From assembly GCA_947628755.1 (NCBI GenBank), contig CANRBC010000017.1, forward strand, positions 1 through 64,000: a stretch of DNA of 64,000 nucleotides. Direction: 5' to 3'. The position numbers and the translations under genes were made by a program. How positions within the stretch are numbered: the first letter of the stretch is position 1; each line of letters begins with the position of its first letter. Origin of the DNA: an uncultured Clostridia bacterium. Lineage in GTDB: Bacteria; Bacillota; Clostridia; Lachnospirales; CAG-274. The notes below the pieces were generated by a model, which had not been told where the DNA came from, made no database searches, and saw nothing but the letters and a program-made list of their open reading frames with translations. Shown here in pieces: positions 1-64,000 of this stretch.

Positions 1-35
1 CAATTATACATTATGTAAAGTGACAAAAAGTGACA

Positions 36-66
36 AACATTTCCGTATGGAGATGTTTTTTGTTTT
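36..66 (+). terminator. intrinsic terminator of an off-window gene
   Basis: A nine-base-pair stem (AACATTTCC with GGAGATGTT, one G-T pair, loop GTAT) is followed by a T-rich tract on the plus strand. It would end a plus-strand gene lying to the left of the window. Confidence 0.6.
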
Positions 67-78
67 TTAGGCAGAAAA

Positions 79-351
79 TCGACCCTTCCACCATGCTTCG
101 CATGGTCCCCCTCCCCTTCTCTGAAGGGGAGGCTGGGGTTGTGGGGATGGCTCAGGTATCGTCTTTCAAAGTAAATAAGCGAATTTGGCAAGCGTAAACT
201 TAAAGCTCCCCTTACGAGAAGGTTCAGCACTTTTGCTTCGCAAAAGCGACACTACGTGTCGGCGGATACTTCTTCCGCTGCAATGGAGCTGTCAGCCTCG
301 GCTTCAGTTAGCTTTACGAATAGTTTTGAGCGTGGCTGACTGAAGGGTCGA
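79..351. repeat. multi-hairpin interspersed repeat element
   Basis: The 273-base stretch is bounded by the inverted decamers TCGACCCTTC (79-88) and GAAGGGTCGA (342-351). It contains several small perfect hairpins, for example CCATGCTTCGCATGG, CTCCCCTTCTCTGAAGGGGAG, GCTTTTGCTTCGCAAAAGC and GACACTACGTGTC. A partial second copy (CCTTCCACCATG then TTCGCATGGTC) follows at about 371-395. No ORF is present. It resembles non-autonomous, REP/MITE-like repeats of Clostridia. A related piece lies inside the prophage at 30212-30305. Confidence 0.55.
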
Positions 352-409
352 TATAGACAGAAATTACAATCCTTCCACCATGTTCGCATGGTCGGCACTT
401 CTACAACAC

Positions 410-441
410 AAAAAGCCGAGGAAATTTTCCTCGGCTTTTTC
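410..441. terminator. bidirectional terminator after larC
   Basis: AAAAGCCGAGGAAA and TTTCCTCGGCTTTT form a long stem with A and T runs on both sides. It ends the minus-strand lar operon and can also work on the plus strand. The rest of the first 450 bases holds only the repeat element. Confidence 0.8.
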
Positions 442-449
442 GGTATTTT

Positions 450-1679
450 TCACAGCTTTATATCCGAAATGTCAATATCATTTTCAAGGGCTATTTTTTC
501 AAGGTCGGTATATTCCGCCTTAGTACGGGTAACGCCGTAGCCCTTTGATTCCTTTATTCTTACGCTGCCGTATTCCGTAGCGATGGTTTTTTCGGTTCTG
601 TCCAGTACATATCTGTCAAGTCTGTTTTCCCTTATGCCTATTGTGGCGGTATGCTTAAAAATAAGCCTTACCATTTCCTCTCTTTTTTCCTCAGAGCATA
701 TACAGGTAAGCAGTATACCGGGGCGGTTCTTTTTCATACCTATGGGAACGGTAAATACATCGGCTGCGCCTGCCTCCAGAAGTCTGTTCATAGCAAAGCC
801 TATTCTTTCCCCCGTCATATCGTCTACGTTGCACATAAGCTCCACGACCTTATCGGTATTATCCTCCGTTTCACCCAGAAAGGCTCTTATACAGTTTGCC
901 GTGTCAAAGTCCTTTGTACCCATGCCGTAGCCTGTTTTCTGTATTTTCATAAGTGGCATATTTTTAAATTCAGAAGCAAAATGCTTTAAAAGAGCAGCGC
1001 CTGTTGGCGTACAAAGCTCTCCCTCAACATTATTGCTGTACACAGGAACACCCTTTAATATATATTCCGTTGCAGGAGCAGGAACGGGAAGCACTCCATG
1101 AGCGCAATTTACGCTGCCGTATCCTACATTTATGGGAGAAGCTATTATTTTGTCGGGAGAAATTTCGTCTAAAAGCATACACACTCCCGTAATATCGGCA
1201 ACGGCGTCCATTGTTCCCACCTCATGGAAATGTATGTTCTCTATATCGCAGTCGTGAGCCTTGCTTTCAGCCTCGGCAATAAGCCTGTATACGGAAATAA
1301 CATTTTCTCTGACCTTTTCAGAAAGATTAAGATGTCCAACAATATGCTCTATATCTCCAAGGCTACTGTGGTGATGATGCTCATGGTGTTCATGGTGTTC
1401 ATGGTGATGTTCGTGATGATGATGTTCATGGTGTTCATGATGCTCATGATGATGCCCTAAAAGCTCCTCGCTTTCCTCCTCACCGCCTACCATCACTCTT
1501 ATATGTGTGCCTGTGATACCGCATTTTTTTGCTTTTTCATATTCTATTTTAACATTCGGTATGCCTATGCTGTTTAATTTCTCTATGAATTTTTCGGGTT
1601 CGGGATGAAGCTCCAGCAGAGCCGCCATAAGCATATCGCCTGCTGCGCCCATATTGCACTCTATATAAAGGGTTTTCAT
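450..1679 (-). CDS. larC: LarC, nickel insertion protein for the nickel-pincer cofactor
   Basis: LarC inserts nickel into pyridinium-3,5-bisthiocarboxylic acid mononucleotide (P2TMN) to give the NPN cofactor of lactate racemase-type enzymes. The protein (409 aa) opens with the family start MKTLYIECNMGAAGDMLMAAL. A long His/Glu-rich stretch at residues 76-104, nearly all HHE repeats, is a plausible nickel store. In Lactiplantibacillus plantarum larC is read as two frames joined by a ribosomal frameshift; here it is one uninterrupted frame. It is last in larE-larB-larC, one base after larB. No LarA gene is in view, so the client enzyme must be elsewhere. Confidence 0.93.
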   Translation of the reverse strand: MKTLYIECNMGAAGDMLMAALLELHPEPEKFIEKLNSIGIPNVKIEYEKAKKCGITGTHIRVMVGGEEESEELLGHHHEHHEHHEHHHHEHHHEHHEHHEHHHHSSLGDIEHIVGHLNLSEKVRENVISVYRLIAEAESKAHDCDIENIHFHEVGTMDAVADITGVCMLLDEISPDKIIASPINVGYGSVNCAHGVLPVPAPATEYILKGVPVYSNNVEGELCTPTGAALLKHFASEFKNMPLMKIQKTGYGMGTKDFDTANCIRAFLGETEDNTDKVVELMCNVDDMTGERIGFAMNRLLEAGAADVFTVPIGMKKNRPGILLTCICSEEKREEMVRLIFKHTATIGIRENRLDRYVLDRTEKTIATEYGSVRIKESKGYGVTRTKAEYTDLEKIALENDIDISDIKL

Positions 1680-1680
1680 G

Positions 1681-2436
1681 CTATTTTCCTCCTATGTGAT
1701 TTATCATGCTTGCCATATAGCCTGCGCCGAAGCCGTTGTCTATGTTTACAACACTTACTCCGCTTGCGCAGGAATTGAGCATTGACAAAAGGGCGGAAAG
1801 TCCGCCGAATGAAGCGCCGTAACCGACGCTTGTAGGTACTGCTATAACAGGACAGTCCGCAAGTCCTCCCACAACGCTTGCCAAAGCGCCCTCCATACCT
1901 GCTATTGCTATTATGACCCTTGCTTTCATAATATCCTCGGAATGAGCAAGAAGCCTGTGTATTCCCGCAACGCCTACATCATAAAGACGTCTGACATTGT
2001 TGCCAAGAGCTTCACAGGTAATGGCAGCCTCTTCCGCAACGGGCATATCGCTTGTGCCTCCCGTTACCACAAGAACAGTGCCCTCCGTATCGGGCTTGGG
2101 TATTTCTCCTACTATGCCGATATTTCCCATTCCATAGTATTTCATTTCCATAATTTCTTTGATACGGTCTGCTTTTTCTTTTGACAGTCTTGTTATAAGT
2201 ATAGTTTTCTGTCCTTTTTCTCTAAGCGCCTGCGCAATTTTGACTATCTGCTCCCATGTCTTGCCTGCGCCGTATATGACCTCCGATACGCCTTGTCTTA
2301 TACCTCTGTGATGGTCCAGACTGGCAAAACCCAACTCTTGAAAAGGCTCTAGCTTAAGCTGAAGCTCCGCCTCAGAGGGCGTCATGCTTCCCTCGGCAAC
2401 AAGGTTAAGTATTTTTCTTATTTCCGCTCTATCCAT
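1681..2436 (-). CDS. larB: LarB, P2CMN synthase (NaAD carboxylase/hydrolase)
   Basis: LarB carboxylates nicotinic acid adenine dinucleotide and releases AMP, giving pyridinium-3,5-biscarboxylic acid mononucleotide, the first step of nickel-pincer cofactor synthesis. The 251-aa protein has the usual length. The C-terminal half is the AIR-carboxylase-like (PurE-like) domain, seen in VVTGGTSDMPVAEEA, IAIAGMEGALASVVGGL and AVPTSVGYGAS. Its 5' end overlaps larE by 8 bases, indicating coupled translation. Confidence 0.93.
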   Translation of the reverse strand: MDRAEIRKILNLVAEGSMTPSEAELQLKLEPFQELGFASLDHHRGIRQGVSEVIYGAGKTWEQIVKIAQALREKGQKTILITRLSKEKADRIKEIMEMKYYGMGNIGIVGEIPKPDTEGTVLVVTGGTSDMPVAEEAAITCEALGNNVRRLYDVGVAGIHRLLAHSEDIMKARVIIAIAGMEGALASVVGGLADCPVIAVPTSVGYGASFGGLSALLSMLNSCASGVSVVNIDNGFGAGYMASMINHIGGK

Positions 2437-3184
2437 TACTTTTCCTGCCCTTCATATCCAAAGTTATATACTCAAAATAAGGAGAAAGCTCCCCTACTAT
2501 TTCATCTCTTGCTTTAAAAGCCTTTTCAATATCTCTGTCGGTAAACTCCAGTCTTGCAGAGTCGTTATACATTCTCACTCTGAAATCGTCAAAGCCCAGT
2601 TTGAAAAGCACCATTTCGGAGTTTTCTATTCTTTTCAGCTTATCCGCCGTTATTTCATTTCCCATATTTATTCTGGTGGCAAGGCATGAGTATGCCGCCT
2701 TATTCCACGTAAAAAGTCCTGCCTCTTCCGATAGCTTGCGTATATCGGCTTTTGTAAGCCCACATTCTTTAAGAGGGGATATTACATTCAGCTCTCCAAG
2801 AGCTCTCATGCCAGGTCTGTCGCCTGCGTCGTCAGAAGCATTTGTACCGTCAATTATTGTGGTATAGCCATCCTCTGCGGCTCTTTGGCATATTGCGGAG
2901 AAAATTCTTCTTTTACAATAATAGCATCTGTCGGCAGGATTTTGGGTTATATTGCTGTCACTAAGTATATCGTATTCTATAACAGTGACTTCTGCGCCTA
3001 TATTCCTTGCGATTCTCATTGCATCATTATACTCAAACTCCGGCTGAAACTGTGTCCTGACATAATACGCCCTTATATCGACATTGTATTTCACAGCGGC
3101 ATACAGCAAATAAGAAGAATCTACGCCGCCTGAAAATCCCAGAGCTATTTTGTTGTTCTTATTAAAAAAATACTCAAGTTTCAT
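2429..3184 (-). CDS. larE: LarE, ATP-dependent sulfur transferase
   Basis: LarE adenylates the carboxylates of P2CMN and replaces them by thiocarboxylates. The PP-loop SGGVDSS is at residues 18-24. Cys87 and Cys90 (RCYYCKR) and Cys167 (YSCLATR) give three cysteines, the pattern of LarE forms that bind a [4Fe-4S] cluster rather than sacrificing one cysteine; this assignment is inference. The frame is open to 3238, but the ATG at 3184 follows GGAGGG and lies beyond the hairpin at 3201-3226, so I place the start there (251 aa). First gene of the lar set. Confidence 0.92.
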   Translation of the reverse strand: MKLEYFFNKNNKIALGFSGGVDSSYLLYAAVKYNVDIRAYYVRTQFQPEFEYNDAMRIARNIGAEVTVIEYDILSDSNITQNPADRCYYCKRRIFSAICQRAAEDGYTTIIDGTNASDDAGDRPGMRALGELNVISPLKECGLTKADIRKLSEEAGLFTWNKAAYSCLATRINMGNEITADKLKRIENSEMVLFKLGFDDFRVRMYNDSARLEFTDRDIEKAFKARDEIVGELSPYFEYITLDMKGRKSNG

Positions 3185-3200
3185 ATTCCCTCCACTACAT

Positions 3201-3230
3201 AAAAGGCGGTGTATGAACCGCCTTTTATCT
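3201..3230 (-). terminator. attenuator/terminator between membrane genes and larE
   Basis: A perfect 10-bp stem, AAAAGGCGGT with ACCGCCTTTT around a 6-base loop, overlaps the stop codon of the upstream membrane gene and ends only about 16 bases before the larE start. No promoter fits between, so larEBC expression probably depends on read-through. Confidence 0.65.
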
Positions 3231-3536
3231 TTTAGCAAGTCTTTTTCTCACAACGCCCTGTGGGTCTTTTACAAACAGTACTACAAGCCATATAACAAGA
3301 CCAAGGGCAACTACCGACAAGCCTAAGTATGTATCGTTGAGCATTTCTGCCGCCGACGGTCGGAAATAGTCAGCCTTAAGCTCGGCATATTCAAATACGG
3401 CGTCTACAAACCACATAAGGGAAGCGCCCCAGTACATAAGCGAAAGTACGCCTAATTTTTTACTGTCGTCAAGACCTGTAAAATACCATACCGCCGTAGA
3501 AATTACCGCTGCAAATACAGTAATAAGCAGCGTCAT
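3225..3536 (-). CDS. small membrane protein, unknown function
   Basis: I do not recognise a named family. The 103-aa protein has an N-terminal hydrophobic segment (residues 2-20), a second near 27-48 and a third near 72-90, then a basic tail ending in RKRLAKR, so it is probably a three-helix inner-membrane protein with a cytoplasmic C-terminus. It directly follows another membrane protein gene (stop and start adjoin at 3536), and the pair stands upstream of larE. A role in nickel or lactate handling is only suggested by position. Confidence 0.7.
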   Translation of the reverse strand: MTLLITVFAAVISTAVWYFTGLDDSKKLGVLSLMYWGASLMWFVDAVFEYAELKADYFRPSAAEMLNDTYLGLSVVALGLVIWLVVLFVKDPQGVVRKRLAKR

Positions 3537-3904
3537 TATGCTTCCTCCTCAGCCTTTACAGTCTTTTTCTCAATAGACATGGATACGGCAACGGCGCACG
3601 CCCATACTCCTGTTACAAGCACTGCCATAGCGCTGCCTGCTGTTGCCATTTCGTGAAGCATTTCCGCTCTTGCCTCCGGAGCTACTGCATTTGTAAGAAA
3701 TGGAAACCACGGAACTATCTCGCCGTGCCATACGTGTTCAAATGCCAGAAGAGCAGAACCGCCCCAAAGCATATTGTTGAGCCACTTTAATTTTTCTGAA
3801 AACCTTGTTTTCACCTCAACGCTGTCCTTTTCCTTTTTTTCAATAACCTTTTCTGCAACAGTTGTTACGACTGCTTCAACTGCCGGTACTACAAAACATG
3901 CCAT
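3536..3904 (-). CDS. membrane-associated protein, unknown function
   Basis: The 122-aa product starts MACFVVPAVEAVVTTV, then has a charged segment (KVIEKKEKDSVEVKTR), a hydrophobic helix near 40-60 and another near 90-112. I chose the ATG at 3904 because it follows AAGGAGGAAATATTT; the frame is open 14 codons further upstream without a comparable site. The gene is translationally linked to the next small membrane gene. Function unknown; it looks like one half of a two-protein membrane complex. Confidence 0.7.
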   Translation of the reverse strand: MACFVVPAVEAVVTTVAEKVIEKKEKDSVEVKTRFSEKLKWLNNMLWGGSALLAFEHVWHGEIVPWFPFLTNAVAPEARAEMLHEMATAGSAMAVLVTGVWACAVAVSMSIEKKTVKAEEEA

Positions 3905-4032
3905 AAATATTTCCTCCTTTTTTATATTAATTATATTTAATTGCAATTCTTAATTAATTATAACAATTTTTGCAATTTTTGTAAAGCCGCGTTATTCGGC
4001 TGCCTGCTGCCTACGGCTGTTTTATTTAAAAC

Positions 4033-4107
4033 AAAGTAAAATCGGAGATATAAGCCATAATTTCAGAAATGGGAGGAAAATTATTGAAATATCTCCGCTT
4101 TTACTTT
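4033..4107. repeat. 19-bp inverted repeat, one mismatch, 37-nt loop
   Basis: AAAGTAAAATCGGAGATAT (4033-4051) pairs with ATATCTCCGCTTTTACTTT (4089-4107) with a single mismatch. The loop carries GGGAGGAAAA. It could be a cruciform, a small MITE or a structured RNA. Confidence 0.7.
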
Positions 4108-4265
4108 ATGTAATTAAAGTGTAAGGCTTGAAGTTTACTTTAAGTCAATAGTTTTATTTGATTTTTTTATTAAATTTTTATTAAGACTAAATATAGGTTG
4201 CAACACATTTGCAAATTGTTTTAACGGTTTTTGTCCCAAATAACTAAATATTTTACTTTTTTAAG

Positions 4266-4294
4266 TAGACAAACTTAATAAAATATGGTAATAT
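4266..4294 (+). promoter_or_regulatory. sigma-A promoter of the lrp-like/degV operon
   Basis: TAGACA (4266-4271) and TAATAT (4289-4294) are separated by 17 bases, about 58 bases before the start codon. Confidence 0.6.
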
Positions 4295-4351
4295 ATATTA
4301 AGGCTTAAATTTTTAAATTATTTTTCATTATTATAAAGAAAGGGGTAAAAC

Positions 4352-4792
4352 ATGGATAGTATAGATATTAAAATATTGGATATGCTTCAAAAAAATGCAA
4401 GAACGCCTCTTAAGGCAATAGCTGAAAATGTATTTTTATCCTCCCCTGCCGTTTCCACAAGGATAGAGCATCTTGAAAAACAGGGTATCATAAAGGCATA
4501 TACCTCTATTGTGAATAAGGAAAAATTAGGTTATCATATTACTGCATTTATAAATCTTGAAATGGAGCCTACTCAGAAAAAGGAATTTTATCCCTTTGTA
4601 TCGGCTATTCCAAACGTATTGGAATGTAACTGTGTTACGGGAGAGTACAGTATGCTTCTTAAGGTAGCCTTCAAAAGCACCGTAGAGCTGGATTCCTTTA
4701 TAGGCAAGCTCCAGAAATTCGGAAAGACAAGCACTCAAATCGTTTTCTCAACGCCTGTTGAGCCAAGAGGAATCAATATAACCGAGGAGTAA
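4352..4792 (+). CDS. Lrp/AsnC family transcriptional regulator
   Basis: The 146-aa protein has the family length. Residues 1-50 form the winged helix-turn-helix (DIKILDMLQKNARTPLKAIA, then SSPAVSTRIEHLEKQGII), and residues 60-140 form the RAM effector-binding domain with VLECNCVTGEYSMLLKVAF. It is preceded by AAAGGGG. The stop codon is 4 bases before degV, so the two are co-transcribed. Effector and targets cannot be read from sequence. Confidence 0.92.
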   Translation: MDSIDIKILDMLQKNARTPLKAIAENVFLSSPAVSTRIEHLEKQGIIKAYTSIVNKEKLGYHITAFINLEMEPTQKKEFYPFVSAIPNVLECNCVTGEYSMLLKVAFKSTVELDSFIGKLQKFGKTSTQIVFSTPVEPRGINITEE

Positions 4793-4796
4793 ATTT

Positions 4797-5645
4797 ATGT
4801 CCGTTAAAATAATTACAGACAGCTCGGCAGATATTTCCCCCGAGCTTGCAGAGAAATACGGTATTACAATAATACCTCTGTATATTTCATTTGACAACGA
4901 AAAATATTATAAGGAAAATATTGAGCTTTCACCGGAGGAATTCTATAATAAGCTCTGCGAGCCTGACGTCTCCCCAAAGACCTCCTGCCCTCCCATGGCA
5001 GATTATATTTCAGTCTTTGAGAAAGAGCTTAAAAATAATAACGATATTATATACGTTAGCATTTCCTCTAAGCTGAGCACCTGTTATCAATGCGCCGTTA
5101 CCGCGGCAGACATACTTAGTGACAGCTATGATAACAATATTCTTGTAATAGATTCCATAGGCGCCACAGGCTCTCAGGCATTGCTTATACTGGAAATAGT
5201 CAAAATGCTTGAGGATAATTTATCCCTTGAGGATATTGACAAAAAGGCTGACGAGCTTAAACGCACAAGCGGAGTATTTTTCACTCTTGATGACCTTTCC
5301 TTTTTGCAGAAGGGAGGACGCATAGGCAAAGCCGCTGCCCTTCTCGGTACTATTCTCAATATAAAGCCTATACTCCGTGTGGAAAACGGAGAGGTTGTTC
5401 CCGTCGGAAAAATACGAGGCAGAAAAAAAGCTGTGGAAGAGGTGTTGAAACAATTCAACAGCACTGTTGAGGACAAGTCCTTATACAGTATATGCGCTCT
5501 TAAGTTCAAGCAAAGCGAAAGCGCAGAAAATTTTGCCGAGCTTCTGGACTGCGACAATGTTATAAATCTCTATCTGGGAGCTGCAATAGGCTGTCATACA
5601 GGTCCTACACCCGTAGGTATCGCTTATATTAAAAAATACAGATAA
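4797..5645 (+). CDS. DegV family fatty-acid-binding protein
   Basis: DegV (FakB-like) proteins bind one fatty acid, and some present it to the kinase FakA for phosphorylation. The 282-aa protein has the N-terminal ITDSSADI motif, the SPKTSCPP segment, VIDSIGAT and the C-terminal HTGPTPVGIAY motif, in the family order and length. Its ribosome site (GAGGAG) overlaps the end of the lrp-like gene. No FakA gene is in the window, so the partner is elsewhere. Confidence 0.93.
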   Translation: MSVKIITDSSADISPELAEKYGITIIPLYISFDNEKYYKENIELSPEEFYNKLCEPDVSPKTSCPPMADYISVFEKELKNNNDIIYVSISSKLSTCYQCAVTAADILSDSYDNNILVIDSIGATGSQALLILEIVKMLEDNLSLEDIDKKADELKRTSGVFFTLDDLSFLQKGGRIGKAAALLGTILNIKPILRVENGEVVPVGKIRGRKKAVEEVLKQFNSTVEDKSLYSICALKFKQSESAENFAELLDCDNVINLYLGAAIGCHTGPTPVGIAYIKKYR

Positions 5646-5650
5646 ATTTA

Positions 5651-5690
5651 AAAGCCGACGCTGTGAAAAACACGTCGGCTTTAATTTTAT
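5651..5690. terminator. bidirectional terminator between degV and the decarboxylase operon
   Basis: AAAGCCGACG and CGTCGGCTTT form a 10-bp stem with a 12-base loop, followed by AATTTTAT on the plus strand and preceded by an A-rich stretch. It serves the convergent degV gene and the minus-strand operon. Confidence 0.8.
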
Positions 5691-7090
5691 ATAGGATAAA
5701 CTTTATTGTCAACGTCTGCCAGCTTGGGGTCTATGCCAAACTTCTGCGCCTGTCTGAACTTAAAGAAATCAAGTGCCTGCTGTGGGAAAAGAGCGTAGCT
5801 TAAAACGTCCTCCTCTTTTTCCTTATAGTCCTTCATTTCCGCCTCCAGCTTTTCAAGCTCCGGCTCTATATTGTCGGCAGGACGGCACGTAATAGGCTCT
5901 TCGTCGCCTATTATCTTCTTTCTTATTTCCTCGGAAATAGGTACGGGAGTTTTGCCGTACATACCCCTTACTATATCCTTTGTTTCCTTTGGCACCATTT
6001 TGTATCTCTCGCCCATTATTACGTTGAGTACAGCCTGTGTGCCTACTATCTGGCTTGAGGGAGTAACGAGAGGAGGATAGCCAAGATCAGCTCTTACCTT
6101 TGGTATCTCCTTTAATACCTCGTCATACTTATCCTCTGCGTTTGCGCTCTTAAGCTGACTTACAAGATTTGAAAGCATACCGCCGGGTACTTGGTAGAGA
6201 AGTGTCGCTATATCTACTGAAAGAACCTTTGTGCTTAAAAGACCGCTTTCTATCGCCTTTTCTCTTATAGGCTTGAAATAGTCGGAAATTTCCTTAAGGA
6301 GATTTTCGTCAAGACCCGTTGCGTATTCCGTGTCCTTAAGAGCGGCTACCATTACCTCCGTAGCCGGCTGAGCAGTACCCATGCTAAGAGGCGACATATC
6401 CGTATCTATAATATCTGCGCCCGCTTCAATAGCCTTCATATATGTCATAGCGGCAACACCGCTTGTATAGTGGCTGTGTACCTCAAGAGGAAGGTCTACC
6501 TCCTCCTTTATTGCCTTAACCAAATCATAAGCCGCCTGTGGAAGCAGCAAGCCTGCCATGTCCTTTATACATATACTGTCAGCGCCCATATCTCTGTACT
6601 GCTTAGCTAGATTTACATAGTATTCAAGAGTGTGTACGTCGCTTAATGTATAGCTTATGGCAAGCTGAGCCTGTGCGCCGTCCTCTTTTTTAACGGCGTT
6701 TACGGCTGTTTCAAGATTTCTGGCATCGTTAAGAGCGTCAAATATACGCAGAATGTCTATACCGTTTTCAATACTTTTTCTTACAAATGCCTCAACAACA
6801 TCATCTGCATAATGTCTGTAACCTAATATATTCTGACCTCTTAAGAGCATCTGGAGTTTTGTATTGCTGAATGCGGAGCGAAATTTCCTCAGTCTTTCCC
6901 ATGGGTCTTCCTTAAGGAATCTGAGGCAGGAATCAAATGTAGCTCCGCCCCATACCTCAACGGCGCCAAAGCCGACCTTATCCATTTTATCCAGAATGGG
7001 AAGCATATCCTCTATTCTCATTCTGGTAGCAATCAAAGACTGCTGACCGTCTCTTAAAGTGCAGTCACATATTTTAATAGCCTTAGCCAT
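5687..7090 (-). CDS. oxaloacetate decarboxylase alpha / 5S-type carboxyltransferase subunit
   Basis: This subunit moves CO2 between a 2-oxoacid (oxaloacetate/pyruvate) and biotin. Family marks are CDCTLRDGQQSL, EVWGGATFD, LKEDPWERL, LLRGQNILGYRHYADDVV, IKDMAGLL and the metal-binding HSH (residues about 204-206). At 467 aa it lacks the C-terminal biotin domain of classical OadA; biotin sits on a separate protein encoded upstream, as in transcarboxylase 5S. It is the last gene of a five-gene operon with beta, biotin, gamma and 12S-like subunits. Substrate direction is inferred from family only. Confidence 0.88.
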   Translation of the reverse strand: MAKAIKICDCTLRDGQQSLIATRMRIEDMLPILDKMDKVGFGAVEVWGGATFDSCLRFLKEDPWERLRKFRSAFSNTKLQMLLRGQNILGYRHYADDVVEAFVRKSIENGIDILRIFDALNDARNLETAVNAVKKEDGAQAQLAISYTLSDVHTLEYYVNLAKQYRDMGADSICIKDMAGLLLPQAAYDLVKAIKEEVDLPLEVHSHYTSGVAAMTYMKAIEAGADIIDTDMSPLSMGTAQPATEVMVAALKDTEYATGLDENLLKEISDYFKPIREKAIESGLLSTKVLSVDIATLLYQVPGGMLSNLVSQLKSANAEDKYDEVLKEIPKVRADLGYPPLVTPSSQIVGTQAVLNVIMGERYKMVPKETKDIVRGMYGKTPVPISEEIRKKIIGDEEPITCRPADNIEPELEKLEAEMKDYKEKEEDVLSYALFPQQALDFFKFRQAQKFGIDPKLADVDNKVYPI

Positions 7091-7102
7091 ATATATAACC
7101 TC

Positions 7103-8338
7103 CTATCTGTAGAATGACAAGAAAATACCCGACGCTATGGCAGAGCCTATAACGCCTGCTACATTGGGACCCATAGCGTGCATAAGAAGATAGTTGTTGG
7201 GATTTTCCTCCTGACCTACCTTCTGAGCGACTCTGGCAGCCATAGGTACTGCCGAAACGCCTGCCGCGCCTATAAGAGGATTGACCTTGCCGCCTGTCAG
7301 CTTACACATTATCTTGCCGAATATAATACCTGCCGCCGTTGAAATGGCAAAGGCAAAAAGTCCAAGCACAAGTATAAATATAGTCTGAAGCTCAAGGAAC
7401 TGGTCTGCCCTTGTGGTAGCTCCAACTGTCACGCCTATAAAAATGCTCACTATATACATAAGCGCCTCTGAAGCGTGAGTTGCCAGCTTTTGTGTAACGC
7501 CTGATTCTCTGAAAAGATTGCCAAGCATAAGCATACCTATAAGAGAAGCGGTATCGGGAAGTATAAGTATAACAAGCATAGCCGTGATTATGGGGAAAAG
7601 TATTTTCTCTCTCTGTGAAACAGGTCTGAGCTGCTCCATCTTTATTGCCCTTTCCTCTTTTGTGGTCAGCAGCTTCATAATGGGAGGCTGTATTACGGGA
7701 ATAAGCGCCATATAGGAATAAGCCGCCACAGTTATTCTGGAAAGAAGATGAGGCGCAAGGTGAGTGGTGGTAAATATAGCTGTTGGACCGTCTGCGCCGC
7801 CTATAATACCTATTGAGCACGCCTCATTCAAATCAAAGCCAAGCAAAAGCGCCCCAAGGAAAGCCGCAAATATACCGAACTGCGCTGCCGCGCCCAACAA
7901 AAGGCTCTTGGGATTGGCAATAAGCGGTCCGAAGTCCGTAAGCGCTCCTACGCCCATAAATATAAGCGGAGGAAAGATACCAAGCACATCTCCCTGGAAA
8001 ATATAGTAGAGAAGTCCACCGTTCTGAGATACCTCGCCGGGAACTTGCGTAAGCATGGGAATAGCGTTTCCGTACTGGTCCATCTGTATTCCAAGTACAT
8101 CGATTAATTCTCTTATAGGCTCGTTCATAAGTCCACTGTTGGGCAAATTGGCAAGAAGCATACCGAATGATATTGGCAGAAGAAGCAACGGCTCATACTT
8201 CTTGGCAATAGCAAGCCACATGAAAAACAGAGAAACGCATATCATAATAAGAAATTTGTAATTATCGCCTATAAAAAACTGCGCAAAACCGGAGTTTGCC
8301 CAAAATCCGGCAAGAGCCTCCGTTATCATATCTAACAT
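7103..8338 (-). CDS. sodium-translocating decarboxylase beta subunit
   Basis: The beta subunit decarboxylates carboxybiotin in the membrane and couples this to Na+ export. The 411-aa protein is strongly hydrophobic with about ten membrane segments and carries the hallmark GIIGGADGPTAIF with the Asp involved in Na+ transport, plus the second conserved region GAAGVSAVPMAARVAQ. The length fits OadB/MmdB/GcdB; sequence alone does not tell which substrate the complex uses. RBS GGAGG lies 8 bases before ATG. Confidence 0.93.
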   Translation of the reverse strand: MLDMITEALAGFWANSGFAQFFIGDNYKFLIMICVSLFFMWLAIAKKYEPLLLLPISFGMLLANLPNSGLMNEPIRELIDVLGIQMDQYGNAIPMLTQVPGEVSQNGGLLYYIFQGDVLGIFPPLIFMGVGALTDFGPLIANPKSLLLGAAAQFGIFAAFLGALLLGFDLNEACSIGIIGGADGPTAIFTTTHLAPHLLSRITVAAYSYMALIPVIQPPIMKLLTTKEERAIKMEQLRPVSQREKILFPIITAMLVILILPDTASLIGMLMLGNLFRESGVTQKLATHASEALMYIVSIFIGVTVGATTRADQFLELQTIFILVLGLFAFAISTAAGIIFGKIMCKLTGGKVNPLIGAAGVSAVPMAARVAQKVGQEENPNNYLLMHAMGPNVAGVIGSAIASGIFLSFYR

Positions 8339-8363
8339 AATACTGCCTCCTGACTACATCAGA

Positions 8364-8756
8364 TTATTCTGCAACAGTAATAAGAGCATCGCCGGAATTG
8401 ACTGACTGACCCTTAGTGACATTTACAGCTGTAACAGTACCTGCAACTGGAGTTACTATGTCGTTTTCCATTTTCATAGCCTCAAGTACGGCTACCACCT
8501 GATTGGCAGCGACCTTATCTCCTGTGTTCACCTTAATATCAAGTACAGTACCGGGCATAGGTGCAGGAACTTTTGTACCGCTGCCGGATGCGGGAGCAGG
8601 AGCAGGCGCAGAGACAGGAGCAGGAGTGGGCGCTGCCACAGGCGCTGCTGCCTGTGCAGGCGCAGGAGCTGTAGCCTTTACAGGAGCTGCTCCGTTTAAC
8701 TCCTCTACCTGTACGTCGTATACATTGCCATTTACTGTAATTCTATAATTTTTCAT
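8364..8756 (-). CDS. biotin carrier subunit (1.3S / MmdC-like)
   Basis: The 130-aa protein carries covalently bound biotin between the carboxyltransferases and the beta subunit. An N-terminal strand (MKNYRITVNGNVYDVQV) is followed by an Ala/Pro-rich flexible linker (residues about 25-60) and a C-terminal biotinyl domain with the biotinylation site EAMKMEN. The order and length match decarboxylase biotin subunits. Confidence 0.95.
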   Translation of the reverse strand: MKNYRITVNGNVYDVQVEELNGAAPVKATAPAPAQAAAPVAAPTPAPVSAPAPAPASGSGTKVPAPMPGTVLDIKVNTGDKVAANQVVAVLEAMKMENDIVTPVAGTVTAVNVTKGQSVNSGDALITVAE

Positions 8757-8768
8757 TTCTATATCCTC

Positions 8769-9143
8769 CTAAAATAAACGACTCTGCTGTTCTGCAAGAG
8801 CTTCCTTGTTCCAGCCTGTTACTCTTCTCAGTCTTCTTACCACAAGCCTGTCAGGACTTATGGGCTTTTTCTCGTATGCCGATACCGCCGCGGCTATAAC
8901 GGCAATAAGCTCCTTATCGTCTGCTTGGGTTATTACAGGCTCAGCTGCGACTACCGTCGCTTTTTCAGTCTGTGTTATAGGCTCTTTTGCTGCCTTGTCA
9001 GACTTTTCAGCGAATATCCTTCCGCTTATCATAAGTATAAGACTAATAAAAATAAGAACCGCAAATACAACGCCAAAACCTATTACGGTGACCATAATAC
9101 CTTCGGCAATATTTTCAAAGTGTAAAATACTCAGTAAATTCAT
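8769..9143 (-). CDS. OadG/MmdD-like gamma (delta) subunit
   Basis: Small single-span subunit that anchors and stabilises the decarboxylase. One membrane helix is seen near residues 15-40 (VTVIGFGVVFAVLIFISLIL), then an Ala/Glu-rich stalk and the C-terminal segment RVTGWNKEALAEQQSRLF. The ATG at 9143 is 8 bases after GGAGG; another ATG at 9149 is too close to the site. It lies between the biotin-carrier gene and the 12S-like gene. Confidence 0.85.
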   Translation of the reverse strand: MNLLSILHFENIAEGIMVTVIGFGVVFAVLIFISLILMISGRIFAEKSDKAAKEPITQTEKATVVAAEPVITQADDKELIAVIAAAVSAYEKKPISPDRLVVRRLRRVTGWNKEALAEQQSRLF

Positions 9144-9161
9144 TGTCATTGCCTCCGTATT

Positions 9162-10541
9162 TTAAAACTCTATGCTTGAATGCTTTCTCAAAACAGTATT
9201 TTCTCTCTTTGTCATAAGCATTTCAAGAGCCATTAAAATTCTCTTTCTTGTAGTGGAGGGAATAATAACGCCGTCTATATATCCCTTTGCCGCCACCTCA
9301 TAAGGTGATGTAACCTGGTCATATCTTTCGCTTGAAGTACCCATAATATTAATGGCAGCCTCTCTTGACATAAGAGCAACGCAAGCTGAAGGCCATGCGT
9401 ATACTATATCTGCGCCTATGTGCTTTGAATTCATGAGCAGATAAGCGTTGCCTATGCCGTTTCTTACTATAACGTTTATTTTCGGCACCGTAGCGTTTGC
9501 AAAGGCAAACATAAATTTAGCGCCGTATTTTATTGTATTGCTGTGTTCATTAGTATCATTGTGAACATAGCCGTCTATATCCGTAAATGTAACTATGGGG
9601 ATATTGAAGGCGTCGCATATATTTACAAATTCTCCTGCCTTCTTTGCGCTGTCTGCGGAAAGCTGTCCGTTATTGGCAACGACGCCTGCCGTAATACCGT
9701 CAAGACGAACAAAGCCTGTACGTATCCCCTTTGCAAAGCTCTCGCATATTTCAAAGAAATCGCCGTTATCAGCTATGGATTTGACAATATATTCCATATC
9801 TACGGGAGATACGTTATCTTCGGGAATAACGGTATTCAGAGTGGCGTCCTCTCTGTTAAGGTCGTCCGTAGGCTCTATCTGATAAAAGTCATCAAGGTTA
9901 TTTGAGGGAAGCATATCTATGAGCTTTCTCGCCTTATTAAAGCACTCCTCCTCATCGGGGCAGCTAAAGTGTACTACACCGTTTTCTGCAAGGGTCTTAG
10001 CGCCGCCGAGAGCCTCGTAGGTAGTAGCCTTACCCTCAAGACCGGAATATATGCTGGGGCTTGACATAAACATCTTTGCCCCTGTTTCGGACATTATTAC
10101 AAAATCCGAAAGTATGGAAAGGAAGCTGCTTATTCCGAGGCAGTTTCCCAATACTACACTTATCTGAGGTATAACGCCGCTGGCTGCCGTCTGATTTTTA
10201 AACATTATGCCATAGGCTTCGAGAGTGTCAAGACCGTCGTCTATCTTCATACCGTTGGAATCCATGACCGCCACTACGGGGCAGCCCATTTTAAGAGCAA
10301 GAGAATATACATCGTCTATTTTTCTTGCATGGTCCGTACTCACAGCCCCCTCCTGTGCAAATGCGTAAACCAGCTTGCCGTTTACAGTTCCGTAGCCCGT
10401 TACAACTCCTGCGTTCTTGTTGTAAGCGCCAAGCTCTACAAAGCTGTTTTCGTCAAACAGTTTTTCAAGTCTTTTGTAGGCTGTAGTCGGCTCTGCCTGC
10501 AGCTTGTCAATAAGCTCATTGATTTTATCAAGTCTGCTCAT
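9162..10541 (-). CDS. 12S-like acyl-CoA carboxyltransferase family subunit (divergent)
   Basis: The 459-aa protein has the crotonase-like double carboxyltransferase fold of methylmalonyl-CoA decarboxylase alpha and transcarboxylase 12S: RLEKLFDENSFVELG, VYAFAQEGAVSTDHARKI, VVAVMDSNGMKIDDG, then a second half with IPIVTFTDIDGYVHN and YEVAAKGYIDGVI. It is some 50-60 residues shorter than usual, and the second-domain motif normally reading GGAY is GNAY here, so substrate or activity may be changed. It is the first gene of the operon and is divergent from lysR. Confidence 0.8.
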   Translation of the reverse strand: MSRLDKINELIDKLQAEPTTAYKRLEKLFDENSFVELGAYNKNAGVVTGYGTVNGKLVYAFAQEGAVSTDHARKIDDVYSLALKMGCPVVAVMDSNGMKIDDGLDTLEAYGIMFKNQTAASGVIPQISVVLGNCLGISSFLSILSDFVIMSETGAKMFMSSPSIYSGLEGKATTYEALGGAKTLAENGVVHFSCPDEEECFNKARKLIDMLPSNNLDDFYQIEPTDDLNREDATLNTVIPEDNVSPVDMEYIVKSIADNGDFFEICESFAKGIRTGFVRLDGITAGVVANNGQLSADSAKKAGEFVNICDAFNIPIVTFTDIDGYVHNDTNEHSNTIKYGAKFMFAFANATVPKINVIVRNGIGNAYLLMNSKHIGADIVYAWPSACVALMSREAAINIMGTSSERYDQVTSPYEVAAKGYIDGVIIPSTTRKRILMALEMLMTKRENTVLRKHSSIEF

Positions 10542-10590
10542 TTTAAAACCTCCTGTGAAATTTTTGAAAAAAAACCGATAAAAAACTTGT

Positions 10591-10604
10591 AATTATACAT
10601 AATT
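10591..10604. promoter_or_regulatory. candidate LysR operator in the divergent promoter region
   Basis: AATTAT and ATAATT are arranged around AC in the centre of the 146-bp region between the decarboxylase operon and lysR. The plus-strand elements TTGTAA and TACTAT (17 bases apart) around it would serve lysR. LysR regulators commonly bind such T-N11-A sites next to their own gene. Confidence 0.35.
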
Positions 10605-10687
10605 TATTGTACTATAAATACGAAATTATATAAAATATTTTTTCTTATATATTATATATAACGCTAATCCTATAAGGAGGTTTTTTT

Positions 10688-11608
10688 ATGGATTTAAAGG
10701 AATTTGAATACGTTTTGGCAATAAACGAGGAAAAGAGCTTTTCAAAGGCTGCAAAGAAGCTCTTTATATCCCAACCCTCCTTGAGCCAATATATAAACAG
10801 GCTTGAAAGTCAGATGGGCATAACCATATTCGACAGAAACACTATACCCCTTTCTCTTACATACGCAGGAGAGCTTTATATAAAATCCATCAAGGATATT
10901 ATAAACATTATTGAAAATCTCCACAAGGAATTTGACGATATTTCCAGCTTGAAAAAGGGACGCCTGAATATAGGTCTTACACCATCAAAGGCAAACAATC
11001 CTCTTCCTGCCATTTTGCCCGTATTCAGAAAGGAATATCCCGGCATAGAGCTTGAAATAACCGAGGAAAATTCCTCTGTGCTGGAGGATATGCTTTTGAG
11101 AGGACAGGTGGATTTGTGTATGATGAATCTGCCTATCAAAAGCAAGGGCATCGAATACGAGGCTATAATAAAGGAAAATCTTTATCTTGCAGCTCCTCCG
11201 GACTTTGAGCCGAAGCATACAACAAAAAATGATACGCCCTATCCCCAGATAGATATAAGAGACCTTAGCGACGAGCAGTTTATTTTCCTGCATCCCAGTC
11301 AGAGGCTCAGACAAATTGCCGACGCAATATTTGCAAAGGCAAATATAAAGCCTCACGTACTTCTGGAGACATCCGGCATAGAAACAGCCTTAAGGCTTTC
11401 CGCCGCAGGCATGGGATTTTGTCTTGTACCGGAGTTTTCGGTTAAGTATGCAGGACTTACAAAGCAGCCTAAATACTACTCTCTCAGCTCTGATTTAAAC
11501 TGGACTCTTGTAATAGCTTACAGAGAAAACGCATACAGGACGAAAGCCGCTGCCGCCTTTGCGGAAACAGTCAAAAAGGTAGTATGCTCACAGGAGGTCG
11601 AACAATGA
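10688..11608 (+). CDS. LysR family transcriptional regulator
   Basis: The 306-aa protein has the winged HTH at residues 1-60 (KSFSKAAKKLFISQPSLSQY) and a substrate-binding domain from about 90. RBS AAGGAGG precedes the ATG. It is transcribed away from the decarboxylase operon, the typical place for its regulator. Its stop overlaps the exonuclease start in ATGA. Confidence 0.92.
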   Translation: MDLKEFEYVLAINEEKSFSKAAKKLFISQPSLSQYINRLESQMGITIFDRNTIPLSLTYAGELYIKSIKDIINIIENLHKEFDDISSLKKGRLNIGLTPSKANNPLPAILPVFRKEYPGIELEITEENSSVLEDMLLRGQVDLCMMNLPIKSKGIEYEAIIKENLYLAAPPDFEPKHTTKNDTPYPQIDIRDLSDEQFIFLHPSQRLRQIADAIFAKANIKPHVLLETSGIETALRLSAAGMGFCLVPEFSVKYAGLTKQPKYYSLSSDLNWTLVIAYRENAYRTKAAAAFAETVKKVVCSQEVEQ

Positions 11609-12204
11609 TAGTTCTGGATTTGGAATTCAATCAGGCATTTGATTTCGGCGACCATGAGAGAGGAAGCGAAGTCGACCCCAAATGTCGGTTTGAGATAATA
11701 CAGATAGGCGCAGTAAAAACAGATGAGCTGTATAACGTTACAGACTCCTTCAATATTCTTATCAAGCCTATTATATATCCCCGCATACACCCTTATGTAG
11801 AGAAAATAACAGGCTTTACCGGCAAGGATTTTTACGGCGCTCCCAACTTTCCCGAAGCCTATGCAAAATTCAGAAAATTTGTGGACGGCGACCTTGTGCT
11901 GGGTACTTGGGGTTACAGCGATATAAAGGCTCTATACAGAAACATAACATATCACAGGCTTACAGAAGACCCCGTTATAATAAAATATGTGGATATTCAA
12001 CAAATCGCCACAAAATATATAGGCTTCAGCAAGGGCGGTGCCATAGGACTTAAAAACGCCGTGGAAGCTCTGAATATTACAATAGATGAGGACAAGCATT
12101 TCCACAATGCCTCCGGTGACGCTTACTATACCGCCAGAATACTCAGAAAGATATGTCCCGATAAGCCTTTGATAAGAATATTCAATTCCAAACACATTAA
12201 ATAA
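11605..12204 (+). CDS. DEDDh 3'-5' exonuclease
   Basis: The protein (199 aa from the ATG at 11605, which follows AGGAGGT) has the exonuclease signature: D-x-E in VLDLEFNQAF, EKITGFTG, WGYSDIKALYRN and the final HNASGDAYYTARIL with the His and Asp of the DEDDh type. It is probably a stand-alone RNase T/exonuclease domain protein (KapD/Eri-like). Translation is coupled to lysR. Confidence 0.85.
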   Translation: MIVLDLEFNQAFDFGDHERGSEVDPKCRFEIIQIGAVKTDELYNVTDSFNILIKPIIYPRIHPYVEKITGFTGKDFYGAPNFPEAYAKFRKFVDGDLVLGTWGYSDIKALYRNITYHRLTEDPVIIKYVDIQQIATKYIGFSKGGAIGLKNAVEALNITIDEDKHFHNASGDAYYTARILRKICPDKPLIRIFNSKHIK

Positions 12205-12241
12205 AGCGGAAAAGGTAATATGCCCTTTCCGCTTATTTTTT
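12204..12241 (+). terminator. terminator after the exonuclease gene
   Basis: AAGCGGAAAAGG pairs with CCCTTTCCGCTT and is followed by ATTTTTTAAT. Confidence 0.8.
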
Positions 12242-12473
12242 AATAATTGTCATTTCCGTAATCTATGCCTTTGTCCGTTATGGCAAGCCTTGCCTTTTTG
12301 TCGCCCATTGAGAGTATTTTCAGATAGCCCTCCTCTTCAAGCAAACGAATTGCACCCTTATTTATCTCTATCTCATCGGGGGCATCCGTCTTGTACTGAT
12401 ATGTATATGTGTCTCCACCCGTTACATAAGACTGATACATTCTGGAAAATATCTTAGCTGCATTTTTGTCCAT
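12240..12473 (-). CDS. small winged-helix-like protein, unknown function
   Basis: The 77-aa protein reads like a compact winged helix: EINKGAIRLLEEEGYLKIL followed by KARLAITDKGIDYG, the usual recognition-helix/wing pattern of small regulators. It has a good ribosome site (AAAGGAG). It is convergent with the exonuclease and divergent from cotJA. No family name can be given. Confidence 0.65.
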   Translation of the reverse strand: MDKNAAKIFSRMYQSYVTGGDTYTYQYKTDAPDEIEINKGAIRLLEEEGYLKILSMGDKKARLAITDKGIDYGNDNY

Positions 12474-12553
12474 GGTATTTCTCCTTTGTATTTAGCTTTA
12501 TATGGCAATTATACAATATTCGGATATAAAAATCAATAATGTAAAAGCACCAA

Positions 12554-12591
12554 ACCGCCTTTATTTCATATATTGACATTGTAAAGGCGGT
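12554..12591 (+). promoter_or_regulatory. inverted repeat covering the cotJA ribosome binding site
   Basis: ACCGCCTTTA (12554-12563) and TAAAGGCGGT (12582-12591) are perfectly complementary with an 18-base loop. The right arm contains the AAAGGCGG ribosome site of cotJA, whose ATG is at 12598. In RNA the stem would hide that site; as DNA it could be an operator. Confidence 0.5.
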
Positions 12592-12597
12592 GAATTT

Positions 12598-12780
12598 ATG
12601 AGAATTATGAATACTGACACGAATATCGATACCGGCTGTATGCCCTTTGAGGAATATATCAGGGTAAAGGAGCTTGCATTTGCATACGTTCCCATACAGA
12701 AAATATGCAGCTATTTCGAGCCTATGGAAAGCCTTGTAAACGGAACGGTCTTTCCGAGCTTATACAAACCATATAAATAG
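12598..12780 (+). CDS. cotJA: spore coat-associated protein CotJA
   Basis: The 60-aa product has the CotJA pattern: MPFEEYIRVKELAFAYVPIQ near residues 15-34, then FEPMESLVNGTVFPSLYKPY. In Bacillus the cotJ operon is made in the mother cell under sigma-E and its products enter the inner coat. First gene of cotJA-cotJB-cotJC. Confidence 0.93.
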   Translation: MRIMNTDTNIDTGCMPFEEYIRVKELAFAYVPIQKICSYFEPMESLVNGTVFPSLYKPYK

Positions 12781-12789
12781 GAGGCAGTT

Positions 12790-13071
12790 ATGGATAAAAA
12801 TCAGTTATTAAAGCGACTTACAGTATTGGATTTTATTGCTGTGGATTTACAGCTTTATCTGGACACTCATCCCGACGACACGGAGGCTATCGACAAGTAT
12901 AATTCCGTAATAAAGGAAGCGGATATGCTGAGAATGAAGTACGAGGAGCTTATAGGACCTCTCTATTCCTTCCGTTCCTCTAACAAGGGCGATACCTTTG
13001 AATGGATAAAAACGCCCTGGCCATGGCAGAGCTCAGCAAACTTTGAATTAAGCGAGGAGGAAAAGCAATAA
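12790..13071 (+). CDS. cotJB: spore coat protein CotJB
   Basis: The 93-aa product matches CotJB: LLKRLTVLDFIAVDLQLYLD, HPDDTEAIDKYN and a C-terminal tryptophan-rich FEWIKTPWPWQ. It starts 10 bases after cotJA, and its stop overlaps the cotJC start (TAATG). Confidence 0.93.
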   Translation: MDKNQLLKRLTVLDFIAVDLQLYLDTHPDDTEAIDKYNSVIKEADMLRMKYEELIGPLYSFRSSNKGDTFEWIKTPWPWQSSANFELSEEEKQ

Positions 13072-13292
13072 TGTGGATATATGAAAAGAAACTTGAATTT
13101 CCCGTTAAAATAAAAAAGACCAATCCTGCTCTTGCCAAGGTGATAATTTCTCAGTTCGGCGGACCGGACGGCGAGCTTGCAGCGTCCCTCAGATATATAA
13201 GCCAGAGATTTGCCGCCGTTACCGACCAGTCAAAGGCAACTCTTTCTGATATAGGCACAGAGGAATTTGTTTATAATGTTTTACAAAGTTAA
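13071..13292 (+). pseudogene. cotJC: cotJC 5' fragment, split by the prophage
   Basis: CotJC is a manganese-catalase-like coat protein of roughly 190-200 aa. Here only 73 codons remain. Residues 1-66 match the family (MWIYEKKLEFPVKIKK, QFGGPDGELAASLRYISQRF, LSDIGTEEF), then the frame runs into seven foreign residues, VYNVLQS, and stops. The break is right after the Glu of the E-x-x-H metal-ligand motif (family reading TEEFAH). Phage DNA starts at this point, so the rest of the gene should lie beyond the prophage, right of the window. Precise excision would rebuild the gene. Confidence 0.9.
13255..13285. mobile_element. prophage left attachment junction (attL)
   Basis: Host coding sequence of cotJC ends at about 13268-13269, where similarity to the CotJC family stops within one codon. 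The downstream side is AT-rich phage DNA with its own terminator. The serine recombinase at the other end fits a short crossover core. The exact core needs attR, which is outside the window. Confidence 0.75.
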
Positions 13293-13324
13293 AAAGCAAG
13301 GAATAATATTAATCCTTGCTTTTG
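13291..13324. terminator. terminator at the prophage left end
   Basis: AAAAGCAAGGA and TCCTTGCTTTT form an 11-bp stem with A and T runs on both sides, just inside attL. It can end both the truncated cotJ transcript and the leftward phage gene at 13309. Confidence 0.8.
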
Positions 13325-13785
13325 TATCTATCAAGCAACCCTAATATTTCGGGTTCGTCTATTATATCTTCCATTTGACAGCCCAAAGCCAAACAGATTT
13401 TTAAGATTACATCAATCTTAGAAAGCCGCTTAAGTCCCTGTTCGTAAGATTGCAGAAACTCTTTCTTAATTCCTACTTTTTTTGCAAGCTGATACTGAGA
13501 TAAGCCAGCATCCTCCCGGACTTGCTTTAACTTACTCGTTCCTATTCTACTCTTCAATCCCTCAAGAGTTTTGGATAAGAGCAAATCCAACTCACCTTTG
13601 GATTCAGCAATTATCGCCTTTGCATATAACTCTGCATTTTCTTTTTTATTAAAATACGTTTCAATGATTGACTTGCCGCCCTCTGAACTAAGTGTAGAAG
13701 TACTAGGTATTTGCCCCTCACATTCTGTTAAGGTGCATTCTACCTTGCCATCTGTATCTACCGTCTTTGTAACTATGTAATACAA
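13309..13785 (-). CDS. XRE-family regulator at the prophage end
   Basis: The 158-aa protein has a C-terminal HTH_XRE domain (residues about 92-148): LKQVREDAGLSQYQLAKKVG, then FLQSYEQGLKRLSKIDVILK and a Leu/Asp-rich end. The N-terminal 80 residues (MYYIVTKTVDTDGKVECTL) are of unknown type. The start codon is TTG after AAGGTGG. It has its own promoter with a palindrome and lies beyond the lysis genes, so it is probably expressed in the lysogen; it may be an accessory regulator or an antitoxin-like gene. Confidence 0.75.
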   Translation of the reverse strand: MYYIVTKTVDTDGKVECTLTECEGQIPSTSTLSSEGGKSIIETYFNKKENAELYAKAIIAESKGELDLLLSKTLEGLKSRIGTSKLKQVREDAGLSQYQLAKKVGIKKEFLQSYEQGLKRLSKIDVILKICLALGCQMEDIIDEPEILGLLDRYKSKD

Positions 13786-13932
13786 TCTTATACCACCTTT
13801 AAATTTTCTATAAGGAGGACATTTAACCCTCCCACTCCAGTTTATTTTACATCTCAGTTGTTAAGTAATATGACTATAACTCACACTCCTATTAAGAAGT
13901 GACAAATTATATTGAGGTCTATCCCTACATTT

Positions 13933-13961
13933 AAAGTATCAAAATAATATACTTTTGTCAA
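13933..13961 (-). promoter_or_regulatory. promoter and palindromic operator of the end-located regulator
   Basis: On the minus strand TTGACA (13961-13956) and TACTTT (13938-13933) are 17 bases apart. AAAGTAT (13933-13939) and ATACTTT (13949-13955) form an inverted repeat covering the -10 box and most of the spacer, so binding there would block transcription; autoregulation by the XRE protein is likely. The rest of 13786-13970 shows no gene. Confidence 0.6.
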
Positions 13962-13970
13962 TATTTTTAG

Positions 13971-14010
13971 CAATAAAAAATAAGGGTATGCACCGAAGTA
14001 CATACCCTGT
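13971..14010 (-). terminator. terminator at the end of the phage late operon
   Basis: AGGGTATG and CATACCCT form an 8-bp stem; on the minus strand it is followed by TTATTTTTTATT. It lies just after the endolysin gene. Confidence 0.8.
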
Positions 14011-14014
14011 TTTT

Positions 14015-14767
14015 TTAATTATATATTCCTGCTCTGTCGTTTATGACAAGAACTCTTAGCAGCGTTTCGCTTATCTCCAGTCCCTTATCCGTACCCTTGA
14101 GGATACCTTTATCATAGAGCTTCTGTACAGTAGCCTTGCCCCATTCGGGCACTTCACTTATTTCGTTGTACACCTTGTCCCTGTACTTGTATACCATATC
14201 GTTTGCCTCTTTTTTTGCTATTTCTCGTACCTGTGCTTCTGTCATTTCATTTTCCTCCTGTATCAATTTTTTAAACTCCTGCCACTCACTTGCTACTCTT
14301 ACCCAAGGCTCTGGGCAAAGCTTACCGCAAACATCGTAATGACGTATAACCCTCTCTGCAGGAATATTAAATCTCTGCATCAGATACTTAACTACCTTAA
14401 TAGTATTAAGCATCGTTTCTTTTGGTATAACGTATTGTCCATTTATTTTAGTGCTACACATTTCCACGCCAATACTATTGACGTTGCGGCAGTCACATTT
14501 AAACTTCATGCCTTTAGTCTCACAATGGAAAGCGATGCGGTCAAACGGTATGCTTTGAGTGCAACTATCATTATCGATAAACAAATGAGATCCAACTCCG
14601 ACTGCAGTCCGACCAAAATATGAACCGTTTCCTGTGTCGGTATCGCCATTGTTACCCGTAAAATGAATAACTATGTATTCTATGAAAGATAATGCCCTAT
14701 ATCCACCATAATTGGCAGGATTTGACGGTATATTATAATAAGGCAAGTCTAATCCATCAATATACAT
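14015..14767 (-). CDS. endolysin, N-acetylmuramoyl-L-alanine amidase
   Basis: Amidase_2 (PGRP-like) enzyme that cuts the bond between muramic acid and the stem peptide at lysis. With the ATG at 14767 (8 bases after AAGGAG; an in-frame GTG at 14776 overlaps that site) the protein has 250 aa. Zinc ligands are His35 (YIVIHFTG), His143 (VIRHYDVCGK) and Cys151 (LCPEP). The last 70 residues hold a charged helix and the repeat-like VPEWGKATVQKLYDKGILKG, probably wall binding. It follows the holin gene. Confidence 0.92.
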   Translation of the reverse strand: MYIDGLDLPYYNIPSNPANYGGYRALSFIEYIVIHFTGNNGDTDTGNGSYFGRTAVGVGSHLFIDNDSCTQSIPFDRIAFHCETKGMKFKCDCRNVNSIGVEMCSTKINGQYVIPKETMLNTIKVVKYLMQRFNIPAERVIRHYDVCGKLCPEPWVRVASEWQEFKKLIQEENEMTEAQVREIAKKEANDMVYKYRDKVYNEISEVPEWGKATVQKLYDKGILKGTDKGLEISETLLRVLVINDRAGIYN

Positions 14768-14772
14768 ATCTA

Positions 14773-15228
14773 TCACTCCTTGCCATTGGCTAAATCATCA
14801 ATGGCCTTATCCGCTACTTCAAGTCCCCTTATAAGGAACTTTGGTACATTCCAGCCAAGTTTTACTCCGTTTTCAAATATGCTTCTGATTTCGTTCACAA
14901 GATAGCTTGCCAACACAAACCAACCTATGCCTATGGCAAAGCTCAAATCCACGCCTATAAGCTCGCCTAATCTTACAAAGGCATACGCTATGTAAAAAGC
15001 GATAAATATTATTACCCAGTAGCCCAGCTTTTTGACAATACCTCTCGCTCCTACCTTGGAGCTCTCCAGCTTGTTAATCCTAGCATAATACCATCCTGTA
15101 AGCCAGTCCACAATGTTAAGCACAAGTAGACCCACAAATAAAAACCAGTATTTGCCCAGTATTGCCGCAAATATCGTTACAATAATACCGCCTATAAAAT
15201 TAACCTTGTTAATAATTACATTTTCCAT
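14773..15228 (-). CDS. phage holin (Holin_4 family)
   Basis: The 151-aa membrane protein opens the inner membrane so that the endolysin reaches the wall. Helices are visible near residues 10-40, 70-90 and 95-112. Family marks are LVLNIVDWLTGWYYARINK and VGARGIVKKLGYWV. It lies directly before the amidase gene. Confidence 0.9.
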   Translation of the reverse strand: MENVIINKVNFIGGIIVTIFAAILGKYWFLFVGLLVLNIVDWLTGWYYARINKLESSKVGARGIVKKLGYWVIIFIAFYIAYAFVRLGELIGVDLSFAIGIGWFVLASYLVNEIRSIFENGVKLGWNVPKFLIRGLEVADKAIDDLANGKE

Positions 15229-15240
15229 TTCTATCCTCCT

Positions 15241-15942
15241 TTAACTACCGAATAAATTCCTTATTTCCTCCACCGTTATCGGTTGTAAGTCGTCCAGTTT
15301 TGCCTTATCCGTCTTGCTCATAAGTCCGTCTTCGCTCCGTGTCGCTGCCGTTGTAGGAGCGTGGGGACTGTTCGCATGGGTATAGGCTTCTTGTACCCAG
15401 TCGCCACGTCCTGCCGTAGAAGAGGTATTACCCAACGCCAGGCTTGCAGATATTTCCACAAAAACTGTCCCGGACCATCTGTAGACCTTGTTTGTTGAAA
15501 TGTCTACATATATCTTATCACTCTGCCCTGTTATTGCAGTTGTGTGGTCGCTTTCCTTCCAGAATTTGCTGTTGTAGTAATAGCCTTCTGTTACATCATC
15601 TACAAATGAAGGCAGTTGCGATGACGGTACCTTGCCGTCTGCGCCTAATTCAGCAACACCTCCGGCAGCGCCTTTTTGTGCTATACTGAGTTTTTTATTA
15701 AGCTCAGTTAAAATGACCTTGTTTTGTACAGGGTTTTCACTCCCTGAATCCAATGTACTGTCTACCGTTATCTTATTAGCCCCTTCGGCTATGCTTTCAA
15801 GCTTTGCCTTAAGCTCATTAGTAAAGTCGTTAGTTGACAGAGCTTTACCACTTACTTTATCAACTTTAACAGACAGATATTCGCCTATTAAAGCCGCAAG
15901 TTCGTCCAAACCTTTCAGGTCTAGATATTTATTTTCACTCAT
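15241..15942 (-). CDS. tail fibre-associated protein
   Basis: The 233-aa protein has phage fibre features: LDSGSENPVQNKVILTELNK (a segment repeated almost identically in the fibre gene upstream), LSIAQKGAAGGVAELGADGK and the SQLPSFVDDV linker, then YYYNSKFWKESDHTTAITGQ and LDDLQPITVEEIRNLF at the end. Fibre proteins of many Firmicute phages carry such modules. It sits between the distal fibre and the holin. Confidence 0.75.
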   Translation of the reverse strand: MSENKYLDLKGLDELAALIGEYLSVKVDKVSGKALSTNDFTNELKAKLESIAEGANKITVDSTLDSGSENPVQNKVILTELNKKLSIAQKGAAGGVAELGADGKVPSSQLPSFVDDVTEGYYYNSKFWKESDHTTAITGQSDKIYVDISTNKVYRWSGTVFVEISASLALGNTSSTAGRGDWVQEAYTHANSPHAPTTAATRSEDGLMSKTDKAKLDDLQPITVEEIRNLFGS

Positions 15943-15968
15943 ATAATCACCTCACTTAAACAATACAC

Positions 15969-17012
15969 TTATATTCTTTTTTCCAAATTGGTATTACCAT
16001 AAATAATGCTATAGGTCGGTTCACTACACCTATAGTCATATAATGCAATGCAGGTATTTCCATAAAGTTTTAAAGAGTTTGTTGCGCCTATATCAATACA
16101 AGCAAAAGTAAGTCCTGTGCTTCCATTTTTTACATCAAAACAACAATTGCTTACTTCAACGTTTGCTGCTCTTTGAATTTGCAGGGCGAGGTAGCTTCCG
16201 CCCGTTTTTAAAATAATGTTTTTAAAAACAACATTTTTTGCAATAGTATCAAACCCATAGATGTGTTTGTCAAACTGCATATTTAAGTCATAAATAGCTA
16301 TATTGTCGCTATTTATTCTTAACGCCATAGTGCTTTGGGAATGTGTTGTTTGCAGTATACACTCAGAAGCATATAGCGGACTAAATCCCCTTAATATCAA
16401 ATTTTTAAATTTTTTAGAATTTTCGACGATATTTATATATCCTATATCGTGCGTTCCTGGCAAAATTACCACTTCAGCAAATTCGGCGTTACTGTTGGCA
16501 GCCAAAGCGCTTGCTAAATCATCATAAATTATATAGTTTGATTTTTCTGCATATTGTGTAAATTCCGTTGGTGTATCACTGGCTTTGACATATACTACAT
16601 TATCTCTTGCATTAAAAAGCTCATTTAATTTTATTTTATCCTCTGGAACCATAAATCCCGCTTTGTCTGTAGTAGCTGAATCATGGCTATGAATCTTATC
16701 CGCTTTATCAGCAAGAGTTCCACTCAGTTCCTCAACATCATCGATGCTATGCTTGTGCCCTGTATCTGCCTTGCTTCCCAGCGCCTTATTTATAACCTTA
16801 TTCTGCACAGGTTTCTCACTCTTATCGCTTAATTCAGCGTCAACGGTCATCTTATCAACTTCCGCCTGCAGCGTTGAAATATCCTCCCTTGCCTGAACAT
16901 CCTCCACAGGATGCGCAACGCCGCTGCCGTCCTCTATATACCTTGCAGTATCACCTATGTTTGCAGGCTTAATTATGGCTTGTACTGCCGATATTAACTT
17001 AGATTTAGCCAT
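15969..17012 (-). CDS. tail fibre / receptor-binding protein with beta-helix
   Basis: The 347-aa protein starts MAKSKLISAVQAIIKPANIG; the ATG at 17012 follows GGAGGTGATGATA and overlaps the preceding gene by 8 bases. The N-terminal third is a coiled, fibre-type region with KPVQNKVINKALGSKADTGH. The C-terminal half shows repeating beta strands (AIYDLNMQFDKHIYGFDTIA, NVVFKNIILKTGGSYL), typical of a right-handed parallel beta-helix that binds surface sugars. It is likely the host-range protein. Confidence 0.78.
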   Translation of the reverse strand: MAKSKLISAVQAIIKPANIGDTARYIEDGSGVAHPVEDVQAREDISTLQAEVDKMTVDAELSDKSEKPVQNKVINKALGSKADTGHKHSIDDVEELSGTLADKADKIHSHDSATTDKAGFMVPEDKIKLNELFNARDNVVYVKASDTPTEFTQYAEKSNYIIYDDLASALAANSNAEFAEVVILPGTHDIGYINIVENSKKFKNLILRGFSPLYASECILQTTHSQSTMALRINSDNIAIYDLNMQFDKHIYGFDTIAKNVVFKNIILKTGGSYLALQIQRAANVEVSNCCFDVKNGSTGLTFACIDIGATNSLKLYGNTCIALYDYRCSEPTYSIIYGNTNLEKRI

Positions 17013-17451
17013 TATCATCACCTCCATTTTTTAGCATTTGTGCAATACGCTGTAATTCTGTTTTGGAGATTGTTCTTACGCTTGTTTTGCCGTCTTCCTC
17101 GGCGTCAAGACCGTCACCTATCTTGACTCCGCCCAGTTTATCCTCTGTAGCGGCAGTAAGTACATAGCCCGTACCGCCGCCACTGCCTCCTGTTGAGTGC
17201 GCACTTTCGCCTAACTTGATTGTATGAGTATCTGCATCATAGACAATACCTACTCCCGATACTCTGTCATCAACTCCCGATACAGCTGCCTGTATCTCAT
17301 TAACGGCAGATGTAACCAAATGCCAAAACCAATTAAATATATGTGCAGGCGGCTTGTATCCGCCCTTGAATCCTTCGTTTCTCAAATCGTTGCTTGGAGA
17401 TAGTCCTTCATTTTTCCATAAAGGCAAAATAGTTTTAAAATTTATAGCCAT
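17005..17451 (-). CDS. tail protein, fibre attachment region
   Basis: The 148-aa protein contains ILPLWKNEGLSPSNDLRNEG, PPAHIFNWFWHLVTSAVNEI and a Gly-rich linker (STGGSGGGTGYVLTAATEDK) as in fibre-connecting proteins of Clostridium phages. It follows the DUF2612-like baseplate gene and translationally overlaps the fibre gene. Confidence 0.7.
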   Translation of the reverse strand: MAINFKTILPLWKNEGLSPSNDLRNEGFKGGYKPPAHIFNWFWHLVTSAVNEIQAAVSGVDDRVSGVGIVYDADTHTIKLGESAHSTGGSGGGTGYVLTAATEDKLGGVKIGDGLDAEEDGKTSVRTISKTELQRIAQMLKNGGDDNG

Positions 17452-17465
17452 TGATGTCCTCCTCT

Positions 17466-18089
17466 CTACGTTATGGGTATTGTGGTATCTCGGCTTGTGC
17501 AGCCGAAATAACCGCCTATACTACCATCATCATTTGCAAAGCCCTTTAACTCGTCATAATCATCTTCGGCATCCGAAAATTCAAACGTACCCGTTAAATC
17601 AAGCACTCCCAAAGTTACTGTTATAGGTAATAATGTCTGTATAAGCTCAATTATTTGTTCCATTGTCATACCCGACTCCTGTAATACTTTGAAAGGCAGT
17701 ATTGCGTTTTCTACAGTACAGGGTATATCGCTTTCGTAAATAATATCTGTTTCCTCAACTTCGGAATTAAATGTTGCGCATAAACTTTTAATAACACTTG
17801 GGTATGTACCGTTGCCCAGCGAGCGCATTATCTTAGCCTTTATCATAACTCTGTATTGCTCATCGGTCGCATCGCCTCTTAGCACTCCTACCCTTTCGCC
17901 GTAACGGTCCAGTGTAGCCCCGTATGCAACATCAATATTAAGCATAGAGTATATTTCACGCAAATCATCAATATAGGCTTCTATTTGCCCACGCTCTATT
18001 TCCAGTATTTTATAGTTGTTGCTTTCACTGGGCTTTAAAAAAGCATCCGTAAGATTTTTTGCAAGGTCAACATCGTTAAAATCTATCAT
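17466..18089 (-). CDS. baseplate wedge protein, DUF2612/YmfQ-like
   Basis: The 207-aa protein matches the family found after baseplate J: MLNIDVAYGATLDRYGERVG, RGDATDEQYRVMIKAKIMRS and an end rich in Asp and Gly. It helps connect baseplate and fibres. It starts at the base where the baseplate J gene stops. Confidence 0.82.
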   Translation of the reverse strand: MIDFNDVDLAKNLTDAFLKPSESNNYKILEIERGQIEAYIDDLREIYSMLNIDVAYGATLDRYGERVGVLRGDATDEQYRVMIKAKIMRSLGNGTYPSVIKSLCATFNSEVEETDIIYESDIPCTVENAILPFKVLQESGMTMEQIIELIQTLLPITVTLGVLDLTGTFEFSDAEDDYDELKGFANDDGSIGGYFGCTSRDTTIPIT

Positions 18090-19243
18090 CAGCTCACCAC
18101 CTCTACAACAACATCAGTACAGTTAGCTACTTCCCATTCCTCCACATTTATATTTTGTGCAATATAATTGCTATTGTCCTTTGACAGCAATAATTCTGTA
18201 ACCTCCTCTACTCCTGTTACTGCGTGTATTTTGCCGTATAAGGAAGATAATATAACATCTTCGCCTACGCCCAAATTGTTGATAAAGGTTTTAAGGTTAT
18301 CAATAATCGCTGCTTTTCCGTTTTCGCCTTCATACTGTTGTTCTGTCCTTATTTTGAGCTTTACATATACGCTTAGTTTTGTCGTATGTGAAAAATTGAC
18401 TGTATGCTCACGCCCGAATTCGTCTTTTATAACGACTGACACATCACCCACCGTCTTTATACCAATAGGAGTTTTTTCAAATATCGTTTCGCCTATAAGC
18501 TCATGATAATTATCGCCGCCGTTTATATAACATTCAAAGCTCTTTCCAGGTCGCCCGTCACCGTCCTCTTGTAGTGTATCATTTACAATAACACTCACGC
18601 TTGTGACAGTTGGCACTCTCATAACAGCCGCCTTAATAGACGCTTCTGTACAAGCTCCTGCGCCTTCTCTCGCCGCTTCAAATCTTTTTCTAAGCTCATA
18701 GTCTGTTTCATCTTCTGCGCCGGGAGCAACATATTCTATGCATTCTATACCTTTGACCTCCGCAACGGGATTGACTATCTGAGTTATATCTTGCATATCC
18801 ACATTGCCTATAGTTCCCGTTTCGGTACACCACACCGTTATTTCACATTCTCCGCCTATAATTTCCTTTTCCTCGATACTGTAAAAGGTTATGCCTGATA
18901 CAGTACCCACTAAAAAGCCCATAGGAACAATATAACCGTCTGTACCATAAACCTTTATTTTGTAAATTGAAGCTGTTGCAGGGTCTCTTGTTATGCCAAC
19001 AAATACGCAAAGCCTGTCAAGGCTTACACCCCTTGCAGTGTTCGGAAATATAGAATAATAAATATATTCTGCCTCTTCCTCTGCTTCTGCAAGATAATAA
19101 GCGCCTATCCTTATAAATTTGCCTAAAGGCGTTAATTCCGAGGTATCTATATCCTCACCGAATAACTCCTTTGCTCTCTGTATCTCTTTATTCAGAATAT
19201 CGTCATAGCTTTGTCTTTCAAAGCCTTTTGCCGTTAATGCCAT
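18089..19243 (-). CDS. baseplate J family protein (Mu gp47 / XkdT-like)
   Basis: The 384-aa protein is a wedge component of the contractile-tail baseplate. Marks are ELTPLGKFIRIGAYYLAEAE, GVSLDRLCVFVGITRDPATA, YEAREGAGACTEASIKAAV-like core (read as RFEAAREGAGACTEASIK) and VPTVTSVSVIVNDT. Length and position after DUF2634 are normal. Confidence 0.92.
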   Translation of the reverse strand: MALTAKGFERQSYDDILNKEIQRAKELFGEDIDTSELTPLGKFIRIGAYYLAEAEEEAEYIYYSIFPNTARGVSLDRLCVFVGITRDPATASIYKIKVYGTDGYIVPMGFLVGTVSGITFYSIEEKEIIGGECEITVWCTETGTIGNVDMQDITQIVNPVAEVKGIECIEYVAPGAEDETDYELRKRFEAAREGAGACTEASIKAAVMRVPTVTSVSVIVNDTLQEDGDGRPGKSFECYINGGDNYHELIGETIFEKTPIGIKTVGDVSVVIKDEFGREHTVNFSHTTKLSVYVKLKIRTEQQYEGENGKAAIIDNLKTFINNLGVGEDVILSSLYGKIHAVTGVEEVTELLLSKDNSNYIAQNINVEEWEVANCTDVVVEVVS

Positions 19244-19256
19244 ATATCCGCCTCCT

Positions 19257-19610
19257 TTAATAAGCGGTTTGTATCTCTATTTCATCACCGTTACCTGTTT
19301 TTGCCTTAAATGATATAACAAGTTCTCGCCTTTCCCTGTCAAAATCACATTTAAAACTTATCAAAACAAAAGAGCTGTCAACCTGATGCAGCCCTTCGAC
19401 AATCTCATTCTTTATTATTTCGTCTGATTTCTTTTTTCCGAGGATATTATCAAAATTAATACCCTCTTTTTTATTTAAAAACCACTCATTCTTATTTGTA
19501 GAAAGAGCGGTCTGTACTTTCTGTCTTAATAATTCTACGCTATCAGCCATTTGTATTTTATTTGCTTCGATTATTACATCGCCTTTTTCGTCTATAGCAA
19601 AGCCTTTCAT
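19257..19610 (-). CDS. baseplate protein, DUF2634/gp25-like (XkdS)
   Basis: The 117-aa protein has the XkdS pattern: LLRQKVQTALSTNKNEWFLN, KEGINFDNILGKKKSDEII and a final strand pair. I chose the ATG at 19610, in TGATG overlap with the gene upstream; the GTG one codon earlier is less likely. Confidence 0.82.
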   Translation of the reverse strand: MKGFAIDEKGDVIIEANKIQMADSVELLRQKVQTALSTNKNEWFLNKKEGINFDNILGKKKSDEIIKNEIVEGLHQVDSSFVLISFKCDFDRERRELVISFKAKTGNGDEIEIQTAY

Positions 19611-20035
19611 CACTCGTCACCGCCTGTTATATACTCTACATTTGACATACCCATAATTACGACACTATCGCTTAAATTATGATGCCTGTTGGTCACAGCT
19701 GCAATATTGCCTTTTTTAGCCTCTGTTATATCTCTGTCACATACACCGCAATATACTGTATCGCCGACCTTGATTTCTTCCTGTTCTATGCTCTTGACCT
19801 CATTAGTTATTCGGTCTACCTTGTATACATACTTATATGGCATAAGTATAGGTATGCCGCTTATTACAGCTGACTTTTGCGCCTTTTGACCGTATATCTT
19901 TACCATATTTAGAGGCTGGACCGTTGCTTTGTTTATATCAATACTTACTATACTTGCCATATAATTTGTATGTATATCCATAAGCCGTTGGTCTATTATG
20001 CTTTTAATTACTTTTGTAAATACATTTGTTTCCAT
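19610..20035 (-). CDS. tail spike / DUF2577-like protein (XkdR-like)
   Basis: The 141-aa protein looks like the OB-fold spike component: YMASIVSIDINKATVQPLNM, VGDTVYCGVCDRDI and NRHHNLSDSVVIMG. It lies between the hub protein and XkdS-like protein, as in PBSX-type phages. Confidence 0.75.
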   Translation of the reverse strand: METNVFTKVIKSIIDQRLMDIHTNYMASIVSIDINKATVQPLNMVKIYGQKAQKSAVISGIPILMPYKYVYKVDRITNEVKSIEQEEIKVGDTVYCGVCDRDITEAKKGNIAAVTNRHHNLSDSVVIMGMSNVEYITGGDE

Positions 20036-20046
20036 ATCCTGCCCCC

Positions 20047-21399
20047 TTAATTGATAAGCCTGCCATAGCCTACCAAATTTCCGCCGGAAGATATTGTTGT
20101 AATACCGACCTTGCCTTTGCCCTCAGGTCCATAGGCATTTATCATCTTTCCATTACCTACGCATATACCTATATGCTTTGTTGCGCCGTTGTCGAAATAA
20201 GCAATATCGCCTACGCTTGGCGCCGATACCTTTGTACTCATATTGTATAAAACAGTGGAAGTTGCTCTCTGAGTTACCTTTGACAATACTCCACAATGCA
20301 GCATCACATAGCTTACAAAACCCGAACAGTCAAAGCCCTTAACTGTTGTGCCGCCCCATACATAAGGCGTTCCTATAAGTTTTTTAGCATAGTCAACAAC
20401 TTTCTTGCCATTGTTTGATGTGCTTTTACTCTCACTATTACTTGACTTACTTTCTTTTTTTTCAATATGGGATGTTACATTTCCAACCGCTTCAAAATAT
20501 GTTGTAGCCTGGCCGTTTGAAAATCTGTGTTCGCCTTTGCGTACTCTGAAATTACCGCTTACGGACCTGCTCGATAAGTCAATAATAGCTGCCGTTGTTA
20601 TCCTATGCTGTAACAACATCTCTATTTTATATCCGTCTATTTCATCAACATAATCCTCCGCATTTATTTCTTCGGTATAGTATTCAGGACTGCCTATAAG
20701 ACCTGTATCTTCATTTACGGTAAAGCTGATATTGTCGCCGTCTTTTATAAATCTTGCATATATACTGCCGTTATTTTCGTATACTGATATACCGCACACC
20801 TCAGCATATTTCTTAATTTCCTCTCTGAGATTGCCGTCTACTGTTACGCCGTCTGTATAAGTCCAGTCCCTACGCACGTTAAATACAGCTATAGGCATTC
20901 CCAATTTACTTATAAGGTCTTTAAGTATATAGCTTGCCTTTGTGTTGGCGCTGTAAGATATATTAATAACAGTATCGTCTTTATTACAGGCAGTACAGGT
21001 TACTGTGGTTATTTTATCCACATCTTCCCAACCTGTAGATACAGATTTTATATATCCCTTGAATATAATACCCGTATCCTCCTTATATCCCGATTCAACA
21101 GATATTTCAGCGCCCTTTTTAAGGTTATTTATTGTATTGTCCGACAGATTATATATAACAATTTCGGCTACGTTTGGCTCTGTATCATCATCAAAGGGTA
21201 TTGTGTAATCAAAGTCAAGCTCATCATAGTTAATTGTAACACTGCCGCTTTTTACAACGGCTTTTATCCCAAACATACCATCGGGTATTATCTCATAGTT
21301 TTGTAAAGAGTTTATATCCTCATTGGTTTTTATAAGTCTTGACCGCTTGTTATTTATGCCCTGTTGCAATATAGCTCTGCTTCGTTTATCCAATGTCAT
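20047..21399 (-). CDS. baseplate hub protein with NlpC/P60 peptidase domain
   Basis: The 450-aa protein joins an XkdQ-like/late-control-D hub (residues about 1-320) by a Ser-rich linker to a C-terminal NlpC/P60 domain: GTPYVWGGTTVKGFDCSGFV with the catalytic Cys near 358 and ATKHIGICVGNGKMINA with the His near 409. It would cut peptidoglycan peptides during DNA injection. The frame also allows a TTG five codons upstream; the ATG at 21399 follows GGAG. It overlaps the plug gene. Confidence 0.88.
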   Translation of the reverse strand: MTLDKRSRAILQQGINNKRSRLIKTNEDINSLQNYEIIPDGMFGIKAVVKSGSVTINYDELDFDYTIPFDDDTEPNVAEIVIYNLSDNTINNLKKGAEISVESGYKEDTGIIFKGYIKSVSTGWEDVDKITTVTCTACNKDDTVINISYSANTKASYILKDLISKLGMPIAVFNVRRDWTYTDGVTVDGNLREEIKKYAEVCGISVYENNGSIYARFIKDGDNISFTVNEDTGLIGSPEYYTEEINAEDYVDEIDGYKIEMLLQHRITTAAIIDLSSRSVSGNFRVRKGEHRFSNGQATTYFEAVGNVTSHIEKKESKSSNSESKSTSNNGKKVVDYAKKLIGTPYVWGGTTVKGFDCSGFVSYVMLHCGVLSKVTQRATSTVLYNMSTKVSAPSVGDIAYFDNGATKHIGICVGNGKMINAYGPEGKGKVGITTISSGGNLVGYGRLIN

Positions 21400-21787
21400 C
21401 AGCTCCGTTATCAATTACCAACCGTACCGTTTCGCCAAAGTTATCCCAGGTTACTTCTTTATTTTCGTTGCTTTCATCAAATGGTACTATTTTAAGAGTG
21501 GGATATTTACCGCTTACATAAATATCCTTAAATAACGGTACACCGTATATAACAGGCTCGCCGGCACATATCAACTCTTTATTTTTTGTCAAAGACATTG
21601 TAAATAAATCGGCGTAATTATTATATTTTACGCCGATTTCAAACACCTCGCCTGCAAGTATAATGTCAAATCTGTAGGGTATCATATTTTTGTTAATATT
21701 AAATATATCTCTTTTCATCTGTTTATATCTCCAATCAAAAAGCACTCTTGCGAGTGCTCTTCTTAAAACATCATTTATTTCAATCAT
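21386..21787 (-). CDS. phage baseplate plug protein
   Basis: The 133-aa protein matches the baseplate plug family: PYRFDIILAGEVFEIGVKYN, FTMSLTKNKELICAGEPVIY and LFKDIYVSGKYPTLKIVPFD. It closes the central channel. The next gene, the hub, overlaps it. Confidence 0.82.
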   Translation of the reverse strand: MIEINDVLRRALARVLFDWRYKQMKRDIFNINKNMIPYRFDIILAGEVFEIGVKYNNYADLFTMSLTKNKELICAGEPVIYGVPLFKDIYVSGKYPTLKIVPFDESNENKEVTWDNFGETVRLVIDNGADDIG

Positions 21788-21795
21788 GCAGTATA

Positions 21796-22185
21796 TTAAT
21801 TGACTATATTCAGTTGCTTTATAAGCGCCTCCTGCAATACCGCCGAAAAATTGATGCCGCTTTTCTCTGCAGCGGCATTAAGCCATTGAGGTATAGTTAA
21901 TGTCTTTTTTACAGCTTTTGCACTTTTAAGATAAACAGACAAATCGGAAGAAACATAAGAGGTAAAAGAATGTTCATCACATTTTATATTTCTTATATCC
22001 GATGGCATAGGCAACTTTTGTGTTTCTTCGATAATGGTAAGAATATAACCTTCCATTGCCTCTTGTGCATTGGCAAAAACTTCCTCCTTTGTTTCGCCAA
22101 AGGAATTACAGCCCTGCAAATCGGGAAATTCGACCCAATAAGCATTTTCTTCTTCATGAAATAATGCAGGATAAATAACTTTCAT
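21796..22185 (-). CDS. hicB: HicB antitoxin
   Basis: The 129-aa protein has the HicB N-terminal half-RNase-H fold (KVIYPALFHEEENAYWVEFP, LQGCNSFGETKEEVFANAQE) and a C-terminal DNA-binding ribbon-helix-helix (LTIPQWLNAAAEKSGINFSA). It neutralises HicA and represses the operon. The ATG at 22185 follows GGAAGGGTGG; the GTG three codons earlier overlaps that site. It is placed in the middle of the tail genes. Confidence 0.93.
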   Translation of the reverse strand: MKVIYPALFHEEENAYWVEFPDLQGCNSFGETKEEVFANAQEAMEGYILTIIEETQKLPMPSDIRNIKCDEHSFTSYVSSDLSVYLKSAKAVKKTLTIPQWLNAAAEKSGINFSAVLQEALIKQLNIVN

Positions 22186-22228
22186 AAATACCACCCTTCC
22201 AACATATTATAAATTTATATTATGCAAA

Positions 22229-22256
22229 GGACAAGGGCTTTATTTTAGCCCTGTCC
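22229..22256. terminator. hairpin overlapping the hicA stop
   Basis: GGACAAGGGCT and AGCCCTGTCC form a stem over the end of hicA. On the minus strand it lacks a strong U tract, so it may lower hicB expression or stabilise the RNA rather than end it. Confidence 0.45.
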
Positions 22257-22416
22257 TTTTAAGTATTGCCTCCAGAAGTCCTTTAGGTACGTCTTTACCG
22301 TGTACAGGGACAGTTTCCATTCTATCATCTTTTTTTAATATATGGTGACTGCCGTGTATTCTAACTTCTGTCCAGCCGTTTTGTTTAAGAAGTTTTAATA
22401 AATCTTTATCTTTCAT
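22240..22416 (-). CDS. hicA: HicA mRNA interferase toxin
   Basis: A 58-aa ORF: MKDKDLLKLLKQNGWTEVRI, then HGSHHILKKDDRMETVPVHG and KDVPKGLLEAILKRTGLK. This is a full HicA, with the catalytic His in GSHH (residue 24) and the VPVHGKDVPKG core. HicA degrades mRNA. RBS AAGGAGG is 8-9 bases upstream. It is first in hicA-hicB with its own promoter. Confidence 0.93.
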   Translation of the reverse strand: MKDKDLLKLLKQNGWTEVRIHGSHHILKKDDRMETVPVHGKDVPKGLLEAILKRTGLK

Positions 22417-22440
22417 TTATTTTTCCTCCTTACATTATAT

Positions 22441-22469
22441 ATCATAACACGTGCTACACGTATTGTCAA
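22441..22469 (-). promoter_or_regulatory. hicAB promoter with repeated operator
   Basis: On the minus strand TTGACA (22469-22464) and TATGAT (22446-22441) are 17 bases apart. The spacer contains two copies of ACGTGT separated by AGC, including the palindrome CACGTG, a probable HicB operator. It drives the cassette independently of the phage late operon. Confidence 0.75.
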
Positions 22470-22485
22470 GAGGTTTTTTATATTT

Positions 22486-23154
22486 TTAATATAGCCAAGT
22501 AGCTTCAACTCCGTACTGTGTTATATCCGTCTTATCTTTTTCTTTATAGCCCATTAAGAGCTTTGCGCCTACTTGTAAAGTAGTGGCATCGCCTTTACGA
22601 CTAAAGGCAGAGGGATTATTGTCAATAACCCATTGTACTGTGCTTCCCAGGTCTTTGTAATTGGTATTGACAAGTTTCCATATAGTATCACCTTTTTTAA
22701 CAGTATGATATACGGCATTGCCGTCACCTTGTTCTATTTGCTGTGTACCTGCTTTATCCTCTGCCTTTGTTTTGCCCTTATCCTCCGAATTATCCTGATA
22801 TGAATTCTGCGCAATCCTGACCTCTTTTAATTCCATTGTAAAGTCCAAGCCGCCGTTATTGGTATAAGGATGTGAAGAATTAAAGCTCTGTATCTGCATA
22901 TTCTGCAATATATTTCTGCCTGTATATTTAATGAGAGAGCCTTTATTTTGCAGATTATAAAGCATTGCATACGCCTCATGGGATTTAACTGTTTCCGTAT
23001 CTACCAGCTTACCCGACAAGGACAATTTAATAGGCTCTCTTTTAATATTATCGGTAGTATCTATATTCTTTTCTACAGGGTGATCTGAGCTTTGTATGCT
23101 CCTGCTTACCTGCTCATCTGTAACGTGTATATAAATATCGTTAATTAATGCCAT
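22486..23154 (-). CDS. LysM-domain tail protein (XkdP-like)
   Basis: The 222-aa protein has a phage N-terminal domain (residues 1-120) and a C-terminal LysM motif, YHTVKKGDTIWKLVNTNYKD, for peptidoglycan binding. XkdP-like proteins link tape measure and hub. It follows the tape measure gene. Confidence 0.87.
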   Translation of the reverse strand: MALINDIYIHVTDEQVSRSIQSSDHPVEKNIDTTDNIKREPIKLSLSGKLVDTETVKSHEAYAMLYNLQNKGSLIKYTGRNILQNMQIQSFNSSHPYTNNGGLDFTMELKEVRIAQNSYQDNSEDKGKTKAEDKAGTQQIEQGDGNAVYHTVKKGDTIWKLVNTNYKDLGSTVQWVIDNNPSAFSRKGDATTLQVGAKLLMGYKEKDKTDITQYGVEATWLY

Positions 23155-23166
23155 TTACTCACCCTC

Positions 23167-26100
23167 TTAATACTCTCTGACAGGCTTGTTATCACTTGCA
23201 AAGCTATCCATCATTTCCTTTATGCCGTCTTTAACAGCCTGCTTTACTCTGCTTGCAATAGTGGTCTCACTGCCGTTGCCGTCAACTGTAATATTTATAT
23301 TAAAGTTATAATTATCATATCCGTATGATTGACTGCGACCCTTTGCGGGACTATCTTCGGGGGTATACGCCCCTAAAATATCCCCTGTATCTCTCCATAG
23401 GCTCAAGGCTCTTGCACGTTTATTTAATGTCAATGGTATTGCCATTTCAGGACCGTTCTCGCCGAATATACTCGGTTTTGCAGCTATACCGCCGTTGGCA
23501 TATCCTACGCCCCTGTAAGCGCTTGCAAGGCTTCCGTATCGACTTACAGCATATCTTATAGATGCCAATATATTTGATAGAGGGTCGTATATATTTTTAT
23601 TAAAACCTTCCCTTGCATAAGCTCTGAATGTTGGGTCAATAACCTGCATCAGTCCCTTTGATGGTATTCCCTTTGCAGCATTGCTGTCCCACAAGTTAAT
23701 TGCCATAGGATTACCGCCTGATTCGGTCTGCATCTGATATAAAGTTCGCCTTAAGTTAGCCTCACTGTACTGTCCCTCCATTTTTAAGGCTCTTATAACA
23801 GTAGTTTTCCATTGGTCAACACCCTTTGAAGGATTGTAATTTTCAAGACCCAATACGCCGAATTCGTCCATGAGCTTTTTTGTCCATGGTGTCATAGCTT
23901 CGCTTATTTTGGATACAAGCCCTTTACCAAAATGTAATGCAATACCTTTGATACTCTCGTAGTTTACATATTCATTCTTTATAGCATTTACAAGACCTTT
24001 GGCATCGTCTAAAAAGCTCCATATATCAATATTGCCATCGGCATACCTATATGTAGGAGTATTACGTCCCATCAGCTTCGCCGTATCCTCTGCCGATAGT
24101 ACCTTCATTCCCTTTGGCGCATTTGGTATAAGTACATTCCTGCCCTTTGGTATAAATGTATTGCCATTCGGCATCTGTACCATCTCTGCGCCTCTGCCGT
24201 CATTTACAAGAGCATTTCCGCCCTTGTGTCCTTCCGTACCCTTTGCATAAGGCATCCACTTGGCAACTCTTGTTGCGCTGCCAAATTCCTTTAAAATAAA
24301 ATTTGCACCGTCAAGCAGTTTGTTTACAGGCGCTGCGGAAGCTGTTACCGCATCTTTCCATATCTTAACAACTGCCGTTTTAAGACTATCACCCGAATTA
24401 GTTATAGCCTCGCCCATTTTCTTAGGCAATTCCTCGGCTTTCTTGACAATATTATTTATACTGTCATCTACCATTTTACTTATGTTTTCGGTACTTGTCT
24501 TTCCCATATCCTTAAGTACATTCCATAAGCCTTTTAAATTGCCTAAATTAAGAGAGTTGACCTGTTCAAAAAAGCCTTTTGTAGTTGCTCCGAATGTTGA
24601 GATTGCAGTAGCTGAATTAGTTATACTATCTGCATTCTGTATAAATCCCTTTGCATTTTCTGCAAATGAAGTCAGCTGCTTGCCTAATCCTTCTAAATTA
24701 GTGCCGCCTGTGAAGAAACTGGCTATTTTGTTGCCTGTCATTTCAATTAAAAACGCTCCAAGGTCTTTAAAGAAACTGCCTATACCCTTTATATCAGCGC
24801 CGCTTAAAGTTGTAAACATAGGTTGTATAGATTCGGCAAATTTAGTCAGATTGTCTCCTATTTTTGGCAGTGTATTTGTTATGCCTTCGCCTAAACCGCC
24901 TATTAGTGCGCCTGCTATCTTACCTATCTGCTCAAACAATAGAGCTATCAGATCTCCGCCTGTTGTTATAAACTCGTTTATATGCGGTATTTTTGATATT
25001 TCACCGAATGCTGCTACAACAAGAGTTAAACCGCCAAGTACAAGAGCTATATTCGCAAGCCCTGTAAGTACCATGGGAATAGGTATCAGCCCTACTATGC
25101 CTGCAAATACTGACATAGCGCCGCCTAAAAGTCCTAATACACCCAATGTACCCGCAATAGCCAAAATACGTTTGTTATCGGCGTTAAATTTACTATCTAT
25201 CCACGCAATAGCTGTATATACTCCTGTCATACCTAAAAGCATAATAGCCATATTTGACAGACCCTTAACTGTTGTACCTAAAGGTACTTTCCCCACAATG
25301 CTTGCAAAAAAAGTAAGAGCAGTACCTACTACGCCTAATACGGTTATTACAGCAGCAAGCTTCATTATGGACTTAACGTCTGACAGCCTTGATATATATG
25401 GCGCTACAAACATCAATGCCGCTGCTATTGCCGTAAATCCGCCTATAATGATTGCAATATTACCCATACCCTTTAATATTGTTTTGGTATCGGTCTTTCC
25501 TATGCTGCCAAATATACCATTTGAGTTTTTGGTCATTTCCTCGGCTCCCTTGCCTACGCCCTTTGTCAGTCCGCTTAATGTGTTAAATATACCGCTGAAT
25601 TGCTTAAACATAAAAATACCGCCTATCATAAGCGGTATTATCTTGGCAAAAGCTCCTGCATTATCAGCAAATATACTTCCTGCCTTTCCGATAAAGCTGT
25701 CGCCGAATGTTTCGGCTATCGCCTGACCTATCTGTGATACTACATTAGGCAATTCCTTTATTATTACCTTTGCTATACCGGGCAGCGCCTTTATAAAGCT
25801 ACGGAATAACATCGTTGCTGCGCTTATAAGCGGCGGTAACAAGTCATTTACTATGCCTGGCAGCTCCGCCTCGATAACAGGCGCCATCTCCTGTATCATA
25901 TACCCTGCGCCTTCAACACCTGCCCTTATAGCAGGCATTATATTATTGCCGAACGTCTTTGCCGAACCGATGAAGTTATCAATGCACTGGTCGAAGCTGT
26001 CGCCGCCAGTTACAAGACTTGTCATAAGATTGCCCCACGAGGATTTTACGCTTGCCCATGAACCTTGTATCGTTGTGCTTGCTTCTTTTGCTGTAGTACC

Positions 26101-26982
26101 CGTTATGCCTATACTATCCTGTATAACGTGGATAGCCTCTATAATATCAGCGTAAGAGGAAATATCAAATGTTTTATTTGCCATTTTGCTTGCATCCTTA
26201 AGGAGTCTTTGCATTTCCTCCTTTGTTCCGCCATATCCTAACTTAAGATTATCAAGCATTGTATAATTTTGCTTTGCAAAGCCCTGATATGCAGTTTTTA
26301 TAGACTCCATATCGGTGCCCATCTTATTGGCATTATCGGACATATCTGTAATGGCTTTATTGGCTATTTCTGCCGCCTTTTTTGTATCACCGTCCAAGCT
26401 TTGCAAAAGACTTGCTGAAAATCCTGTTACTGTTTCCATATAATTATTTGCTGATAATCCCGCTGTTTTATAAGCATCATTGGCATATCTTTGGACTATA
26501 TTAGAACTATCCTTAAACAGAGTTTCTACACCGCCTGTAAGCTGCTCATAATCGCCAAAGCCTTTAACTGCTGCTCTGACCATTGCCGCTACTCCCGCTG
26601 CTGCCGCTCCCATTCCTACGGCAGTTGCCTTTACAGTCGCTTTGGCTGCCGCTGTGCCTATTTTTTTCATTCCTGTTGTTACCTTGTTGAAATTTGTCTT
26701 TGCAATATCGCCTAGAGTAGTTTTAAGCTCTTTGGCTTCGCTGTTTGTCTGTTTTGTTGACTTCGCTGCCTTGTCGGCTTCGCTTTTTACCTTGCCGAAG
26801 GGTGATTTTTTACCCATATCGCCAAAGCTGTTTTTCATTGTATCTATGTCCTTATCCATTACACCGAAGGACTTTTTAAGCTTATTTATATCCTCTTGTA
26901 TTTTTTCAAAGGCAGACAACAAATTGTTGCTGTCAAGGTCTATCTGTATTACATCTTGTCTTACAACATGCTTATCTGCCAT
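23167..26982 (-). CDS. tail tape measure protein with lytic transglycosylase domain
   Basis: The 1271-aa protein sets tail length. The N-terminal part is coiled coil; residues about 120-330 form the TP901-type tape measure core (YEQLTGGVETLFKDSSNIVQ, GGTKEEMQRLLKDASKMAN). Several hydrophobic segments lie between 440 and 680. A C-terminal SLT domain (about 1065-1160) shows LRRTLYQMQTESGGNPMAIN with the catalytic Glu, KGLMQVIDPTF and NILASIRYAVSRYG. RBS GAGGTG. Confidence 0.95.
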   Translation of the reverse strand: MADKHVVRQDVIQIDLDSNNLLSAFEKIQEDINKLKKSFGVMDKDIDTMKNSFGDMGKKSPFGKVKSEADKAAKSTKQTNSEAKELKTTLGDIAKTNFNKVTTGMKKIGTAAAKATVKATAVGMGAAAAGVAAMVRAAVKGFGDYEQLTGGVETLFKDSSNIVQRYANDAYKTAGLSANNYMETVTGFSASLLQSLDGDTKKAAEIANKAITDMSDNANKMGTDMESIKTAYQGFAKQNYTMLDNLKLGYGGTKEEMQRLLKDASKMANKTFDISSYADIIEAIHVIQDSIGITGTTAKEASTTIQGSWASVKSSWGNLMTSLVTGGDSFDQCIDNFIGSAKTFGNNIMPAIRAGVEGAGYMIQEMAPVIEAELPGIVNDLLPPLISAATMLFRSFIKALPGIAKVIIKELPNVVSQIGQAIAETFGDSFIGKAGSIFADNAGAFAKIIPLMIGGIFMFKQFSGIFNTLSGLTKGVGKGAEEMTKNSNGIFGSIGKTDTKTILKGMGNIAIIIGGFTAIAAALMFVAPYISRLSDVKSIMKLAAVITVLGVVGTALTFFASIVGKVPLGTTVKGLSNMAIMLLGMTGVYTAIAWIDSKFNADNKRILAIAGTLGVLGLLGGAMSVFAGIVGLIPIPMVLTGLANIALVLGGLTLVVAAFGEISKIPHINEFITTGGDLIALLFEQIGKIAGALIGGLGEGITNTLPKIGDNLTKFAESIQPMFTTLSGADIKGIGSFFKDLGAFLIEMTGNKIASFFTGGTNLEGLGKQLTSFAENAKGFIQNADSITNSATAISTFGATTKGFFEQVNSLNLGNLKGLWNVLKDMGKTSTENISKMVDDSINNIVKKAEELPKKMGEAITNSGDSLKTAVVKIWKDAVTASAAPVNKLLDGANFILKEFGSATRVAKWMPYAKGTEGHKGGNALVNDGRGAEMVQMPNGNTFIPKGRNVLIPNAPKGMKVLSAEDTAKLMGRNTPTYRYADGNIDIWSFLDDAKGLVNAIKNEYVNYESIKGIALHFGKGLVSKISEAMTPWTKKLMDEFGVLGLENYNPSKGVDQWKTTVIRALKMEGQYSEANLRRTLYQMQTESGGNPMAINLWDSNAAKGIPSKGLMQVIDPTFRAYAREGFNKNIYDPLSNILASIRYAVSRYGSLASAYRGVGYANGGIAAKPSIFGENGPEMAIPLTLNKRARALSLWRDTGDILGAYTPEDSPAKGRSQSYGYDNYNFNINITVDGNGSETTIASRVKQAVKDGIKEMMDSFASDNKPVREY

Positions 26983-26987
26983 TTATA

Positions 26988-27167
26988 TCACCTCTTTCTA
27001 TATCTTTTATTCTCCTGTCTTATTTGTTCGTCAAGAGCTGCATTTGCAAGCTCGATCTCCTGCGGTGTCATCTGATGAAACACCGTATTATAATTAAAGC
27101 CTGCAAACACAAGTCTATACATAGCCCAATCACTTTTTACCTTTTCCTGCTTCTGTCTTTCCGTCAT
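26988..27167 (-). CDS. second-frame tail assembly chaperone segment
   Basis: A 59-codon frame begins inside the tail chaperone gene (ATG at 27167) and runs to the tape measure start: MTERQKQEKVKSDWAMYRLV, then FAGFNYNTVFHQMTPQEIEL and ANAALDEQIRQENKRYRKR. It overlaps the 3' end of the preceding gene by 38 bases in another frame, the same place as the gpT part of gpG-gpGT. The shift needed is +1 or -2; GGT AAA AAG TGA at the end of the first frame is a possible slip site. Independent initiation is the alternative. Confidence 0.7.
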   Translation of the reverse strand: MTERQKQEKVKSDWAMYRLVFAGFNYNTVFHQMTPQEIELANAALDEQIRQENKRYRKR

Positions 27168-27441
27168 CGGCTTCTCGAAAGGTGCCGTTGTTTACGGAAG
27201 AAAGGAATGTTATGACATCGTTAAGCTCGTCTGCATCTTCAAAATCATCAAGCTCCTTTTTAGGCTCTACAAGTACATTTTTAAGCAGATATTCAGCCAT
27301 TTTCAGCATACTTACTCCCTGATTGTCGCCGTAAAACTTGCCCGCCTCGTCAATAGCCTTATATCTGCTTGACATACCGTTAAACTGAGCTGTGTACTCT
27401 GTTCCGTTTATTGTTTTCTTGAACTGTGTAAATTTTTTCAT
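27130..27441 (-). CDS. tail assembly chaperone (XkdN/gpG-like)
   Basis: The 103-aa protein reads MKKFTQFKKTINGTEYTAQF and ends with a charged tail DDGKTEAGKGKK. Size, acidic helix (PKKELDDFEDADELNDVITF) and place directly before the tape measure gene mark it as tail chaperone. A second frame overlaps its end. Confidence 0.78.
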   Translation of the reverse strand: MKKFTQFKKTINGTEYTAQFNGMSSRYKAIDEAGKFYGDNQGVSMLKMAEYLLKNVLVEPKKELDDFEDADELNDVITFLSSVNNGTFREADDGKTEAGKGKK

Positions 27442-27691
27442 ACTTTTATCTCCTTTAAATTTATATTTTTAACACGCGCGTGTTAAATGCGTGTTAAATG
27501 CAGTGTTAAAATAAAAAAAGCACCTTTTAAAGTGCTTACAAATGTTATAAATAAAATACCAAAACTTTCAAATTGCATACATTTATTAAAAGTATGCTTA
27601 TAAAATTCGTATCATTTCTAATTAATTCGTATCATTTCTAAGTGTTTAAGTAACATTGAGCATATAATCAGAAAGTTGTCGGCAAGTTAAA
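27442..27691. other. 250-bp structured intergenic region
   Basis: No ORF. Contents: a palindrome AACACGCGCGTGTT (27471-27484) followed by near-repeats GCGTGTTAAAT; a terminator hairpin (27514-27531); an inverted repeat GCATAC/GTATGC (27576-27598); and a tandem AATTCGTATCATTTCTAA (27604-27621 and 27624-27641, period 20). Minus-strand TTGAAA and TATAAC, 16 bases apart, may be a promoter upstream of the terminator. Confidence 0.55.
27505..27532 (-). terminator. terminator upstream of the tail chaperone gene
   Basis: AGCAC and GTGCT with flanking paired bases form a stem; on the minus strand TTTTTTTATTTT follows. It lies inside the late operon. Confidence 0.75.
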
Positions 27692-27856
27692 TTAGGGGGA
27701 ATCTCTGTGCTCTTTTATAAGCAACCATATCATAATTTTACAAAACGCTATATCACCAAGTATATCTAAGAACATAGGCCAAATACACCAAAGCCAACTT
27801 GAAGTTATAATACCGAATAGCTTAAGTATTATCAGTATTATTGCTATTATGGTCAT
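27692..27856 (-). CDS. small two-helix membrane protein
   Basis: The 54-aa product (ATG at 27856, 7 bases after AAGGAGTG) begins MTIIAIILIILKLFGIITSS and is almost wholly hydrophobic until a charged end, KEHRDSP. It is part of the MuF-toxin cassette region and is flanked by terminators. Function unknown; an immunity or holin-like role is possible. Confidence 0.6.
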   Translation of the reverse strand: MTIIAIILIILKLFGIITSSWLWCIWPMFLDILGDIAFCKIMIWLLIKEHRDSP

Positions 27857-27885
27857 ATAATCACTCCTTATATGTGTGCATAAAA

Positions 27886-27919
27886 AAAGCACTCTTGATT
27901 TCTTCAAAAGTGCTTTTAT
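27886..27919 (-). terminator. terminator after the putative immunity gene
   Basis: AGCACT and AGTGCT form a stem; on the minus strand TTTTTTTATG follows. It separates the MuF/immunity pair from the small membrane gene. Confidence 0.75.
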
Positions 27920-28137
27920 AAAACCTTATCTAAGTCAATATCCAATCCAAATATACTTAAATCAATATCCTCACTTATAAATTCATTTTGTATAACACCC
28001 AAAACCTCATGATATGCAAGTCGTTTTCCTTCTATAAACTCACTATTATTTTCTTTTTCCTCTATAGTTTCATTTGCATATTCTATAATTCTTCTAATGA
28101 TATTTTCCATTGAAGATTGTAAAATTTTATTATTCAT
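27916..28137 (-). CDS. small acidic protein, candidate immunity protein
   Basis: The 73-aa product starts MNNKILQSSMENIIRRIIEY; the ATG at 28137 follows AGAGGTG and overlaps the MuF gene by 8 bases. It is helical and acidic, ending SIFGLDIDLDKVL. A small acidic gene translationally coupled to a gene with a toxin-like C-terminus is the standard immunity arrangement; this role is inference. Confidence 0.6.
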   Translation of the reverse strand: MNNKILQSSMENIIRRIIEYANETIEEKENNSEFIEGKRLAYHEVLGVIQNEFISEDIDLSIFGLDIDLDKVL

Positions 28138-30202
28138 TGTATTCACCTCTCTTTTTGAGTTCATTCTTTCTTAATTTAACTTGATTTTCAAAGTTTTTTA
28201 TTTCCTTTTCCCAATATTTAACTATACCTTGTTTGTATTGTTTATTTCTACCGTCATAATCTCTAATATACTCTTCTGGATGTTCGATTTTATGTTTATG
28301 AATTTCTATTTGATGTAAATCTTTCTTTATTCCTGATAATAAACCTTTAGTGGTTTGTTTGGAGTAATCTTCTTGTTTTCCGAATAAATTAAGCCTAACA
28401 TTTAGTGGTACTTTTATTATACCACTTTTCACAGATTTATCAATAAGTTTTTTATCCAAAAAGCTCACATAATCTTTGTCAAGTTTATCAATTTCGCCTT
28501 TTATATAAGCGCTGAAACTCTCTGCAAGGTATTCACTTTTGCTTGCGTTTGCATAGCCTGATATTTTAGGCGCATACTTTGACATATCCTTACCTATGGA
28601 GTTATTGAGCTTAGTGTCCAGTACCTGCCATTGAATATGATGTCCGACCTCGTGAGTTATTGCCCCTTGTAAACTATTGTCAACAAGCTGTCTGCCTGCA
28701 TTTTTATATATTAATGCAAGCTCCTTTTGACTGCCTGTAAGGCTATCTATGTTATCCATTACGGTATTCCAAGCCTCGTCAGCTTTCTTTATATGAGATT
28801 CAAAGGCTTTTTGTGATTTTAATAGGTCCTTATTGATGAATATTCCCTGTTCCGTAGGATTATAGGCAGCTATAGCATCTGCACCGTCTTTGAATACCTT
28901 TTTACCCTGTGCAGATGTCGGAGAAATGACCTTTATGCCGTTCAACTTTGGCATATCAATATTTTCATAAAGCGCATATATCGTTTTGTTTATTTCATTG
29001 GCATTTTCAACCGATATGCCCTTATATATGGCTTTGTTCTTGAATGTAGGACTGTATCCATCACCTATGAATCTGCCTGCATATTCCTCCGCTTCTTCAA
29101 TAGTTTTAACAGGAACATATTCATCATGATATTTATTAATATTATCCTGTAATGTTGAAGTGGTTTCGGCAGGTGTATTGGTCTGCTCTGTAATGCCTGC
29201 TATCTTCCTGATCTCTGCTATGCTCTTGCCCGTCAGCCTTGCAGCTTCCTCAATATCCACAAGCTTATATTCAAGGAAACACCGACAATTACAGTCATTC
29301 CTTGCCGTTCCGCTCTTACCTGGGCACTCCGCAAATACACCGCTTTCAACTTCAAATTTATCGCCAACTACTATTGCCTTACCTTCCAATTTTTGATGGT
29401 CTGCTCCGCTTCGGCTTCGATATGTTTTCCATTTACCTCTTGCATTCTTTACTCTTATCTGTGGTCTGACTCTCTCGTCCTTCATAGTCCGCCATATTGC
29501 CACTTCTACCAGTCCGCTGCCTTCAAGCCCTTGCATTATATCCTTTGCGCTGTCTGCAAGTCCGCTTTCCTGTACCCTGTGGACCTCTGTTCGCACTATG
29601 TTTTTTGACTTGCCATACAGACCGCCTACACCTGCCGCACCAAACACAGCCTTGTTTATATTTTTTGCCATAGTGTCATATCGCTCGCCTGTCATCAAGC
29701 CTATGTTTATCTGCTGTTTAATGCCATATATTATTTCCTGTCTATGCTTTTCCAGTGTATCGGGTAATGTCAGTCCGCTTATAGGATTTTCAACAGCATT
29801 TTTTATAATTTCGGGTCTTAAATTCAAGTCCTTAAATCTTTCATGCAACTCTGCATTGTCTGTACTATCCTCAACAGCCTTGACCATACCCTTATATACA
29901 CTTTTATATGTACACTCAACAGTCTTTTTTATTTCTGCCGACATATCCGGAGTAACTGTATTGAGGTGCTTATCGACCTCTTGCAGGAATTTGGCATATC
30001 TTGCTCTCAGGTTAAGCACACCCACACTTAGCTTACCGTTACTGTCGGAATAATTTGCATATTCATCAGCCAAAAAATGATTAAGTTCTTTTAATATATT
30101 CTTATATATCTTTTCGACCTCTTTTTCAGTGTCTGCTTGTCTGCTTTTTTCTACACGCCTTAACTCTGCAACATAGTAGTCAAGCGTCTTTTTATCGGGC
30201 AT
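28130..30202 (-). CDS. MuF minor head protein with C-terminal metallopeptidase domain
   Basis: The 690-aa protein has an SPP1 gp7/Mu gpF head morphogenesis domain: VRTEVHRVQESGLADSAKDI, WRTMKDERVRPQI and PGKSGTARNDCNCRCFLEYK (ends near 340). After a Thr-rich linker, a second domain carries the zincin motif HEVGHH (residues about 517-522) and the third-ligand region SEYLAESFSAY. This is the layout of MuF polymorphic toxins delivered with phage particles. The gene lies between tail tube and tail chaperone rather than beside the portal. The ATG at 30202 follows GAGGTGG. Confidence 0.8.
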   Translation of the reverse strand: MPDKKTLDYYVAELRRVEKSRQADTEKEVEKIYKNILKELNHFLADEYANYSDSNGKLSVGVLNLRARYAKFLQEVDKHLNTVTPDMSAEIKKTVECTYKSVYKGMVKAVEDSTDNAELHERFKDLNLRPEIIKNAVENPISGLTLPDTLEKHRQEIIYGIKQQINIGLMTGERYDTMAKNINKAVFGAAGVGGLYGKSKNIVRTEVHRVQESGLADSAKDIMQGLEGSGLVEVAIWRTMKDERVRPQIRVKNARGKWKTYRSRSGADHQKLEGKAIVVGDKFEVESGVFAECPGKSGTARNDCNCRCFLEYKLVDIEEAARLTGKSIAEIRKIAGITEQTNTPAETTSTLQDNINKYHDEYVPVKTIEEAEEYAGRFIGDGYSPTFKNKAIYKGISVENANEINKTIYALYENIDMPKLNGIKVISPTSAQGKKVFKDGADAIAAYNPTEQGIFINKDLLKSQKAFESHIKKADEAWNTVMDNIDSLTGSQKELALIYKNAGRQLVDNSLQGAITHEVGHHIQWQVLDTKLNNSIGKDMSKYAPKISGYANASKSEYLAESFSAYIKGEIDKLDKDYVSFLDKKLIDKSVKSGIIKVPLNVRLNLFGKQEDYSKQTTKGLLSGIKKDLHQIEIHKHKIEHPEEYIRDYDGRNKQYKQGIVKYWEKEIKNFENQVKLRKNELKKRGEYNE

Positions 30203-30211
30203 AAAAACCAC

Positions 30212-30305
30212 CTCTTATCCCCTCCTCTCGCCTCCCCTAGCCTTACATTTTTTTGTAAGACGTCCGAGGGGAGGTGTCAGCGCAGCTGACGGAAGGGTTG
30301 CTTTC
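30212..30305. repeat. hairpin repeat related to the element at 79-351
   Basis: CTCCCCT/AGGGGAG, TTACA/TGTAA and GTCAGC/GCTGAC hairpins are packed together, ending GCTGACGGAAGGGTTG, close to GCTGACTGAAGGGTCG at the end of the first element. It occupies the gap between the tail tube gene and the MuF gene. Confidence 0.5.
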
Positions 30306-30318
30306 GGAACATTGTCTT

Positions 30319-30717
30319 TTATATTCTCTCGTTCACAAGGTCAAATATCTGTATCTCAAATGCGCCGTCCTCGGCTTCTTTGCCTCTGCCCATACTTGGT
30401 ATTTTCTTGATATTCGCCTTAGTACCGCCGCTTCTCTCTCCAAGTACCTTATTTGTGTACCAGAAGGGGAACGGATCCTCTCTCTTTACAAGCTCCATTA
30501 AATAAGCATACTGCGGACTTGTTACCTGTACTGTCAAAGTAGCAGTACCCAAGCTGTTATTGATTATGTTTTTTACAATATCGCCCTGAGCGCCTACGGA
30601 GGTTGTAAATTCCTCCTCGTCCTTGTCAATAGTAAGCATATCCTCTCCAAAGCCTGTTACGTTTACGCCATCTACCGTTACAGTAGTGTCTTTCGCATTG
30701 TATTTCGCAAATAACAT
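30319..30717 (-). CDS. tail tube protein (XkdM-like)
   Basis: The 132-aa protein matches the DUF2001 tube family: DTTVTVDGVNVTGFGEDMLT, VGAQGDIVKNIINNSLGTAT and REDPFPFWYTN. It follows the sheath gene. RBS AAGGAGG. Confidence 0.9.
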   Translation of the reverse strand: MLFAKYNAKDTTVTVDGVNVTGFGEDMLTIDKDEEEFTTSVGAQGDIVKNIINNSLGTATLTVQVTSPQYAYLMELVKREDPFPFWYTNKVLGERSGGTKANIKKIPSMGRGKEAEDGAFEIQIFDLVNERI

Positions 30718-30730
30718 CCGTTACACCTCC

Positions 30731-31789
30731 TTATATCCTGATAGTACCGTTTATTACAATCTTATGTATCGCTCCGGCAAGCTCAAATGAAAATCTGCCT
30801 TCGACATATTTTCTCTTTTCTCGGTCGCTTGCCTTTGTTTCTGAGCGTGCTTTGAAATTAACGGTATATGCGCCATCGCCGTTATCGTCCTCGGCAATTA
30901 TGCCGTTCACGAACGCATCCTGTAATACATTTACGCAGGTGCTTTCAAGCAGCCCTATACCTGCATTGGTATAGGACACCTTATCATTAATGATAAGTGC
31001 TTGCTGTAACTGATACTGTATCTGTGTTACGACCCAATCCCTGGCATCCATAATGTCTATGTACTCGCCGTTTAAGCATACGCCTTCGCTTGTTACATTG
31101 TAGCCTGCCTTTTTTACAAAAGCATTTACATTATTCTCATGGATTTTGTCCAGTTCTTCCTTTGTTATTGCTTCATCAGGATATACACCCTTTAACACCT
31201 GATTTTTGTAGGTGTAAGAGCCTACAGGCTTACAGCTGCACTTTGCCAGGAGCGCAGTCGTTATCTGATTAAGGTCAAACTGACTTTCTGCCTCCTCATT
31301 CTTTACGCCTATATATACAAATGTCCTTGCATATCCCTTTTCTTTCATTGCCTTTAATTTAGCTTCTGTCTCGATATATTCCTCTGTACTGAGATATACG
31401 CCTAACATCTTATCGCTTGTTTCTATTTTTTCAGCAAGCTTTTCAATGTTTTCTATAGTTTCGCCTATAGGTATCAGATAGCGGAAGCTGCAACTGTAAT
31501 ACTTTGGCAAATCATTAATAGGACAGCTCAATACAGCTATTTTTTCGGGGCAAGGGTTCTGCATAAAGGATATATTTACAGCATTTATAAGAGCCTTTGC
31601 CTTATTTTCCGTAAATTCTTCCTTGGCAGTTATCTTTTCCTCTGCATTATCATCTTTGTAAATTTCCGTATAGGACATTGCAATTTCACTCTCCGTAGCG
31701 ACATACAAGCATATACCACCAAAAGCAGCAGGATTTACAACATCTTCTATACTGACATTTACCGTTACGTCACTGATATTTTCAGCCAT
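30731..31789 (-). CDS. contractile tail sheath protein (XkdK-like)
   Basis: The 352-aa protein has the XkdK pattern: VSIEDVVNPAAFGGICLYVA, LLAKCSCKPVGSYTYKNQVL, and the C-terminal polymerising domain with KVSYTNAGIGLLESTCVNVL and FSFELAGAIHKIVINGTI. This proves a myovirus-type tail. Confidence 0.92.
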   Translation of the reverse strand: MAENISDVTVNVSIEDVVNPAAFGGICLYVATESEIAMSYTEIYKDDNAEEKITAKEEFTENKAKALINAVNISFMQNPCPEKIAVLSCPINDLPKYYSCSFRYLIPIGETIENIEKLAEKIETSDKMLGVYLSTEEYIETEAKLKAMKEKGYARTFVYIGVKNEEAESQFDLNQITTALLAKCSCKPVGSYTYKNQVLKGVYPDEAITKEELDKIHENNVNAFVKKAGYNVTSEGVCLNGEYIDIMDARDWVVTQIQYQLQQALIINDKVSYTNAGIGLLESTCVNVLQDAFVNGIIAEDDNGDGAYTVNFKARSETKASDREKRKYVEGRFSFELAGAIHKIVINGTIRI

Positions 31790-31793
31790 TTTA

Positions 31794-32273
31794 TCACTCC
31801 TTTTTATTCAAAGTTACCGATTCTATCACACCTATTTCATCAATAGGTCTTTCTGTTTCGTCAAACATATAAAAAACGGCGTCAAAGCCGTTTCTGTATT
31901 CGTAGTCAATAGTTATTAAATTATCGCGGTTTGTTATGTTGGTAACACTCTGCACTATCACATCTCTGTCATTAAGATACTGAGTACCCACATTATCCAG
32001 ATATTCTCTCGCTTTGCAGGCAAGCTCTATACTTTCGGCTTCATTGTCGGACTGTACTGTTATGCTCCAAGTCTGCGTTACGGGTATTCTGTCAATACCG
32101 TCTTTATACTCTCCCCAAGTGCCGTTATTGGCGCTTTCAAGAGTAGTAACGGTATATGATACATAAGGATAATCGGGAGGTTCGGCATTCTGACCCGATC
32201 TCACAATCGGTATGCCAAGATATTTTTTTAAGCCTTCGCATACCGTAAGCCTTAAATTGTTGTTGTCTATCAC
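31794..32273 (-). CDS. tail completion / terminator protein (XkdJ region)
   Basis: The 159-aa protein shows LGIPIVRSGQNAEPPDYPYV and SYTVTTLESANNGTWGEYKD, typical of the phage neck protein encoded just before the sheath (LIC_12616-type). Overlaps its neighbour by 4 bases. Confidence 0.78.
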   Translation of the reverse strand: MIDNNNLRLTVCEGLKKYLGIPIVRSGQNAEPPDYPYVSYTVTTLESANNGTWGEYKDGIDRIPVTQTWSITVQSDNEAESIELACKAREYLDNVGTQYLNDRDVIVQSVTNITNRDNLITIDYEYRNGFDAVFYMFDETERPIDEIGVIESVTLNKKE

Positions 32274-32632
32274 CTCTGCGCCCCCTCTGCCTTAAATGCG
32301 CTCACATACTTAAGCGTATATTGATAAACACCCGTAAACTCGGCATTCTCGACCTGTTCCTCTACCCTGTACCTATTGTTTTTATATATAACCTCGGTAT
32401 CATTTAAAGGAATAGGCTCAAACATAAACAAATACTTGTCCTTATCGGTAAGTGCACCGTTTGACCTATATATCTTACTGTCTGATATGCCTATAATCGC
32501 CCCTGTAAGCGTTTTTTCGCTTTTATTGTATTGATATGTTCCTGTACTGTCATAACTGCCCTCAGAGCTTAATATCGCTTTAAATTCGGTAATGTATTTT
32601 TCTATAAGGTCCGTGAAATCAAAATACTGCAT
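32270..32632 (-). CDS. head-tail joining protein (XkdH-like)
   Basis: The 120-aa protein lies between the connector-region HK97 gp10-like gene and the tail terminator. Features are a short helix then beta strands with DSKIYRSNGALTDKDKYLFM and VIYKNNRYRVEEQVE, like head-closure proteins. Confidence 0.7.
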   Translation of the reverse strand: MQYFDFTDLIEKYITEFKAILSSEGSYDSTGTYQYNKSEKTLTGAIIGISDSKIYRSNGALTDKDKYLFMFEPIPLNDTEVIYKNNRYRVEEQVENAEFTGVYQYTLKYVSAFKAEGAQR

Positions 32633-33231
32633 CAGTCATCGATCCTCCAAGTTATGCCGTTTATCATTTCGCCTGTGTCTACCAAAGGATTACTGCTGCC
32701 TTTTACTTCCTTTGTCATTTCCGTGTTCGGAGGATTATCCAAGTCCCTTGCAAACTTTTTTATAGCCGTGGACAATCGCCTTCCCAAATCGTCAAGATAT
32801 TCATTTGCAGACATCTTACCTATTGCCACCTGCTTTAAAAGATTGTCGTTATACCGCATTATGTCTTTTATGGCATCATCATGACCTGACCGCAGGAAAG
32901 AGCGCTCTGGTATTGTTACCTTTTCCGTGAGCCAATACAAAAGCTCGGTTTTGCCTCTGGCTGTTTTTCGGGCAAGGAATTTATTACCGCTGCCCGATTC
33001 CAGAACGAACAGATCATCAAAATCTCTCGCTCTTTTTCCGCCTGCATTGGCATTTATAGGCACTGTAAGATATTTAACATTTTTCGCCTTTATATCGCAC
33101 CCATATTCATGTATGCCTGCCAGCCATTGGCTTTCGCCCTCAAGCACTCCCACTTGTATCTTTTTGCCGTTTATTTCCTTCATTGTTTCCGTAATGGACG
33201 GTATCTTGTTTATTTTGGTATTCCATTTCAT
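32632..33231 (-). CDS. HK97 gp10-like neck protein (XkdI-like)
   Basis: The 199-aa protein (ATG at 33231 in TGATG overlap; the upstream GTG lies in the ribosome site) has IQVGVLEGESQWLAGIHEYG, TIPERSFLRSGHDDAI and NPLVDTGEMINGITWRI, the marks of this neck family. Confidence 0.85.
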   Translation of the reverse strand: MKWNTKINKIPSITETMKEINGKKIQVGVLEGESQWLAGIHEYGCDIKAKNVKYLTVPINANAGGKRARDFDDLFVLESGSGNKFLARKTARGKTELLYWLTEKVTIPERSFLRSGHDDAIKDIMRYNDNLLKQVAIGKMSANEYLDDLGRRLSTAIKKFARDLDNPPNTEMTKEVKGSSNPLVDTGEMINGITWRIDD

Positions 33232-33590
33232 CAATACCGCCACCTTTCTGTTGCCTGAACGAAAGTAACGCCCGACTTTATTTCATCGCCCAAAAGCTCT
33301 TCTGCCGCCTCCCACAATAGGTCCTTTGTATCGGTCTTAAACGACTGTGAAAGGTTGCTTATGCTTTCGCTTGTTATGCCGGGTCTTAATTTCATAATAT
33401 CCATATATCTGCACAAAAAAAGCCTTATGTTAGCAGGCAGCTTCTCTAAGGCTTTCTCGTCATCTATATTGATTTTTAATTTTGTGTTGCTGTTTACCCA
33501 CAACAAACCGCTTTCAATGAGCATACATACCTTATCATTTATAGGCTGTATGCCAAGTTTCATTTTTTTCACAGTTTCCGCCGTCAGCAT
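33231..33590 (-). CDS. head-tail connector protein
   Basis: The 119-aa, mainly helical protein (NSNTKLKINIDDEKALEKLP, MKLRPGITSESISNLSQSFK, LLWEAAEELLGDEI) matches gp6-like connector proteins in size and position after the capsid genes. Confidence 0.75.
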   Translation of the reverse strand: MLTAETVKKMKLGIQPINDKVCMLIESGLLWVNSNTKLKINIDDEKALEKLPANIRLFLCRYMDIMKLRPGITSESISNLSQSFKTDTKDLLWEAAEELLGDEIKSGVTFVQATERWRY

Positions 33591-33602
33591 ATAACCACCG
33601 CC

Positions 33603-33797
33603 TTATGCCTTAGTCTTACCCCTCTTTTTAGGCGTTTCTGCATTCTTATCAGGTTCAGATATGTTGTTTGCCTCTGTCTGTGTATCCTTGTCAGTTTTGG
33701 GTGTATTATTTGCTTCTGTCGACTTTTCCTCTACGGGAACATCTTCGCCTGCTCTGTAATACTTGCCCTTATATATTATTGCGTGAGTATATTTCAT
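33603..33797 (-). CDS. small phage protein with acidic/basic tail
   Basis: The 64-aa product (ATG at 33797 after AAGGAGG) opens MKYTHAIIYKGKYYRAGEDV, a small beta unit seen after phage capsid genes, then a Thr/Asp/Glu tail and the basic end KKRGKTKA. Function unknown. Confidence 0.65.
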   Translation of the reverse strand: MKYTHAIIYKGKYYRAGEDVPVEEKSTEANNTPKTDKDTQTEANNISEPDKNAETPKKRGKTKA

Positions 33798-33808
33798 ATA
33801 AATCCTCC

Positions 33809-34879
33809 TTATGCAACCTCGATAGCGCAGCATTCGTCCATTCTCTCAAAGGACGGAAGCACTATCTCTGAAACTGTAGTCTTTGTGTTTACAGGGTCTG
33901 TATTATATGTTACCGTTACGGCAATGCCCGTATGTACCAATGTAGTATCCACTTCGGACTTTGACATAAGTACTCTTTCTTCGGGAGTTGTACCAAACCA
34001 TGTATTACCCAAAGCAGAGCTGTCGGGCAGCATCATAATGATATTATCGGGATAGAACTTCTTAACAGCGCCTGTTTCGTCTTTGAACTTCTTGTTGTAT
34101 ATAATTATCTTAACTTTGAGTTCTTCCTCTACATAGCGCTGTACCCTTGCGCTTGTGTAATCTACATTGGCAGTTGTATTCTGAGCAAGTACGCCGTTCT
34201 GTACCTTCTTGCTTGCTTTTATAAGATTAAATGTTGCCTTTGACATAAGCAATATTTCAGGCGTTGCGCCTGTTACGTCCTCCTGGGCTTCCATAGCCTC
34301 CTCAAGATTCTTTATAGGGTCACAGGTTTCGGGAGCATCCCACTTATCCTCCGGACTTTCTATCTTGATATAGTGCTCTTCCTTCCACTTGCCATCAGGA
34401 TCGTAATTGTAGGTATAATTTACGCCATTGGCATTTATGTTTATACCTATCTTACCATCTAAAGGTGCTAAAAGCTGCATTCTCATTCTCTCAGGTACTA
34501 CAAGAGCGCCGTCAACAAGAGTGTCTGCATCATTAAAAATATTATTGAGCGTCTGTACAGCATAGGGGTCCTTACTGGACTCTACTCTCATTATTTCCTG
34601 TTCGTCCTTTTCCTTTACAAGCATTGATTCACGGAAAAATGGCATCTGTGTTTCAAGCTCCGCTACTCCTACTCTGTCACGGAACTTTGATTTTACATCA
34701 AACGCAGAGGGCGCAAGGGAAATAGGCAGTCCCTTATGTCCCTTTATCCAATCTAAGTCAAGTCCTGCTCTTTTAAGGGAAGGGAATAAACCTTCGCCCA
34801 GATATGGTATTTTGTTGCTTGCTGCCTCGGTGTAGTTTGCTGCTATTGCCTCAGCGTTAAATACATCTGATAACTTCAT
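33809..34879 (-). CDS. major capsid protein (Phage_cap_E family)
   Basis: The 356-aa protein forms the head shell. Marks are IPYLGEGLFPSLKRAGLDLD, PISLAPSAFDVKSKFRDRVG, MLVKEKDEQEIMRV and NIIMMLPDSSALGNTWFGTT. Length and location after the decoration and scaffold genes fit. Confidence 0.92.
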   Translation of the reverse strand: MKLSDVFNAEAIAANYTEAASNKIPYLGEGLFPSLKRAGLDLDWIKGHKGLPISLAPSAFDVKSKFRDRVGVAELETQMPFFRESMLVKEKDEQEIMRVESSKDPYAVQTLNNIFNDADTLVDGALVVPERMRMQLLAPLDGKIGININANGVNYTYNYDPDGKWKEEHYIKIESPEDKWDAPETCDPIKNLEEAMEAQEDVTGATPEILLMSKATFNLIKASKKVQNGVLAQNTTANVDYTSARVQRYVEEELKVKIIIYNKKFKDETGAVKKFYPDNIIMMLPDSSALGNTWFGTTPEERVLMSKSEVDTTLVHTGIAVTVTYNTDPVNTKTTVSEIVLPSFERMDECCAIEVA

Positions 34880-34896
34880 TTAATCATCTCCTTATT

Positions 34897-35607
34897 TTAT
34901 TCCTGAAGCGTTGCCTTTTCAAAATTCAGTTTGATTACAGAATTACCGTCAACCAACACTTCAAATTTCGTCTGGTTATCATCTATTCTGAAAACAATAT
35001 CCTTATCGTAATCAATATCCTTCTTACTTTCGCTACCATTCTTCTTGAATGTCATCTTACTGCCTGGCTCTTCTGAAAGTGTAAACGGGAAGAAATGTCC
35101 GCTCTGTTCGGCAACATTGCTTGTGTTAAATGCCTTAAAGCCGTCAACCTTATACAATGTTCCCTCAACACTGCCGTCTTCCAGTATCTTTGTGTCGGGA
35201 CTTATCATCTCGCTTACCTTCTTAGAGCCTTCGCCCTTTATGGGTTCATTATCTTGGGGCATCACTGCCGCCTTGTCTGTTTCCTTTGACTTTGGTAATG
35301 CCCCTATATCAAAAGGGAGGAATACTATCTGCTTAATATCTACTGCCTCGTTAGGCTCTTCGGGTAGCTTTGACTTGTCTATAAATCCATGCACGACTAC
35401 TGCGCCGTTAGGGTCTTCCTCCAACACTACATCATTAAGCAGTACGCCTATAGCGGTTGCATCATTTGCAGGTATCATAGTGCCTGCCGGTATTACACCA
35501 TCTTTAGCCTTTGCACTAAGCTCAGAGCAATCATAATTAATTGCTACATAGTGGTCATTTGCCAGTATATTCACAGGCTGACCTATATCTGTTTTTTTAA
35601 ATTTCAT
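34897..35607 (-). CDS. head decoration / fibre protein
   Basis: The 236-aa protein has the decoration-like start MKFKKTDIGQPVNILANDHY, GVIPAGTMIPANDATAIGVL and DPNGAVVVHGFIDKSKLPEE, then an extra Lys/Asp-rich C-terminal domain (from about 145) that could be an exposed domain. It lies between scaffold and capsid genes. Confidence 0.75.
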   Translation of the reverse strand: MKFKKTDIGQPVNILANDHYVAINYDCSELSAKAKDGVIPAGTMIPANDATAIGVLLNDVVLEEDPNGAVVVHGFIDKSKLPEEPNEAVDIKQIVFLPFDIGALPKSKETDKAAVMPQDNEPIKGEGSKKVSEMISPDTKILEDGSVEGTLYKVDGFKAFNTSNVAEQSGHFFPFTLSEEPGSKMTFKKNGSESKKDIDYDKDIVFRIDDNQTKFEVLVDGNSVIKLNFEKATLQE

Positions 35608-35619
35608 TTGCTCATCTCC

Positions 35620-36333
35620 TTATTTTAAATAATGACTTAACACTTCTTGACTTCTTTTAGCCTGTTCGGCTCTTGATTTACCTAAAAGCTCGGCAATCTT
35701 ATTCCTGCCTCTGTTATTATCCTCATCATCTTCATCGTTACTTTCTCTGCTGTTGGGATTTCTACCAGCCGCCTTAAATTTTTCATTGACCTTGCTTTCA
35801 ACTATCTTGCTGACAAGCTCTTTTAAAGCTGTTATCTTATTATTGATTTCGCTTTCGTCTGCGCCCATTACAAGGTCAACTACCTTTAAAGCCGTATCGC
35901 TGCCGTCATCAAGTCCTGCTTTCTTAATAGCGCTGACAGCATAATAACGATTTTCCTTTTCCTGTAAGGCTGCCTCACGGTCTGCAAGGTCCTTTGCCTT
36001 CTTTTCATCCTCCAGCTTCTGGACTTCTTCGGCAGTAAGCTTTTCTTTTCTCAGCTTCGCAAGCTGTTTTTCAAGCTCCGCCTTATCCTTGTTAGCCTTT
36101 TCCATAGCTTTATCGACTCTGGCGTTTATAAGGCGCTCAATATAGTCATTATCGTTATCGCTATTATTACCGCCCTTATCCTTGCCGCCAGCGTTATCAT
36201 TGCCATTGTTACCGTCAGTGCCGCTGTTACCACCTACGCCACCCATACTGCCATTGTCACCGTCAGTACCTCCACCACCACTACCATCGGCGCTTAACAT
36301 TGGCATTGACATTGTACCTAAATTAGATTTCAT
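35620..36333 (-). CDS. scaffolding protein (DUF4355-like)
   Basis: The 237-aa protein starts with a Gly/Asn/Asp-rich segment (residues 15-62), then a long coiled coil (KANKDKAELEKQLAKLRKEK) and a C-terminal capsid-binding region (NKIAELLGKSRAEQAKRSQE). It guides capsid assembly. Confidence 0.87.
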   Translation of the reverse strand: MKSNLGTMSMPMLSADGSGGGGTDGDNGSMGGVGGNSGTDGNNGNDNAGGKDKGGNNSDNDNDYIERLINARVDKAMEKANKDKAELEKQLAKLRKEKLTAEEVQKLEDEKKAKDLADREAALQEKENRYYAVSAIKKAGLDDGSDTALKVVDLVMGADESEINNKITALKELVSKIVESKVNEKFKAAGRNPNSRESNDEDDEDNNRGRNKIAELLGKSRAEQAKRSQEVLSHYLK

Positions 36334-36364
36334 ATTTTTTCCTCCTTTTATTTAATATAGGTTA

Positions 36365-36412
36365 TTAACAACCTGATAGCGGTTAGCAGAATCGAACTGC
36401 TATATGCCCACA
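36365..36412 (-). other. tRNA T-arm-like hairpin
   Basis: On the minus strand AGCAG-TTCGATT-CTGCT has a fully consensus T-loop and a 5-bp T-stem with the conserved closing G-C. It is enclosed by TAGCGGT and ACCGCTA, which pair like an acceptor stem, but only about 10 bases stand where D- and anticodon arms should be. It is not a working tRNA; a deletion remnant or a tRNA-mimic is possible. Confidence 0.5.
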
Positions 36413-36457
36413 CCGCTACGCTTACCCTGTAAGCAATCTATGTAAACAGTTAGACAG

Positions 36458-36973
36458 CTAGCTTGCCCAACTGGAATTTTCGTCATTATCTATATTTTCT
36501 AAAAACCATTTTAATTCTTCGTTATTTTCCAAAGCATTAAAAATTATATTTAGCGCCTCGTTATATATACGTTGCACGTGCCTTTTACTGATTAAAAACG
36601 GAAGATTTAACGGCAACATTTCCCAATTAAGCTTGTTAATATGTTTACCTCTTATGACAAGTAACTGTGTATCTTCAAGTGTTTCGATTATATTGTCAAG
36701 TGTACCTTTTATTCTAAGGGCTTTTTCTAACTTAATACTTGTTTGCCTTATCAATTCAGCACATAACTTTATATTTCGATTGATTCGTTCATCAATATCA
36801 ATAGTTGGGTTTCCAAGCGTTCTATCATCACTCCACATACTTTTTATTTCATAAATGGATTTTCTTATGTCCTTATATTTCGCTATATCTATTTCAAGTT
36901 CTCTTGTTATCCTGTACGAATTGCCCCAATAATCTAATAAATGACGGATTTTTTTCTTTTCTCCTTCTGTCAC
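36458..36973 (-). CDS. ArpU/DUF1492-like regulator in the head operon
   Basis: The 171-aa protein is helical with a C-terminal HTH (LISKRHVQRIYNEALNIIFN), resembling phage late-transcription regulators of the ArpU/RinA type. The start is GTG after AGGGAAGTG. Its place between portal and scaffold is unusual for this family. Confidence 0.6.
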   Translation of the reverse strand: MTEGEKKKIRHLLDYWGNSYRITRELEIDIAKYKDIRKSIYEIKSMWSDDRTLGNPTIDIDERINRNIKLCAELIRQTSIKLEKALRIKGTLDNIIETLEDTQLLVIRGKHINKLNWEMLPLNLPFLISKRHVQRIYNEALNIIFNALENNEELKWFLENIDNDENSSWAS

Positions 36974-37095
36974 GCATTTATCACTTCCCTTAATCCCATA
37001 TATAAGGTTAATCTTTAATACTTGCCCTTATTTTATATTGTGTTGCTGCGAGATTGCCACGCTGCCTTTCCTGCAGAGGTTTTATGTCGCAGCAT

Positions 37096-38574
37096 TTATA
37101 TATCGTCCTCGTCAATATATATATCATTTATATGCTTATTAGTTGAATCTTCAGTATTTGGTTCTGGTATACTATCCTCCTGCTGTTCTATCATTTCCAT
37201 TATATAATCCACATCATCAACAAAACTGAGCTGACTATATGCAACTTCCTTTGGAATGCCGGCAGATATTAACGTCTGTACCGTCTGCGCTTCCGTTAAT
37301 GTATCAAGAGGGAAGTTTCTTGTAAACTCCATTGTTATCTGTAACGGGTCTACATATATTTCTTTTTTACTCCAGGCAGAACACAACACCTTCCACATAT
37401 ATTGTGCTGCGTCCATCATTTTAGCCTCAAACATACCGCATTTTGTTTCAAGCCCATGCAATTTAAATTTAAGACTTACGCCGCTTGCACTTCCAAAGCT
37501 CTCATCGTTAAGATTTGGGGTTTTGGAAAATCTATAAATATTATCCTGTAACCTTTCAAGGTGATGTTCTGTAAAGCCGTCATTTATGTTTTTCGTTAAG
37601 AAATACACATCGGCGTCCTTAGTACCCGTTGAGGGTATTCTTATCGCTCCGTTATTCTGTGCTTTACGAATTTCGTCATCATCAACAGACACATTTTTGA
37701 ACACCATATATGCGTGGACAAAGCTCTCAATCTCATTGCTGTTATCTGATACTACTTTGTCATAATCGTCAATAAGAGTAAGAACCTTTTCAGCATCTCC
37801 CATAAGCTCCTTGTTATTGGCTATACCCTGTAAGGGGCAATAGTCAAATAAGTGTTCTTGCTTTTTTGTATAACTTAAACTTCCTTTGTAGCCCTCATAG
37901 TAATACACATATTTATCATCATAAAAGTCTACAAGCAGCTTTGAGACTTGCTTATCGGGTGATATTTTATGGACTCTGACGGCATATTTCGGCTCGCTTA
38001 TGTCCGTATTTGATAATATTATTGTTTCATATCCCGGCACTGCCATAACTCTTATGTCGCCGTCTATATCAATATAAAAAAGCCTGCCTGCATATCCGTA
38101 TATGCTTGCAAACTTAGTTATCTCCATATCAACACCGTACATATTGTTGCGTGTTACAAAGTCAGTAACCGCCTTTGTTGCTTTGTCAACTGCTTCCTCG
38201 CCGCCTGTTACCGCTTCCGCTTCAATTCCCTTACTATAGCCATAGCTTATAGGCTCACCTGCAAAATATCCTGTTTTAAAGTCAATGATTTCAGAAAAAA
38301 AGTCATTATTTATCAAGTTGTTTATAGGTAAACTATTGGCAAATATAGGCTCTCTTTTAAAAATAGGTACTTCCTCGGCTACTGTCCTGTATCTGTCATA
38401 TAGCTTTATATTATATGCCGCATTATAACTGTGTTTATTGATTATTTTTTGTAACAAATCAGTCGGTATTCCGGTATCTGATATGCTATCCTCTATTTTT
38501 TTTATTTCATCTGTAAAGTCAGGATACATCTGCAAGTAATTTCTGTTGATAGCATTTTCCCTGTATTTTTGCAC
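37096..38574 (-). CDS. portal protein (SPP1 gp6 family)
   Basis: The 492-aa protein forms the DNA channel of the head vertex. Marks are LINNDFFSEIIDFKTGYFAG, DDYDKVVSDNSNEIESFVHA, LNDESFGSASGVSLKFKLHG and PLQITMEFTRNFPLDTLTEA. The start is GTG after GGAGGTGATAAT. It directly follows the terminase gene. Confidence 0.93.
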   Translation of the reverse strand: MQKYRENAINRNYLQMYPDFTDEIKKIEDSISDTGIPTDLLQKIINKHSYNAAYNIKLYDRYRTVAEEVPIFKREPIFANSLPINNLINNDFFSEIIDFKTGYFAGEPISYGYSKGIEAEAVTGGEEAVDKATKAVTDFVTRNNMYGVDMEITKFASIYGYAGRLFYIDIDGDIRVMAVPGYETIILSNTDISEPKYAVRVHKISPDKQVSKLLVDFYDDKYVYYYEGYKGSLSYTKKQEHLFDYCPLQGIANNKELMGDAEKVLTLIDDYDKVVSDNSNEIESFVHAYMVFKNVSVDDDEIRKAQNNGAIRIPSTGTKDADVYFLTKNINDGFTEHHLERLQDNIYRFSKTPNLNDESFGSASGVSLKFKLHGLETKCGMFEAKMMDAAQYMWKVLCSAWSKKEIYVDPLQITMEFTRNFPLDTLTEAQTVQTLISAGIPKEVAYSQLSFVDDVDYIMEMIEQQEDSIPEPNTEDSTNKHINDIYIDEDDI

Positions 38575-38588
38575 ATTATCACCTCCAT

Positions 38589-39815
38589 TTATAGTCTCTT
38601 AGCGGCCATTATTTTGACTTCCATCTGCAGCTGTTCTGTTGCATAACGCAGCGCATCAATTAAATGGTTATTTTCATCTGCCGCCTTTGCCATAGCATTG
38701 CCGTATTTATCCTCCTGCCAATGGTACTGTTCTATTTCATTTTTAAAGTTTTGGCATTCTGTATGTATTATTATCTCATAGCCCTGTAGCCACCTTATGC
38801 CCCTATTTATGCTGTCCGCACCCTTTACAGCGGGAATAGCATTTACGTTATGCAAGGCAAGATAATCTATTGTCTTTGGGTCTGCACTGTCACAAGTTAC
38901 ATAGCTCTGACCAAACATTTCCTTTGATACTCTTACAAGCTCATCATCTGTCATTCCTGCCTGATACCATTCATCAAATACATATATCCTCTTTTGTTTT
39001 TTATCTATATGTATTTTTATAAGAGCGTTCGGGTCGGAGGAATATCCAAAGTCCATACCACAGTAAATATTGTCAAAGCTCGGTATCATTTCGGACAGAT
39101 TTTCAACCTTCCAGTTTTTAAATATGATATGTCCCAAAGCTCCCCAGTTACCAAGTGAATATACATTGTAATAATATGGGTCTGTTTCATTTTCCAATCT
39201 GTACTTGTCCTCATCGGTCAACATATCATTGTCTTTGTATGTTGTTTTGAGTATGCATAGGTCTCTGTCTTCATAGCTGTCTTTATTATCTTCCCATTTG
39301 CCGAAAAACCTCTTGTATATCCAATGACTTTTTAATATAGGGTTAAAAGCCATTACAATATACTTATTATTTGCAGATATACCTCTTAATCTTTTTGTAA
39401 GCTGCATATAGGCATCCTCTTTTATTTCGGTTGCCTCTTCAACAAATATCCTTTCCAATACGCCCTTTGCAGGCGTTATTGATTTTACCTTTTCCACATC
39501 ATCAAGCCCTGTAAAAAGTATCTGACAGCCGTTTAAAAGGCAGGTTATCACCATATCGGACTTATTTATTTTAAAATAATTATTCAATCCCATTTCATAT
39601 ATGGTCTTCACGACCTGATTATATACGCTGTTTCTCATTGTCTTTGCTACATTCCGACAACACATCCAATTCACGCCTTGTATACAATCAAGCACTATCT
39701 TTTGACAAATAAAAAAGCTCTTTCCTGATGCCGAGCCTCCGAAAAATATTTGTGTCTGTTGACTTTTATTCAGATATGGGATATATGTCTTGTTGATTGC
39801 TACATTTATATTCAT
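38589..39815 (-). CDS. terL: terminase large subunit
   Basis: The 408-aa DNA packaging motor has Walker A GGSASGKS (residues 26-33), Walker B ILERIFVEEATE, MAFNPILKSHWIYKRF and the nuclease domain with GMDFGYSSDPNALI. PBSX-type family. It follows the yhhQ gene by 3 bases. Confidence 0.94.
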   Translation of the reverse strand: MNINVAINKTYIPYLNKSQQTQIFFGGSASGKSFFICQKIVLDCIQGVNWMCCRNVAKTMRNSVYNQVVKTIYEMGLNNYFKINKSDMVITCLLNGCQILFTGLDDVEKVKSITPAKGVLERIFVEEATEIKEDAYMQLTKRLRGISANNKYIVMAFNPILKSHWIYKRFFGKWEDNKDSYEDRDLCILKTTYKDNDMLTDEDKYRLENETDPYYYNVYSLGNWGALGHIIFKNWKVENLSEMIPSFDNIYCGMDFGYSSDPNALIKIHIDKKQKRIYVFDEWYQAGMTDDELVRVSKEMFGQSYVTCDSADPKTIDYLALHNVNAIPAVKGADSINRGIRWLQGYEIIIHTECQNFKNEIEQYHWQEDKYGNAMAKAADENNHLIDALRYATEQLQMEVKIMAAKRL

Positions 39816-39818
39816 ATT

Positions 39819-40448
39819 TTATAACCTTATCATTGATTGCTTAATATGCTTAATAGCCGATTTTGTTATCGGATAAAACAGTACCTCATACAGTACCTCA
39901 AAAAGAGTACCACCTATTACCATTGATATTAATGCCGATAACGGCATAACAAATAAAAACGCTATAAATGCAAATATAGCATTATCTAAAAACTGACCAA
40001 ATATTGTTGATATAATAGCCCGTGCAAACAATGACTTATTATATCTGCGTTTCATTGTAACCATTATTTTACTGTTTACAAGACTTCCTGCTATGTATGC
40101 TATAAAACTTGCAGCCGATATCCTTGCCGTAGTGCCCAGTATAACCTGAAAAGCCCGCTGATTGCCATATACTTTGGATGCAGGAAGGATAATAGCAATT
40201 TGGAATAAGACCACTCCTATTAGATTCATAGCAAACGATAATAATACCATTCTTTTGGTCTGATTATATCCGAATACTTCGCTTGAAATATCCTGCGCTA
40301 TGAATAATAATGGACTAACTAATATTCCCGTTGTTACTGTAAATGCAAATACATCAATACTTTTTGTTGCAAGTATGTTTTGTATTATTAGCCCGGCACA
40401 ATATATGCCGAATAATGCAGCAGTTATTTTTTCTTCATTTTTATTCAT
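39819..40448 (-). CDS. yhhQ: YhhQ/VUT family queuosine-precursor transporter
   Basis: The 209-aa membrane protein has about six helices and the family signature QDISSEVFGYNQTKRMVL (residues 52-69). Bacterial YhhQ imports preQ0/preQ1-type 7-deazaguanines. In a phage, next to a transglycosylase-like gene, it probably supplies the base for DNA modification. It is 1 base from dpdA and 3 from terL. Confidence 0.85.
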   Translation of the reverse strand: MNKNEEKITAALFGIYCAGLIIQNILATKSIDVFAFTVTTGILVSPLLFIAQDISSEVFGYNQTKRMVLLSFAMNLIGVVLFQIAIILPASKVYGNQRAFQVILGTTARISAASFIAYIAGSLVNSKIMVTMKRRYNKSLFARAIISTIFGQFLDNAIFAFIAFLFVMPLSALISMVIGGTLFEVLYEVLFYPITKSAIKHIKQSMIRL

Positions 40449-40449
40449 T

Positions 40450-41193
40450 TTACCACCCCTTTAAATCCATATATCTCTGATATTTGACCCATTCGCTGAA
40501 ATTATGTGCAATCAGTTTATATAAATCGGTCTTTTTATTCCCCTTTTCCAAAGGTCTTTGTATTATCCTTTTACCATTGAAAAATTGTAATTGTTGCCCT
40601 CTGACAGCACTCATTACCCAACTTGCACTATCTACGCTATAGAATTTATAGTCATTGAGTTCACTTGTTTTTGTAAAGCCTAAACCGTGTACTTTTACAC
40701 CTTTTTTATAAGCATAATCAACCATTTTTTTGATTAAGTTATACTCTTGCTTTTTAACGTGAAATACAAGACCGCCAATCGCTACATACTTGTAACATTC
40801 ACACATTTTTTTGAAATAGTCTACTCCTCTGCCTTTATGCCATACCGGAATACACTTCCTATTTGTACCATTTTCAAGTCTTTTTCTAAGCTCCTCAACA
40901 TACTCTATGCCGTATATAGTATCAACATCAAGCTCAAAAAAGTATTTTATATTGTACTTGTTTATAAATGCAATATATCTGTCAAGATAGCTATTTAACA
41001 TTTCTTTTGTACATTCTTGACCGTTCATATAACTAAACGCTCCGCTATCGAGTAGAAAATTATCCACTCCTACAGAATTTAAAGCCTGTAAGCAACTATC
41101 CTCTCCACTAAAGAATGTTTCAAGGCAATATTTTAATTTACTTTTATCAAGGTTCTTATCTCGTGAAGTCGTTGCGGCAAGATATACTCTCAT
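40450..41193 (-). CDS. dpdA: DpdA-like DNA-guanine transglycosylase
   Basis: The 247-aa protein belongs to the phage TGT-like group. TIM-barrel motifs seen are LLDSGAFSYMNG (residues 48-59), FELDVD (86-91), AIGGLVFHV (138-146), VHGLGFTKTSEL (168-179) and FYSVDSASWVMS (184-195). DpdA enzymes exchange guanine in DNA for a 7-deazaguanine, which blocks many restriction enzymes. Start and the parB stop overlap in ATGA. Which base is used cannot be read from sequence. Confidence 0.8.
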   Translation of the reverse strand: MRVYLAATTSRDKNLDKSKLKYCLETFFSGEDSCLQALNSVGVDNFLLDSGAFSYMNGQECTKEMLNSYLDRYIAFINKYNIKYFFELDVDTIYGIEYVEELRKRLENGTNRKCIPVWHKGRGVDYFKKMCECYKYVAIGGLVFHVKKQEYNLIKKMVDYAYKKGVKVHGLGFTKTSELNDYKFYSVDSASWVMSAVRGQQLQFFNGKRIIQRPLEKGNKKTDLYKLIAHNFSEWVKYQRYMDLKGW

Positions 41194-41681
41194 ATTTCAA
41201 ATTCCTTCCCACAATGCGGACAGGTCACCGTCTTTCCTTCCTTTGAACGTGTGATTTCGGTGTCCTGTAAAAAATCATCATCATTAACATCTAAAGATAT
41301 ATCAAGCGCAGCAAATCCAAAGTCCGACATATCAACGTCCAGTTCTGACAATTCCTTTAATTCTGCGTTTAATTTATCAAAATCCCAGCCGCTGAATTCT
41401 GCTACTTTATTATCTGCAAGCCTAAACGCCTTAATTTGGCTTTCTGTAAGGTCATCAGCTACTATACAAGGTACTTCATCAAGTTTCAACTGTTTAACTG
41501 CTTCAAGTCTTGTATGCCCAGCTACAATTACATTATCTTTATCAATTATAATCGGAATTTTAAAGCCAAACTTACTTATACTCTTAGCAACCTCGTTTAC
41601 TCCGACAGCTATATTCCTTGGATTATTTTCATAGGGTATCAGCTCATCAGGATTTTTATAAATGATTTTTAATTTGCTCAT
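41190..41681 (-). CDS. ParB-like domain protein with C-terminal zinc finger
   Basis: The 163-aa protein has a ParB/Srx fold: LIPYENNPRNIAVGVNEVAK, FKIPIIIDKDNVIVAGHTRL and LDEVPCIVADDLTESQI. The C-terminus adds CPHCGKEF (Cys154, Cys157). Such ParB units accompany phage DNA-modification genes. It starts 1 base before the terS stop and couples to dpdA. Confidence 0.82.
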   Translation of the reverse strand: MSKLKIIYKNPDELIPYENNPRNIAVGVNEVAKSISKFGFKIPIIIDKDNVIVAGHTRLEAVKQLKLDEVPCIVADDLTESQIKAFRLADNKVAEFSGWDFDKLNAELKELSELDVDMSDFGFAALDISLDVNDDDFLQDTEITRSKEGKTVTCPHCGKEFEI

Positions 41682-41682
41682 G

Positions 41683-42168
41683 CTACTCCTCCATTTCTTT
41701 TTTCGCTTCGTTTATGATTATGTTTATTTGCGTATTGTCTTCACTATTAGTTGTTTCAATAGGTTTGTCACGCCATTTTTTGTATCGGCGGTTCTTTAGC
41801 CAAAATATTTGAGCTGTTGTATCGGGAGGTATGTAAACATCTTCTTGCGCATATACAATATGTTCTTTTTCTGCTATCCTTTTGCCTTCTAAATTATACT
41901 TGACTTCCTTAAGTTTAAACGGTTTTTTTACTTTAACCGTATGCCCTAGGGCTTTTTTTAGCAGTGCATTTTCGACCTGATTATCAACTACATCTTTGCC
42001 TTTTTTTAGGGCCTCCGAAATCTCCGAAAATTTCTTTTTCCAGTCATATAGCGTAGAAACAGATATAGCCATTTTCTTTGCTATTTCCTCATCAGTAAGA
42101 CCATCTCTCGCCCAGCCTATTAATAATATTAAATTTTCAGGCTTCCGCCATTTATCATATTTTGCCAC
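41683..42168 (-). CDS. terS: terminase small subunit
   Basis: The protein (161 aa) starts at GTG 42168, 5 bases after AGGTGG; the frame is open to 42252 but that part runs through a terminator hairpin. The N-terminal HTH reads LTDEEIAKKMAISVSTLYDW, followed by the family region DVYIPPDTTAQIFWLKNRRY. It recognises packaging sites. Three genes separate it from terL. Confidence 0.87.
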   Translation of the reverse strand: MAKYDKWRKPENLILLIGWARDGLTDEEIAKKMAISVSTLYDWKKKFSEISEALKKGKDVVDNQVENALLKKALGHTVKVKKPFKLKEVKYNLEGKRIAEKEHIVYAQEDVYIPPDTTAQIFWLKNRRYKKWRDKPIETTNSEDNTQINIIINEAKKEMEE

Positions 42169-42192
42169 AACACCACCTACTATATTTACAAT

Positions 42193-42216
42193 AAAAAAGT
42201 GCCCGAAGGCACTCTT
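42193..42216 (-). terminator. UUCG-loop terminator before terS
   Basis: AGTGCC-CGAA-GGCACT on the plus strand; on the minus strand the loop is TTCG and TTTTTTATT follows. It separates early from late transcripts and lies downstream of the late promoter candidate. Confidence 0.85.
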
Positions 42217-42306
42217 TTGATTAATATGGAAGACCATACATAATATGGACAATATATAAGAGGAATTTATACCACTTGCATAGGACTTTTATAATCCTAC
42301 AATTAC

Positions 42307-42335
42307 ATTATATCACTTTTATACACTGATATGAA
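42307..42335 (-). promoter_or_regulatory. candidate late promoter
   Basis: On the minus strand TTCATA (42335-42330) and TATAAT (42312-42307) are 17 bases apart. It lies between the DUF1492 gene and terS; the poor -35 suggests an activator. Confidence 0.55.
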
Positions 42336-42363
42336 AAGCCACTATAAGCCATTTAAGGACAAA

Positions 42364-42774
42364 TTACAAATACGCATCACCAAAAATTTTTAATGCTATC
42401 CCATGCATTCTTGTAATATGTCTATGACTGTAATTCATCTCAATAGCAATCGTTTCAAACGTCTTGTATTCCACATATCTTTTGTATAACAAATTTATGT
42501 AATCACCGTTATTAAGATTTTCTATTTCATTGACTATCTTATGTCTAAGACGTGTGAAATCTTTTATTTGCTGCTTTATTTCTCTTTCAAGGTCAATACT
42601 TTCGTCTACTTTATCAAATCCTTTATTTTGAGTGCTGCTTTTTACTTTTTCATCAGCTATTTTGGCAGCAGGAATTGAATAAAGCTGGCTTTTTAAATTG
42701 TTAAGCTCACTAATTTTAACTTTTATTCTTGCATCCAAACACTTGACTTGACTTAAATACTCTTTTGCTGTCAC
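42364..42774 (-). CDS. DUF1492 / sigma-70-like late regulator
   Basis: The 136-aa protein has a coiled N-terminus and a region-4-like HTH at the end (YKTFETIAIEMNYSHRHITR). DUF1492 proteins stand before the terminase genes in many Firmicute phages and are thought to switch on late transcription. GTG start after AAGGGGG. Confidence 0.8.
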   Translation of the reverse strand: MTAKEYLSQVKCLDARIKVKISELNNLKSQLYSIPAAKIADEKVKSSTQNKGFDKVDESIDLEREIKQQIKDFTRLRHKIVNEIENLNNGDYINLLYKRYVEYKTFETIAIEMNYSHRHITRMHGIALKIFGDAYL

Positions 42775-42786
42775 AATACAACCCCC

Positions 42787-42815
42787 TTGACATTACATTT
42801 ATATAATGATATACT
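42787..42815 (+). promoter_or_regulatory. strong rightward sigma-A promoter
   Basis: TTGACA (42787-42792) and TATACT (42810-42815) with 17 bases between. It faces against all nearby genes and is followed 45 bases later by a terminator. Confidence 0.7.
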
Positions 42816-42821
42816 GTTTTT

Positions 42822-42890
42822 GGGGTAAATCAGTTAAAACTCCAAGTTTGTTACTAAGGCTACTGTTGGACACGCAGTAGTCTTTTTATT
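42822..42890 (+). ncRNA. putative phage small RNA
   Basis: Between the rightward promoter and a terminator (GGCTACTG 42858-42865 with CAGTAGTC 42875-42882, then TTTTTATT) lies an approximately 68-nt transcript. A first hairpin is AAACT-CCA-AGTTT. It contains no start codon with a ribosome site. Its 3' end touches the end of the convergent Cys-rich gene at 42886. Confidence 0.55.
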
Positions 42891-43269
42891 CGGGCATTAT
42901 TGCCTTCCAACAATCCGCACATTTTTTGTTTTTAGGACAATTGCTGTTATTATATGGCATTGGATATAACTTACAAGGTACAGTATTTATAGCAGGGCAT
43001 CCGTCTTTATTTACTGGACATATAGGAAATTTCTTTAAAAAATCATCTCTATATGTCATAGGTGGGTGCTTGTCTGCATACTCCTGCACTATTCTGACAG
43101 CTCTTTCAGGATAATTTCTTTCCAGGTTATCGCAAGTTATATCCATCCCATTATTTATACTGTTTAAACTACAATTACTGCACTCTAAATTACAACAACC
43201 GTCCTTATCTACGCCTGTCATTCTGTTTTTTACTTTAAAATATGTAACTGTCTTGCTGCAATCTTCCAT
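42886..43269 (-). CDS. Cys-rich phage protein
   Basis: The 127-aa protein has two likely metal-binding clusters: CCNLECSNC near residues 25-33 and the C-terminal CPKNKKCADCWKAIMPE, with more Cys between. The centre (YPERAVRIVQEYADKHPPMT and YRDDFLKKFP) is shared with the product of 44007-44300, so the two are paralogues. Function unknown. Confidence 0.7.
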   Translation of the reverse strand: MEDCSKTVTYFKVKNRMTGVDKDGCCNLECSNCSLNSINNGMDITCDNLERNYPERAVRIVQEYADKHPPMTYRDDFLKKFPICPVNKDGCPAINTVPCKLYPMPYNNSNCPKNKKCADCWKAIMPE

Positions 43270-43319
43270 AATTATTCTAGTTCTCCTTATTTATGAGTTA
43301 TAAAAATTCTGTTCCATTT

Positions 43320-43598
43320 TTAGTTGTATTGAAGAGAGCATCTTCTAAATTCCATTATGATATAGTTATTCGGCAAAGGTATTCCCTCTTCTCCCCGGAA
43401 TATATAGATTATCTCCACAAGCATTGCGTTGCCTGTGTAATTGCCATCTTCGTCAATTTCATTGAGTGCTAATAAATCTCCTACTTTATATCCCCTATCA
43501 TCCTTTCTATATTCAAAGGATTTTTCGTAAGAATCAATTGCGTTAAAGTACTCCTTTTTTATCTTTAACTCATGGATTCTATTGATTTTTTTGTACAT
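43320..43598 (-). CDS. DUF3850 / ASCH-like domain protein
   Basis: The 92-aa protein fits DUF3850: IHELKIKKEYFNAIDSYEKS, FEYRKDDRGYKVGDLLALNE and VEIIYIFRGEEGIPLPNNYI. ASCH-like folds bind RNA or modified nucleotides; its job in phages is unknown. Confidence 0.82.
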   Translation of the reverse strand: MYKKINRIHELKIKKEYFNAIDSYEKSFEYRKDDRGYKVGDLLALNEIDEDGNYTGNAMLVEIIYIFRGEEGIPLPNNYIIMEFRRCSLQYN

Positions 43599-43923
43599 AT
43601 TTTTTTGCAGATCCTTTCAACTTAAATTCAATAGTCGCCTTTGGGAAAGCTATGATTTGTTCGCCAGCCTTTAATTCGAGATCATCCGAATCAAATTCGT
43701 ATATGCCGTTTACCTCTTCCCCATCGAAATAAACTTTGCACGGTACAATATTGATTTTTGCCTGCTTCTTAACAGCTTTTTGCAGTCGAAATTGCTTTAA
43801 TAGCCCTTTATATGTAAATGGGCTATTTTTAATAACTGTGTCCAGTTCGGACTGGACCGTCTTTTTTATATGAGCTTCGGCAAAATATTTCTTTCTGCAT
43901 TTGCTTTCTTTTTTACTTATCAT
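43579..43923 (-). CDS. hypothetical phage protein
   Basis: The 114-aa protein has a basic helical N-terminus and a beta-rich C-terminal half (NIVPCKVYFDGEEVNGIYEF, AGEQIIAFPKATIEFKLKGS). I do not recognise the family. It overlaps the DUF3850 gene by 20 bases. Confidence 0.6.
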   Translation of the reverse strand: MISKKESKCRKKYFAEAHIKKTVQSELDTVIKNSPFTYKGLLKQFRLQKAVKKQAKINIVPCKVYFDGEEVNGIYEFDSDDLELKAGEQIIAFPKATIEFKLKGSAKKYVQKNQ

Positions 43924-44006
43924 CTTGTTTTCAATCCTCCATTTCCCTCACATTTCCATATCCCAACATTGTTTGCAGTCAGAACTGCAGTCTGTAATTC
44001 TATCAG

Positions 44007-44300
44007 TTATTTCGGGATAGAGAGTACAGGCAAATACTCCCGCTGGGTAGCCGTTTGCTTTTTTGTTGCTTTAGGATATTTATCAAGGAAATCGTCCCTA
44101 TATGTAACTTTGGCTTCTCCTCTATACCATTCCCGAACGGCTACAACAGCCTCTGCTGGATGTCTTTGTTCATATAGATTACAATTCAGTGATTTTCCAT
44201 TATTATTTTCTGATAAAGGACATTCATCACAATCTGTAATGCTGCACATTTCTCCTTTTTTTCGCAAATAATATTTTGTGTCGTTAAAATCATTTGTCAT
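44007..44300 (-). CDS. Cys-rich phage protein (paralogue)
   Basis: The 97-aa protein has CSITDCDECPLSENNNGKSL and the shared core HPAEAVVAVREWYRGEAKVT, YRDDFLDKYP. It lacks the second Cys cluster of its paralogue at 42886-43269. Function unknown. Confidence 0.68.
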   Translation of the reverse strand: MTNDFNDTKYYLRKKGEMCSITDCDECPLSENNNGKSLNCNLYEQRHPAEAVVAVREWYRGEAKVTYRDDFLDKYPKATKKQTATQREYLPVLSIPK

Positions 44301-44328
44301 TTTCTGCCCTCCTGTTTCATATTTTCAC

Positions 44329-44538
44329 TCACCCTCTTTTGTAAATAATTTCTGCATCATCATCAAATACAACTGTTATTTTATCTGGATAGCCTGTTGC
44401 ATTATTCGTTATGGGTTGATAACGGCGAGACTTTATTCCTATGGGAACACGATGGCTTTCTTCACACTTTTCGCATATTTCTTTGTTATTATATACTGTG
44501 TTACATATTTCACATCTATATATAAGTTCCTGCTTCAT
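44329..44538 (-). CDS. zinc-ribbon protein
   Basis: The 69-aa protein has a CxxC...CxxC ribbon: YRCEICNTVYNNKEICEKCE, then a beta-rich end (DKITVVFDDDAEIIYKRG). Function unknown. Confidence 0.68.
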   Translation of the reverse strand: MKQELIYRCEICNTVYNNKEICEKCEESHRVPIGIKSRRYQPITNNATGYPDKITVVFDDDAEIIYKRG

Positions 44539-44540
44539 TC

Positions 44541-45005
44541 TTATTCCTCCTTATGTAAATATCTAACCCACCTTTTTTTGTACTCAAGTGGCACTCCGTT
44601 ATTCTTTCTTCGGCTGCCGCTCCATATTTTACCTCCTGCCTTGCCCTCACAAACAAATCCGCTTGCTTTAACGCTTGCTCCACTTTCGCTTTCCAAAGTG
44701 TATGTAACAACCTTCTTATAACCCATTTCTTTTGCAATACGACAGCAAGCACCATACAATTTACTACAAGCATTATATGTACCATCTGTGCATAAACGGT
44801 TAATTTCTAGTGTAAGTCCGTTATCTAAATATCTACTAACAGGGCGCCCGCAAATAGCGCAACCAACCATTATATCGTCTGCGAATAAGCCTATAGCGAA
44901 TTTACAGCCTACAGTACCATTGTGATGTCTGTGGTTGTCCGCAACATATTCATTTGCTACCTTTAATGTTATGGGCTTTATGCTTAAACATTTATTATCC
45001 ATCAT
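44541..45005 (-). CDS. XF1762 family protein
   Basis: The 154-aa protein matches the phage XF1762 family: ANEYVADNHRHHNGTVGCKF, MVGCAICGRPVSRYLDNGLT and LEINRLCTDGTYNACSKLYG; the end is acetyltransferase-like (KKVVTYTLESESGASVKASG). Often found with radical SAM genes in Firmicute phages, as here with an ATGA overlap. Activity unknown. Confidence 0.82.
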   Translation of the reverse strand: MMDNKCLSIKPITLKVANEYVADNHRHHNGTVGCKFAIGLFADDIMVGCAICGRPVSRYLDNGLTLEINRLCTDGTYNACSKLYGACCRIAKEMGYKKVVTYTLESESGASVKASGFVCEGKAGGKIWSGSRRKNNGVPLEYKKRWVRYLHKEE

Positions 45006-45694
45006 TCCATCTCTTTCCTCAAACTGTCTTTGATGTAATATACAACATCAAGAGATTTACAAAGTTCCTCCGCCTTGCGACCGAAATCTCCCCAGTTAAT
45101 ATCAGACGGAAAATAGTTTAATTTTCCTATTTTGATTTTATCAACATAGGAAGATAAATTCACTATTGCATATAACACCCTTTTACAATCCAAGACAGGT
45201 TCAAATGAAATCCAAGTTTTTATTCCTCTCATATGGGCGACTTTAAGAGTTTCGATATTACAACAAGAAAAATAATTATCATTAACCATTTCGTTGCCGT
45301 CATATGTGATACCGTACCAATCATTTTCGTCAAGCAAATCAAAGTCCCTGTTGCCGTCCCCTTTTGTGAGTATCTGAACATTGTTTCCGCTTTCTTTGAT
45401 TAGTTTGATGATTTCCCTTGTCGGTGTTGTATCAAATCCTGTAGGGTATGGGTCGCAGGTAAAGCATAAGTGTATCGTTTTGCCTTTAATTTTGCCTTTT
45501 GCGAGCTGCTTTTTGACCGCTTCAACTATGCCATCTCTCGGCTCTACGCAAGAGTGGAATATTTCTTTATCTTTGCGTAAAACCAAAGGCGCATAACAGT
45601 AATAGCACCTGTGTGGGCAGCCCGTATATATATTTACGGCGTAATCGCCGTATTCTGCCGCCTTACCTTTCGGCTTATATATCGGATTAATCAT
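45002..45694 (-). CDS. radical SAM protein (SplB-like)
   Basis: The 230-aa protein carries the cluster motif CPHRCYYC (residues 26-33) with NIYTGCPHRCYYCYAPLVLR, then LCFTCDPYPTGFDTTPTREI and TWISFEPVLD, like spore-photoproduct-lyase-type proteins. It is not QueE-like. DNA repair or modification is possible. Overlaps both neighbours. Confidence 0.82.
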   Translation of the reverse strand: MINPIYKPKGKAAEYGDYAVNIYTGCPHRCYYCYAPLVLRKDKEIFHSCVEPRDGIVEAVKKQLAKGKIKGKTIHLCFTCDPYPTGFDTTPTREIIKLIKESGNNVQILTKGDGNRDFDLLDENDWYGITYDGNEMVNDNYFSCCNIETLKVAHMRGIKTWISFEPVLDCKRVLYAIVNLSSYVDKIKIGKLNYFPSDINWGDFGRKAEELCKSLDVVYYIKDSLRKEME

Positions 45695-46616
45695 ATTGTT
45701 CCTCCATTTCTTTCAGCTTATCAATAACTCTTTTGAGTGCCCATTTCCCGTTGGGTGTAATCTGCCTTTGCCACGCTCCCTGTGACGGTGCCCACTTAAA
45801 TCCGTTACTTTTCAGCAGGTTACGTATATCTGCCTCCGGCTTCCCGTCGAACAAAATCTGATAGCGCATTGCCTCCGTATTCTCAACCACTTTAAAGGTC
45901 TTGTATTCCTGCTCGTAGCTGCCTCTCTCTTTAGCTGCTTTTAATCTCTTGAGCCGCTCCTCTACCCTGTGGATATTGGCGTTGTTGTTCGACAATTCAT
46001 AATCGGGATAACCTATTCTGCCTAAGTCATCCGGCTTGCGTAATTCCGCAATATTTTCCTCGCTGTAACCCATTTCACGCAGCAGATCATTACCTGCCTC
46101 TGTGTCTTTCAGACGGATAGCTTTGTTCGTTGCTTTTATCTGCTCCTGCAGGTTTTTCATGTCCTCCAGCTTTTCTTCGAGCTTTTCAATAGCCCTCTCA
46201 TCGTCGGATTTTATAATCTCCCTGCCGTACATAATGTTCTCAATCTTTGTGAGTATACCTTGCACTTGCGTGTAAAACTGATGATTTCTGTCCCACGCAG
46301 CCACCTGCTTCTCTTTTTTTCTGACAGGAAAATTACTTGCCCCGCTTATCATTACAGACGGGCACATCATTCCGATACGGCTTTCTTTATTGTAATATTC
46401 CGCAAGCTTCTTTGCATATCTTTCTGCAATGCGGTATACCCTTTCCGCTTCTTCCGGTCTTTTTTCCGCTGCCTTATCGGCTAAATCATAAGCCTTATTT
46501 ACTTCTCTTCTGTATTCCGCCGTTGTGCTGCCGCTTATATAATCCCGCATTGACATCATGTCATGCGCTGCTTTGGCGCTGTTTTCGTTGATAAAGAAAT
46601 ACTTTCTCTCGTTCAT
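45687..46616 (-). CDS. hypothetical phage/plasmid protein with WQR C-terminal motif
   Basis: The 309-aa protein has a helical N-terminal half (ERVYRIAERYAKKLAEYYNK) and a C-terminal unit LLKSNGFKWAPSQGAWQRQI found at the end of several mobile-element proteins. A coiled coil spans about 140-180. I cannot assign a function. Confidence 0.65.
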   Translation of the reverse strand: MNERKYFFINENSAKAAHDMMSMRDYISGSTTAEYRREVNKAYDLADKAAEKRPEEAERVYRIAERYAKKLAEYYNKESRIGMMCPSVMISGASNFPVRKKEKQVAAWDRNHQFYTQVQGILTKIENIMYGREIIKSDDERAIEKLEEKLEDMKNLQEQIKATNKAIRLKDTEAGNDLLREMGYSEENIAELRKPDDLGRIGYPDYELSNNNANIHRVEERLKRLKAAKERGSYEQEYKTFKVVENTEAMRYQILFDGKPEADIRNLLKSNGFKWAPSQGAWQRQITPNGKWALKRVIDKLKEMEEQYD

Positions 46617-46646
46617 TTCTGTTTCCTCGCTTTCTTCTTTTTTCTA

Positions 46647-46675
46647 CGCTCCTGACCTTTTATCAGGAGCGTAAT
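46647..46675. other. intergenic hairpin
   Basis: TACGCTCCTGA and TCAGGAGCGTA form an 11-bp stem between the methyltransferase gene and the next gene. No U tract follows on the minus strand, so it is more likely an RNA-processing or stability element than a terminator. Confidence 0.5.
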
Positions 46676-46683
46676 CTGTATCA

Positions 46684-47571
46684 TCAAAATAATGTAAGCT
46701 GACTTTTTGCCATATTGTAAGCATTGACTGCCTGTTCACAATTCCGAACGGAATCGTTAAAATAGCTTGTTTTTAGCTCTATGCCTATTCCTTTGCGTCC
46801 TAAAAGCAAGCTTTCATATATTTCAGAGCCAATTCCCATAAACGGAGTAAAAACTATATCATCAGGATTTGACCATAATTCAACAGCTCGCTTTATTGTT
46901 TCAAGCTGTAACGGACATATATGCTTTTCATCGTTTATATCCGTTGCCCCTTTATATCCGTTAAGTACATCAGTACGGCTTATATCATCCCAACAGGGAC
47001 TTGCATATTTCTGCCATTTTTCAAGAGGAAATCCTTCCTCTGTTTTTGTTACAGGCTCTTTATCCTCATAATCATCGGTCCATTTGCGGAATATAACAAG
47101 GTAATCTGGCAAACCTTGCCTTGAATAGCTACTGTCCTTTCTAAGCTGTTTATACAACAAGCCCTGCGACTTTGTTTTCTGCATTTCCAATACAGGGTCT
47201 GTCCATATCTGCACCTCGCTATGATACTGCCAACCTGCATTTTCAAAATGCCTTATTATGTCCCCTCGAAAATCATACAGTCCTGATCTGCCATCTCTAC
47301 CCTTATATTTGACTAACTGCTTACAATGTACAGCACATAATCTCCCTGGCATCGTTACTCTTAAAAGCTCCGGAATAAGAAAGTCAAACTGTGTAAAAAA
47401 CTCTTCGGAGTTGCGGCAGTTACCCATATCTGCCAAATCATCAGAGTATATGTATAAGTTAGCAAATGGCGGGCTGAAAATTGTAAAATGTATGCTTTTA
47501 TCGGGTATGTTTTTAATTACCTGAACACAATCGCCCTGGTATAAGGCATATCTATCTGTAATAACTTCCAT
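46684..47571 (-). CDS. DNA methyltransferase (N4/N6 amino type)
   Basis: The 295-aa enzyme has motif IV SPPF (residues 33-36) and near the end motif I in VFTPFMGIGSEIY and LLGRKGIGIELKTSYF, the beta-class order. No restriction partner is present, so it is probably protective. It ends KSQLTLF, a canonical sliding-clamp-binding peptide; the phage clamp gene is 1.4 kb upstream. Confidence 0.88.
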   Translation of the reverse strand: MEVITDRYALYQGDCVQVIKNIPDKSIHFTIFSPPFANLYIYSDDLADMGNCRNSEEFFTQFDFLIPELLRVTMPGRLCAVHCKQLVKYKGRDGRSGLYDFRGDIIRHFENAGWQYHSEVQIWTDPVLEMQKTKSQGLLYKQLRKDSSYSRQGLPDYLVIFRKWTDDYEDKEPVTKTEEGFPLEKWQKYASPCWDDISRTDVLNGYKGATDINDEKHICPLQLETIKRAVELWSNPDDIVFTPFMGIGSEIYESLLLGRKGIGIELKTSYFNDSVRNCEQAVNAYNMAKSQLTLF

Positions 47572-48964
47572 TCAATCGCCTCCTATCCATCTCGGCAGGG
47601 TCACAGACTCGCTTTTTAGGTTTAATGTAAATTCGTGACCTACAATACTTGCCTGCTGTATCTGTTTTGCAGATTTATACATATTATCTCTCATTTCCTG
47701 CTGCAGCTGTGCTTTAGCATTTACAGCTTGTAATATATTCTTTTCCGTTTCACCAAGCACACGATATACATTTACCGCTTTTGTCTGACCAAAACGCCAT
47801 AACCGCCTTACTGCCTGATAATAGCTTTCGTAGCTATAATCTATACCGCAGAACACACAATTTCGGCAATTTTGAAAATTCAAACCGTACCCAAACATAC
47901 GAGGTTTGCTTATAAGGACCCTGTAATTCCCTTCTTTAAAATCTTCCGCTGCTTTTTCCTTATACTCCACCTTATGACTGCCTCTTACTTCTATAGCTTC
48001 CGGAATATATTGCTTCAATAAATCGGCTTCATAGTCTGTATAGCACCATACAACATATTGCTCATCATTACTGTTGACTATCTCTGCCGTTTTCTTAGCT
48101 CTATCCTCAGCAGTTCGTCTTTTTTCCTTATGAAAACCTGTAGCTGATGTGTCCACATCCCTGAGCAAATGTCCGTTCTCTATGTCGAATATATCAACAG
48201 GAATAACAACATCTATTTCATTAAGTTTTGGAAGCTCAAAGCCGTCATCGGAAAATCCTATATCTGATGGTTTACTCATACATATCGCCCAAGTGCTGAC
48301 CCACTGCCAAAAATCCTTAACAGCGTGATTTTTAAGTCTGTAGTTGCCGCTGTGAGTAGTATCATTAATAAACCATATTGCCAACGCTTCCGAGCTTCGC
48401 ATTACGCCTAAAAATTCGGCTTGATTAAGGATTTCCATATGGTCGTTAGGCGAAGGCGTTGCCGTAGCAGCTAATTTATAAGGTGTGTTTTTAAAGGCAT
48501 TAAATATCTTCTGCTTTGTCGCTCCCATATAGCTTTTAAGTATAGAGCTTTCATCAAGGACCACACCAACAAATTTATCAGGGTCAAAATTATCAAGCAT
48601 TTCATAATTCGTTATGTTTATGCCGGGAATAACATCTTTTTGGGATCGGCAGATATTTACATCATACCCGAACTTTACACCTTCCTTTTGTGTCTGCTTG
48701 CTAACTGCAAGCGGCGCCAAAATCAGGACGCTCCCCCCCCGTATGCTGCTGAACTTCATACGCCCAGTTAAGCTGTTGAGCTGTTTTACCCAGTCCGCAG
48801 TCCTCAAAGGCGGCAGCTCTGCCTTTCTTCAGATAAAACTTAGTGCAGGCTTTTTGGAAATCAAAAAGCATAGGATTGAGGTCGTTTTCGTTGACTTCAA
48901 ATCCACTGTCAATGGTTTTTGTAATTTTCGATTTAAGAAAATCTGTGTATTCCATTTCTCTCAC
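47572..48964 (-). pseudogene. SNF2/DEAD-type phage helicase, frameshifted at a poly-G run
   Basis: Two frames make one enzyme of about 464 aa. The first (48701-48964) has Walker A AFEDCGLGKTAQQ and then goes out of frame at eight G (48733-48740) to end at PDFGAACS. The second continues GGSVLILAPLAVSKQT, with LDESSILKSYMG, AATATPSPNDHME and QAVRRLWRFGQTKAV. Seven G would restore the frame. The start is GTG 48964 (overlapping the clamp stop) or ATG 48955. Whether this is a real mutation, a slippage switch or a read error is open. Confidence 0.8.
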
Positions 48965-49995
48965 CTTCCCGTATACACAGGCAGCAGTAATGTTTTCACA
49001 ATGCTGTCACCAAATACAATAGCTGTCTTAGGCGAATTTGTTGTATATATGCTCATCTCATCGTCAAATAAGGCATTTACACAATCTCTTAAATAGGCAA
49101 GATTAAAGTTTTTTGATACTCTTTCATTTTCCGAATTAAGAAGTAACGAATCGGAATATTCCTCAAGGTTTGCCTTATATTCAATCTCGGCACTTTTACC
49201 AAGTGTTAATGTTATCTTGGCAGTATTGCCATCTGCAATTAATTTAGCTTTATCAAGCATATCCATAAACAACCTTTTATCTACCTTGTACTGAATATCT
49301 AAATCGGTAAATAATTTATCTATTTTGATATATTCTCCCTCAATTATCCTGGAATGAAGTATTTTTTTGCTTTCCTTGTCTATAAATGTAATCCAATTTT
49401 CGCCGACTTTAATAACAACATTGCCCTCAAATGCCATAGATTCTATAGCCTTAAGGCTATCCCTGGGAACAATAAAACTTATGGGTGTTTCTGCTTCTGC
49501 TGATGTCTTTATCCAACCTATTCTTACGCCATCACAAGCCATAAATTCTATGGCATCATTGCCTATTACAACGTTCATTCCCTCTAATATGTTTCGGGGA
49601 GATGTCACTGGGATAATACCTATTAATTTTTTTATAGCTCTGTTGAGTATATCCGCTGAAATATTGGTATCCATATAACTTTTAAAGGTATTGTCATCAA
49701 GATAATCTGCGTTCGTATTTTCTACTTTGTAGCTTGCCTTACTGTTGCCTGCGACTATAGATATGGCACCTGCTTTAGCTGTTATCTTAATATCTCCTGT
49801 CATTGAGGATATTAACGGTATTGCTTTTGCAGGTATTCTGACGTTTTCTGTTTCTCCGTCTAACTTATATTTGCCTACGCATTTATCGTTTGATGCTATT
49901 AAATAGCCGTCCTTTATGTAATAATCTGACTCTTTGCCAAGCGAAGGCTTAACTGCCTTTATAGCCTTTAACATCTGCTCCTTATTTACTATCAT
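48961..49995 (-). CDS. phage DnaN-like sliding clamp
   Basis: The 344-aa protein has the three-domain clamp layout, NILEGMNVVIGNDAIEFMAC near 137 (family GVxL), DGVRIGWIK, and the typical end SIVKTLLLPVYTGR. It would tether polymerase and other proteins to phage DNA. It lies between a PcfJ-like gene and the helicase, and two phage proteins nearby end in clamp-binding peptides. Confidence 0.83.
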   Translation of the reverse strand: MIVNKEQMLKAIKAVKPSLGKESDYYIKDGYLIASNDKCVGKYKLDGETENVRIPAKAIPLISSMTGDIKITAKAGAISIVAGNSKASYKVENTNADYLDDNTFKSYMDTNISADILNRAIKKLIGIIPVTSPRNILEGMNVVIGNDAIEFMACDGVRIGWIKTSAEAETPISFIVPRDSLKAIESMAFEGNVVIKVGENWITFIDKESKKILHSRIIEGEYIKIDKLFTDLDIQYKVDKRLFMDMLDKAKLIADGNTAKITLTLGKSAEIEYKANLEEYSDSLLLNSENERVSKNFNLAYLRDCVNALFDDEMSIYTTNSPKTAIVFGDSIVKTLLLPVYTGR

Positions 49996-50012
49996 ATAAT
50001 TACCTCCGTATA

Positions 50013-51911
50013 TTAACTTGCTTTTTTATTACATTTTTTTAGTTGTCCTTTAAGATATTGCAAAAATCTGTTTGCAAATTCTCTGACCTCTTTTTTAGGA
50101 TTAGTATTATTTTCGCCACGCATCTGTACAATTTGAGGATTATAGGGATCAACAACATCTATCTCCATTGTTACAAATGGCTTATTTACCCCTTCATTTT
50201 GCCTTACAAAAAATATCATTCTTTTTAAGGCTATATGATTTTTCCAGTATTTGCTTTGTCCTACACAATGATTAAGGCTTGTACCTTCAACTATTAATTC
50301 AGTCCTGCATTCAGGTACAATAACGCAATACTGCTCACTTTTAAATTGCTTTAGATTTACTTCTTGTAGAAATTCTTTCAGTTTTTCAACTTTTTGGCAT
50401 TCTATTTTGTCCTTTTCCTCATTTATTCTTTGTACCAATCTGTCATGTGCCACCTTTAAATCCTTCGGGTATCTGACCGACTTGGAAGATATATCAATTT
50501 GCAAATCCTCACACATACCTATATAATCGTTATACTTTATTACATCAGCACTATTTTTGACCGCTTTTTTTGTGTAATTAAGCAATGGTTTGATTCCGTA
50601 TCTTTTTATCACGCCAATGATACTGTTGTTAATCCTACTGCAATACCATAACAAGTCTATTGACCGCATATAGGTTATTTCATCTGCTGAAACAACTATA
50701 TCCATTCTTTGGAGCGCATCTAACTCTCTTGGCGTTATATCCGTTTGCCTTATGGCAGGCAAGTTATTTGCATTTATATTAATTGCCTTTGCAATATCAT
50801 TATGAGATAGGTCTATATCCTTTGGTGTGATATACAATGCCAAATTATACAATCTGCCTTTTACAAGATATTCAAGACCTTTAATATCCCTACAGCGGTT
50901 TACAAATCTTACAATGTCAAATTCCTTTTTATAGGACATAGCAAAATCTTTTATATTTATTCCGTTGATAGTGCCTAACAGTTCAAGGTCTGCCGGATAG
51001 TTATAGCATTCTACAGTAACGACTGTACTCTTTTTAAACCAGTCGTTTGTCTGCCATCGCATATAACCAACCCTATATATATCTGTAATACACTTATATA
51101 AAGGCTTATTTCTGTACTCAGATTCTGTTACTATGTAATGACTGTCCACTCTATATATGTACCGCCTATTATTTAATAACCTTTTAACATCATAATATCC
51201 GTAATACAGTATACCGTCCTTTTTATATACCCTACATATTTTTGCTTTTTCGGCTTTTGCGCCTTGATACTTGTCATAAATGCATATTAGTTTTTCGCCG
51301 CACTTAGGGCATAAATATTCTTCTTTCTGCTTGTACTTATCTTTATCAACTGTAAATGTCCTATGACAATGGCTGCATTGAGCTTTTCTTTTGCCCTTTA
51401 TTATGTTGGATACAAACAAATAATGACGGAATATGTTTTTATTCATATACTGCTGCACTTTTGTATTTATTGCCTCTCGACCGAAGGGAACCACATTAAA
51501 ACACTCTTCTACAAGTTCGTCCCCCTTTTTTTGTTCTTTTTCTCGTAACTTTTCTTTTACGTTATTCAGTACGCTTATTATTGCACTTCCGCTATAATGC
51601 AAGCTCCCGTCAATGAATTCATTTATGATTTTGAGTGTATTTTTGCTGCATTTATATCCGATTAAGCCATAATAATAGTTATAATATGGAGAGCTGAATC
51701 CGCTAAGATAATTCCTGCTTTTCCATTTGTCATTTTCCATATCATAGGCAATAAAATTATTGTTATCAGAAAACAGTCTTAATATATGCTCGCCGTTTTC
51801 ATACAAATCACAATGCAATATACCATCTGTTATGTCTGCTGTATATACCTCTTTACCTTTTATATCTTGAGGAATTATATGCATATTCAATAATTCTTTC
51901 TTGACTAACAT
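50013..51911 (-). CDS. PcfJ-like protein
   Basis: The 632-aa protein matches PcfJ-like mobile-element proteins: a zinc ribbon (CSHCHRTF... CPKCGEKL, about 173-206) and the C-terminal PcfJ motif GTSLNHCVGQSKYWKNHIAL, KPFVTMEIDV, NPQIVQMRGENN. Function is unknown; PcfJ and PcfK genes are usually adjacent, as here. Confidence 0.83.
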   Translation of the reverse strand: MLVKKELLNMHIIPQDIKGKEVYTADITDGILHCDLYENGEHILRLFSDNNNFIAYDMENDKWKSRNYLSGFSSPYYNYYYGLIGYKCSKNTLKIINEFIDGSLHYSGSAIISVLNNVKEKLREKEQKKGDELVEECFNVVPFGREAINTKVQQYMNKNIFRHYLFVSNIIKGKRKAQCSHCHRTFTVDKDKYKQKEEYLCPKCGEKLICIYDKYQGAKAEKAKICRVYKKDGILYYGYYDVKRLLNNRRYIYRVDSHYIVTESEYRNKPLYKCITDIYRVGYMRWQTNDWFKKSTVVTVECYNYPADLELLGTINGINIKDFAMSYKKEFDIVRFVNRCRDIKGLEYLVKGRLYNLALYITPKDIDLSHNDIAKAININANNLPAIRQTDITPRELDALQRMDIVVSADEITYMRSIDLLWYCSRINNSIIGVIKRYGIKPLLNYTKKAVKNSADVIKYNDYIGMCEDLQIDISSKSVRYPKDLKVAHDRLVQRINEEKDKIECQKVEKLKEFLQEVNLKQFKSEQYCVIVPECRTELIVEGTSLNHCVGQSKYWKNHIALKRMIFFVRQNEGVNKPFVTMEIDVVDPYNPQIVQMRGENNTNPKKEVREFANRFLQYLKGQLKKCNKKAS

Positions 51912-51922
51912 ATAACCGCCCC

Positions 51923-52462
51923 CTAGAATAACGTGAGCTGGATTATGCCGTCATCTTGTTTTTTACTCTTTTTGCTTTTTTTAGGCTTAACCGCAGTTTT
52001 ACTTTCTTTATTTTTGGTTTTCTTCGCTGCCGTCTTTTTAGGTTCTGCCTTTTCCGGTTCTTTGTTGATATAGTCCTCTGTTGGCGCCTTTCCAAGCTCC
52101 AAGGTTATACTCATCCCTACAATAGCATTTGGAAAGTAAAATTTTACCGCTTTTGTATAGACATCTATATCGGATATTGCATTTCCACATCCTTTTACAC
52201 ACTCTTTACAGCAGTCTGAAAGAGTTCTTTTAGTTTTATACAAAACCTCTGCAAACCTTTCTTCCTGTTCACAAAAACTTATAAGACGTTCCGCTACAGG
52301 CTTAAATATAACCCATTCTTTGTTGCCGCCCGTAAAATTTTCTACTTCCGCATTGATTTTATCAATAGCTAATGTCTTAATATCAATTTCGCTGTTGATA
52401 TTATTGTTTTCCTGTGATATACTGTTCTCAGGAATACTTGTATTGGTATTGGATTCACTCAT
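51923..52462 (-). CDS. PcfK-like / AcrIIA9-family protein
   Basis: The 179-aa protein (ATG at 52462, after AAAGGA) has a core of about 100 residues with EERFAEVLYKTKRTLSDCCK and DIDVYTKAVKFYFPNAIVGM, the PcfK pattern to which the Cas9 inhibitor AcrIIA9 belongs. A Lys-rich linker follows and the protein ends DDGIIQLTLF, a clamp-binding peptide. Anti-Cas9 activity is possible but not shown by sequence. Confidence 0.72.
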   Translation of the reverse strand: MSESNTNTSIPENSISQENNNINSEIDIKTLAIDKINAEVENFTGGNKEWVIFKPVAERLISFCEQEERFAEVLYKTKRTLSDCCKECVKGCGNAISDIDVYTKAVKFYFPNAIVGMSITLELGKAPTEDYINKEPEKAEPKKTAAKKTKNKESKTAVKPKKSKKSKKQDDGIIQLTLF

Positions 52463-52513
52463 ATAATTCATTCCTTTCTGTATTTCTTAAAAGACCGTTG
52501 CAGCGGTCTTTTT

Positions 52514-52912
52514 TTATTCATATCCCGTCACCTCGTCAAGTGTAGTGATAGTTACCTCTGTCCTTGGGTTTTCTTTGTCTACTTTAACTCTGCTGCCGTC
52601 AGTACCCAGTACGATTTTACAGTTATCGTCTTTAATGACGCCATAATGTACCAATATATCATGTAAAGCATTATGTAGATTGGTAATATCAACCTTATAC
52701 TTTCCAGGCATATAATAAATAGCCTTTATATTTATTTTGCAGTCTATCGGCTTATCAAGTTTTTTGATAAACCAACCACAGTTTGCTTCGTATTTTTCGT
52801 ATGCCTCAGACGGTATAACACGGCGCCTGCCGTCCTTGTTTATGATTCGCCCATTATTCTTTTTGGTAATAGGTCTTAGCGGAATCGTAAATCTCAACAA
52901 TACTTTTGACAT
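52514..52912 (-). CDS. RusA-like Holliday junction resolvase
   Basis: The 132-aa endonuclease has the RusA pattern FTIPLRPITKKNNGRIINKD, YMPGKYKVDITNLHNALHDI and VIKDDNCKIVLGTDGSRVKV with the conserved Asp residues. It resolves branched phage DNA before packaging. The ATG at 52912 follows AGGAGG. Confidence 0.88.
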   Translation of the reverse strand: MSKVLLRFTIPLRPITKKNNGRIINKDGRRRVIPSEAYEKYEANCGWFIKKLDKPIDCKINIKAIYYMPGKYKVDITNLHNALHDILVHYGVIKDDNCKIVLGTDGSRVKVDKENPRTEVTITTLDEVTGYE

Positions 52913-52927
52913 AAACACCTCCTACAC

Positions 52928-53716
52928 TTACGTTGCTGTACGATAATTTTTAGATGCATCTTTTTCGATGCTTATCATAAAATTATCGCCTGTATGTGCT
53001 AATATCCTACCATATATAGCCTCGTCAAGCTGTTTTAAGTCCTCTTTGTCAAGCTCGCTGCTTATAAGAGTTATTAAATTGTTGCTATCACGATAATTGA
53101 TAATTTCAAAAGCAAGAGCTATGTCATATTCTGTGCTTCTGACTTTAAATAAGTCATCAATATAGAGTACATCGGCATTTTTAAGGGTATATAATTTTGT
53201 ACTGTCTATTCGATTATCTTTTATTTCCCTTAACTCGTCTATCCACCGCATATAATGCAGTTTATAGCCGTTTTGGAAAAAGCGATTTGCAATAGCTATG
53301 CAAATGTGGCTTTTCCCGGATCCGCTCTGACCGCCTATGTATAGCCAAGGCTTTTCGCCTTTTGCGATTACTGTTAAATAGTCTATTGCACGGCTCTTTA
53401 TCTGCTTGCGAAATTCTGTATCTGCTTTAAAGGTGTTAAATGTTTTCCTTTCAAGTTCCCTCAAAAGTCCACTTGCTTCCATTGCCTGTTTAACAGCAAT
53501 AGAGTTTACACATTTGCATCTTCTTAAAGCAATAGTGTATTGCGCAAGCCTGTTATCAAAATACATAACAGGTATAAAACCTGTATCGCCGCATTCTTTG
53601 CAATAACAATTACCTAACCTTTTTTTCTCGATAATGGCTAATTCTCTTTTGTACTGAAACATAAGATGTGCATCGGGGCCACTATCTTTAATTTTTGCTA
53701 CTTCGCTATCTGTCAA
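52928..53716 (-). CDS. DnaC-like helicase loader
   Basis: The 262-aa AAA+ protein has an N-terminal zinc motif (CYCKECGDTGFIP and RRCKC), Walker A GGQSGSGKS (residues 128-136), Walker B DVLYIDDLF and an arginine finger region YGRILAHTGD. The start is TTG, overlapping the stop of the replication gene (TTGA). Confidence 0.88.
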   Translation of the reverse strand: MTDSEVAKIKDSGPDAHLMFQYKRELAIIEKKRLGNCYCKECGDTGFIPVMYFDNRLAQYTIALRRCKCVNSIAVKQAMEASGLLRELERKTFNTFKADTEFRKQIKSRAIDYLTVIAKGEKPWLYIGGQSGSGKSHICIAIANRFFQNGYKLHYMRWIDELREIKDNRIDSTKLYTLKNADVLYIDDLFKVRSTEYDIALAFEIINYRDSNNLITLISSELDKEDLKQLDEAIYGRILAHTGDNFMISIEKDASKNYRTAT

Positions 53717-54417
53717 AATATCGTCCCCCTTTCATCGGGAGCTGTAATGTTATAATTATCTTCCCACGCCTTTTCCTCTAGCCAATTTGATGGATTTTTT
53801 ATAAATCTGTCAGGCTCGTTCTTTTTAAATATTTTGTATTCCTTGACCTTTTGAATAATAACTTCAAACAGTTCAGGTGTAATATCAAGTTTACTCCATA
53901 TATGTTCAGCTCTCGACCGCTGAATCTTTTTAGGATACTCATTCCAAAATATTTCAAAAAGCTCGCCCTGTCCTATATTCCCTTCTTTTTCTATTCCTAT
54001 TCCTTTCTTTTCTTTTCCTTTAGGCAATACTTGTACTGTACTACTACCATATAAGTATTGTATTTGTATGGTATCTGTATCAATAGGCTTTGGAATTATA
54101 CTTGATTTCGGCTTTTGTATAGATTGCCATTTTTTCCAATTCGTGAGGTAATAGTATTGTTTTCCGTCATCAACTCTATAAAAAACTACGGACATATGAG
54201 CGGCTATGTTACATAGCGACTTTTCTATATCGGTAGTCCTTATGTCATCATTGTAAGGAAATAAACTATTTCTCAAAAATTTAGGATTGGCTTTGCCATA
54301 TCCTTCGTCATCGGCAAGAGAAAATAACCCGATAAATACCAATTTATCAAGTGAGCTAAGGCAAGAGAAATCTTCTGACTCCCATATATTGGGATCAATC
54401 ATTCTTTTTCGTGCCAT
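53713..54417 (-). CDS. phage replication initiator (replisome organiser)
   Basis: The 234-aa protein has an N-terminal winged helix (MIDPNIWESEDFSCLSSLDK, LVFIGLFSLADDEGYGKANP) and a C-terminal helical part (FEIFWNEYPKKIQRSRAEHI, WLEEKAWEDNY), as in DnaD/DnaT-like initiators. A phage origin is often inside such genes; no clear iterons were seen. Confidence 0.82.
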   Translation of the reverse strand: MARKRMIDPNIWESEDFSCLSSLDKLVFIGLFSLADDEGYGKANPKFLRNSLFPYNDDIRTTDIEKSLCNIAAHMSVVFYRVDDGKQYYYLTNWKKWQSIQKPKSSIIPKPIDTDTIQIQYLYGSSTVQVLPKGKEKKGIGIEKEGNIGQGELFEIFWNEYPKKIQRSRAEHIWSKLDITPELFEVIIQKVKEYKIFKKNEPDRFIKNPSNWLEEKAWEDNYNITAPDERGTIF

Positions 54418-54423
54418 ATTTAC

Positions 54424-54455
54424 CTCCCATAAGAGGGGCTTAATGCCCCTCTTGG
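54424..54455 (-). terminator. hairpin after the SPFH gene
   Basis: AGAGGGGC and GCCCCTCT form an 8-bp stem between the SPFH gene and the initiator gene. With no strong U tract it is an attenuator at most. Confidence 0.45.
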
Positions 54456-54457
54456 TA

Positions 54458-55252
54458 TTATTTAAGCATGCTGTTTACATCTAAAATATTGTTATCGCTA
54501 CCCGACACAATAGGCAGCTTGCCGTCCCATTTTTCAATCCATTTCATCTTTAATGTATTGTCGGTTATTTCGGCATTCTTAAGCTTGTTCGCTTCTGCCT
54601 CTGCTCTTGCCTGTTCGACCTTTTGTTGAGCTTCTACTTTGATACGCTCAAGATCCTGCTGTGCTTTTAAGGCATTTTGCTGTGCCGTCTGCTTTGCCTC
54701 AATAGCAGCGTTAAACTCCGCGGAAAAATCAAAGTTAATTATATTAAGATCTGTTACTTCTATGCCATAGGTATTTACCTTATCTTTGATTTCTTTAAGC
54801 ATTTCACTGCTTAATAACTGCCTATTGGTAATGCATTCTTCCGCTGTGCTTTTTGCCACAACTGACTTTACAGCTTCCTGTATAGCTGGTCTTAAAACGG
54901 TATTCTCCCATGCCTCATTATCTTTACCAACATTTTTGTATATGTAGGCTGCACCCTCCGGCTTAACTCTGTAATTTACAGATACCGTAGTTTTTATAGT
55001 CTGCAAATCTTTTGATGCTGACTCGCCGTCAACATCTGTACGCATTACCTGATTATTTATCTTTACAATATTAGTAATAAAAGGTATCCTTATATGCCAG
55101 CCGTCAGTTAATACATCTTCCTGTACCGCTCCCATTCTGACTTTAACACCAGTTTCGCCGCCCTCAACTGTTCGCACACATGACACTCTAAAACCTATAA
55201 TCAGTATCAGAGTGATTGCTATAAATACAAGCCACTTAAATTTCTTTTTCAT
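54458..55252 (-). CDS. SPFH/prohibitin-domain membrane protein
   Basis: The 264-aa protein (ATG at 55252 after AAAGGAC) has one N-terminal helix (KWLVFIAITLILIIGFRVSC), then the SPFH domain (VEGGETGVKVRMGAVQEDVL to about 190) and a coiled coil (QNALKAQQDLERIKVEAQQK). Prohibitin-like proteins form membrane rings with proteases. It is rare in phages; superinfection exclusion or lysis timing is a guess. Confidence 0.85.
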   Translation of the reverse strand: MKKKFKWLVFIAITLILIIGFRVSCVRTVEGGETGVKVRMGAVQEDVLTDGWHIRIPFITNIVKINNQVMRTDVDGESASKDLQTIKTTVSVNYRVKPEGAAYIYKNVGKDNEAWENTVLRPAIQEAVKSVVAKSTAEECITNRQLLSSEMLKEIKDKVNTYGIEVTDLNIINFDFSAEFNAAIEAKQTAQQNALKAQQDLERIKVEAQQKVEQARAEAEANKLKNAEITDNTLKMKWIEKWDGKLPIVSGSDNNILDVNSMLK

Positions 55253-55362
55253 TTTTTTGTCCTTTCTTATAAAAAATTTATTATCTAAAATTCCACAACT
55301 TTTGTACATTAAAGCTAAGTCCCGTCTAATATATAGTTACTCAGTACCTTCATTTTTGCCTC

Positions 55363-55782
55363 CTAAAATGGTAAATCCTCATCATCGTTTATATCATTCA
55401 CACTATAAAACCCCTCAGACTGAGATGTATCAGGCTTTGCAGGAACTGAATAACTGCCGTCATTTTTGCTTTCGCAGAAGTCGAACTCATCAACAACAAC
55501 ATCAGTTGAATATCTTCTGTTGCCTGACTGGTCTGTATATTCGCTGACCTGTAATCTGCCTGTAACTGCGATCTTGTTGCCCTTGCGGAAATACTGACCT
55601 ATGGTTTCGCCTCTCTTACCGAAGGAAATACAGTTAATAAAGTCTGCTTTTCTTTCGCCATCCTTTACTGTGGACCTATCTACTGCAAGAGCAAATCTGC
55701 ATATTGCCATAGGCTCTGCACTTTGAGTAAATCTAACTTCGGGATCTCTTGTCAGTCTGCCTAACAAAATTACTTTATTCAT
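55363..55782 (-). CDS. ssb: single-stranded DNA-binding protein
   Basis: The 139-aa protein has the OB-fold motif NKVILLGRLTRDPEVRFTQS, ADFINCISFGKRGETIGQYF and VTGRLQVSEYTDQSGNRRYS and the partner-binding acidic tip DDEDLPF. It overlaps the gene upstream. Confidence 0.96.
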   Translation of the reverse strand: MNKVILLGRLTRDPEVRFTQSAEPMAICRFALAVDRSTVKDGERKADFINCISFGKRGETIGQYFRKGNKIAVTGRLQVSEYTDQSGNRRYSTDVVVDEFDFCESKNDGSYSVPAKPDTSQSEGFYSVNDINDDEDLPF

Positions 55783-56320
55783 TATTTGCCTCCTTCCAAC
55801 TTGCCTTTAATCTCTCCAATTCCGTAGGTGTTAATGTTTCTATTCCCACAGATTGGCAATCCTGGACTATGTTATCGATCAACAAACTCATTTGTTTGCT
55901 GTTATATGTTGACGAACCATAGTACAATATTACATTTGTACAGCCGTCTATTTTTGACGGTAATGTATCTGTCTGCCACCCTAATCCATTTTGCGACCAA
56001 CTCTCTCTTAGTTTATCTACTGCCTTGTTTGTAACGCATATTGTATCGGATACGCCGCCTATTTCCTTAATAGCGTTTTTGTATATCTCCGTCTTGTTAT
56101 ATCCTGTAACCTGGGAGAGTTTATCAACTAACACCCAAAAATATGCATTAGCATCAAGGCTTCGTTTTGCACGATATTTTTTTATATCAATATTTAACTC
56201 TCCCATAGATTCAAGTTCTTTGTTGAGGGCTGCTATGTTGCAATCCTCAACCTCAAACTCTATAACAGATTTTTTATGTATATCCGTATAAGCTCCTCTT
56301 ACCTTACCTTTAACTTTCAT
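55775..56320 (-). CDS. NinB-like recombination protein
   Basis: The 181-aa protein has IKKYRAKRSLDANAYFWVLV, LPSKIDGCTNVILYYGSSTY and VGIETLTPTELERLKASWKE, a common set in Firmicute phage recombination modules. It lies between ERF and SSB genes. Confidence 0.75.
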   Translation of the reverse strand: MKVKGKVRGAYTDIHKKSVIEFEVEDCNIAALNKELESMGELNIDIKKYRAKRSLDANAYFWVLVDKLSQVTGYNKTEIYKNAIKEIGGVSDTICVTNKAVDKLRESWSQNGLGWQTDTLPSKIDGCTNVILYYGSSTYNSKQMSLLIDNIVQDCQSVGIETLTPTELERLKASWKEANNE

Positions 56321-57041
56321 TTTTTTCCTTCTTTGCTGCTACCCACTTTTTAAGACTATCAGTATCTCTGACTATAGCCTCCAACAACGAATTTATTTGT
56401 CCGCCGTCAAGTTTAATCGGTGTTAGTTTAAACTTGGCTTTGGCTATCAATGTAACATCTTCAAGCGTAAATCCATTAGCTGTTGCTATAGAATACAACT
56501 GTTTTAACTGGGCTTCCGTTTCGCTTTGCTTTGTTGAATAGCTATTCTTTTTTTCGGTACTTGCAGCTTTATAATTTTCTTCTTTGCTTGCTTCCTTGTC
56601 AGGATCATCGCCTGTGGATATTTTATATACCTTCATTAAGGCATATTTATCGGCGTATGTCATAGCCTTTCCACTACCTTTATCCTGACTGTCAATACCT
56701 TCGGAATATACAGTCGTTTCTATATATTCGTCAGGATTGTCTACATTTACAAACCTATATATAGTTTCAATTCTCGTCATAAAGGTTGTTTTTTTAGTAA
56801 CGTTGTTATTGTATGTACTTTCGCTTTCAAGCATATTGCTTTCAAGTACCGTCCTTCTGGCAGGATAGCTGTAAACGCCGTATTTTGTCTCTAAAGGCTT
56901 TACAGCATCTAATATATCTCTTTCGCTTACTGCCCGATAAGAAGACTGCTTTGTCTGCTGCACCTTCAAATTCTTAGCAACTACCTGCATTTCTGTGGTA
57001 ATCCCTAAAAGCTTTGCATATATATTTTTAGGCTTGTCCAC
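56310..57041 (-). CDS. erf: ERF-family single-strand annealing protein
   Basis: The 243-aa recombinase has the ERF core VVAKNLKVQQTKQSSYRAVS, GVYSYPARRTVLESNML, SEGIDSQDKGSGKAMTYADK and YALMKVYKISTGDDPDKEAS. It anneals single strands in phage recombination. The start is GTG after AGGAGG. Confidence 0.9.
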   Translation of the reverse strand: MDKPKNIYAKLLGITTEMQVVAKNLKVQQTKQSSYRAVSERDILDAVKPLETKYGVYSYPARRTVLESNMLESESTYNNNVTKKTTFMTRIETIYRFVNVDNPDEYIETTVYSEGIDSQDKGSGKAMTYADKYALMKVYKISTGDDPDKEASKEENYKAASTEKKNSYSTKQSETEAQLKQLYSIATANGFTLEDVTLIAKAKFKLTPIKLDGGQINSLLEAIVRDTDSLKKWVAAKKEKNES

Positions 57042-57055
57042 TTTTGTACCTCCTA

Positions 57056-57643
57056 TCAGATTTCAACCGCCTTTATGCTATAAGCAGTATTTTCAGTTAC
57101 TGTTAAGCCCTCAAGCACAACACCATCAGCTGATATAGCCTTAAAGCTTCCTTCGACCTTTTCGTCTGGCAGAAGTAAAATATCTTTTTTGAGTTTTGCT
57201 ATATCGACCTTGCACTCTGTTTTTAAATACTCTGTACCATTAAGCTCTTTAATGAGCTTATCTTCGTTATAGTTATACTCTTTTCTTGTGGACTGTCTTA
57301 CATAGCCATAAGGGGTTGACAGTTTAAACTTCGGGTCTTCACTTCTTTTTTTTGTGTAAAACTTCACAAGTAAGCCCTTGAAATAATCAATATTATTATT
57401 AATCTGCTTTGTTTCCTGGGCTTCCCACTGTTCTATGCGTTCATGTTCTCTGTTCGCAAGTCCTTTGACCTCATCTAACTTAACATTAAGTGCTGCTATC
57501 TTTCTTAATGCCCAGTTAGCGGAATCAATATCAGTTATCTCATACGGCTTCTTTTCCTGCACTTCGCCTGTATCGTCAGTTACTTCTGCTGTATTGGCAA
57601 AATCCATAGCTTCCTTATATTCCTCTGTTGCGTATGTATTCAT
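57056..57643 (-). CDS. host-nuclease inhibitor Gam-like protein
   Basis: The 195-aa protein has a long coiled coil (KIAALNVKLDEVKGLANREH) and FKLSTPYGYVRQSTRKEYNY, the Gam-like pattern. Such proteins guard DNA ends from RecBCD/AddAB-type nucleases. Together with ERF, NinB-like and SSB it forms the recombination module. Confidence 0.83.
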   Translation of the reverse strand: MNTYATEEYKEAMDFANTAEVTDDTGEVQEKKPYEITDIDSANWALRKIAALNVKLDEVKGLANREHERIEQWEAQETKQINNNIDYFKGLLVKFYTKKRSEDPKFKLSTPYGYVRQSTRKEYNYNEDKLIKELNGTEYLKTECKVDIAKLKKDILLLPDEKVEGSFKAISADGVVLEGLTVTENTAYSIKAVEI

Positions 57644-57653
57644 AATGTACCTC

Positions 57654-57788
57654 CTAATAATTAACTGTATTATTACTTTTGACCTTTAGTAGTCCAAGCT
57701 CTCTAAGTTCATCTGGGTGTATTTCCTTGTCCTTATCGCAATTGCAATCCTCATAATCGAGATTAGCCCCACATAACGGACAGAACAT
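57654..57788 (-). CDS. 44-aa zinc-ribbon microprotein
   Basis: MFCPLCGANLDYEDCNCDKD begins a 44-aa frame with CxxC and CxC. The ATG overlaps the previous stop (TAATG), and the stop overlaps the gam ribosome site, so it is translationally coupled on both sides. Confidence 0.65.
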   Translation of the reverse strand: MFCPLCGANLDYEDCNCDKDKEIHPDELRELGLLKVKSNNTVNY

Positions 57789-58165
57789 TAGTTAATACCC
57801 CCCTTGATATTGTCAATTAAGGTTTCTATGTTTTTATATATCTCATCAAGAGTGCTCTTTATATCTGTCTTTAATTCCGACTTAACATCTTTTTCGGGGG
57901 CAATTTTATTTGCAAACAGTAAAATATCAAGCAGATCTGTAGTCCCTGCAGCTAATTGAGCCTTCACACCGTCTAAGGTTACCTTGAGACATATACCAAC
58001 GTCTAAAATATCTCCCTTTGCCTCACAGGCATTCAACATATTATCAACGGGCTTAGTCATATCTACATTTTCTGTGTCACATAAACTTTTGATAAGCTCG
58101 GTTATTTTGTCCTTGAGCTCTTCCTTGTCAATCTTATCCTTAATTAGTTTTAATAATTCTTCCAT
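57788..58165 (-). CDS. helical hypothetical protein
   Basis: The 125-aa protein is almost all helix and acidic (LLKLIKDKIDKEELKDKITE, KSELKTDIKSTLDEIYKNIE). No family recognised. Early operon. Confidence 0.6.
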   Translation of the reverse strand: MEELLKLIKDKIDKEELKDKITELIKSLCDTENVDMTKPVDNMLNACEAKGDILDVGICLKVTLDGVKAQLAAGTTDLLDILLFANKIAPEKDVKSELKTDIKSTLDEIYKNIETLIDNIKGGIN

Positions 58166-58255
58166 ATTGACATTTTCCTTTCTTTGTATTAAGATTAATA
58201 TGTAATATTTTTTGTAAGGCTTCTAGCCTTTACTCCTGCCTCTTGGTTTGCCGAC

Positions 58256-58522
58256 TTAGAGGCAGTTTTCATTTAGCGGAAGGTATATTACATTATCCTC
58301 CTTCGGCTTCGGCAGCATAAATTCCGGTATATCAATTGGAGCTGTCTTACTGTTGATTTGCATAGCCATATATTTGCTACGTTGCCACATTATTTGGCAG
58401 CCTTTCATAAACACAAAGCACGGTTCCCATATGGTCGTCACAACAGGGTCCCATATCATGTGCCTAAAGTCCTTGCACAACTTAATTATTTTTTTCTTAG
58501 TGCGATACATTCTTTTTTTCAT
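58256..58522 (-). CDS. basic hypothetical phage protein
   Basis: The 88-aa protein has a basic N-terminus (MKKRMYRTKKKIIKLCKDFR), tryptophans in the centre (MIWDPVVTTIWEPCFVFMKG) and ends VIYLPLNENCL. It overlaps the previous gene by 26 bases. Function unknown. Confidence 0.55.
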   Translation of the reverse strand: MKKRMYRTKKKIIKLCKDFRHMIWDPVVTTIWEPCFVFMKGCQIMWQRSKYMAMQINSKTAPIDIPEFMLPKPKEDNVIYLPLNENCL

Positions 58523-58865
58523 TTAAACACATCCTCTCTGATTCGACTAAGGTATCAGCATTTATATTCCAGTCTTGTGACGTTCCGTAGAAAGGTAAAT
58601 ACGCTACGATATCAACTCCATTGCTAAGTGCATTTGTGATTTTCTTAATACCATTAACAAATAACTTCATTTTTTCTGCCGTAAATTGGTTAAGATAAAT
58701 CGAAAATCTTATCTGACTCACACAGTCACTTCTATTTGAAATGTCTACCTCCAATGAATCAACGTGTCCTGCATAATCAACACACATAAATAAATTTGGA
58801 TGCTTAAAATTCCTTGCAACGACTAATAAATCGCCTGCAATCTGTATCATTGTTCTTTTTGCCAT
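58497..58865 (-). CDS. hypothetical phage protein
   Basis: The 122-aa protein has beta-rich segments (NLFMCVDYAGHVDSLEVDIS, QIRFSIYLNQFTAEKMKLFV). No family recognised. Early operon. Confidence 0.6.
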   Translation of the reverse strand: MAKRTMIQIAGDLLVVARNFKHPNLFMCVDYAGHVDSLEVDISNRSDCVSQIRFSIYLNQFTAEKMKLFVNGIKKITNALSNGVDIVAYLPFYGTSQDWNINADTLVESERMCLNEKKNVSH

Positions 58866-58869
58866 ACTC

Positions 58870-59112
58870 TCACCTCTCTTTCTGTTTTGCTGGATTCAAA
58901 ATTTCAAGTGCAATTATTTTCCCAGAAAAAGTTAATGTTTCGCCTCTTTCCATATCTACCAAAGCATTCATATACTGACCAAGTTCGTTAAATGAATCAT
59001 AAATATCCTCGTTATCAATGATTGCCCTAACATATTCATAAGCTTCGGCTATAGAGTCAGCCGTTGCCTCAAACTCCATTTTTCCAACCTTATAAATAAT
59101 CTTTATTTTCAT
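58870..59112 (-). CDS. hypothetical phage protein
   Basis: The 80-aa protein begins MKIKIIYKVGKMEFEATADS and shows a beta-alpha pattern with acidic helix EAYEYVRAIIDNEDIYDSF. No family recognised. The long hairpin at 59132-59256 lies just upstream. Confidence 0.6.
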   Translation of the reverse strand: MKIKIIYKVGKMEFEATADSIAEAYEYVRAIIDNEDIYDSFNELGQYMNALVDMERGETLTFSGKIIALEILNPAKQKER

Positions 59113-59131
59113 TATCTCGCCTCGCTTTCGC

Positions 59132-59256
59132 CACCTAAGCTGCCAACGACCGCCCTGCCAAAAAAGGTATAACTACATACAATTTGTCTTATCTGGATGG
59201 AAAATAAAGACAGATTACTTTAAGGGTTAGCAGGGCGGTCTTTGGCAGCCCAGGTG
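59132..59256. ncRNA. long nested hairpin, possible structured RNA
   Basis: Left arm CACCT-aa-GCTGCCAA-c-GACCGCCCTGC (59132-59158) pairs with GCAGGGCGGTC-t-TTGGCAGC-cc-AGGTG (59230-59256): 24 base pairs with symmetric small bulges. A second stem sits in the loop (AATTTGTCTT 59181-59190 with AAGACAGATT 59207-59216, one mismatch). It fills the gap between two early genes; strand of action unknown. Confidence 0.5.
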
Positions 59257-59290
59257 AATTTATAAATTAGCTTGTCCTACATAACACAGC

Positions 59291-59440
59291 TTAAGCTGTG
59301 CTTTCCTTTAGCAGCTTTTCATAAAAATTTGCTGAAACCTGCTCCGCAATCTCTTGCTCTGACCTTGCAATAACCTCGGGAGTGGCATTTTCAGCATTCC
59401 ATATCAATCTTGTGTTCCCAACTATTCTTTCTTCTTTCAT
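59291..59440 (-). CDS. 49-aa hypothetical protein
   Basis: MKEERIVGNTRLIWNAENAT, then PEVIARSEQEIAEQVSANFY and EKLLKESTA. RBS GAGGTG is 7 bases before ATG. Small acidic helical protein of the first early operon; function unknown. Confidence 0.6.
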   Translation of the reverse strand: MKEERIVGNTRLIWNAENATPEVIARSEQEIAEQVSANFYEKLLKESTA

Positions 59441-59514
59441 ATAATCACCTCACTTATAATTTATTAAAAATACCGTTTGTACAATTACCTCAACTCTTAT
59501 CCTATCGTCCATTC

Positions 59515-59543
59515 TTTACATTTCCCTTCCCCTTTGCTATACT
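59515..59543 (+). promoter_or_regulatory. rightward promoter of the zinc-ribbon gene
   Basis: TTTACA (59515-59520) and TATACT (59538-59543) with 17 bases between. Just downstream CCGATA and TATCGG (59551-59568) form an inverted repeat, possibly an operator or a 5' hairpin. Confidence 0.65.
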
Positions 59544-59596
59544 TTACTTACCGATATTGCCGTATCGGAATACATATATAGAAAGGAGAATTTAAA

Positions 59597-59818
59597 ATGC
59601 GTTGTATCAAATGTGGTTATGTAACAGAAAACGAATTAGATACCTATTGTCAGAACTGTGGGCATGAGTTTAATAGTAATTACTGTACCAATGAACATTG
59701 TTTTCAAAGAAACAATGGAGAACCTATTCCTTGTAATGAAGATGCCTGTTACTGTCCTGACTGCGGTTCTGAAACAGTGTATTTTAGGGAAGGTTTGATT
59801 ACCCCTAAAAAATATTAA
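59597..59818 (+). CDS. zinc-ribbon protein, independently transcribed
   Basis: The 73-aa protein has two zinc units: MRCIKCGYVTENELDTYCQN with CGHEF, and CYCPDCGSETVYF. It is a single rightward gene inside the leftward early region, with RBS AAAGGAG and its own promoter, so it is probably expressed in the lysogen. Function unknown. Confidence 0.75.
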   Translation: MRCIKCGYVTENELDTYCQNCGHEFNSNYCTNEHCFQRNNGEPIPCNEDACYCPDCGSETVYFREGLITPKKY

Positions 59819-59975
59819 ACGACCGGATAATCGGATTTTCCTTTAGCTGTTTCCCACATCTGCCGCAGAAATTTGCTCCCTGTGCCCTTCTTTCTTCACA
59901 ATATGGACAATCCGCTTGTTTTTGCTTATCTTCCAAGCCACAAAACGGGCGGATTTTTGTTTTCTCATTTTCCAC
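59805..59975 (-). CDS. 56-aa zinc-ribbon microprotein
   Basis: GTG at 59975 lies 7 bases after AGGAGGT and starts MENEKTKIRPFCGLEDKQKQ, then ADCPYCEERRAQGANFCGRC and GKQLKENPIIRSFNIF. It has two Cys pairs of a zinc ribbon. It is convergent with the rightward zinc-ribbon gene, overlapping it by 14 bases. Confidence 0.6.
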   Translation of the reverse strand: MENEKTKIRPFCGLEDKQKQADCPYCEERRAQGANFCGRCGKQLKENPIIRSFNIF

Positions 59976-60008
59976 GCTTTCACCTCCTATGCACTAACAT
60001 TGGTTGCA

Positions 60009-60058
60009 AACAGATATTCAAGAGTAATTCTAAAACAGATATTCAAGAGTAATTCTAA
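60009..60058. repeat. perfect 25-bp tandem duplication
   Basis: AACAGATATTCAAGAGTAAT plus TCTAA occurs twice in a row (60009-60033 and 60034-60058), in the gap after the cro-like gene. Confidence 0.9.
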
Positions 60059-60080
60059 GCAACGTCTAACGATTTTATAG

Positions 60081-60096
60081 TTTAGATATTTCTAAA
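60081..60096. promoter_or_regulatory. repressor operator copy at the end of the cro-like gene
   Basis: TTTAG-ATATTT-CTAAA has the same half-sites and spacing as the operators at 60327 and 60382, and overlaps the stop codon of the cro-like gene. Confidence 0.55.
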
Positions 60097-60310
60097 CTTT
60101 TTCAGCAAAAAAAAGAAGTAATATTTCATCATTATTTAAATGAAGTAATTCAGCAGCTTTTTTTATCTCGCTTTGTGTAAAATCGCTCGTATGATTTAGT
60201 TTTGCGCTTAAAGTCGCCTCTGACATTTTCATCATTTTTGCAAACTCAGCTTGAGTATTATATTCTGCTTTTATCTTACCTCTTAATAATCTGTTGCTAT
60301 AATTTTGCAT
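60092..60310 (-). CDS. Cro-like HTH protein (XRE/DUF739 type)
   Basis: The 72-aa protein is a single HTH domain: AEFAKMMKMSEATLSAKLNH, DFTQSEIKKAAELLHLNNDE. It is divergent from the repressor gene and is the first gene of the leftward lytic transcript. RBS GGAGGTG. Confidence 0.85.
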   Translation of the reverse strand: MQNYSNRLLRGKIKAEYNTQAEFAKMMKMSEATLSAKLNHTSDFTQSEIKKAAELLHLNNDEILLLFFAEKV

Positions 60311-60326
60311 ATTATCACCTCCTTTG

Positions 60327-60342
60327 TTCAGTTTTTTCTAAA
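60327..60342. promoter_or_regulatory. operator O1
   Basis: TTCAG-TTTTTT-CTAAA lies over the start point of the leftward early promoter. Confidence 0.65.
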
Positions 60343-60345
60343 CTC

Positions 60346-60374
60346 ATATTAGCACATAACTTAAAACAAGTCAA
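60346..60374 (-). promoter_or_regulatory. leftward early (lytic) promoter
   Basis: On the minus strand TTGACT (60374-60369) and TAATAT (60351-60346) are 17 bases apart; O1 lies just downstream and O2 just upstream. Confidence 0.75.
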
Positions 60375-60381
60375 TACAAAA

Positions 60382-60397
60382 TTTAGTTTTTTCTAAA
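60382..60397. promoter_or_regulatory. operator O2
   Basis: TTTAG-TTTTTT-CTAAA, a perfect inverted half-site pair between the two divergent promoters. Confidence 0.65.
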
Positions 60398-60413
60398 TTT
60401 TTTTAAAAAAATC

Positions 60414-60442
60414 TTGATATTTTCTGAACTATATTTTATAAT
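60414..60442 (+). promoter_or_regulatory. repressor maintenance promoter
   Basis: TTGATA (60414-60419) and TATAAT (60437-60442) with 17 bases between; the repressor ATG is 22 bases further. Confidence 0.75.
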
Positions 60443-60463
60443 AACACTAGGAGGTGCTATTAT

Positions 60464-61090
60464 ATGGACGATTTTGCTAATAGATTGAGAAAAGCTTTGT
60501 ACATAAAGGGCATAAATCAAACTGAATTATCTAATATAACAAAAATACCCAAATCCGCAATTAGTCAATATCTAGCTGGAAATTTCAAGGCAAAAAGAGA
60601 TAGAGTAAAAATATTAGCAACCGCTTTAGATGTTAGTGAAACTTGGCTAATAGGATATGATGTGCCTATGGAAAGAGGTAATGGCACTGACAAGCCTGTT
60701 GAAAAAACTAAACTCATTCCTGTTGTTGGTACGGTAGCTTGTGGCAATCCCATATATGCCTACGAAAACATACAAGAATATATAACAGTAGCAGAAAATG
60801 ATAGTGTTGACTTTGCCCTTTATGCCAAAGGCGACAGTATGAACAACTGTAAAATTGATAATGGAGATATAGTTTTTATAAGAAAACAACCCCTTGTGAA
60901 TAATGGGGAAATTGCTCTTGTTCTTATTGATAATGAAGCAACTGTCAAAAGGTTCTACGACTATGGCGATAAAATAGTTCTTCGCCCCGACAGTACTAAC
61001 CCGGAGCATGAGGAACAAGTCTATGAAAAAAGGGATCATAACATATTGATACAAGGAAAAGTTATTTTTATTAAAACATATATACAATAG
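60464..61090 (+). CDS. CI-like repressor with S24 peptidase domain
   Basis: The 208-aa repressor has an HTH at residues 5-60 (GINQTELSNITKIPKSAISQ), the self-cleavage site Cys93-Gly94 (VGTVACGNPI), catalytic Ser125 (AKGDSMNN) and Lys162 (ATVKRF). RecA-driven cleavage would induce the phage. RBS AGGAGGTG. Divergent from the cro-like gene. Confidence 0.95.
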   Translation: MDDFANRLRKALYIKGINQTELSNITKIPKSAISQYLAGNFKAKRDRVKILATALDVSETWLIGYDVPMERGNGTDKPVEKTKLIPVVGTVACGNPIYAYENIQEYITVAENDSVDFALYAKGDSMNNCKIDNGDIVFIRKQPLVNNGEIALVLIDNEATVKRFYDYGDKIVLRPDSTNPEHEEQVYEKRDHNILIQGKVIFIKTYIQ

Positions 61091-61103
61091 GAGGTAAAAC
61101 TAT

Positions 61104-62420
61104 ATGGGATTTCTTGATTTTTTTAAGGTTAATCAATTTAAGCAAAAAGTAGCCGAACAAGAGAATAAAATAGAAGAACTTGAAGCCCTGCTTACTCCTG
61201 AACTTAGGGATGTAATCAAAGCTAAAGAATTGCTTAAAAATTATCAAGATCAACAAACAAACGTTGAAAATGAAATAGAAAATTTAAATTCAAAAATATC
61301 GAATTTAAACAGTCAAATAATTGAATTAAACAATACAATAGAACAAAAGAAAAATGAAATTGTAATATTAGATGATGAAATATTATATCAACAATTAGAT
61401 TTATATAAGCCCATGTATGCTTTTGCCAATTCAGACGAATATAAGGATAATCTCGAATATATAAGGCAAAAACAAAAAGATATGATAAAGGCTGAAACTG
61501 CTGCCACTTGTAATACGACTTGGACTGTTGGAGATAGTGCCGCAAAGGGCAAAAAAATGGTCAAAGACAATATAAAACAAATTGTAAGGGCATTTAATAA
61601 CGAATGCGAAATGCTTATTGATAAAGTTAAATATAATAATATTGAATCTGTCGAAAAAAGAATTACAAAAGCATTTGAGGCATTAAATAAACTAAATGCT
61701 AGTTTGGGTATAGAACTAAACCCTGAGTACTTGAATCTAAAATTAGATGAATTGCACTTAGGATATGAATACGCTGTCAAAAAACAAGATGAAAAAGAAG
61801 CTGAAAAAGAACGGCGTGCAGAAATGAGAGAAGCTGCAAAGCTTGAGCGAGAATTAGCTGAAGAACGTAAAAAAATAGAAAAAGAACAAAAGCATTACAA
61901 ACAAGCATTAAATACATTACTTACTCAGTTGAAAAATGCAGATGATAATGAAAAATCCGAACTTGAAGCAAAAAAAGCAGAATTGCTTGATCATTTAGCT
62001 GATATAGATAAAAATATCGAAAATCTTGATTATAGAGAAAGTAATCAAAAAGCCGGATATGTATATGTCATATCTAATATAGGTGCATTTGGTGAAAATG
62101 TCTATAAAATAGGTATGACAAGAAGGCTGGATCCTATGGATCGAGTAGATGAATTAGGTGATGCATCCGTACCATTTAATTTTGATGTTCATGCAATGAT
62201 ATTTGCGGATGATGCCCCTGCCCTTGAAGCGGCTTTACATAGAGCATTTGAAAATAAAAAGCTCAATATGATTAATACAAGACGTGAATTTTTCAACGTT
62301 TCTTTGGATGAAATTGAGGAGGTTGTAAAAGCGAATTTTGATAAAACAGTTGAATTTATTAAAACTCCGCCTGCCGAACAGTATAGAGAAAGTATAAAAA
62401 TAAAAGAAAACATAAAATAA
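61104..62420 (+). CDS. DUF4041 coiled-coil protein with GIY-YIG (T5orf172-type) domain
   Basis: The 438-aa protein has long coiled coils (residues 15-95 and 225-310), a DUF4041 region between them and a C-terminal GIY-YIG-type domain: GYVYVISNIGAFGENVYKIG, MTRRLDPMDRVDELGDASVP, EAALHRAFENKKLNM. It is co-oriented with the repressor (14 bases apart), so it is made in the lysogen; defence against other phages is a reasonable guess, not proven. Confidence 0.82.
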   Translation: MGFLDFFKVNQFKQKVAEQENKIEELEALLTPELRDVIKAKELLKNYQDQQTNVENEIENLNSKISNLNSQIIELNNTIEQKKNEIVILDDEILYQQLDLYKPMYAFANSDEYKDNLEYIRQKQKDMIKAETAATCNTTWTVGDSAAKGKKMVKDNIKQIVRAFNNECEMLIDKVKYNNIESVEKRITKAFEALNKLNASLGIELNPEYLNLKLDELHLGYEYAVKKQDEKEAEKERRAEMREAAKLERELAEERKKIEKEQKHYKQALNTLLTQLKNADDNEKSELEAKKAELLDHLADIDKNIENLDYRESNQKAGYVYVISNIGAFGENVYKIGMTRRLDPMDRVDELGDASVPFNFDVHAMIFADDAPALEAALHRAFENKKLNMINTRREFFNVSLDEIEEVVKANFDKTVEFIKTPPAEQYRESIKIKENIK

Positions 62421-62429
62421 ATTTAGAAG

Positions 62430-62451
62430 CTCCCTGCGCCAACAGGGAGCG
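62430..62451 (+). terminator. hairpin after the GIY-YIG gene
   Basis: GCTCCCTG and CAGGGAGC form a strong stem, but only GATAAAT follows, so it may be a weak or Rho-aided terminator. Confidence 0.5.
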
Positions 62452-62465
62452 ATAAATCAACCTAC

Positions 62466-62529
62466 CAAAGCAGATGCCTTGATATAATTGATCCTACATT
62501 TACATTATATCACCATAACATCTGCTTTG
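62466..62529. repeat. 11-bp inverted repeat upstream of the recombinase
   Basis: CAAAGCAGATG (62466-62476) and CATCTGCTTTG (62519-62529) are perfectly complementary. CCTTG follows the left arm and CAAGG follows the right arm. It may regulate recombinase expression. Confidence 0.65.
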
Positions 62530-62584
62530 CAAGGTGTTATTTTTGTACCTTAAAACAAATAAAATTTACAAGGGAAGTGGTATA

Positions 62585-64000
62585 ATGTCATACTGTATTT
62601 ATTTGCGTAAATCAAGAGCTGACAGGGATAATCCTATGTGTACTGAGGCAGAAGTCCTATCACGTCACGAACAAACCTTAAAGGACCTCGCTTTTAACAG
62701 AGGATATAAAATAGACAAAATATTTCGGGAAGTAGTCAGCGGTGAAACGCTTGCCGCCCGTCCTCAGATGCAGCAGCTCCTATCAGAAGTTGAAGGCGGT
62801 ATGTGGGAAGGTGTCCTGGTCATGGAAGTAGAAAGACTTGCAAGAGGTAACTCTATTGACCAAGGCATAGTCGCCCAAGCGTTTAAATATAGCAATACTT
62901 TGATAATAACACCAAACAAAACATATAACCCTGCCAATGAATATGACGAGGAATTCTTTGAATTTGGCTTGTTTATGTCAAGGCGCGAGTATAAAACAAT
63001 CAACCGCCGACTTAATGCAGGTCGTTTGGCAAGCGTAAAGGAAGGTAACTATATCGGGTCAATACCGCCTTACGGCTACAAAAAAATAAGGCTTGAAGGT
63101 AAGAAAGGATATACCTTAGAGCCTGTACCAGAAGAGGCAGAAGTCGTTAAATTAATGTTTAAGCTCTACACTCAGGATAACAGAATAGGAATGGCAAGGA
63201 TACGCAATACATTAAATCAAATGGGAATAAAGCCTCGTAATGGCGACAGCTGGACTATTGCATCTATAAGAGATATGCTTGAAAATGACGTATATATAGG
63301 TAAAGTCCATTGGAATAAACACAAGGTTATAAAATCTACTGCTAACGGCAGCATACAGGCTAAAAGACCACGTCAAAAGGAATATGACGTATTTGACGGT
63401 AAGCATCCGCCATTGATTGACGAAGTGACTTTTAATAAAGCTCAATACTATAAATCATTAAATCCTGCCAATCCTGCACAAGGCACTATGCGAAATCCAT
63501 TGGCAGGCATATTGATTTGCAGTAAGTGCGGCAAAAAGATGATACGCCGTCCTCATAGCAAATGTGAGGACTATGTTATATGTCCGACTGTAGGCTGTCC
63601 TAATGTGGGAGCTCCCCTTGAAATTGTTGAAAATAGAGTTATAGAAGGAATAAAGATATGGCTTAACGATTATATAGTCAAAACAAAAAACTTAAAGCCT
63701 GAGTTGAAAATTGCTGAAAATAAACCTATCATAGAACAGATAGATAAGAATATAACCAAGCTAAACAATCAGCTTACTAACACTTATGATTTATTAGAAC
63801 AGGGTATATATAACAAAGAGCTTTTTTTACAACGTCAAAAAACCTTAATAGACGAAATAAATAAACTACAGACTGAACGTGAAAGACTGACATCAGAAGA
63901 TGATGCTAACAGACAAAAAGAAGAATTGAAACAAAAATTAATACCGCAGATTCAAAAACTCGTTGATGTATATTATACTTTTGATGAACCAAGTAAAAAA
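62585..64000 (+). CDS. large serine recombinase (prophage integrase), 3' end off window
   Basis: 472 codons are visible and the frame is open at the edge. Resolvase domain: MSYCIYLRKSRADRD with catalytic Ser10, ETLAARPQMQQLLSEVEGGM and VLVMEVERLARG. The recombinase domain follows (NAGRLASVKEGNYIGSIPPY, LENDVYIGKVHWNKHKV), then the zinc ribbon ILICSKCGKKMIRRPHSKCE with two more Cys, and a coiled coil. It should act on the cotJC site; the relatives in skin-type elements excise in sporulating mother cells. RBS AGGGAAGTGG. Confidence 0.94.
   Translation, partial: MSYCIYLRKSRADRDNPMCTEAEVLSRHEQTLKDLAFNRGYKIDKIFREVVSGETLAARPQMQQLLSEVEGGMWEGVLVMEVERLARGNSIDQGIVAQAFKYSNTLIITPNKTYNPANEYDEEFFEFGLFMSRREYKTINRRLNAGRLASVKEGNYIGSIPPYGYKKIRLEGKKGYTLEPVPEEAEVVKLMFKLYTQDNRIGMARIRNTLNQMGIKPRNGDSWTIASIRDMLENDVYIGKVHWNKHKVIKSTANGSIQAKRPRQKEYDVFDGKHPPLIDEVTFNKAQYYKSLNPANPAQGTMRNPLAGILICSKCGKKMIRRPHSKCEDYVICPTVGCPNVGAPLEIVENRVIEGIKIWLNDYIVKTKNLKPELKIAENKPIIEQIDKNITKLNNQLTNTYDLLEQGIYNKELFLQRQKTLIDEINKLQTERERLTSEDDANRQKEELKQKLIPQIQKLVDVYYTFDEPSKK

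Follow-up and report, generated by a model that had tools for sequence, protein, structure and literature searches.

Three tightly coupled genes between the terminase genes of a clostridial prophage probably constitute a phage DNA-modification module, in which a YhhQ-type transporter would import a precursor, a DpdA-like enzyme would exchange bases in DNA before packaging and a ParB-fold protein would serve as accessory subunit, with protection from restriction as the outcome. This reading builds on gene order, protein folds, conserved residues, the linkage of ParB to DpdA and the supply genes of the host. The best account of the product is 7-deazaguanine-modified phage DNA, most likely carrying dPreQ0 or dPreQ1, with both DNA as the substrate and the nature of the base being predicted from these features.

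The cassette and its prophage setting

In the window (the whole 64,000-nt stretch that was analysed), the minus strand reads terS, parB, a TGT-like (dpdA-like) gene, yhhQ, terL and then the portal gene. The terminase small subunit gene terS (41683..42252; phrog_309, E 1.6e-53) is listed with a TTG start, an internal start near 42170 being likely. It is followed by parB (41190..41681; 163 aa; phrog_620, 2.8e-56), the dpdA-like gene for a predicted DNA-guanine transglycosylase (40450..41193; 247 aa; phrog_887, 1.4e-49), yhhQ for a queuosine-precursor transporter (39819..40448; PF02592, 2e-38), the terminase large subunit gene terL (38589..39815; PF04466, 5.4e-48; TIGR01547) and the portal gene (37096..38574; PF05133, 1.2e-82), the next gene of the packaging operon. 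The parB and dpdA-like genes overlap by 4 bases and the remaining gaps in the run from terS to terL are 1, 1 and 3 bases, which bears out the original prediction that three coupled genes separate the terminase subunits; its motifs LLDSGAFSY, FELDVD, YSVDSASW, DISSEVFGY and CPHC were likewise all found as written. Because the interval that it named, 38589-42168, also covers terL and the greater part of terS, the limits of the three-gene cassette itself are 39819-41681. We regard the locus as a prophage, because elsewhere in the window there are genes for phage head and tail proteins, for replication and for a CI-like repressor, and bacterial metabolic genes occupy one end.

A TGT-fold enzyme, a transporter and the supply of precursor

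The product of the dpdA-like gene had no Pfam family match, and PHROGs labels its family, phrog_887, as queuine tRNA-ribosyltransferase. The top fold matches of its AF2 model (mean pLDDT 91) are tRNA-guanine transglycosylases only (Foldseek E 1.9e-7, VIA Z 16.5; rmsd 3.5-3.8 with 233-239 residues aligned, i.e. across the whole 247 aa), a confident TGT fold that supports the earlier reading of a TGT-fold enzyme, albeit one about 120 residues shorter than TGT though spread over most of it. An alignment of 31 diverse relatives revealed D49, E87, D89, H119, H169 and D188 to be invariant. In a profile search of PDB sequences LLDSGAF and the KVHGLGF...SVDS block aligned, at weak overall significance, with 7ui4, a solved DNA-guanine transglycosylase: by this sequence profile, rather than by superposition of structures, D49 (codon 41047..41049, minus strand; LLDSGAF) maps to an Asp of 7ui4 and D188 (codon 40630..40632, minus strand; YSVDSA) to its SIDST. 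TGT-family enzymes require two Asp positions, for base binding and nucleophilic attack, and both catalytic-type positions are, judging from these alignments, present in the TGT-like protein, with D49 of the base-recognition type and D188 of the nucleophile type. Loss of the catalytic Asp, which the original prediction had named as evidence that would speak against it, is thus not what we found. An hhalign comparison of the DpdA alignment with the host TGT gave a partial, unconvincing match, and the residue mapping therefore rests on 7ui4 and the fold. The invariant H169 aligns with a His of 7ui4; DpdA2 enzymes are defined by absence of the conserved DpdA His (published His196). Against the bacterial DpdA equivalog NF041059 the protein scored 33.1 bits (cut-off 200), as a relative and not a member, and on account of this distance and of the roughly 120 TGT residues that it lacks, its substrate may differ.

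The yhhQ product passed the TIGR00697 equivalog (108.5 bits versus 50.95), in support of a YhhQ-type transporter, and failed the E. coli-type YhhQ equivalog PRK11212, a preQ0/preQ1 transporter (55.9 bits versus 252), so that the precursor carried may be preQ0, preQ1 or another. It is encoded by the sole PF02592 gene in the whole genome. The window contains no preQ0 synthesis gene, and to that extent the phage indeed lacks synthesis genes of its own; nor does the window contain a DpdC (DUF6884) match, for which reason the product would be dPreQ0 or dPreQ1. A weak QueC-like match at 2429-3238 was rejected as QueC, since it seems to belong to a different type of PP-loop ATPase. The host carries one TGT gene and a complete queD-queE-folE-queC-queF operon and should therefore make preQ0 and preQ1, consistent with the earlier claim that the phage could draw its precursor from the host. 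Neither the host que operon stretch nor the window showed a preQ1 riboswitch or other Rfam match. Among 12 genomes with YhhQ-only cassettes, whose assemblies may be incomplete, a strong QueC match was present in 5 and absent from 7, while TGT was found in all 12. YhhQ may release the phage from dependence on host synthesis.

How much modification such an enzyme and transporter would bring about has to be weighed against phages of known DNA composition: Rosebush DNA contains 96,530 dPreQ0 per million nt, the DNA of Orion, which has dpdA and no que genes, is unmodified, and the DpdA-only Salmonella phage 7-11 has traces of modification (PMC6884629). Orion and 7-11 show that possession of DpdA is by itself no guarantee of DNA modification, and the enzyme might accordingly be DNA-directed and leave the prophage DNA little modified or unmodified in this host, paying off where YhhQ finds free precursor. 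The 7 hosts of YhhQ-only cassettes that have TGT and no strong QueC match would fit this scenario, but the whole preQ0/preQ1 operon in the present host, from which precursor is expected even without import, renders it unlikely here. We assign a still lower probability, and a very small one, to the idea that tRNA is the substrate of the TGT-like protein, which together with YhhQ would raise the level of queuosine or a relative during infection as a translation helper. The TGT fold, the PHROGs family name and the service of YhhQ to tRNA queuosine in bacteria (PMC11888242, citing Zallot 2017) agree with such a role; however, the host already has a TGT of its own, about 120 TGT residues are missing from the phage protein, its profile aligns to the DNA-guanine transglycosylase 7ui4 and its ParB partner is elsewhere linked to DNA modifiers. 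For 7-deazaguanine-modified phage DNA, the central claim of the original prediction, the TGT fold, the Asp residues, YhhQ and the precursor supply all argue in favour, whereas the step from the presence of DpdA to modified DNA does not hold by itself.

The ParB protein and its partners

The ParB protein combines NPR, GHTR and ADNK motifs with an acidic linker and a terminal CPHC. Its AF2 model (pLDDT 85) adopts the ParB-CTPase fold over residues 3-134 (Z 14.4 to 6sdk_A and 7bnr_A), the matched ParB structures being bound to CDP and CTPgammaS. The GERR-type nucleotide motif is GHTR here and GNMR in others, with the Glu replaced, and among relatives G55 never varies and R58 hardly does. No DndB match was obtained for the protein (Pfam, E 1), making it an analogue of DpdB at most. 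The CPHC motif (residues 154-157; 41211..41222, minus strand) is present as predicted, but the zinc finger proposed with it is not complete: a single C-terminal pair amounts to half a zinc ribbon, and a second pair would need a dimer or a partner. DpdA-linked ParBs have an acidic linker followed by a CPxC end or by an alternative 'EYTxxD...KLLxL' tail; a CxxC end occurs in 57 of 57 Mom-linked and 44 of 85 DpdA-linked ParBs, counts that are biased by a search seeded partly with the motif.

A survey of IMG/VR, genomes and phage records returned 98 DpdA loci, reduced to 77 representatives below 85% identity, the seeded searches biasing this sample toward relatives of the query. In 63 of the 68 representatives that could be tested, the gene immediately upstream of DpdA encoded ParB, compared with 11 non-adjacent ParB matches among 1957 ORFs, which argues that the arrangement is not due to chance, and the 4-base overlap recurred in 34 of 65 loci. 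The products of queC, queD, queE and folE make preQ0. With que families assigned by NCBIfam, the full set of these four genes was found in 28 of the 60 loci that had enough downstream sequence; YhhQ was found in 27 (19 of them without any que gene), QueC together with YhhQ in 6, and a terminase or portal gene no more than 6 kb away in 51. The supply genes, for synthesis or yhhQ, come downstream of the ParB-DpdA pair and are followed by the terminase. On these counts ParB-DpdA is the core of the cassette, the supply genes alternate and the packaging region is its site. The cassettes occur in Clostridia, other Firmicutes, Collinsella, Synergistaceae and Methanobrevibacter.

Other DNA modifiers also adjoin ParB relatives close to terminase genes. 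Besides DpdA, the 30 representative partners or fusions assigned with Pfam comprised Mom (14), N6/N4 methylases (6), TAGT glycosyltransferases (3), D12 (2) and C5 (1), with phiEf11 as an example of a ParB-Mom pair and Moraxella Mcat8 of a ParB-C5 methylase pair. One locus (L137) encodes a natural ParB-Mom fusion, joined directly after CPHCGKEF, and ParB-methylase fusions were found as well. The same slot holds ParB-D12 in a phage whose TerL is 76% identical, and no modification gene in a phage whose TerL is 82% identical: the slot beside the terminase is swappable. A ParB-core tree, built from few columns and with many forks unresolved, gives 15 partner changes for the DpdA-linked ParBs under parsimony, but the well-supported branches force only 2, so that repeated partner swapping is likely rather than proven; the tree label 'MTase-fused' was given by ORF length alone and wrongly takes in the Rinkes ParB and the ParB-Mom fusion. 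We found no description of this partner series (Mom, TAGT and methylases at the terminase) in a literature search that mostly did not reach subscription journals.

Is ParB then a partner of the enzyme, or does it have a partition or regulatory function of its own and share no more than the operon with the enzyme, as would be compatible with the interpretation of dpdA and yhhQ given above? ParB homologues are frequent in phages (496 records) and part of our set was recovered through resemblance to the ParB of the cassette, both of which favour a separate gene. The adjacency of 63 in 68 against 11 non-adjacent matches in 1957 ORFs, the pairing of the same ParB family with Mom, TAGT and several methylases, and the ParB-Mom and ParB-methylase fusions make a mere neighbour rather unlikely, if less so than either alternative considered for the enzyme. 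ParB instead looks like a shared accessory subunit of DNA-modifying enzymes, with a mode of action that its position and its partners suggest. Conservation strengthens the role foreseen for it in the original prediction, in which site choice or coupling to packaging may be involved. More tentatively, and with less than an even chance, members of this family, often CPxC-tailed, could act in general as interchangeable, nucleotide-driven subunits that load modifying enzymes or select their sites, serving DpdA, Mom, TAGT and several methylases alike and tying each of these to packaging.

Proposed working and known relatives

In the mechanism that we propose, the cassette would be expressed together with the packaging genes. 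YhhQ would import a 7-deazaguanine base (preQ0 or preQ1), supplementing the output of the host que operon, and the DpdA-like enzyme would excise guanine from DNA and insert this base by TGT chemistry, with D188 as the predicted nucleophile and D49 as the predicted base-binding residue. ParB, as a putative accessory subunit binding nucleotide and probably DNA, would bring or license the enzyme on phage DNA shortly ahead of packaging, a step to which its position and partner swapping point. In the next host, the modified virion DNA would then be shielded against restriction.

The arrangement is less novel than the original prediction implied, as a ParB-DpdA-que series adjoining the terminase has been described in mycobacteriophages (PMC6392294) and YhhQ is already known from some DpdA phages (PMC6884629). 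In mycobacteriophage cluster B (Rosebush, CRB2) a ParB-like ORF1 and a DpdA-like ORF2 are followed by queC-queD-queE beside the terminase genes (PMC6392294), with synthesis genes thus standing in place of yhhQ. The cluster further differs in the place of terS, which follows the que genes there and is upstream of parB here, in the length of ParB (434 aa in Rinkes, a related phage, versus 163 aa here) and in sequence, which is remote: the mycobacteriophage DpdA shares about 26-30% identity over part of the protein. Fusobacterium phage phiFN37 has the ParB-DpdA-YhhQ order with a 36% identical DpdA; by contrast, its cassette is not between terS and terL, and it carries DUF6884 (a dpdC-type domain, PMC11888242) between dpdA and yhhQ, on the strength of which dADG would be expected there. 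The bacterial Dpd system likewise joins a TGT-type DpdA to a ParB-superfamily partner, the ATPase DpdB (PMC12839542); DpdB has a DndB domain that the ParB here lacks, the DpdA model spans 406 positions versus 247 aa here, and the cassette has no DpdC, although dpdC is optional in some validated bacterial dpd islands (PMC11888242). Queuovirinae (9g, CAjan) also encode a phage DpdA, along with a putative preQ0 transporter in CAjan, but the gene for it neighbours those for DNA polymerase and clamp proteins, and the stretches of 9g and CAjan examined contain no ParB. Together with the ability of the enzymes of 9g to modify plasmid DNA in E. coli when ParB is absent (PMC6884629), this indicates that phage DpdA does not generally need ParB. 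Finally, the ParB-methylase and ParB-Mom pairs of Streptococcus Javan phages, phiEf11 and Moraxella Mcat8 have a ParB of the same family near packaging genes with the modifier next to it or fused, and differ in using methyl transfer or Mom chemistry rather than base exchange.

Phage 7-deazaguanine DNA has been known mainly from phages that make the base; in the present temperate phage, from a gut-type bacterium, an importer takes the place of synthesis. ParB-like neighbours of phage modification enzymes have so far had no assigned role, and those beside another phage modifier were described as of unknown function in the CmoX paper (PMC12783734). The exchange of partners around one ParB family, together with the natural ParB-Mom fusion, makes the role of ParB directly testable.

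Mom-like and radical SAM genes

At locus L137, one of the relatives surveyed, ParB and Mom domains are combined in a single natural fusion (3995-5074, plus strand), the Mom domain joining ParB immediately past CPHCGKEF. Upstream of terS in the window, a radical SAM gene (45002-45694, minus strand) overlaps by 4 bases an XF1762 family gene (44541-45005, minus strand) that also scores above the Pfam Mom cut-off (28.2 versus 27.1 bits), and this minus-strand stretch (44541-45694) is possibly a second DNA-modification pair. At another surveyed locus, L081, ParB is followed by a radical SAM gene.

Outside the packaging operon, a DUF4041/T5orf172 protein is encoded on the plus strand (61104-62420) beside a CI-like repressor gene (60464-61090).

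Precursor supply and DUF6884 in related cassettes

QueC accompanies YhhQ, without QueD or QueE, at six loci (L013, L035, L044, L160, L163 and L174); this would mean that the compound taken up by YhhQ precedes preQ0 in the pathway, or else that QueC serves a different function. In Fusobacterium phage phiFN37 (L058; 7378-9687, plus strand) and in L161, L170 and L178, the dpdC-type domain DUF6884 lies directly 3' of dpdA, ahead of the supply genes, and these phages may therefore carry dADG. phiFN37 also encodes two further ParB-like genes (2631-4419 and 10781-11269, both plus strand), one of them immediately preceded by a PAPS-reductase-like gene.

Cassettes in archaea-labelled genomes

ParB-DpdA-YhhQ cassettes also occur in genomes labelled Methanobrevibacter (loci L179 and L180), and the module may therefore extend to archaeal viruses.
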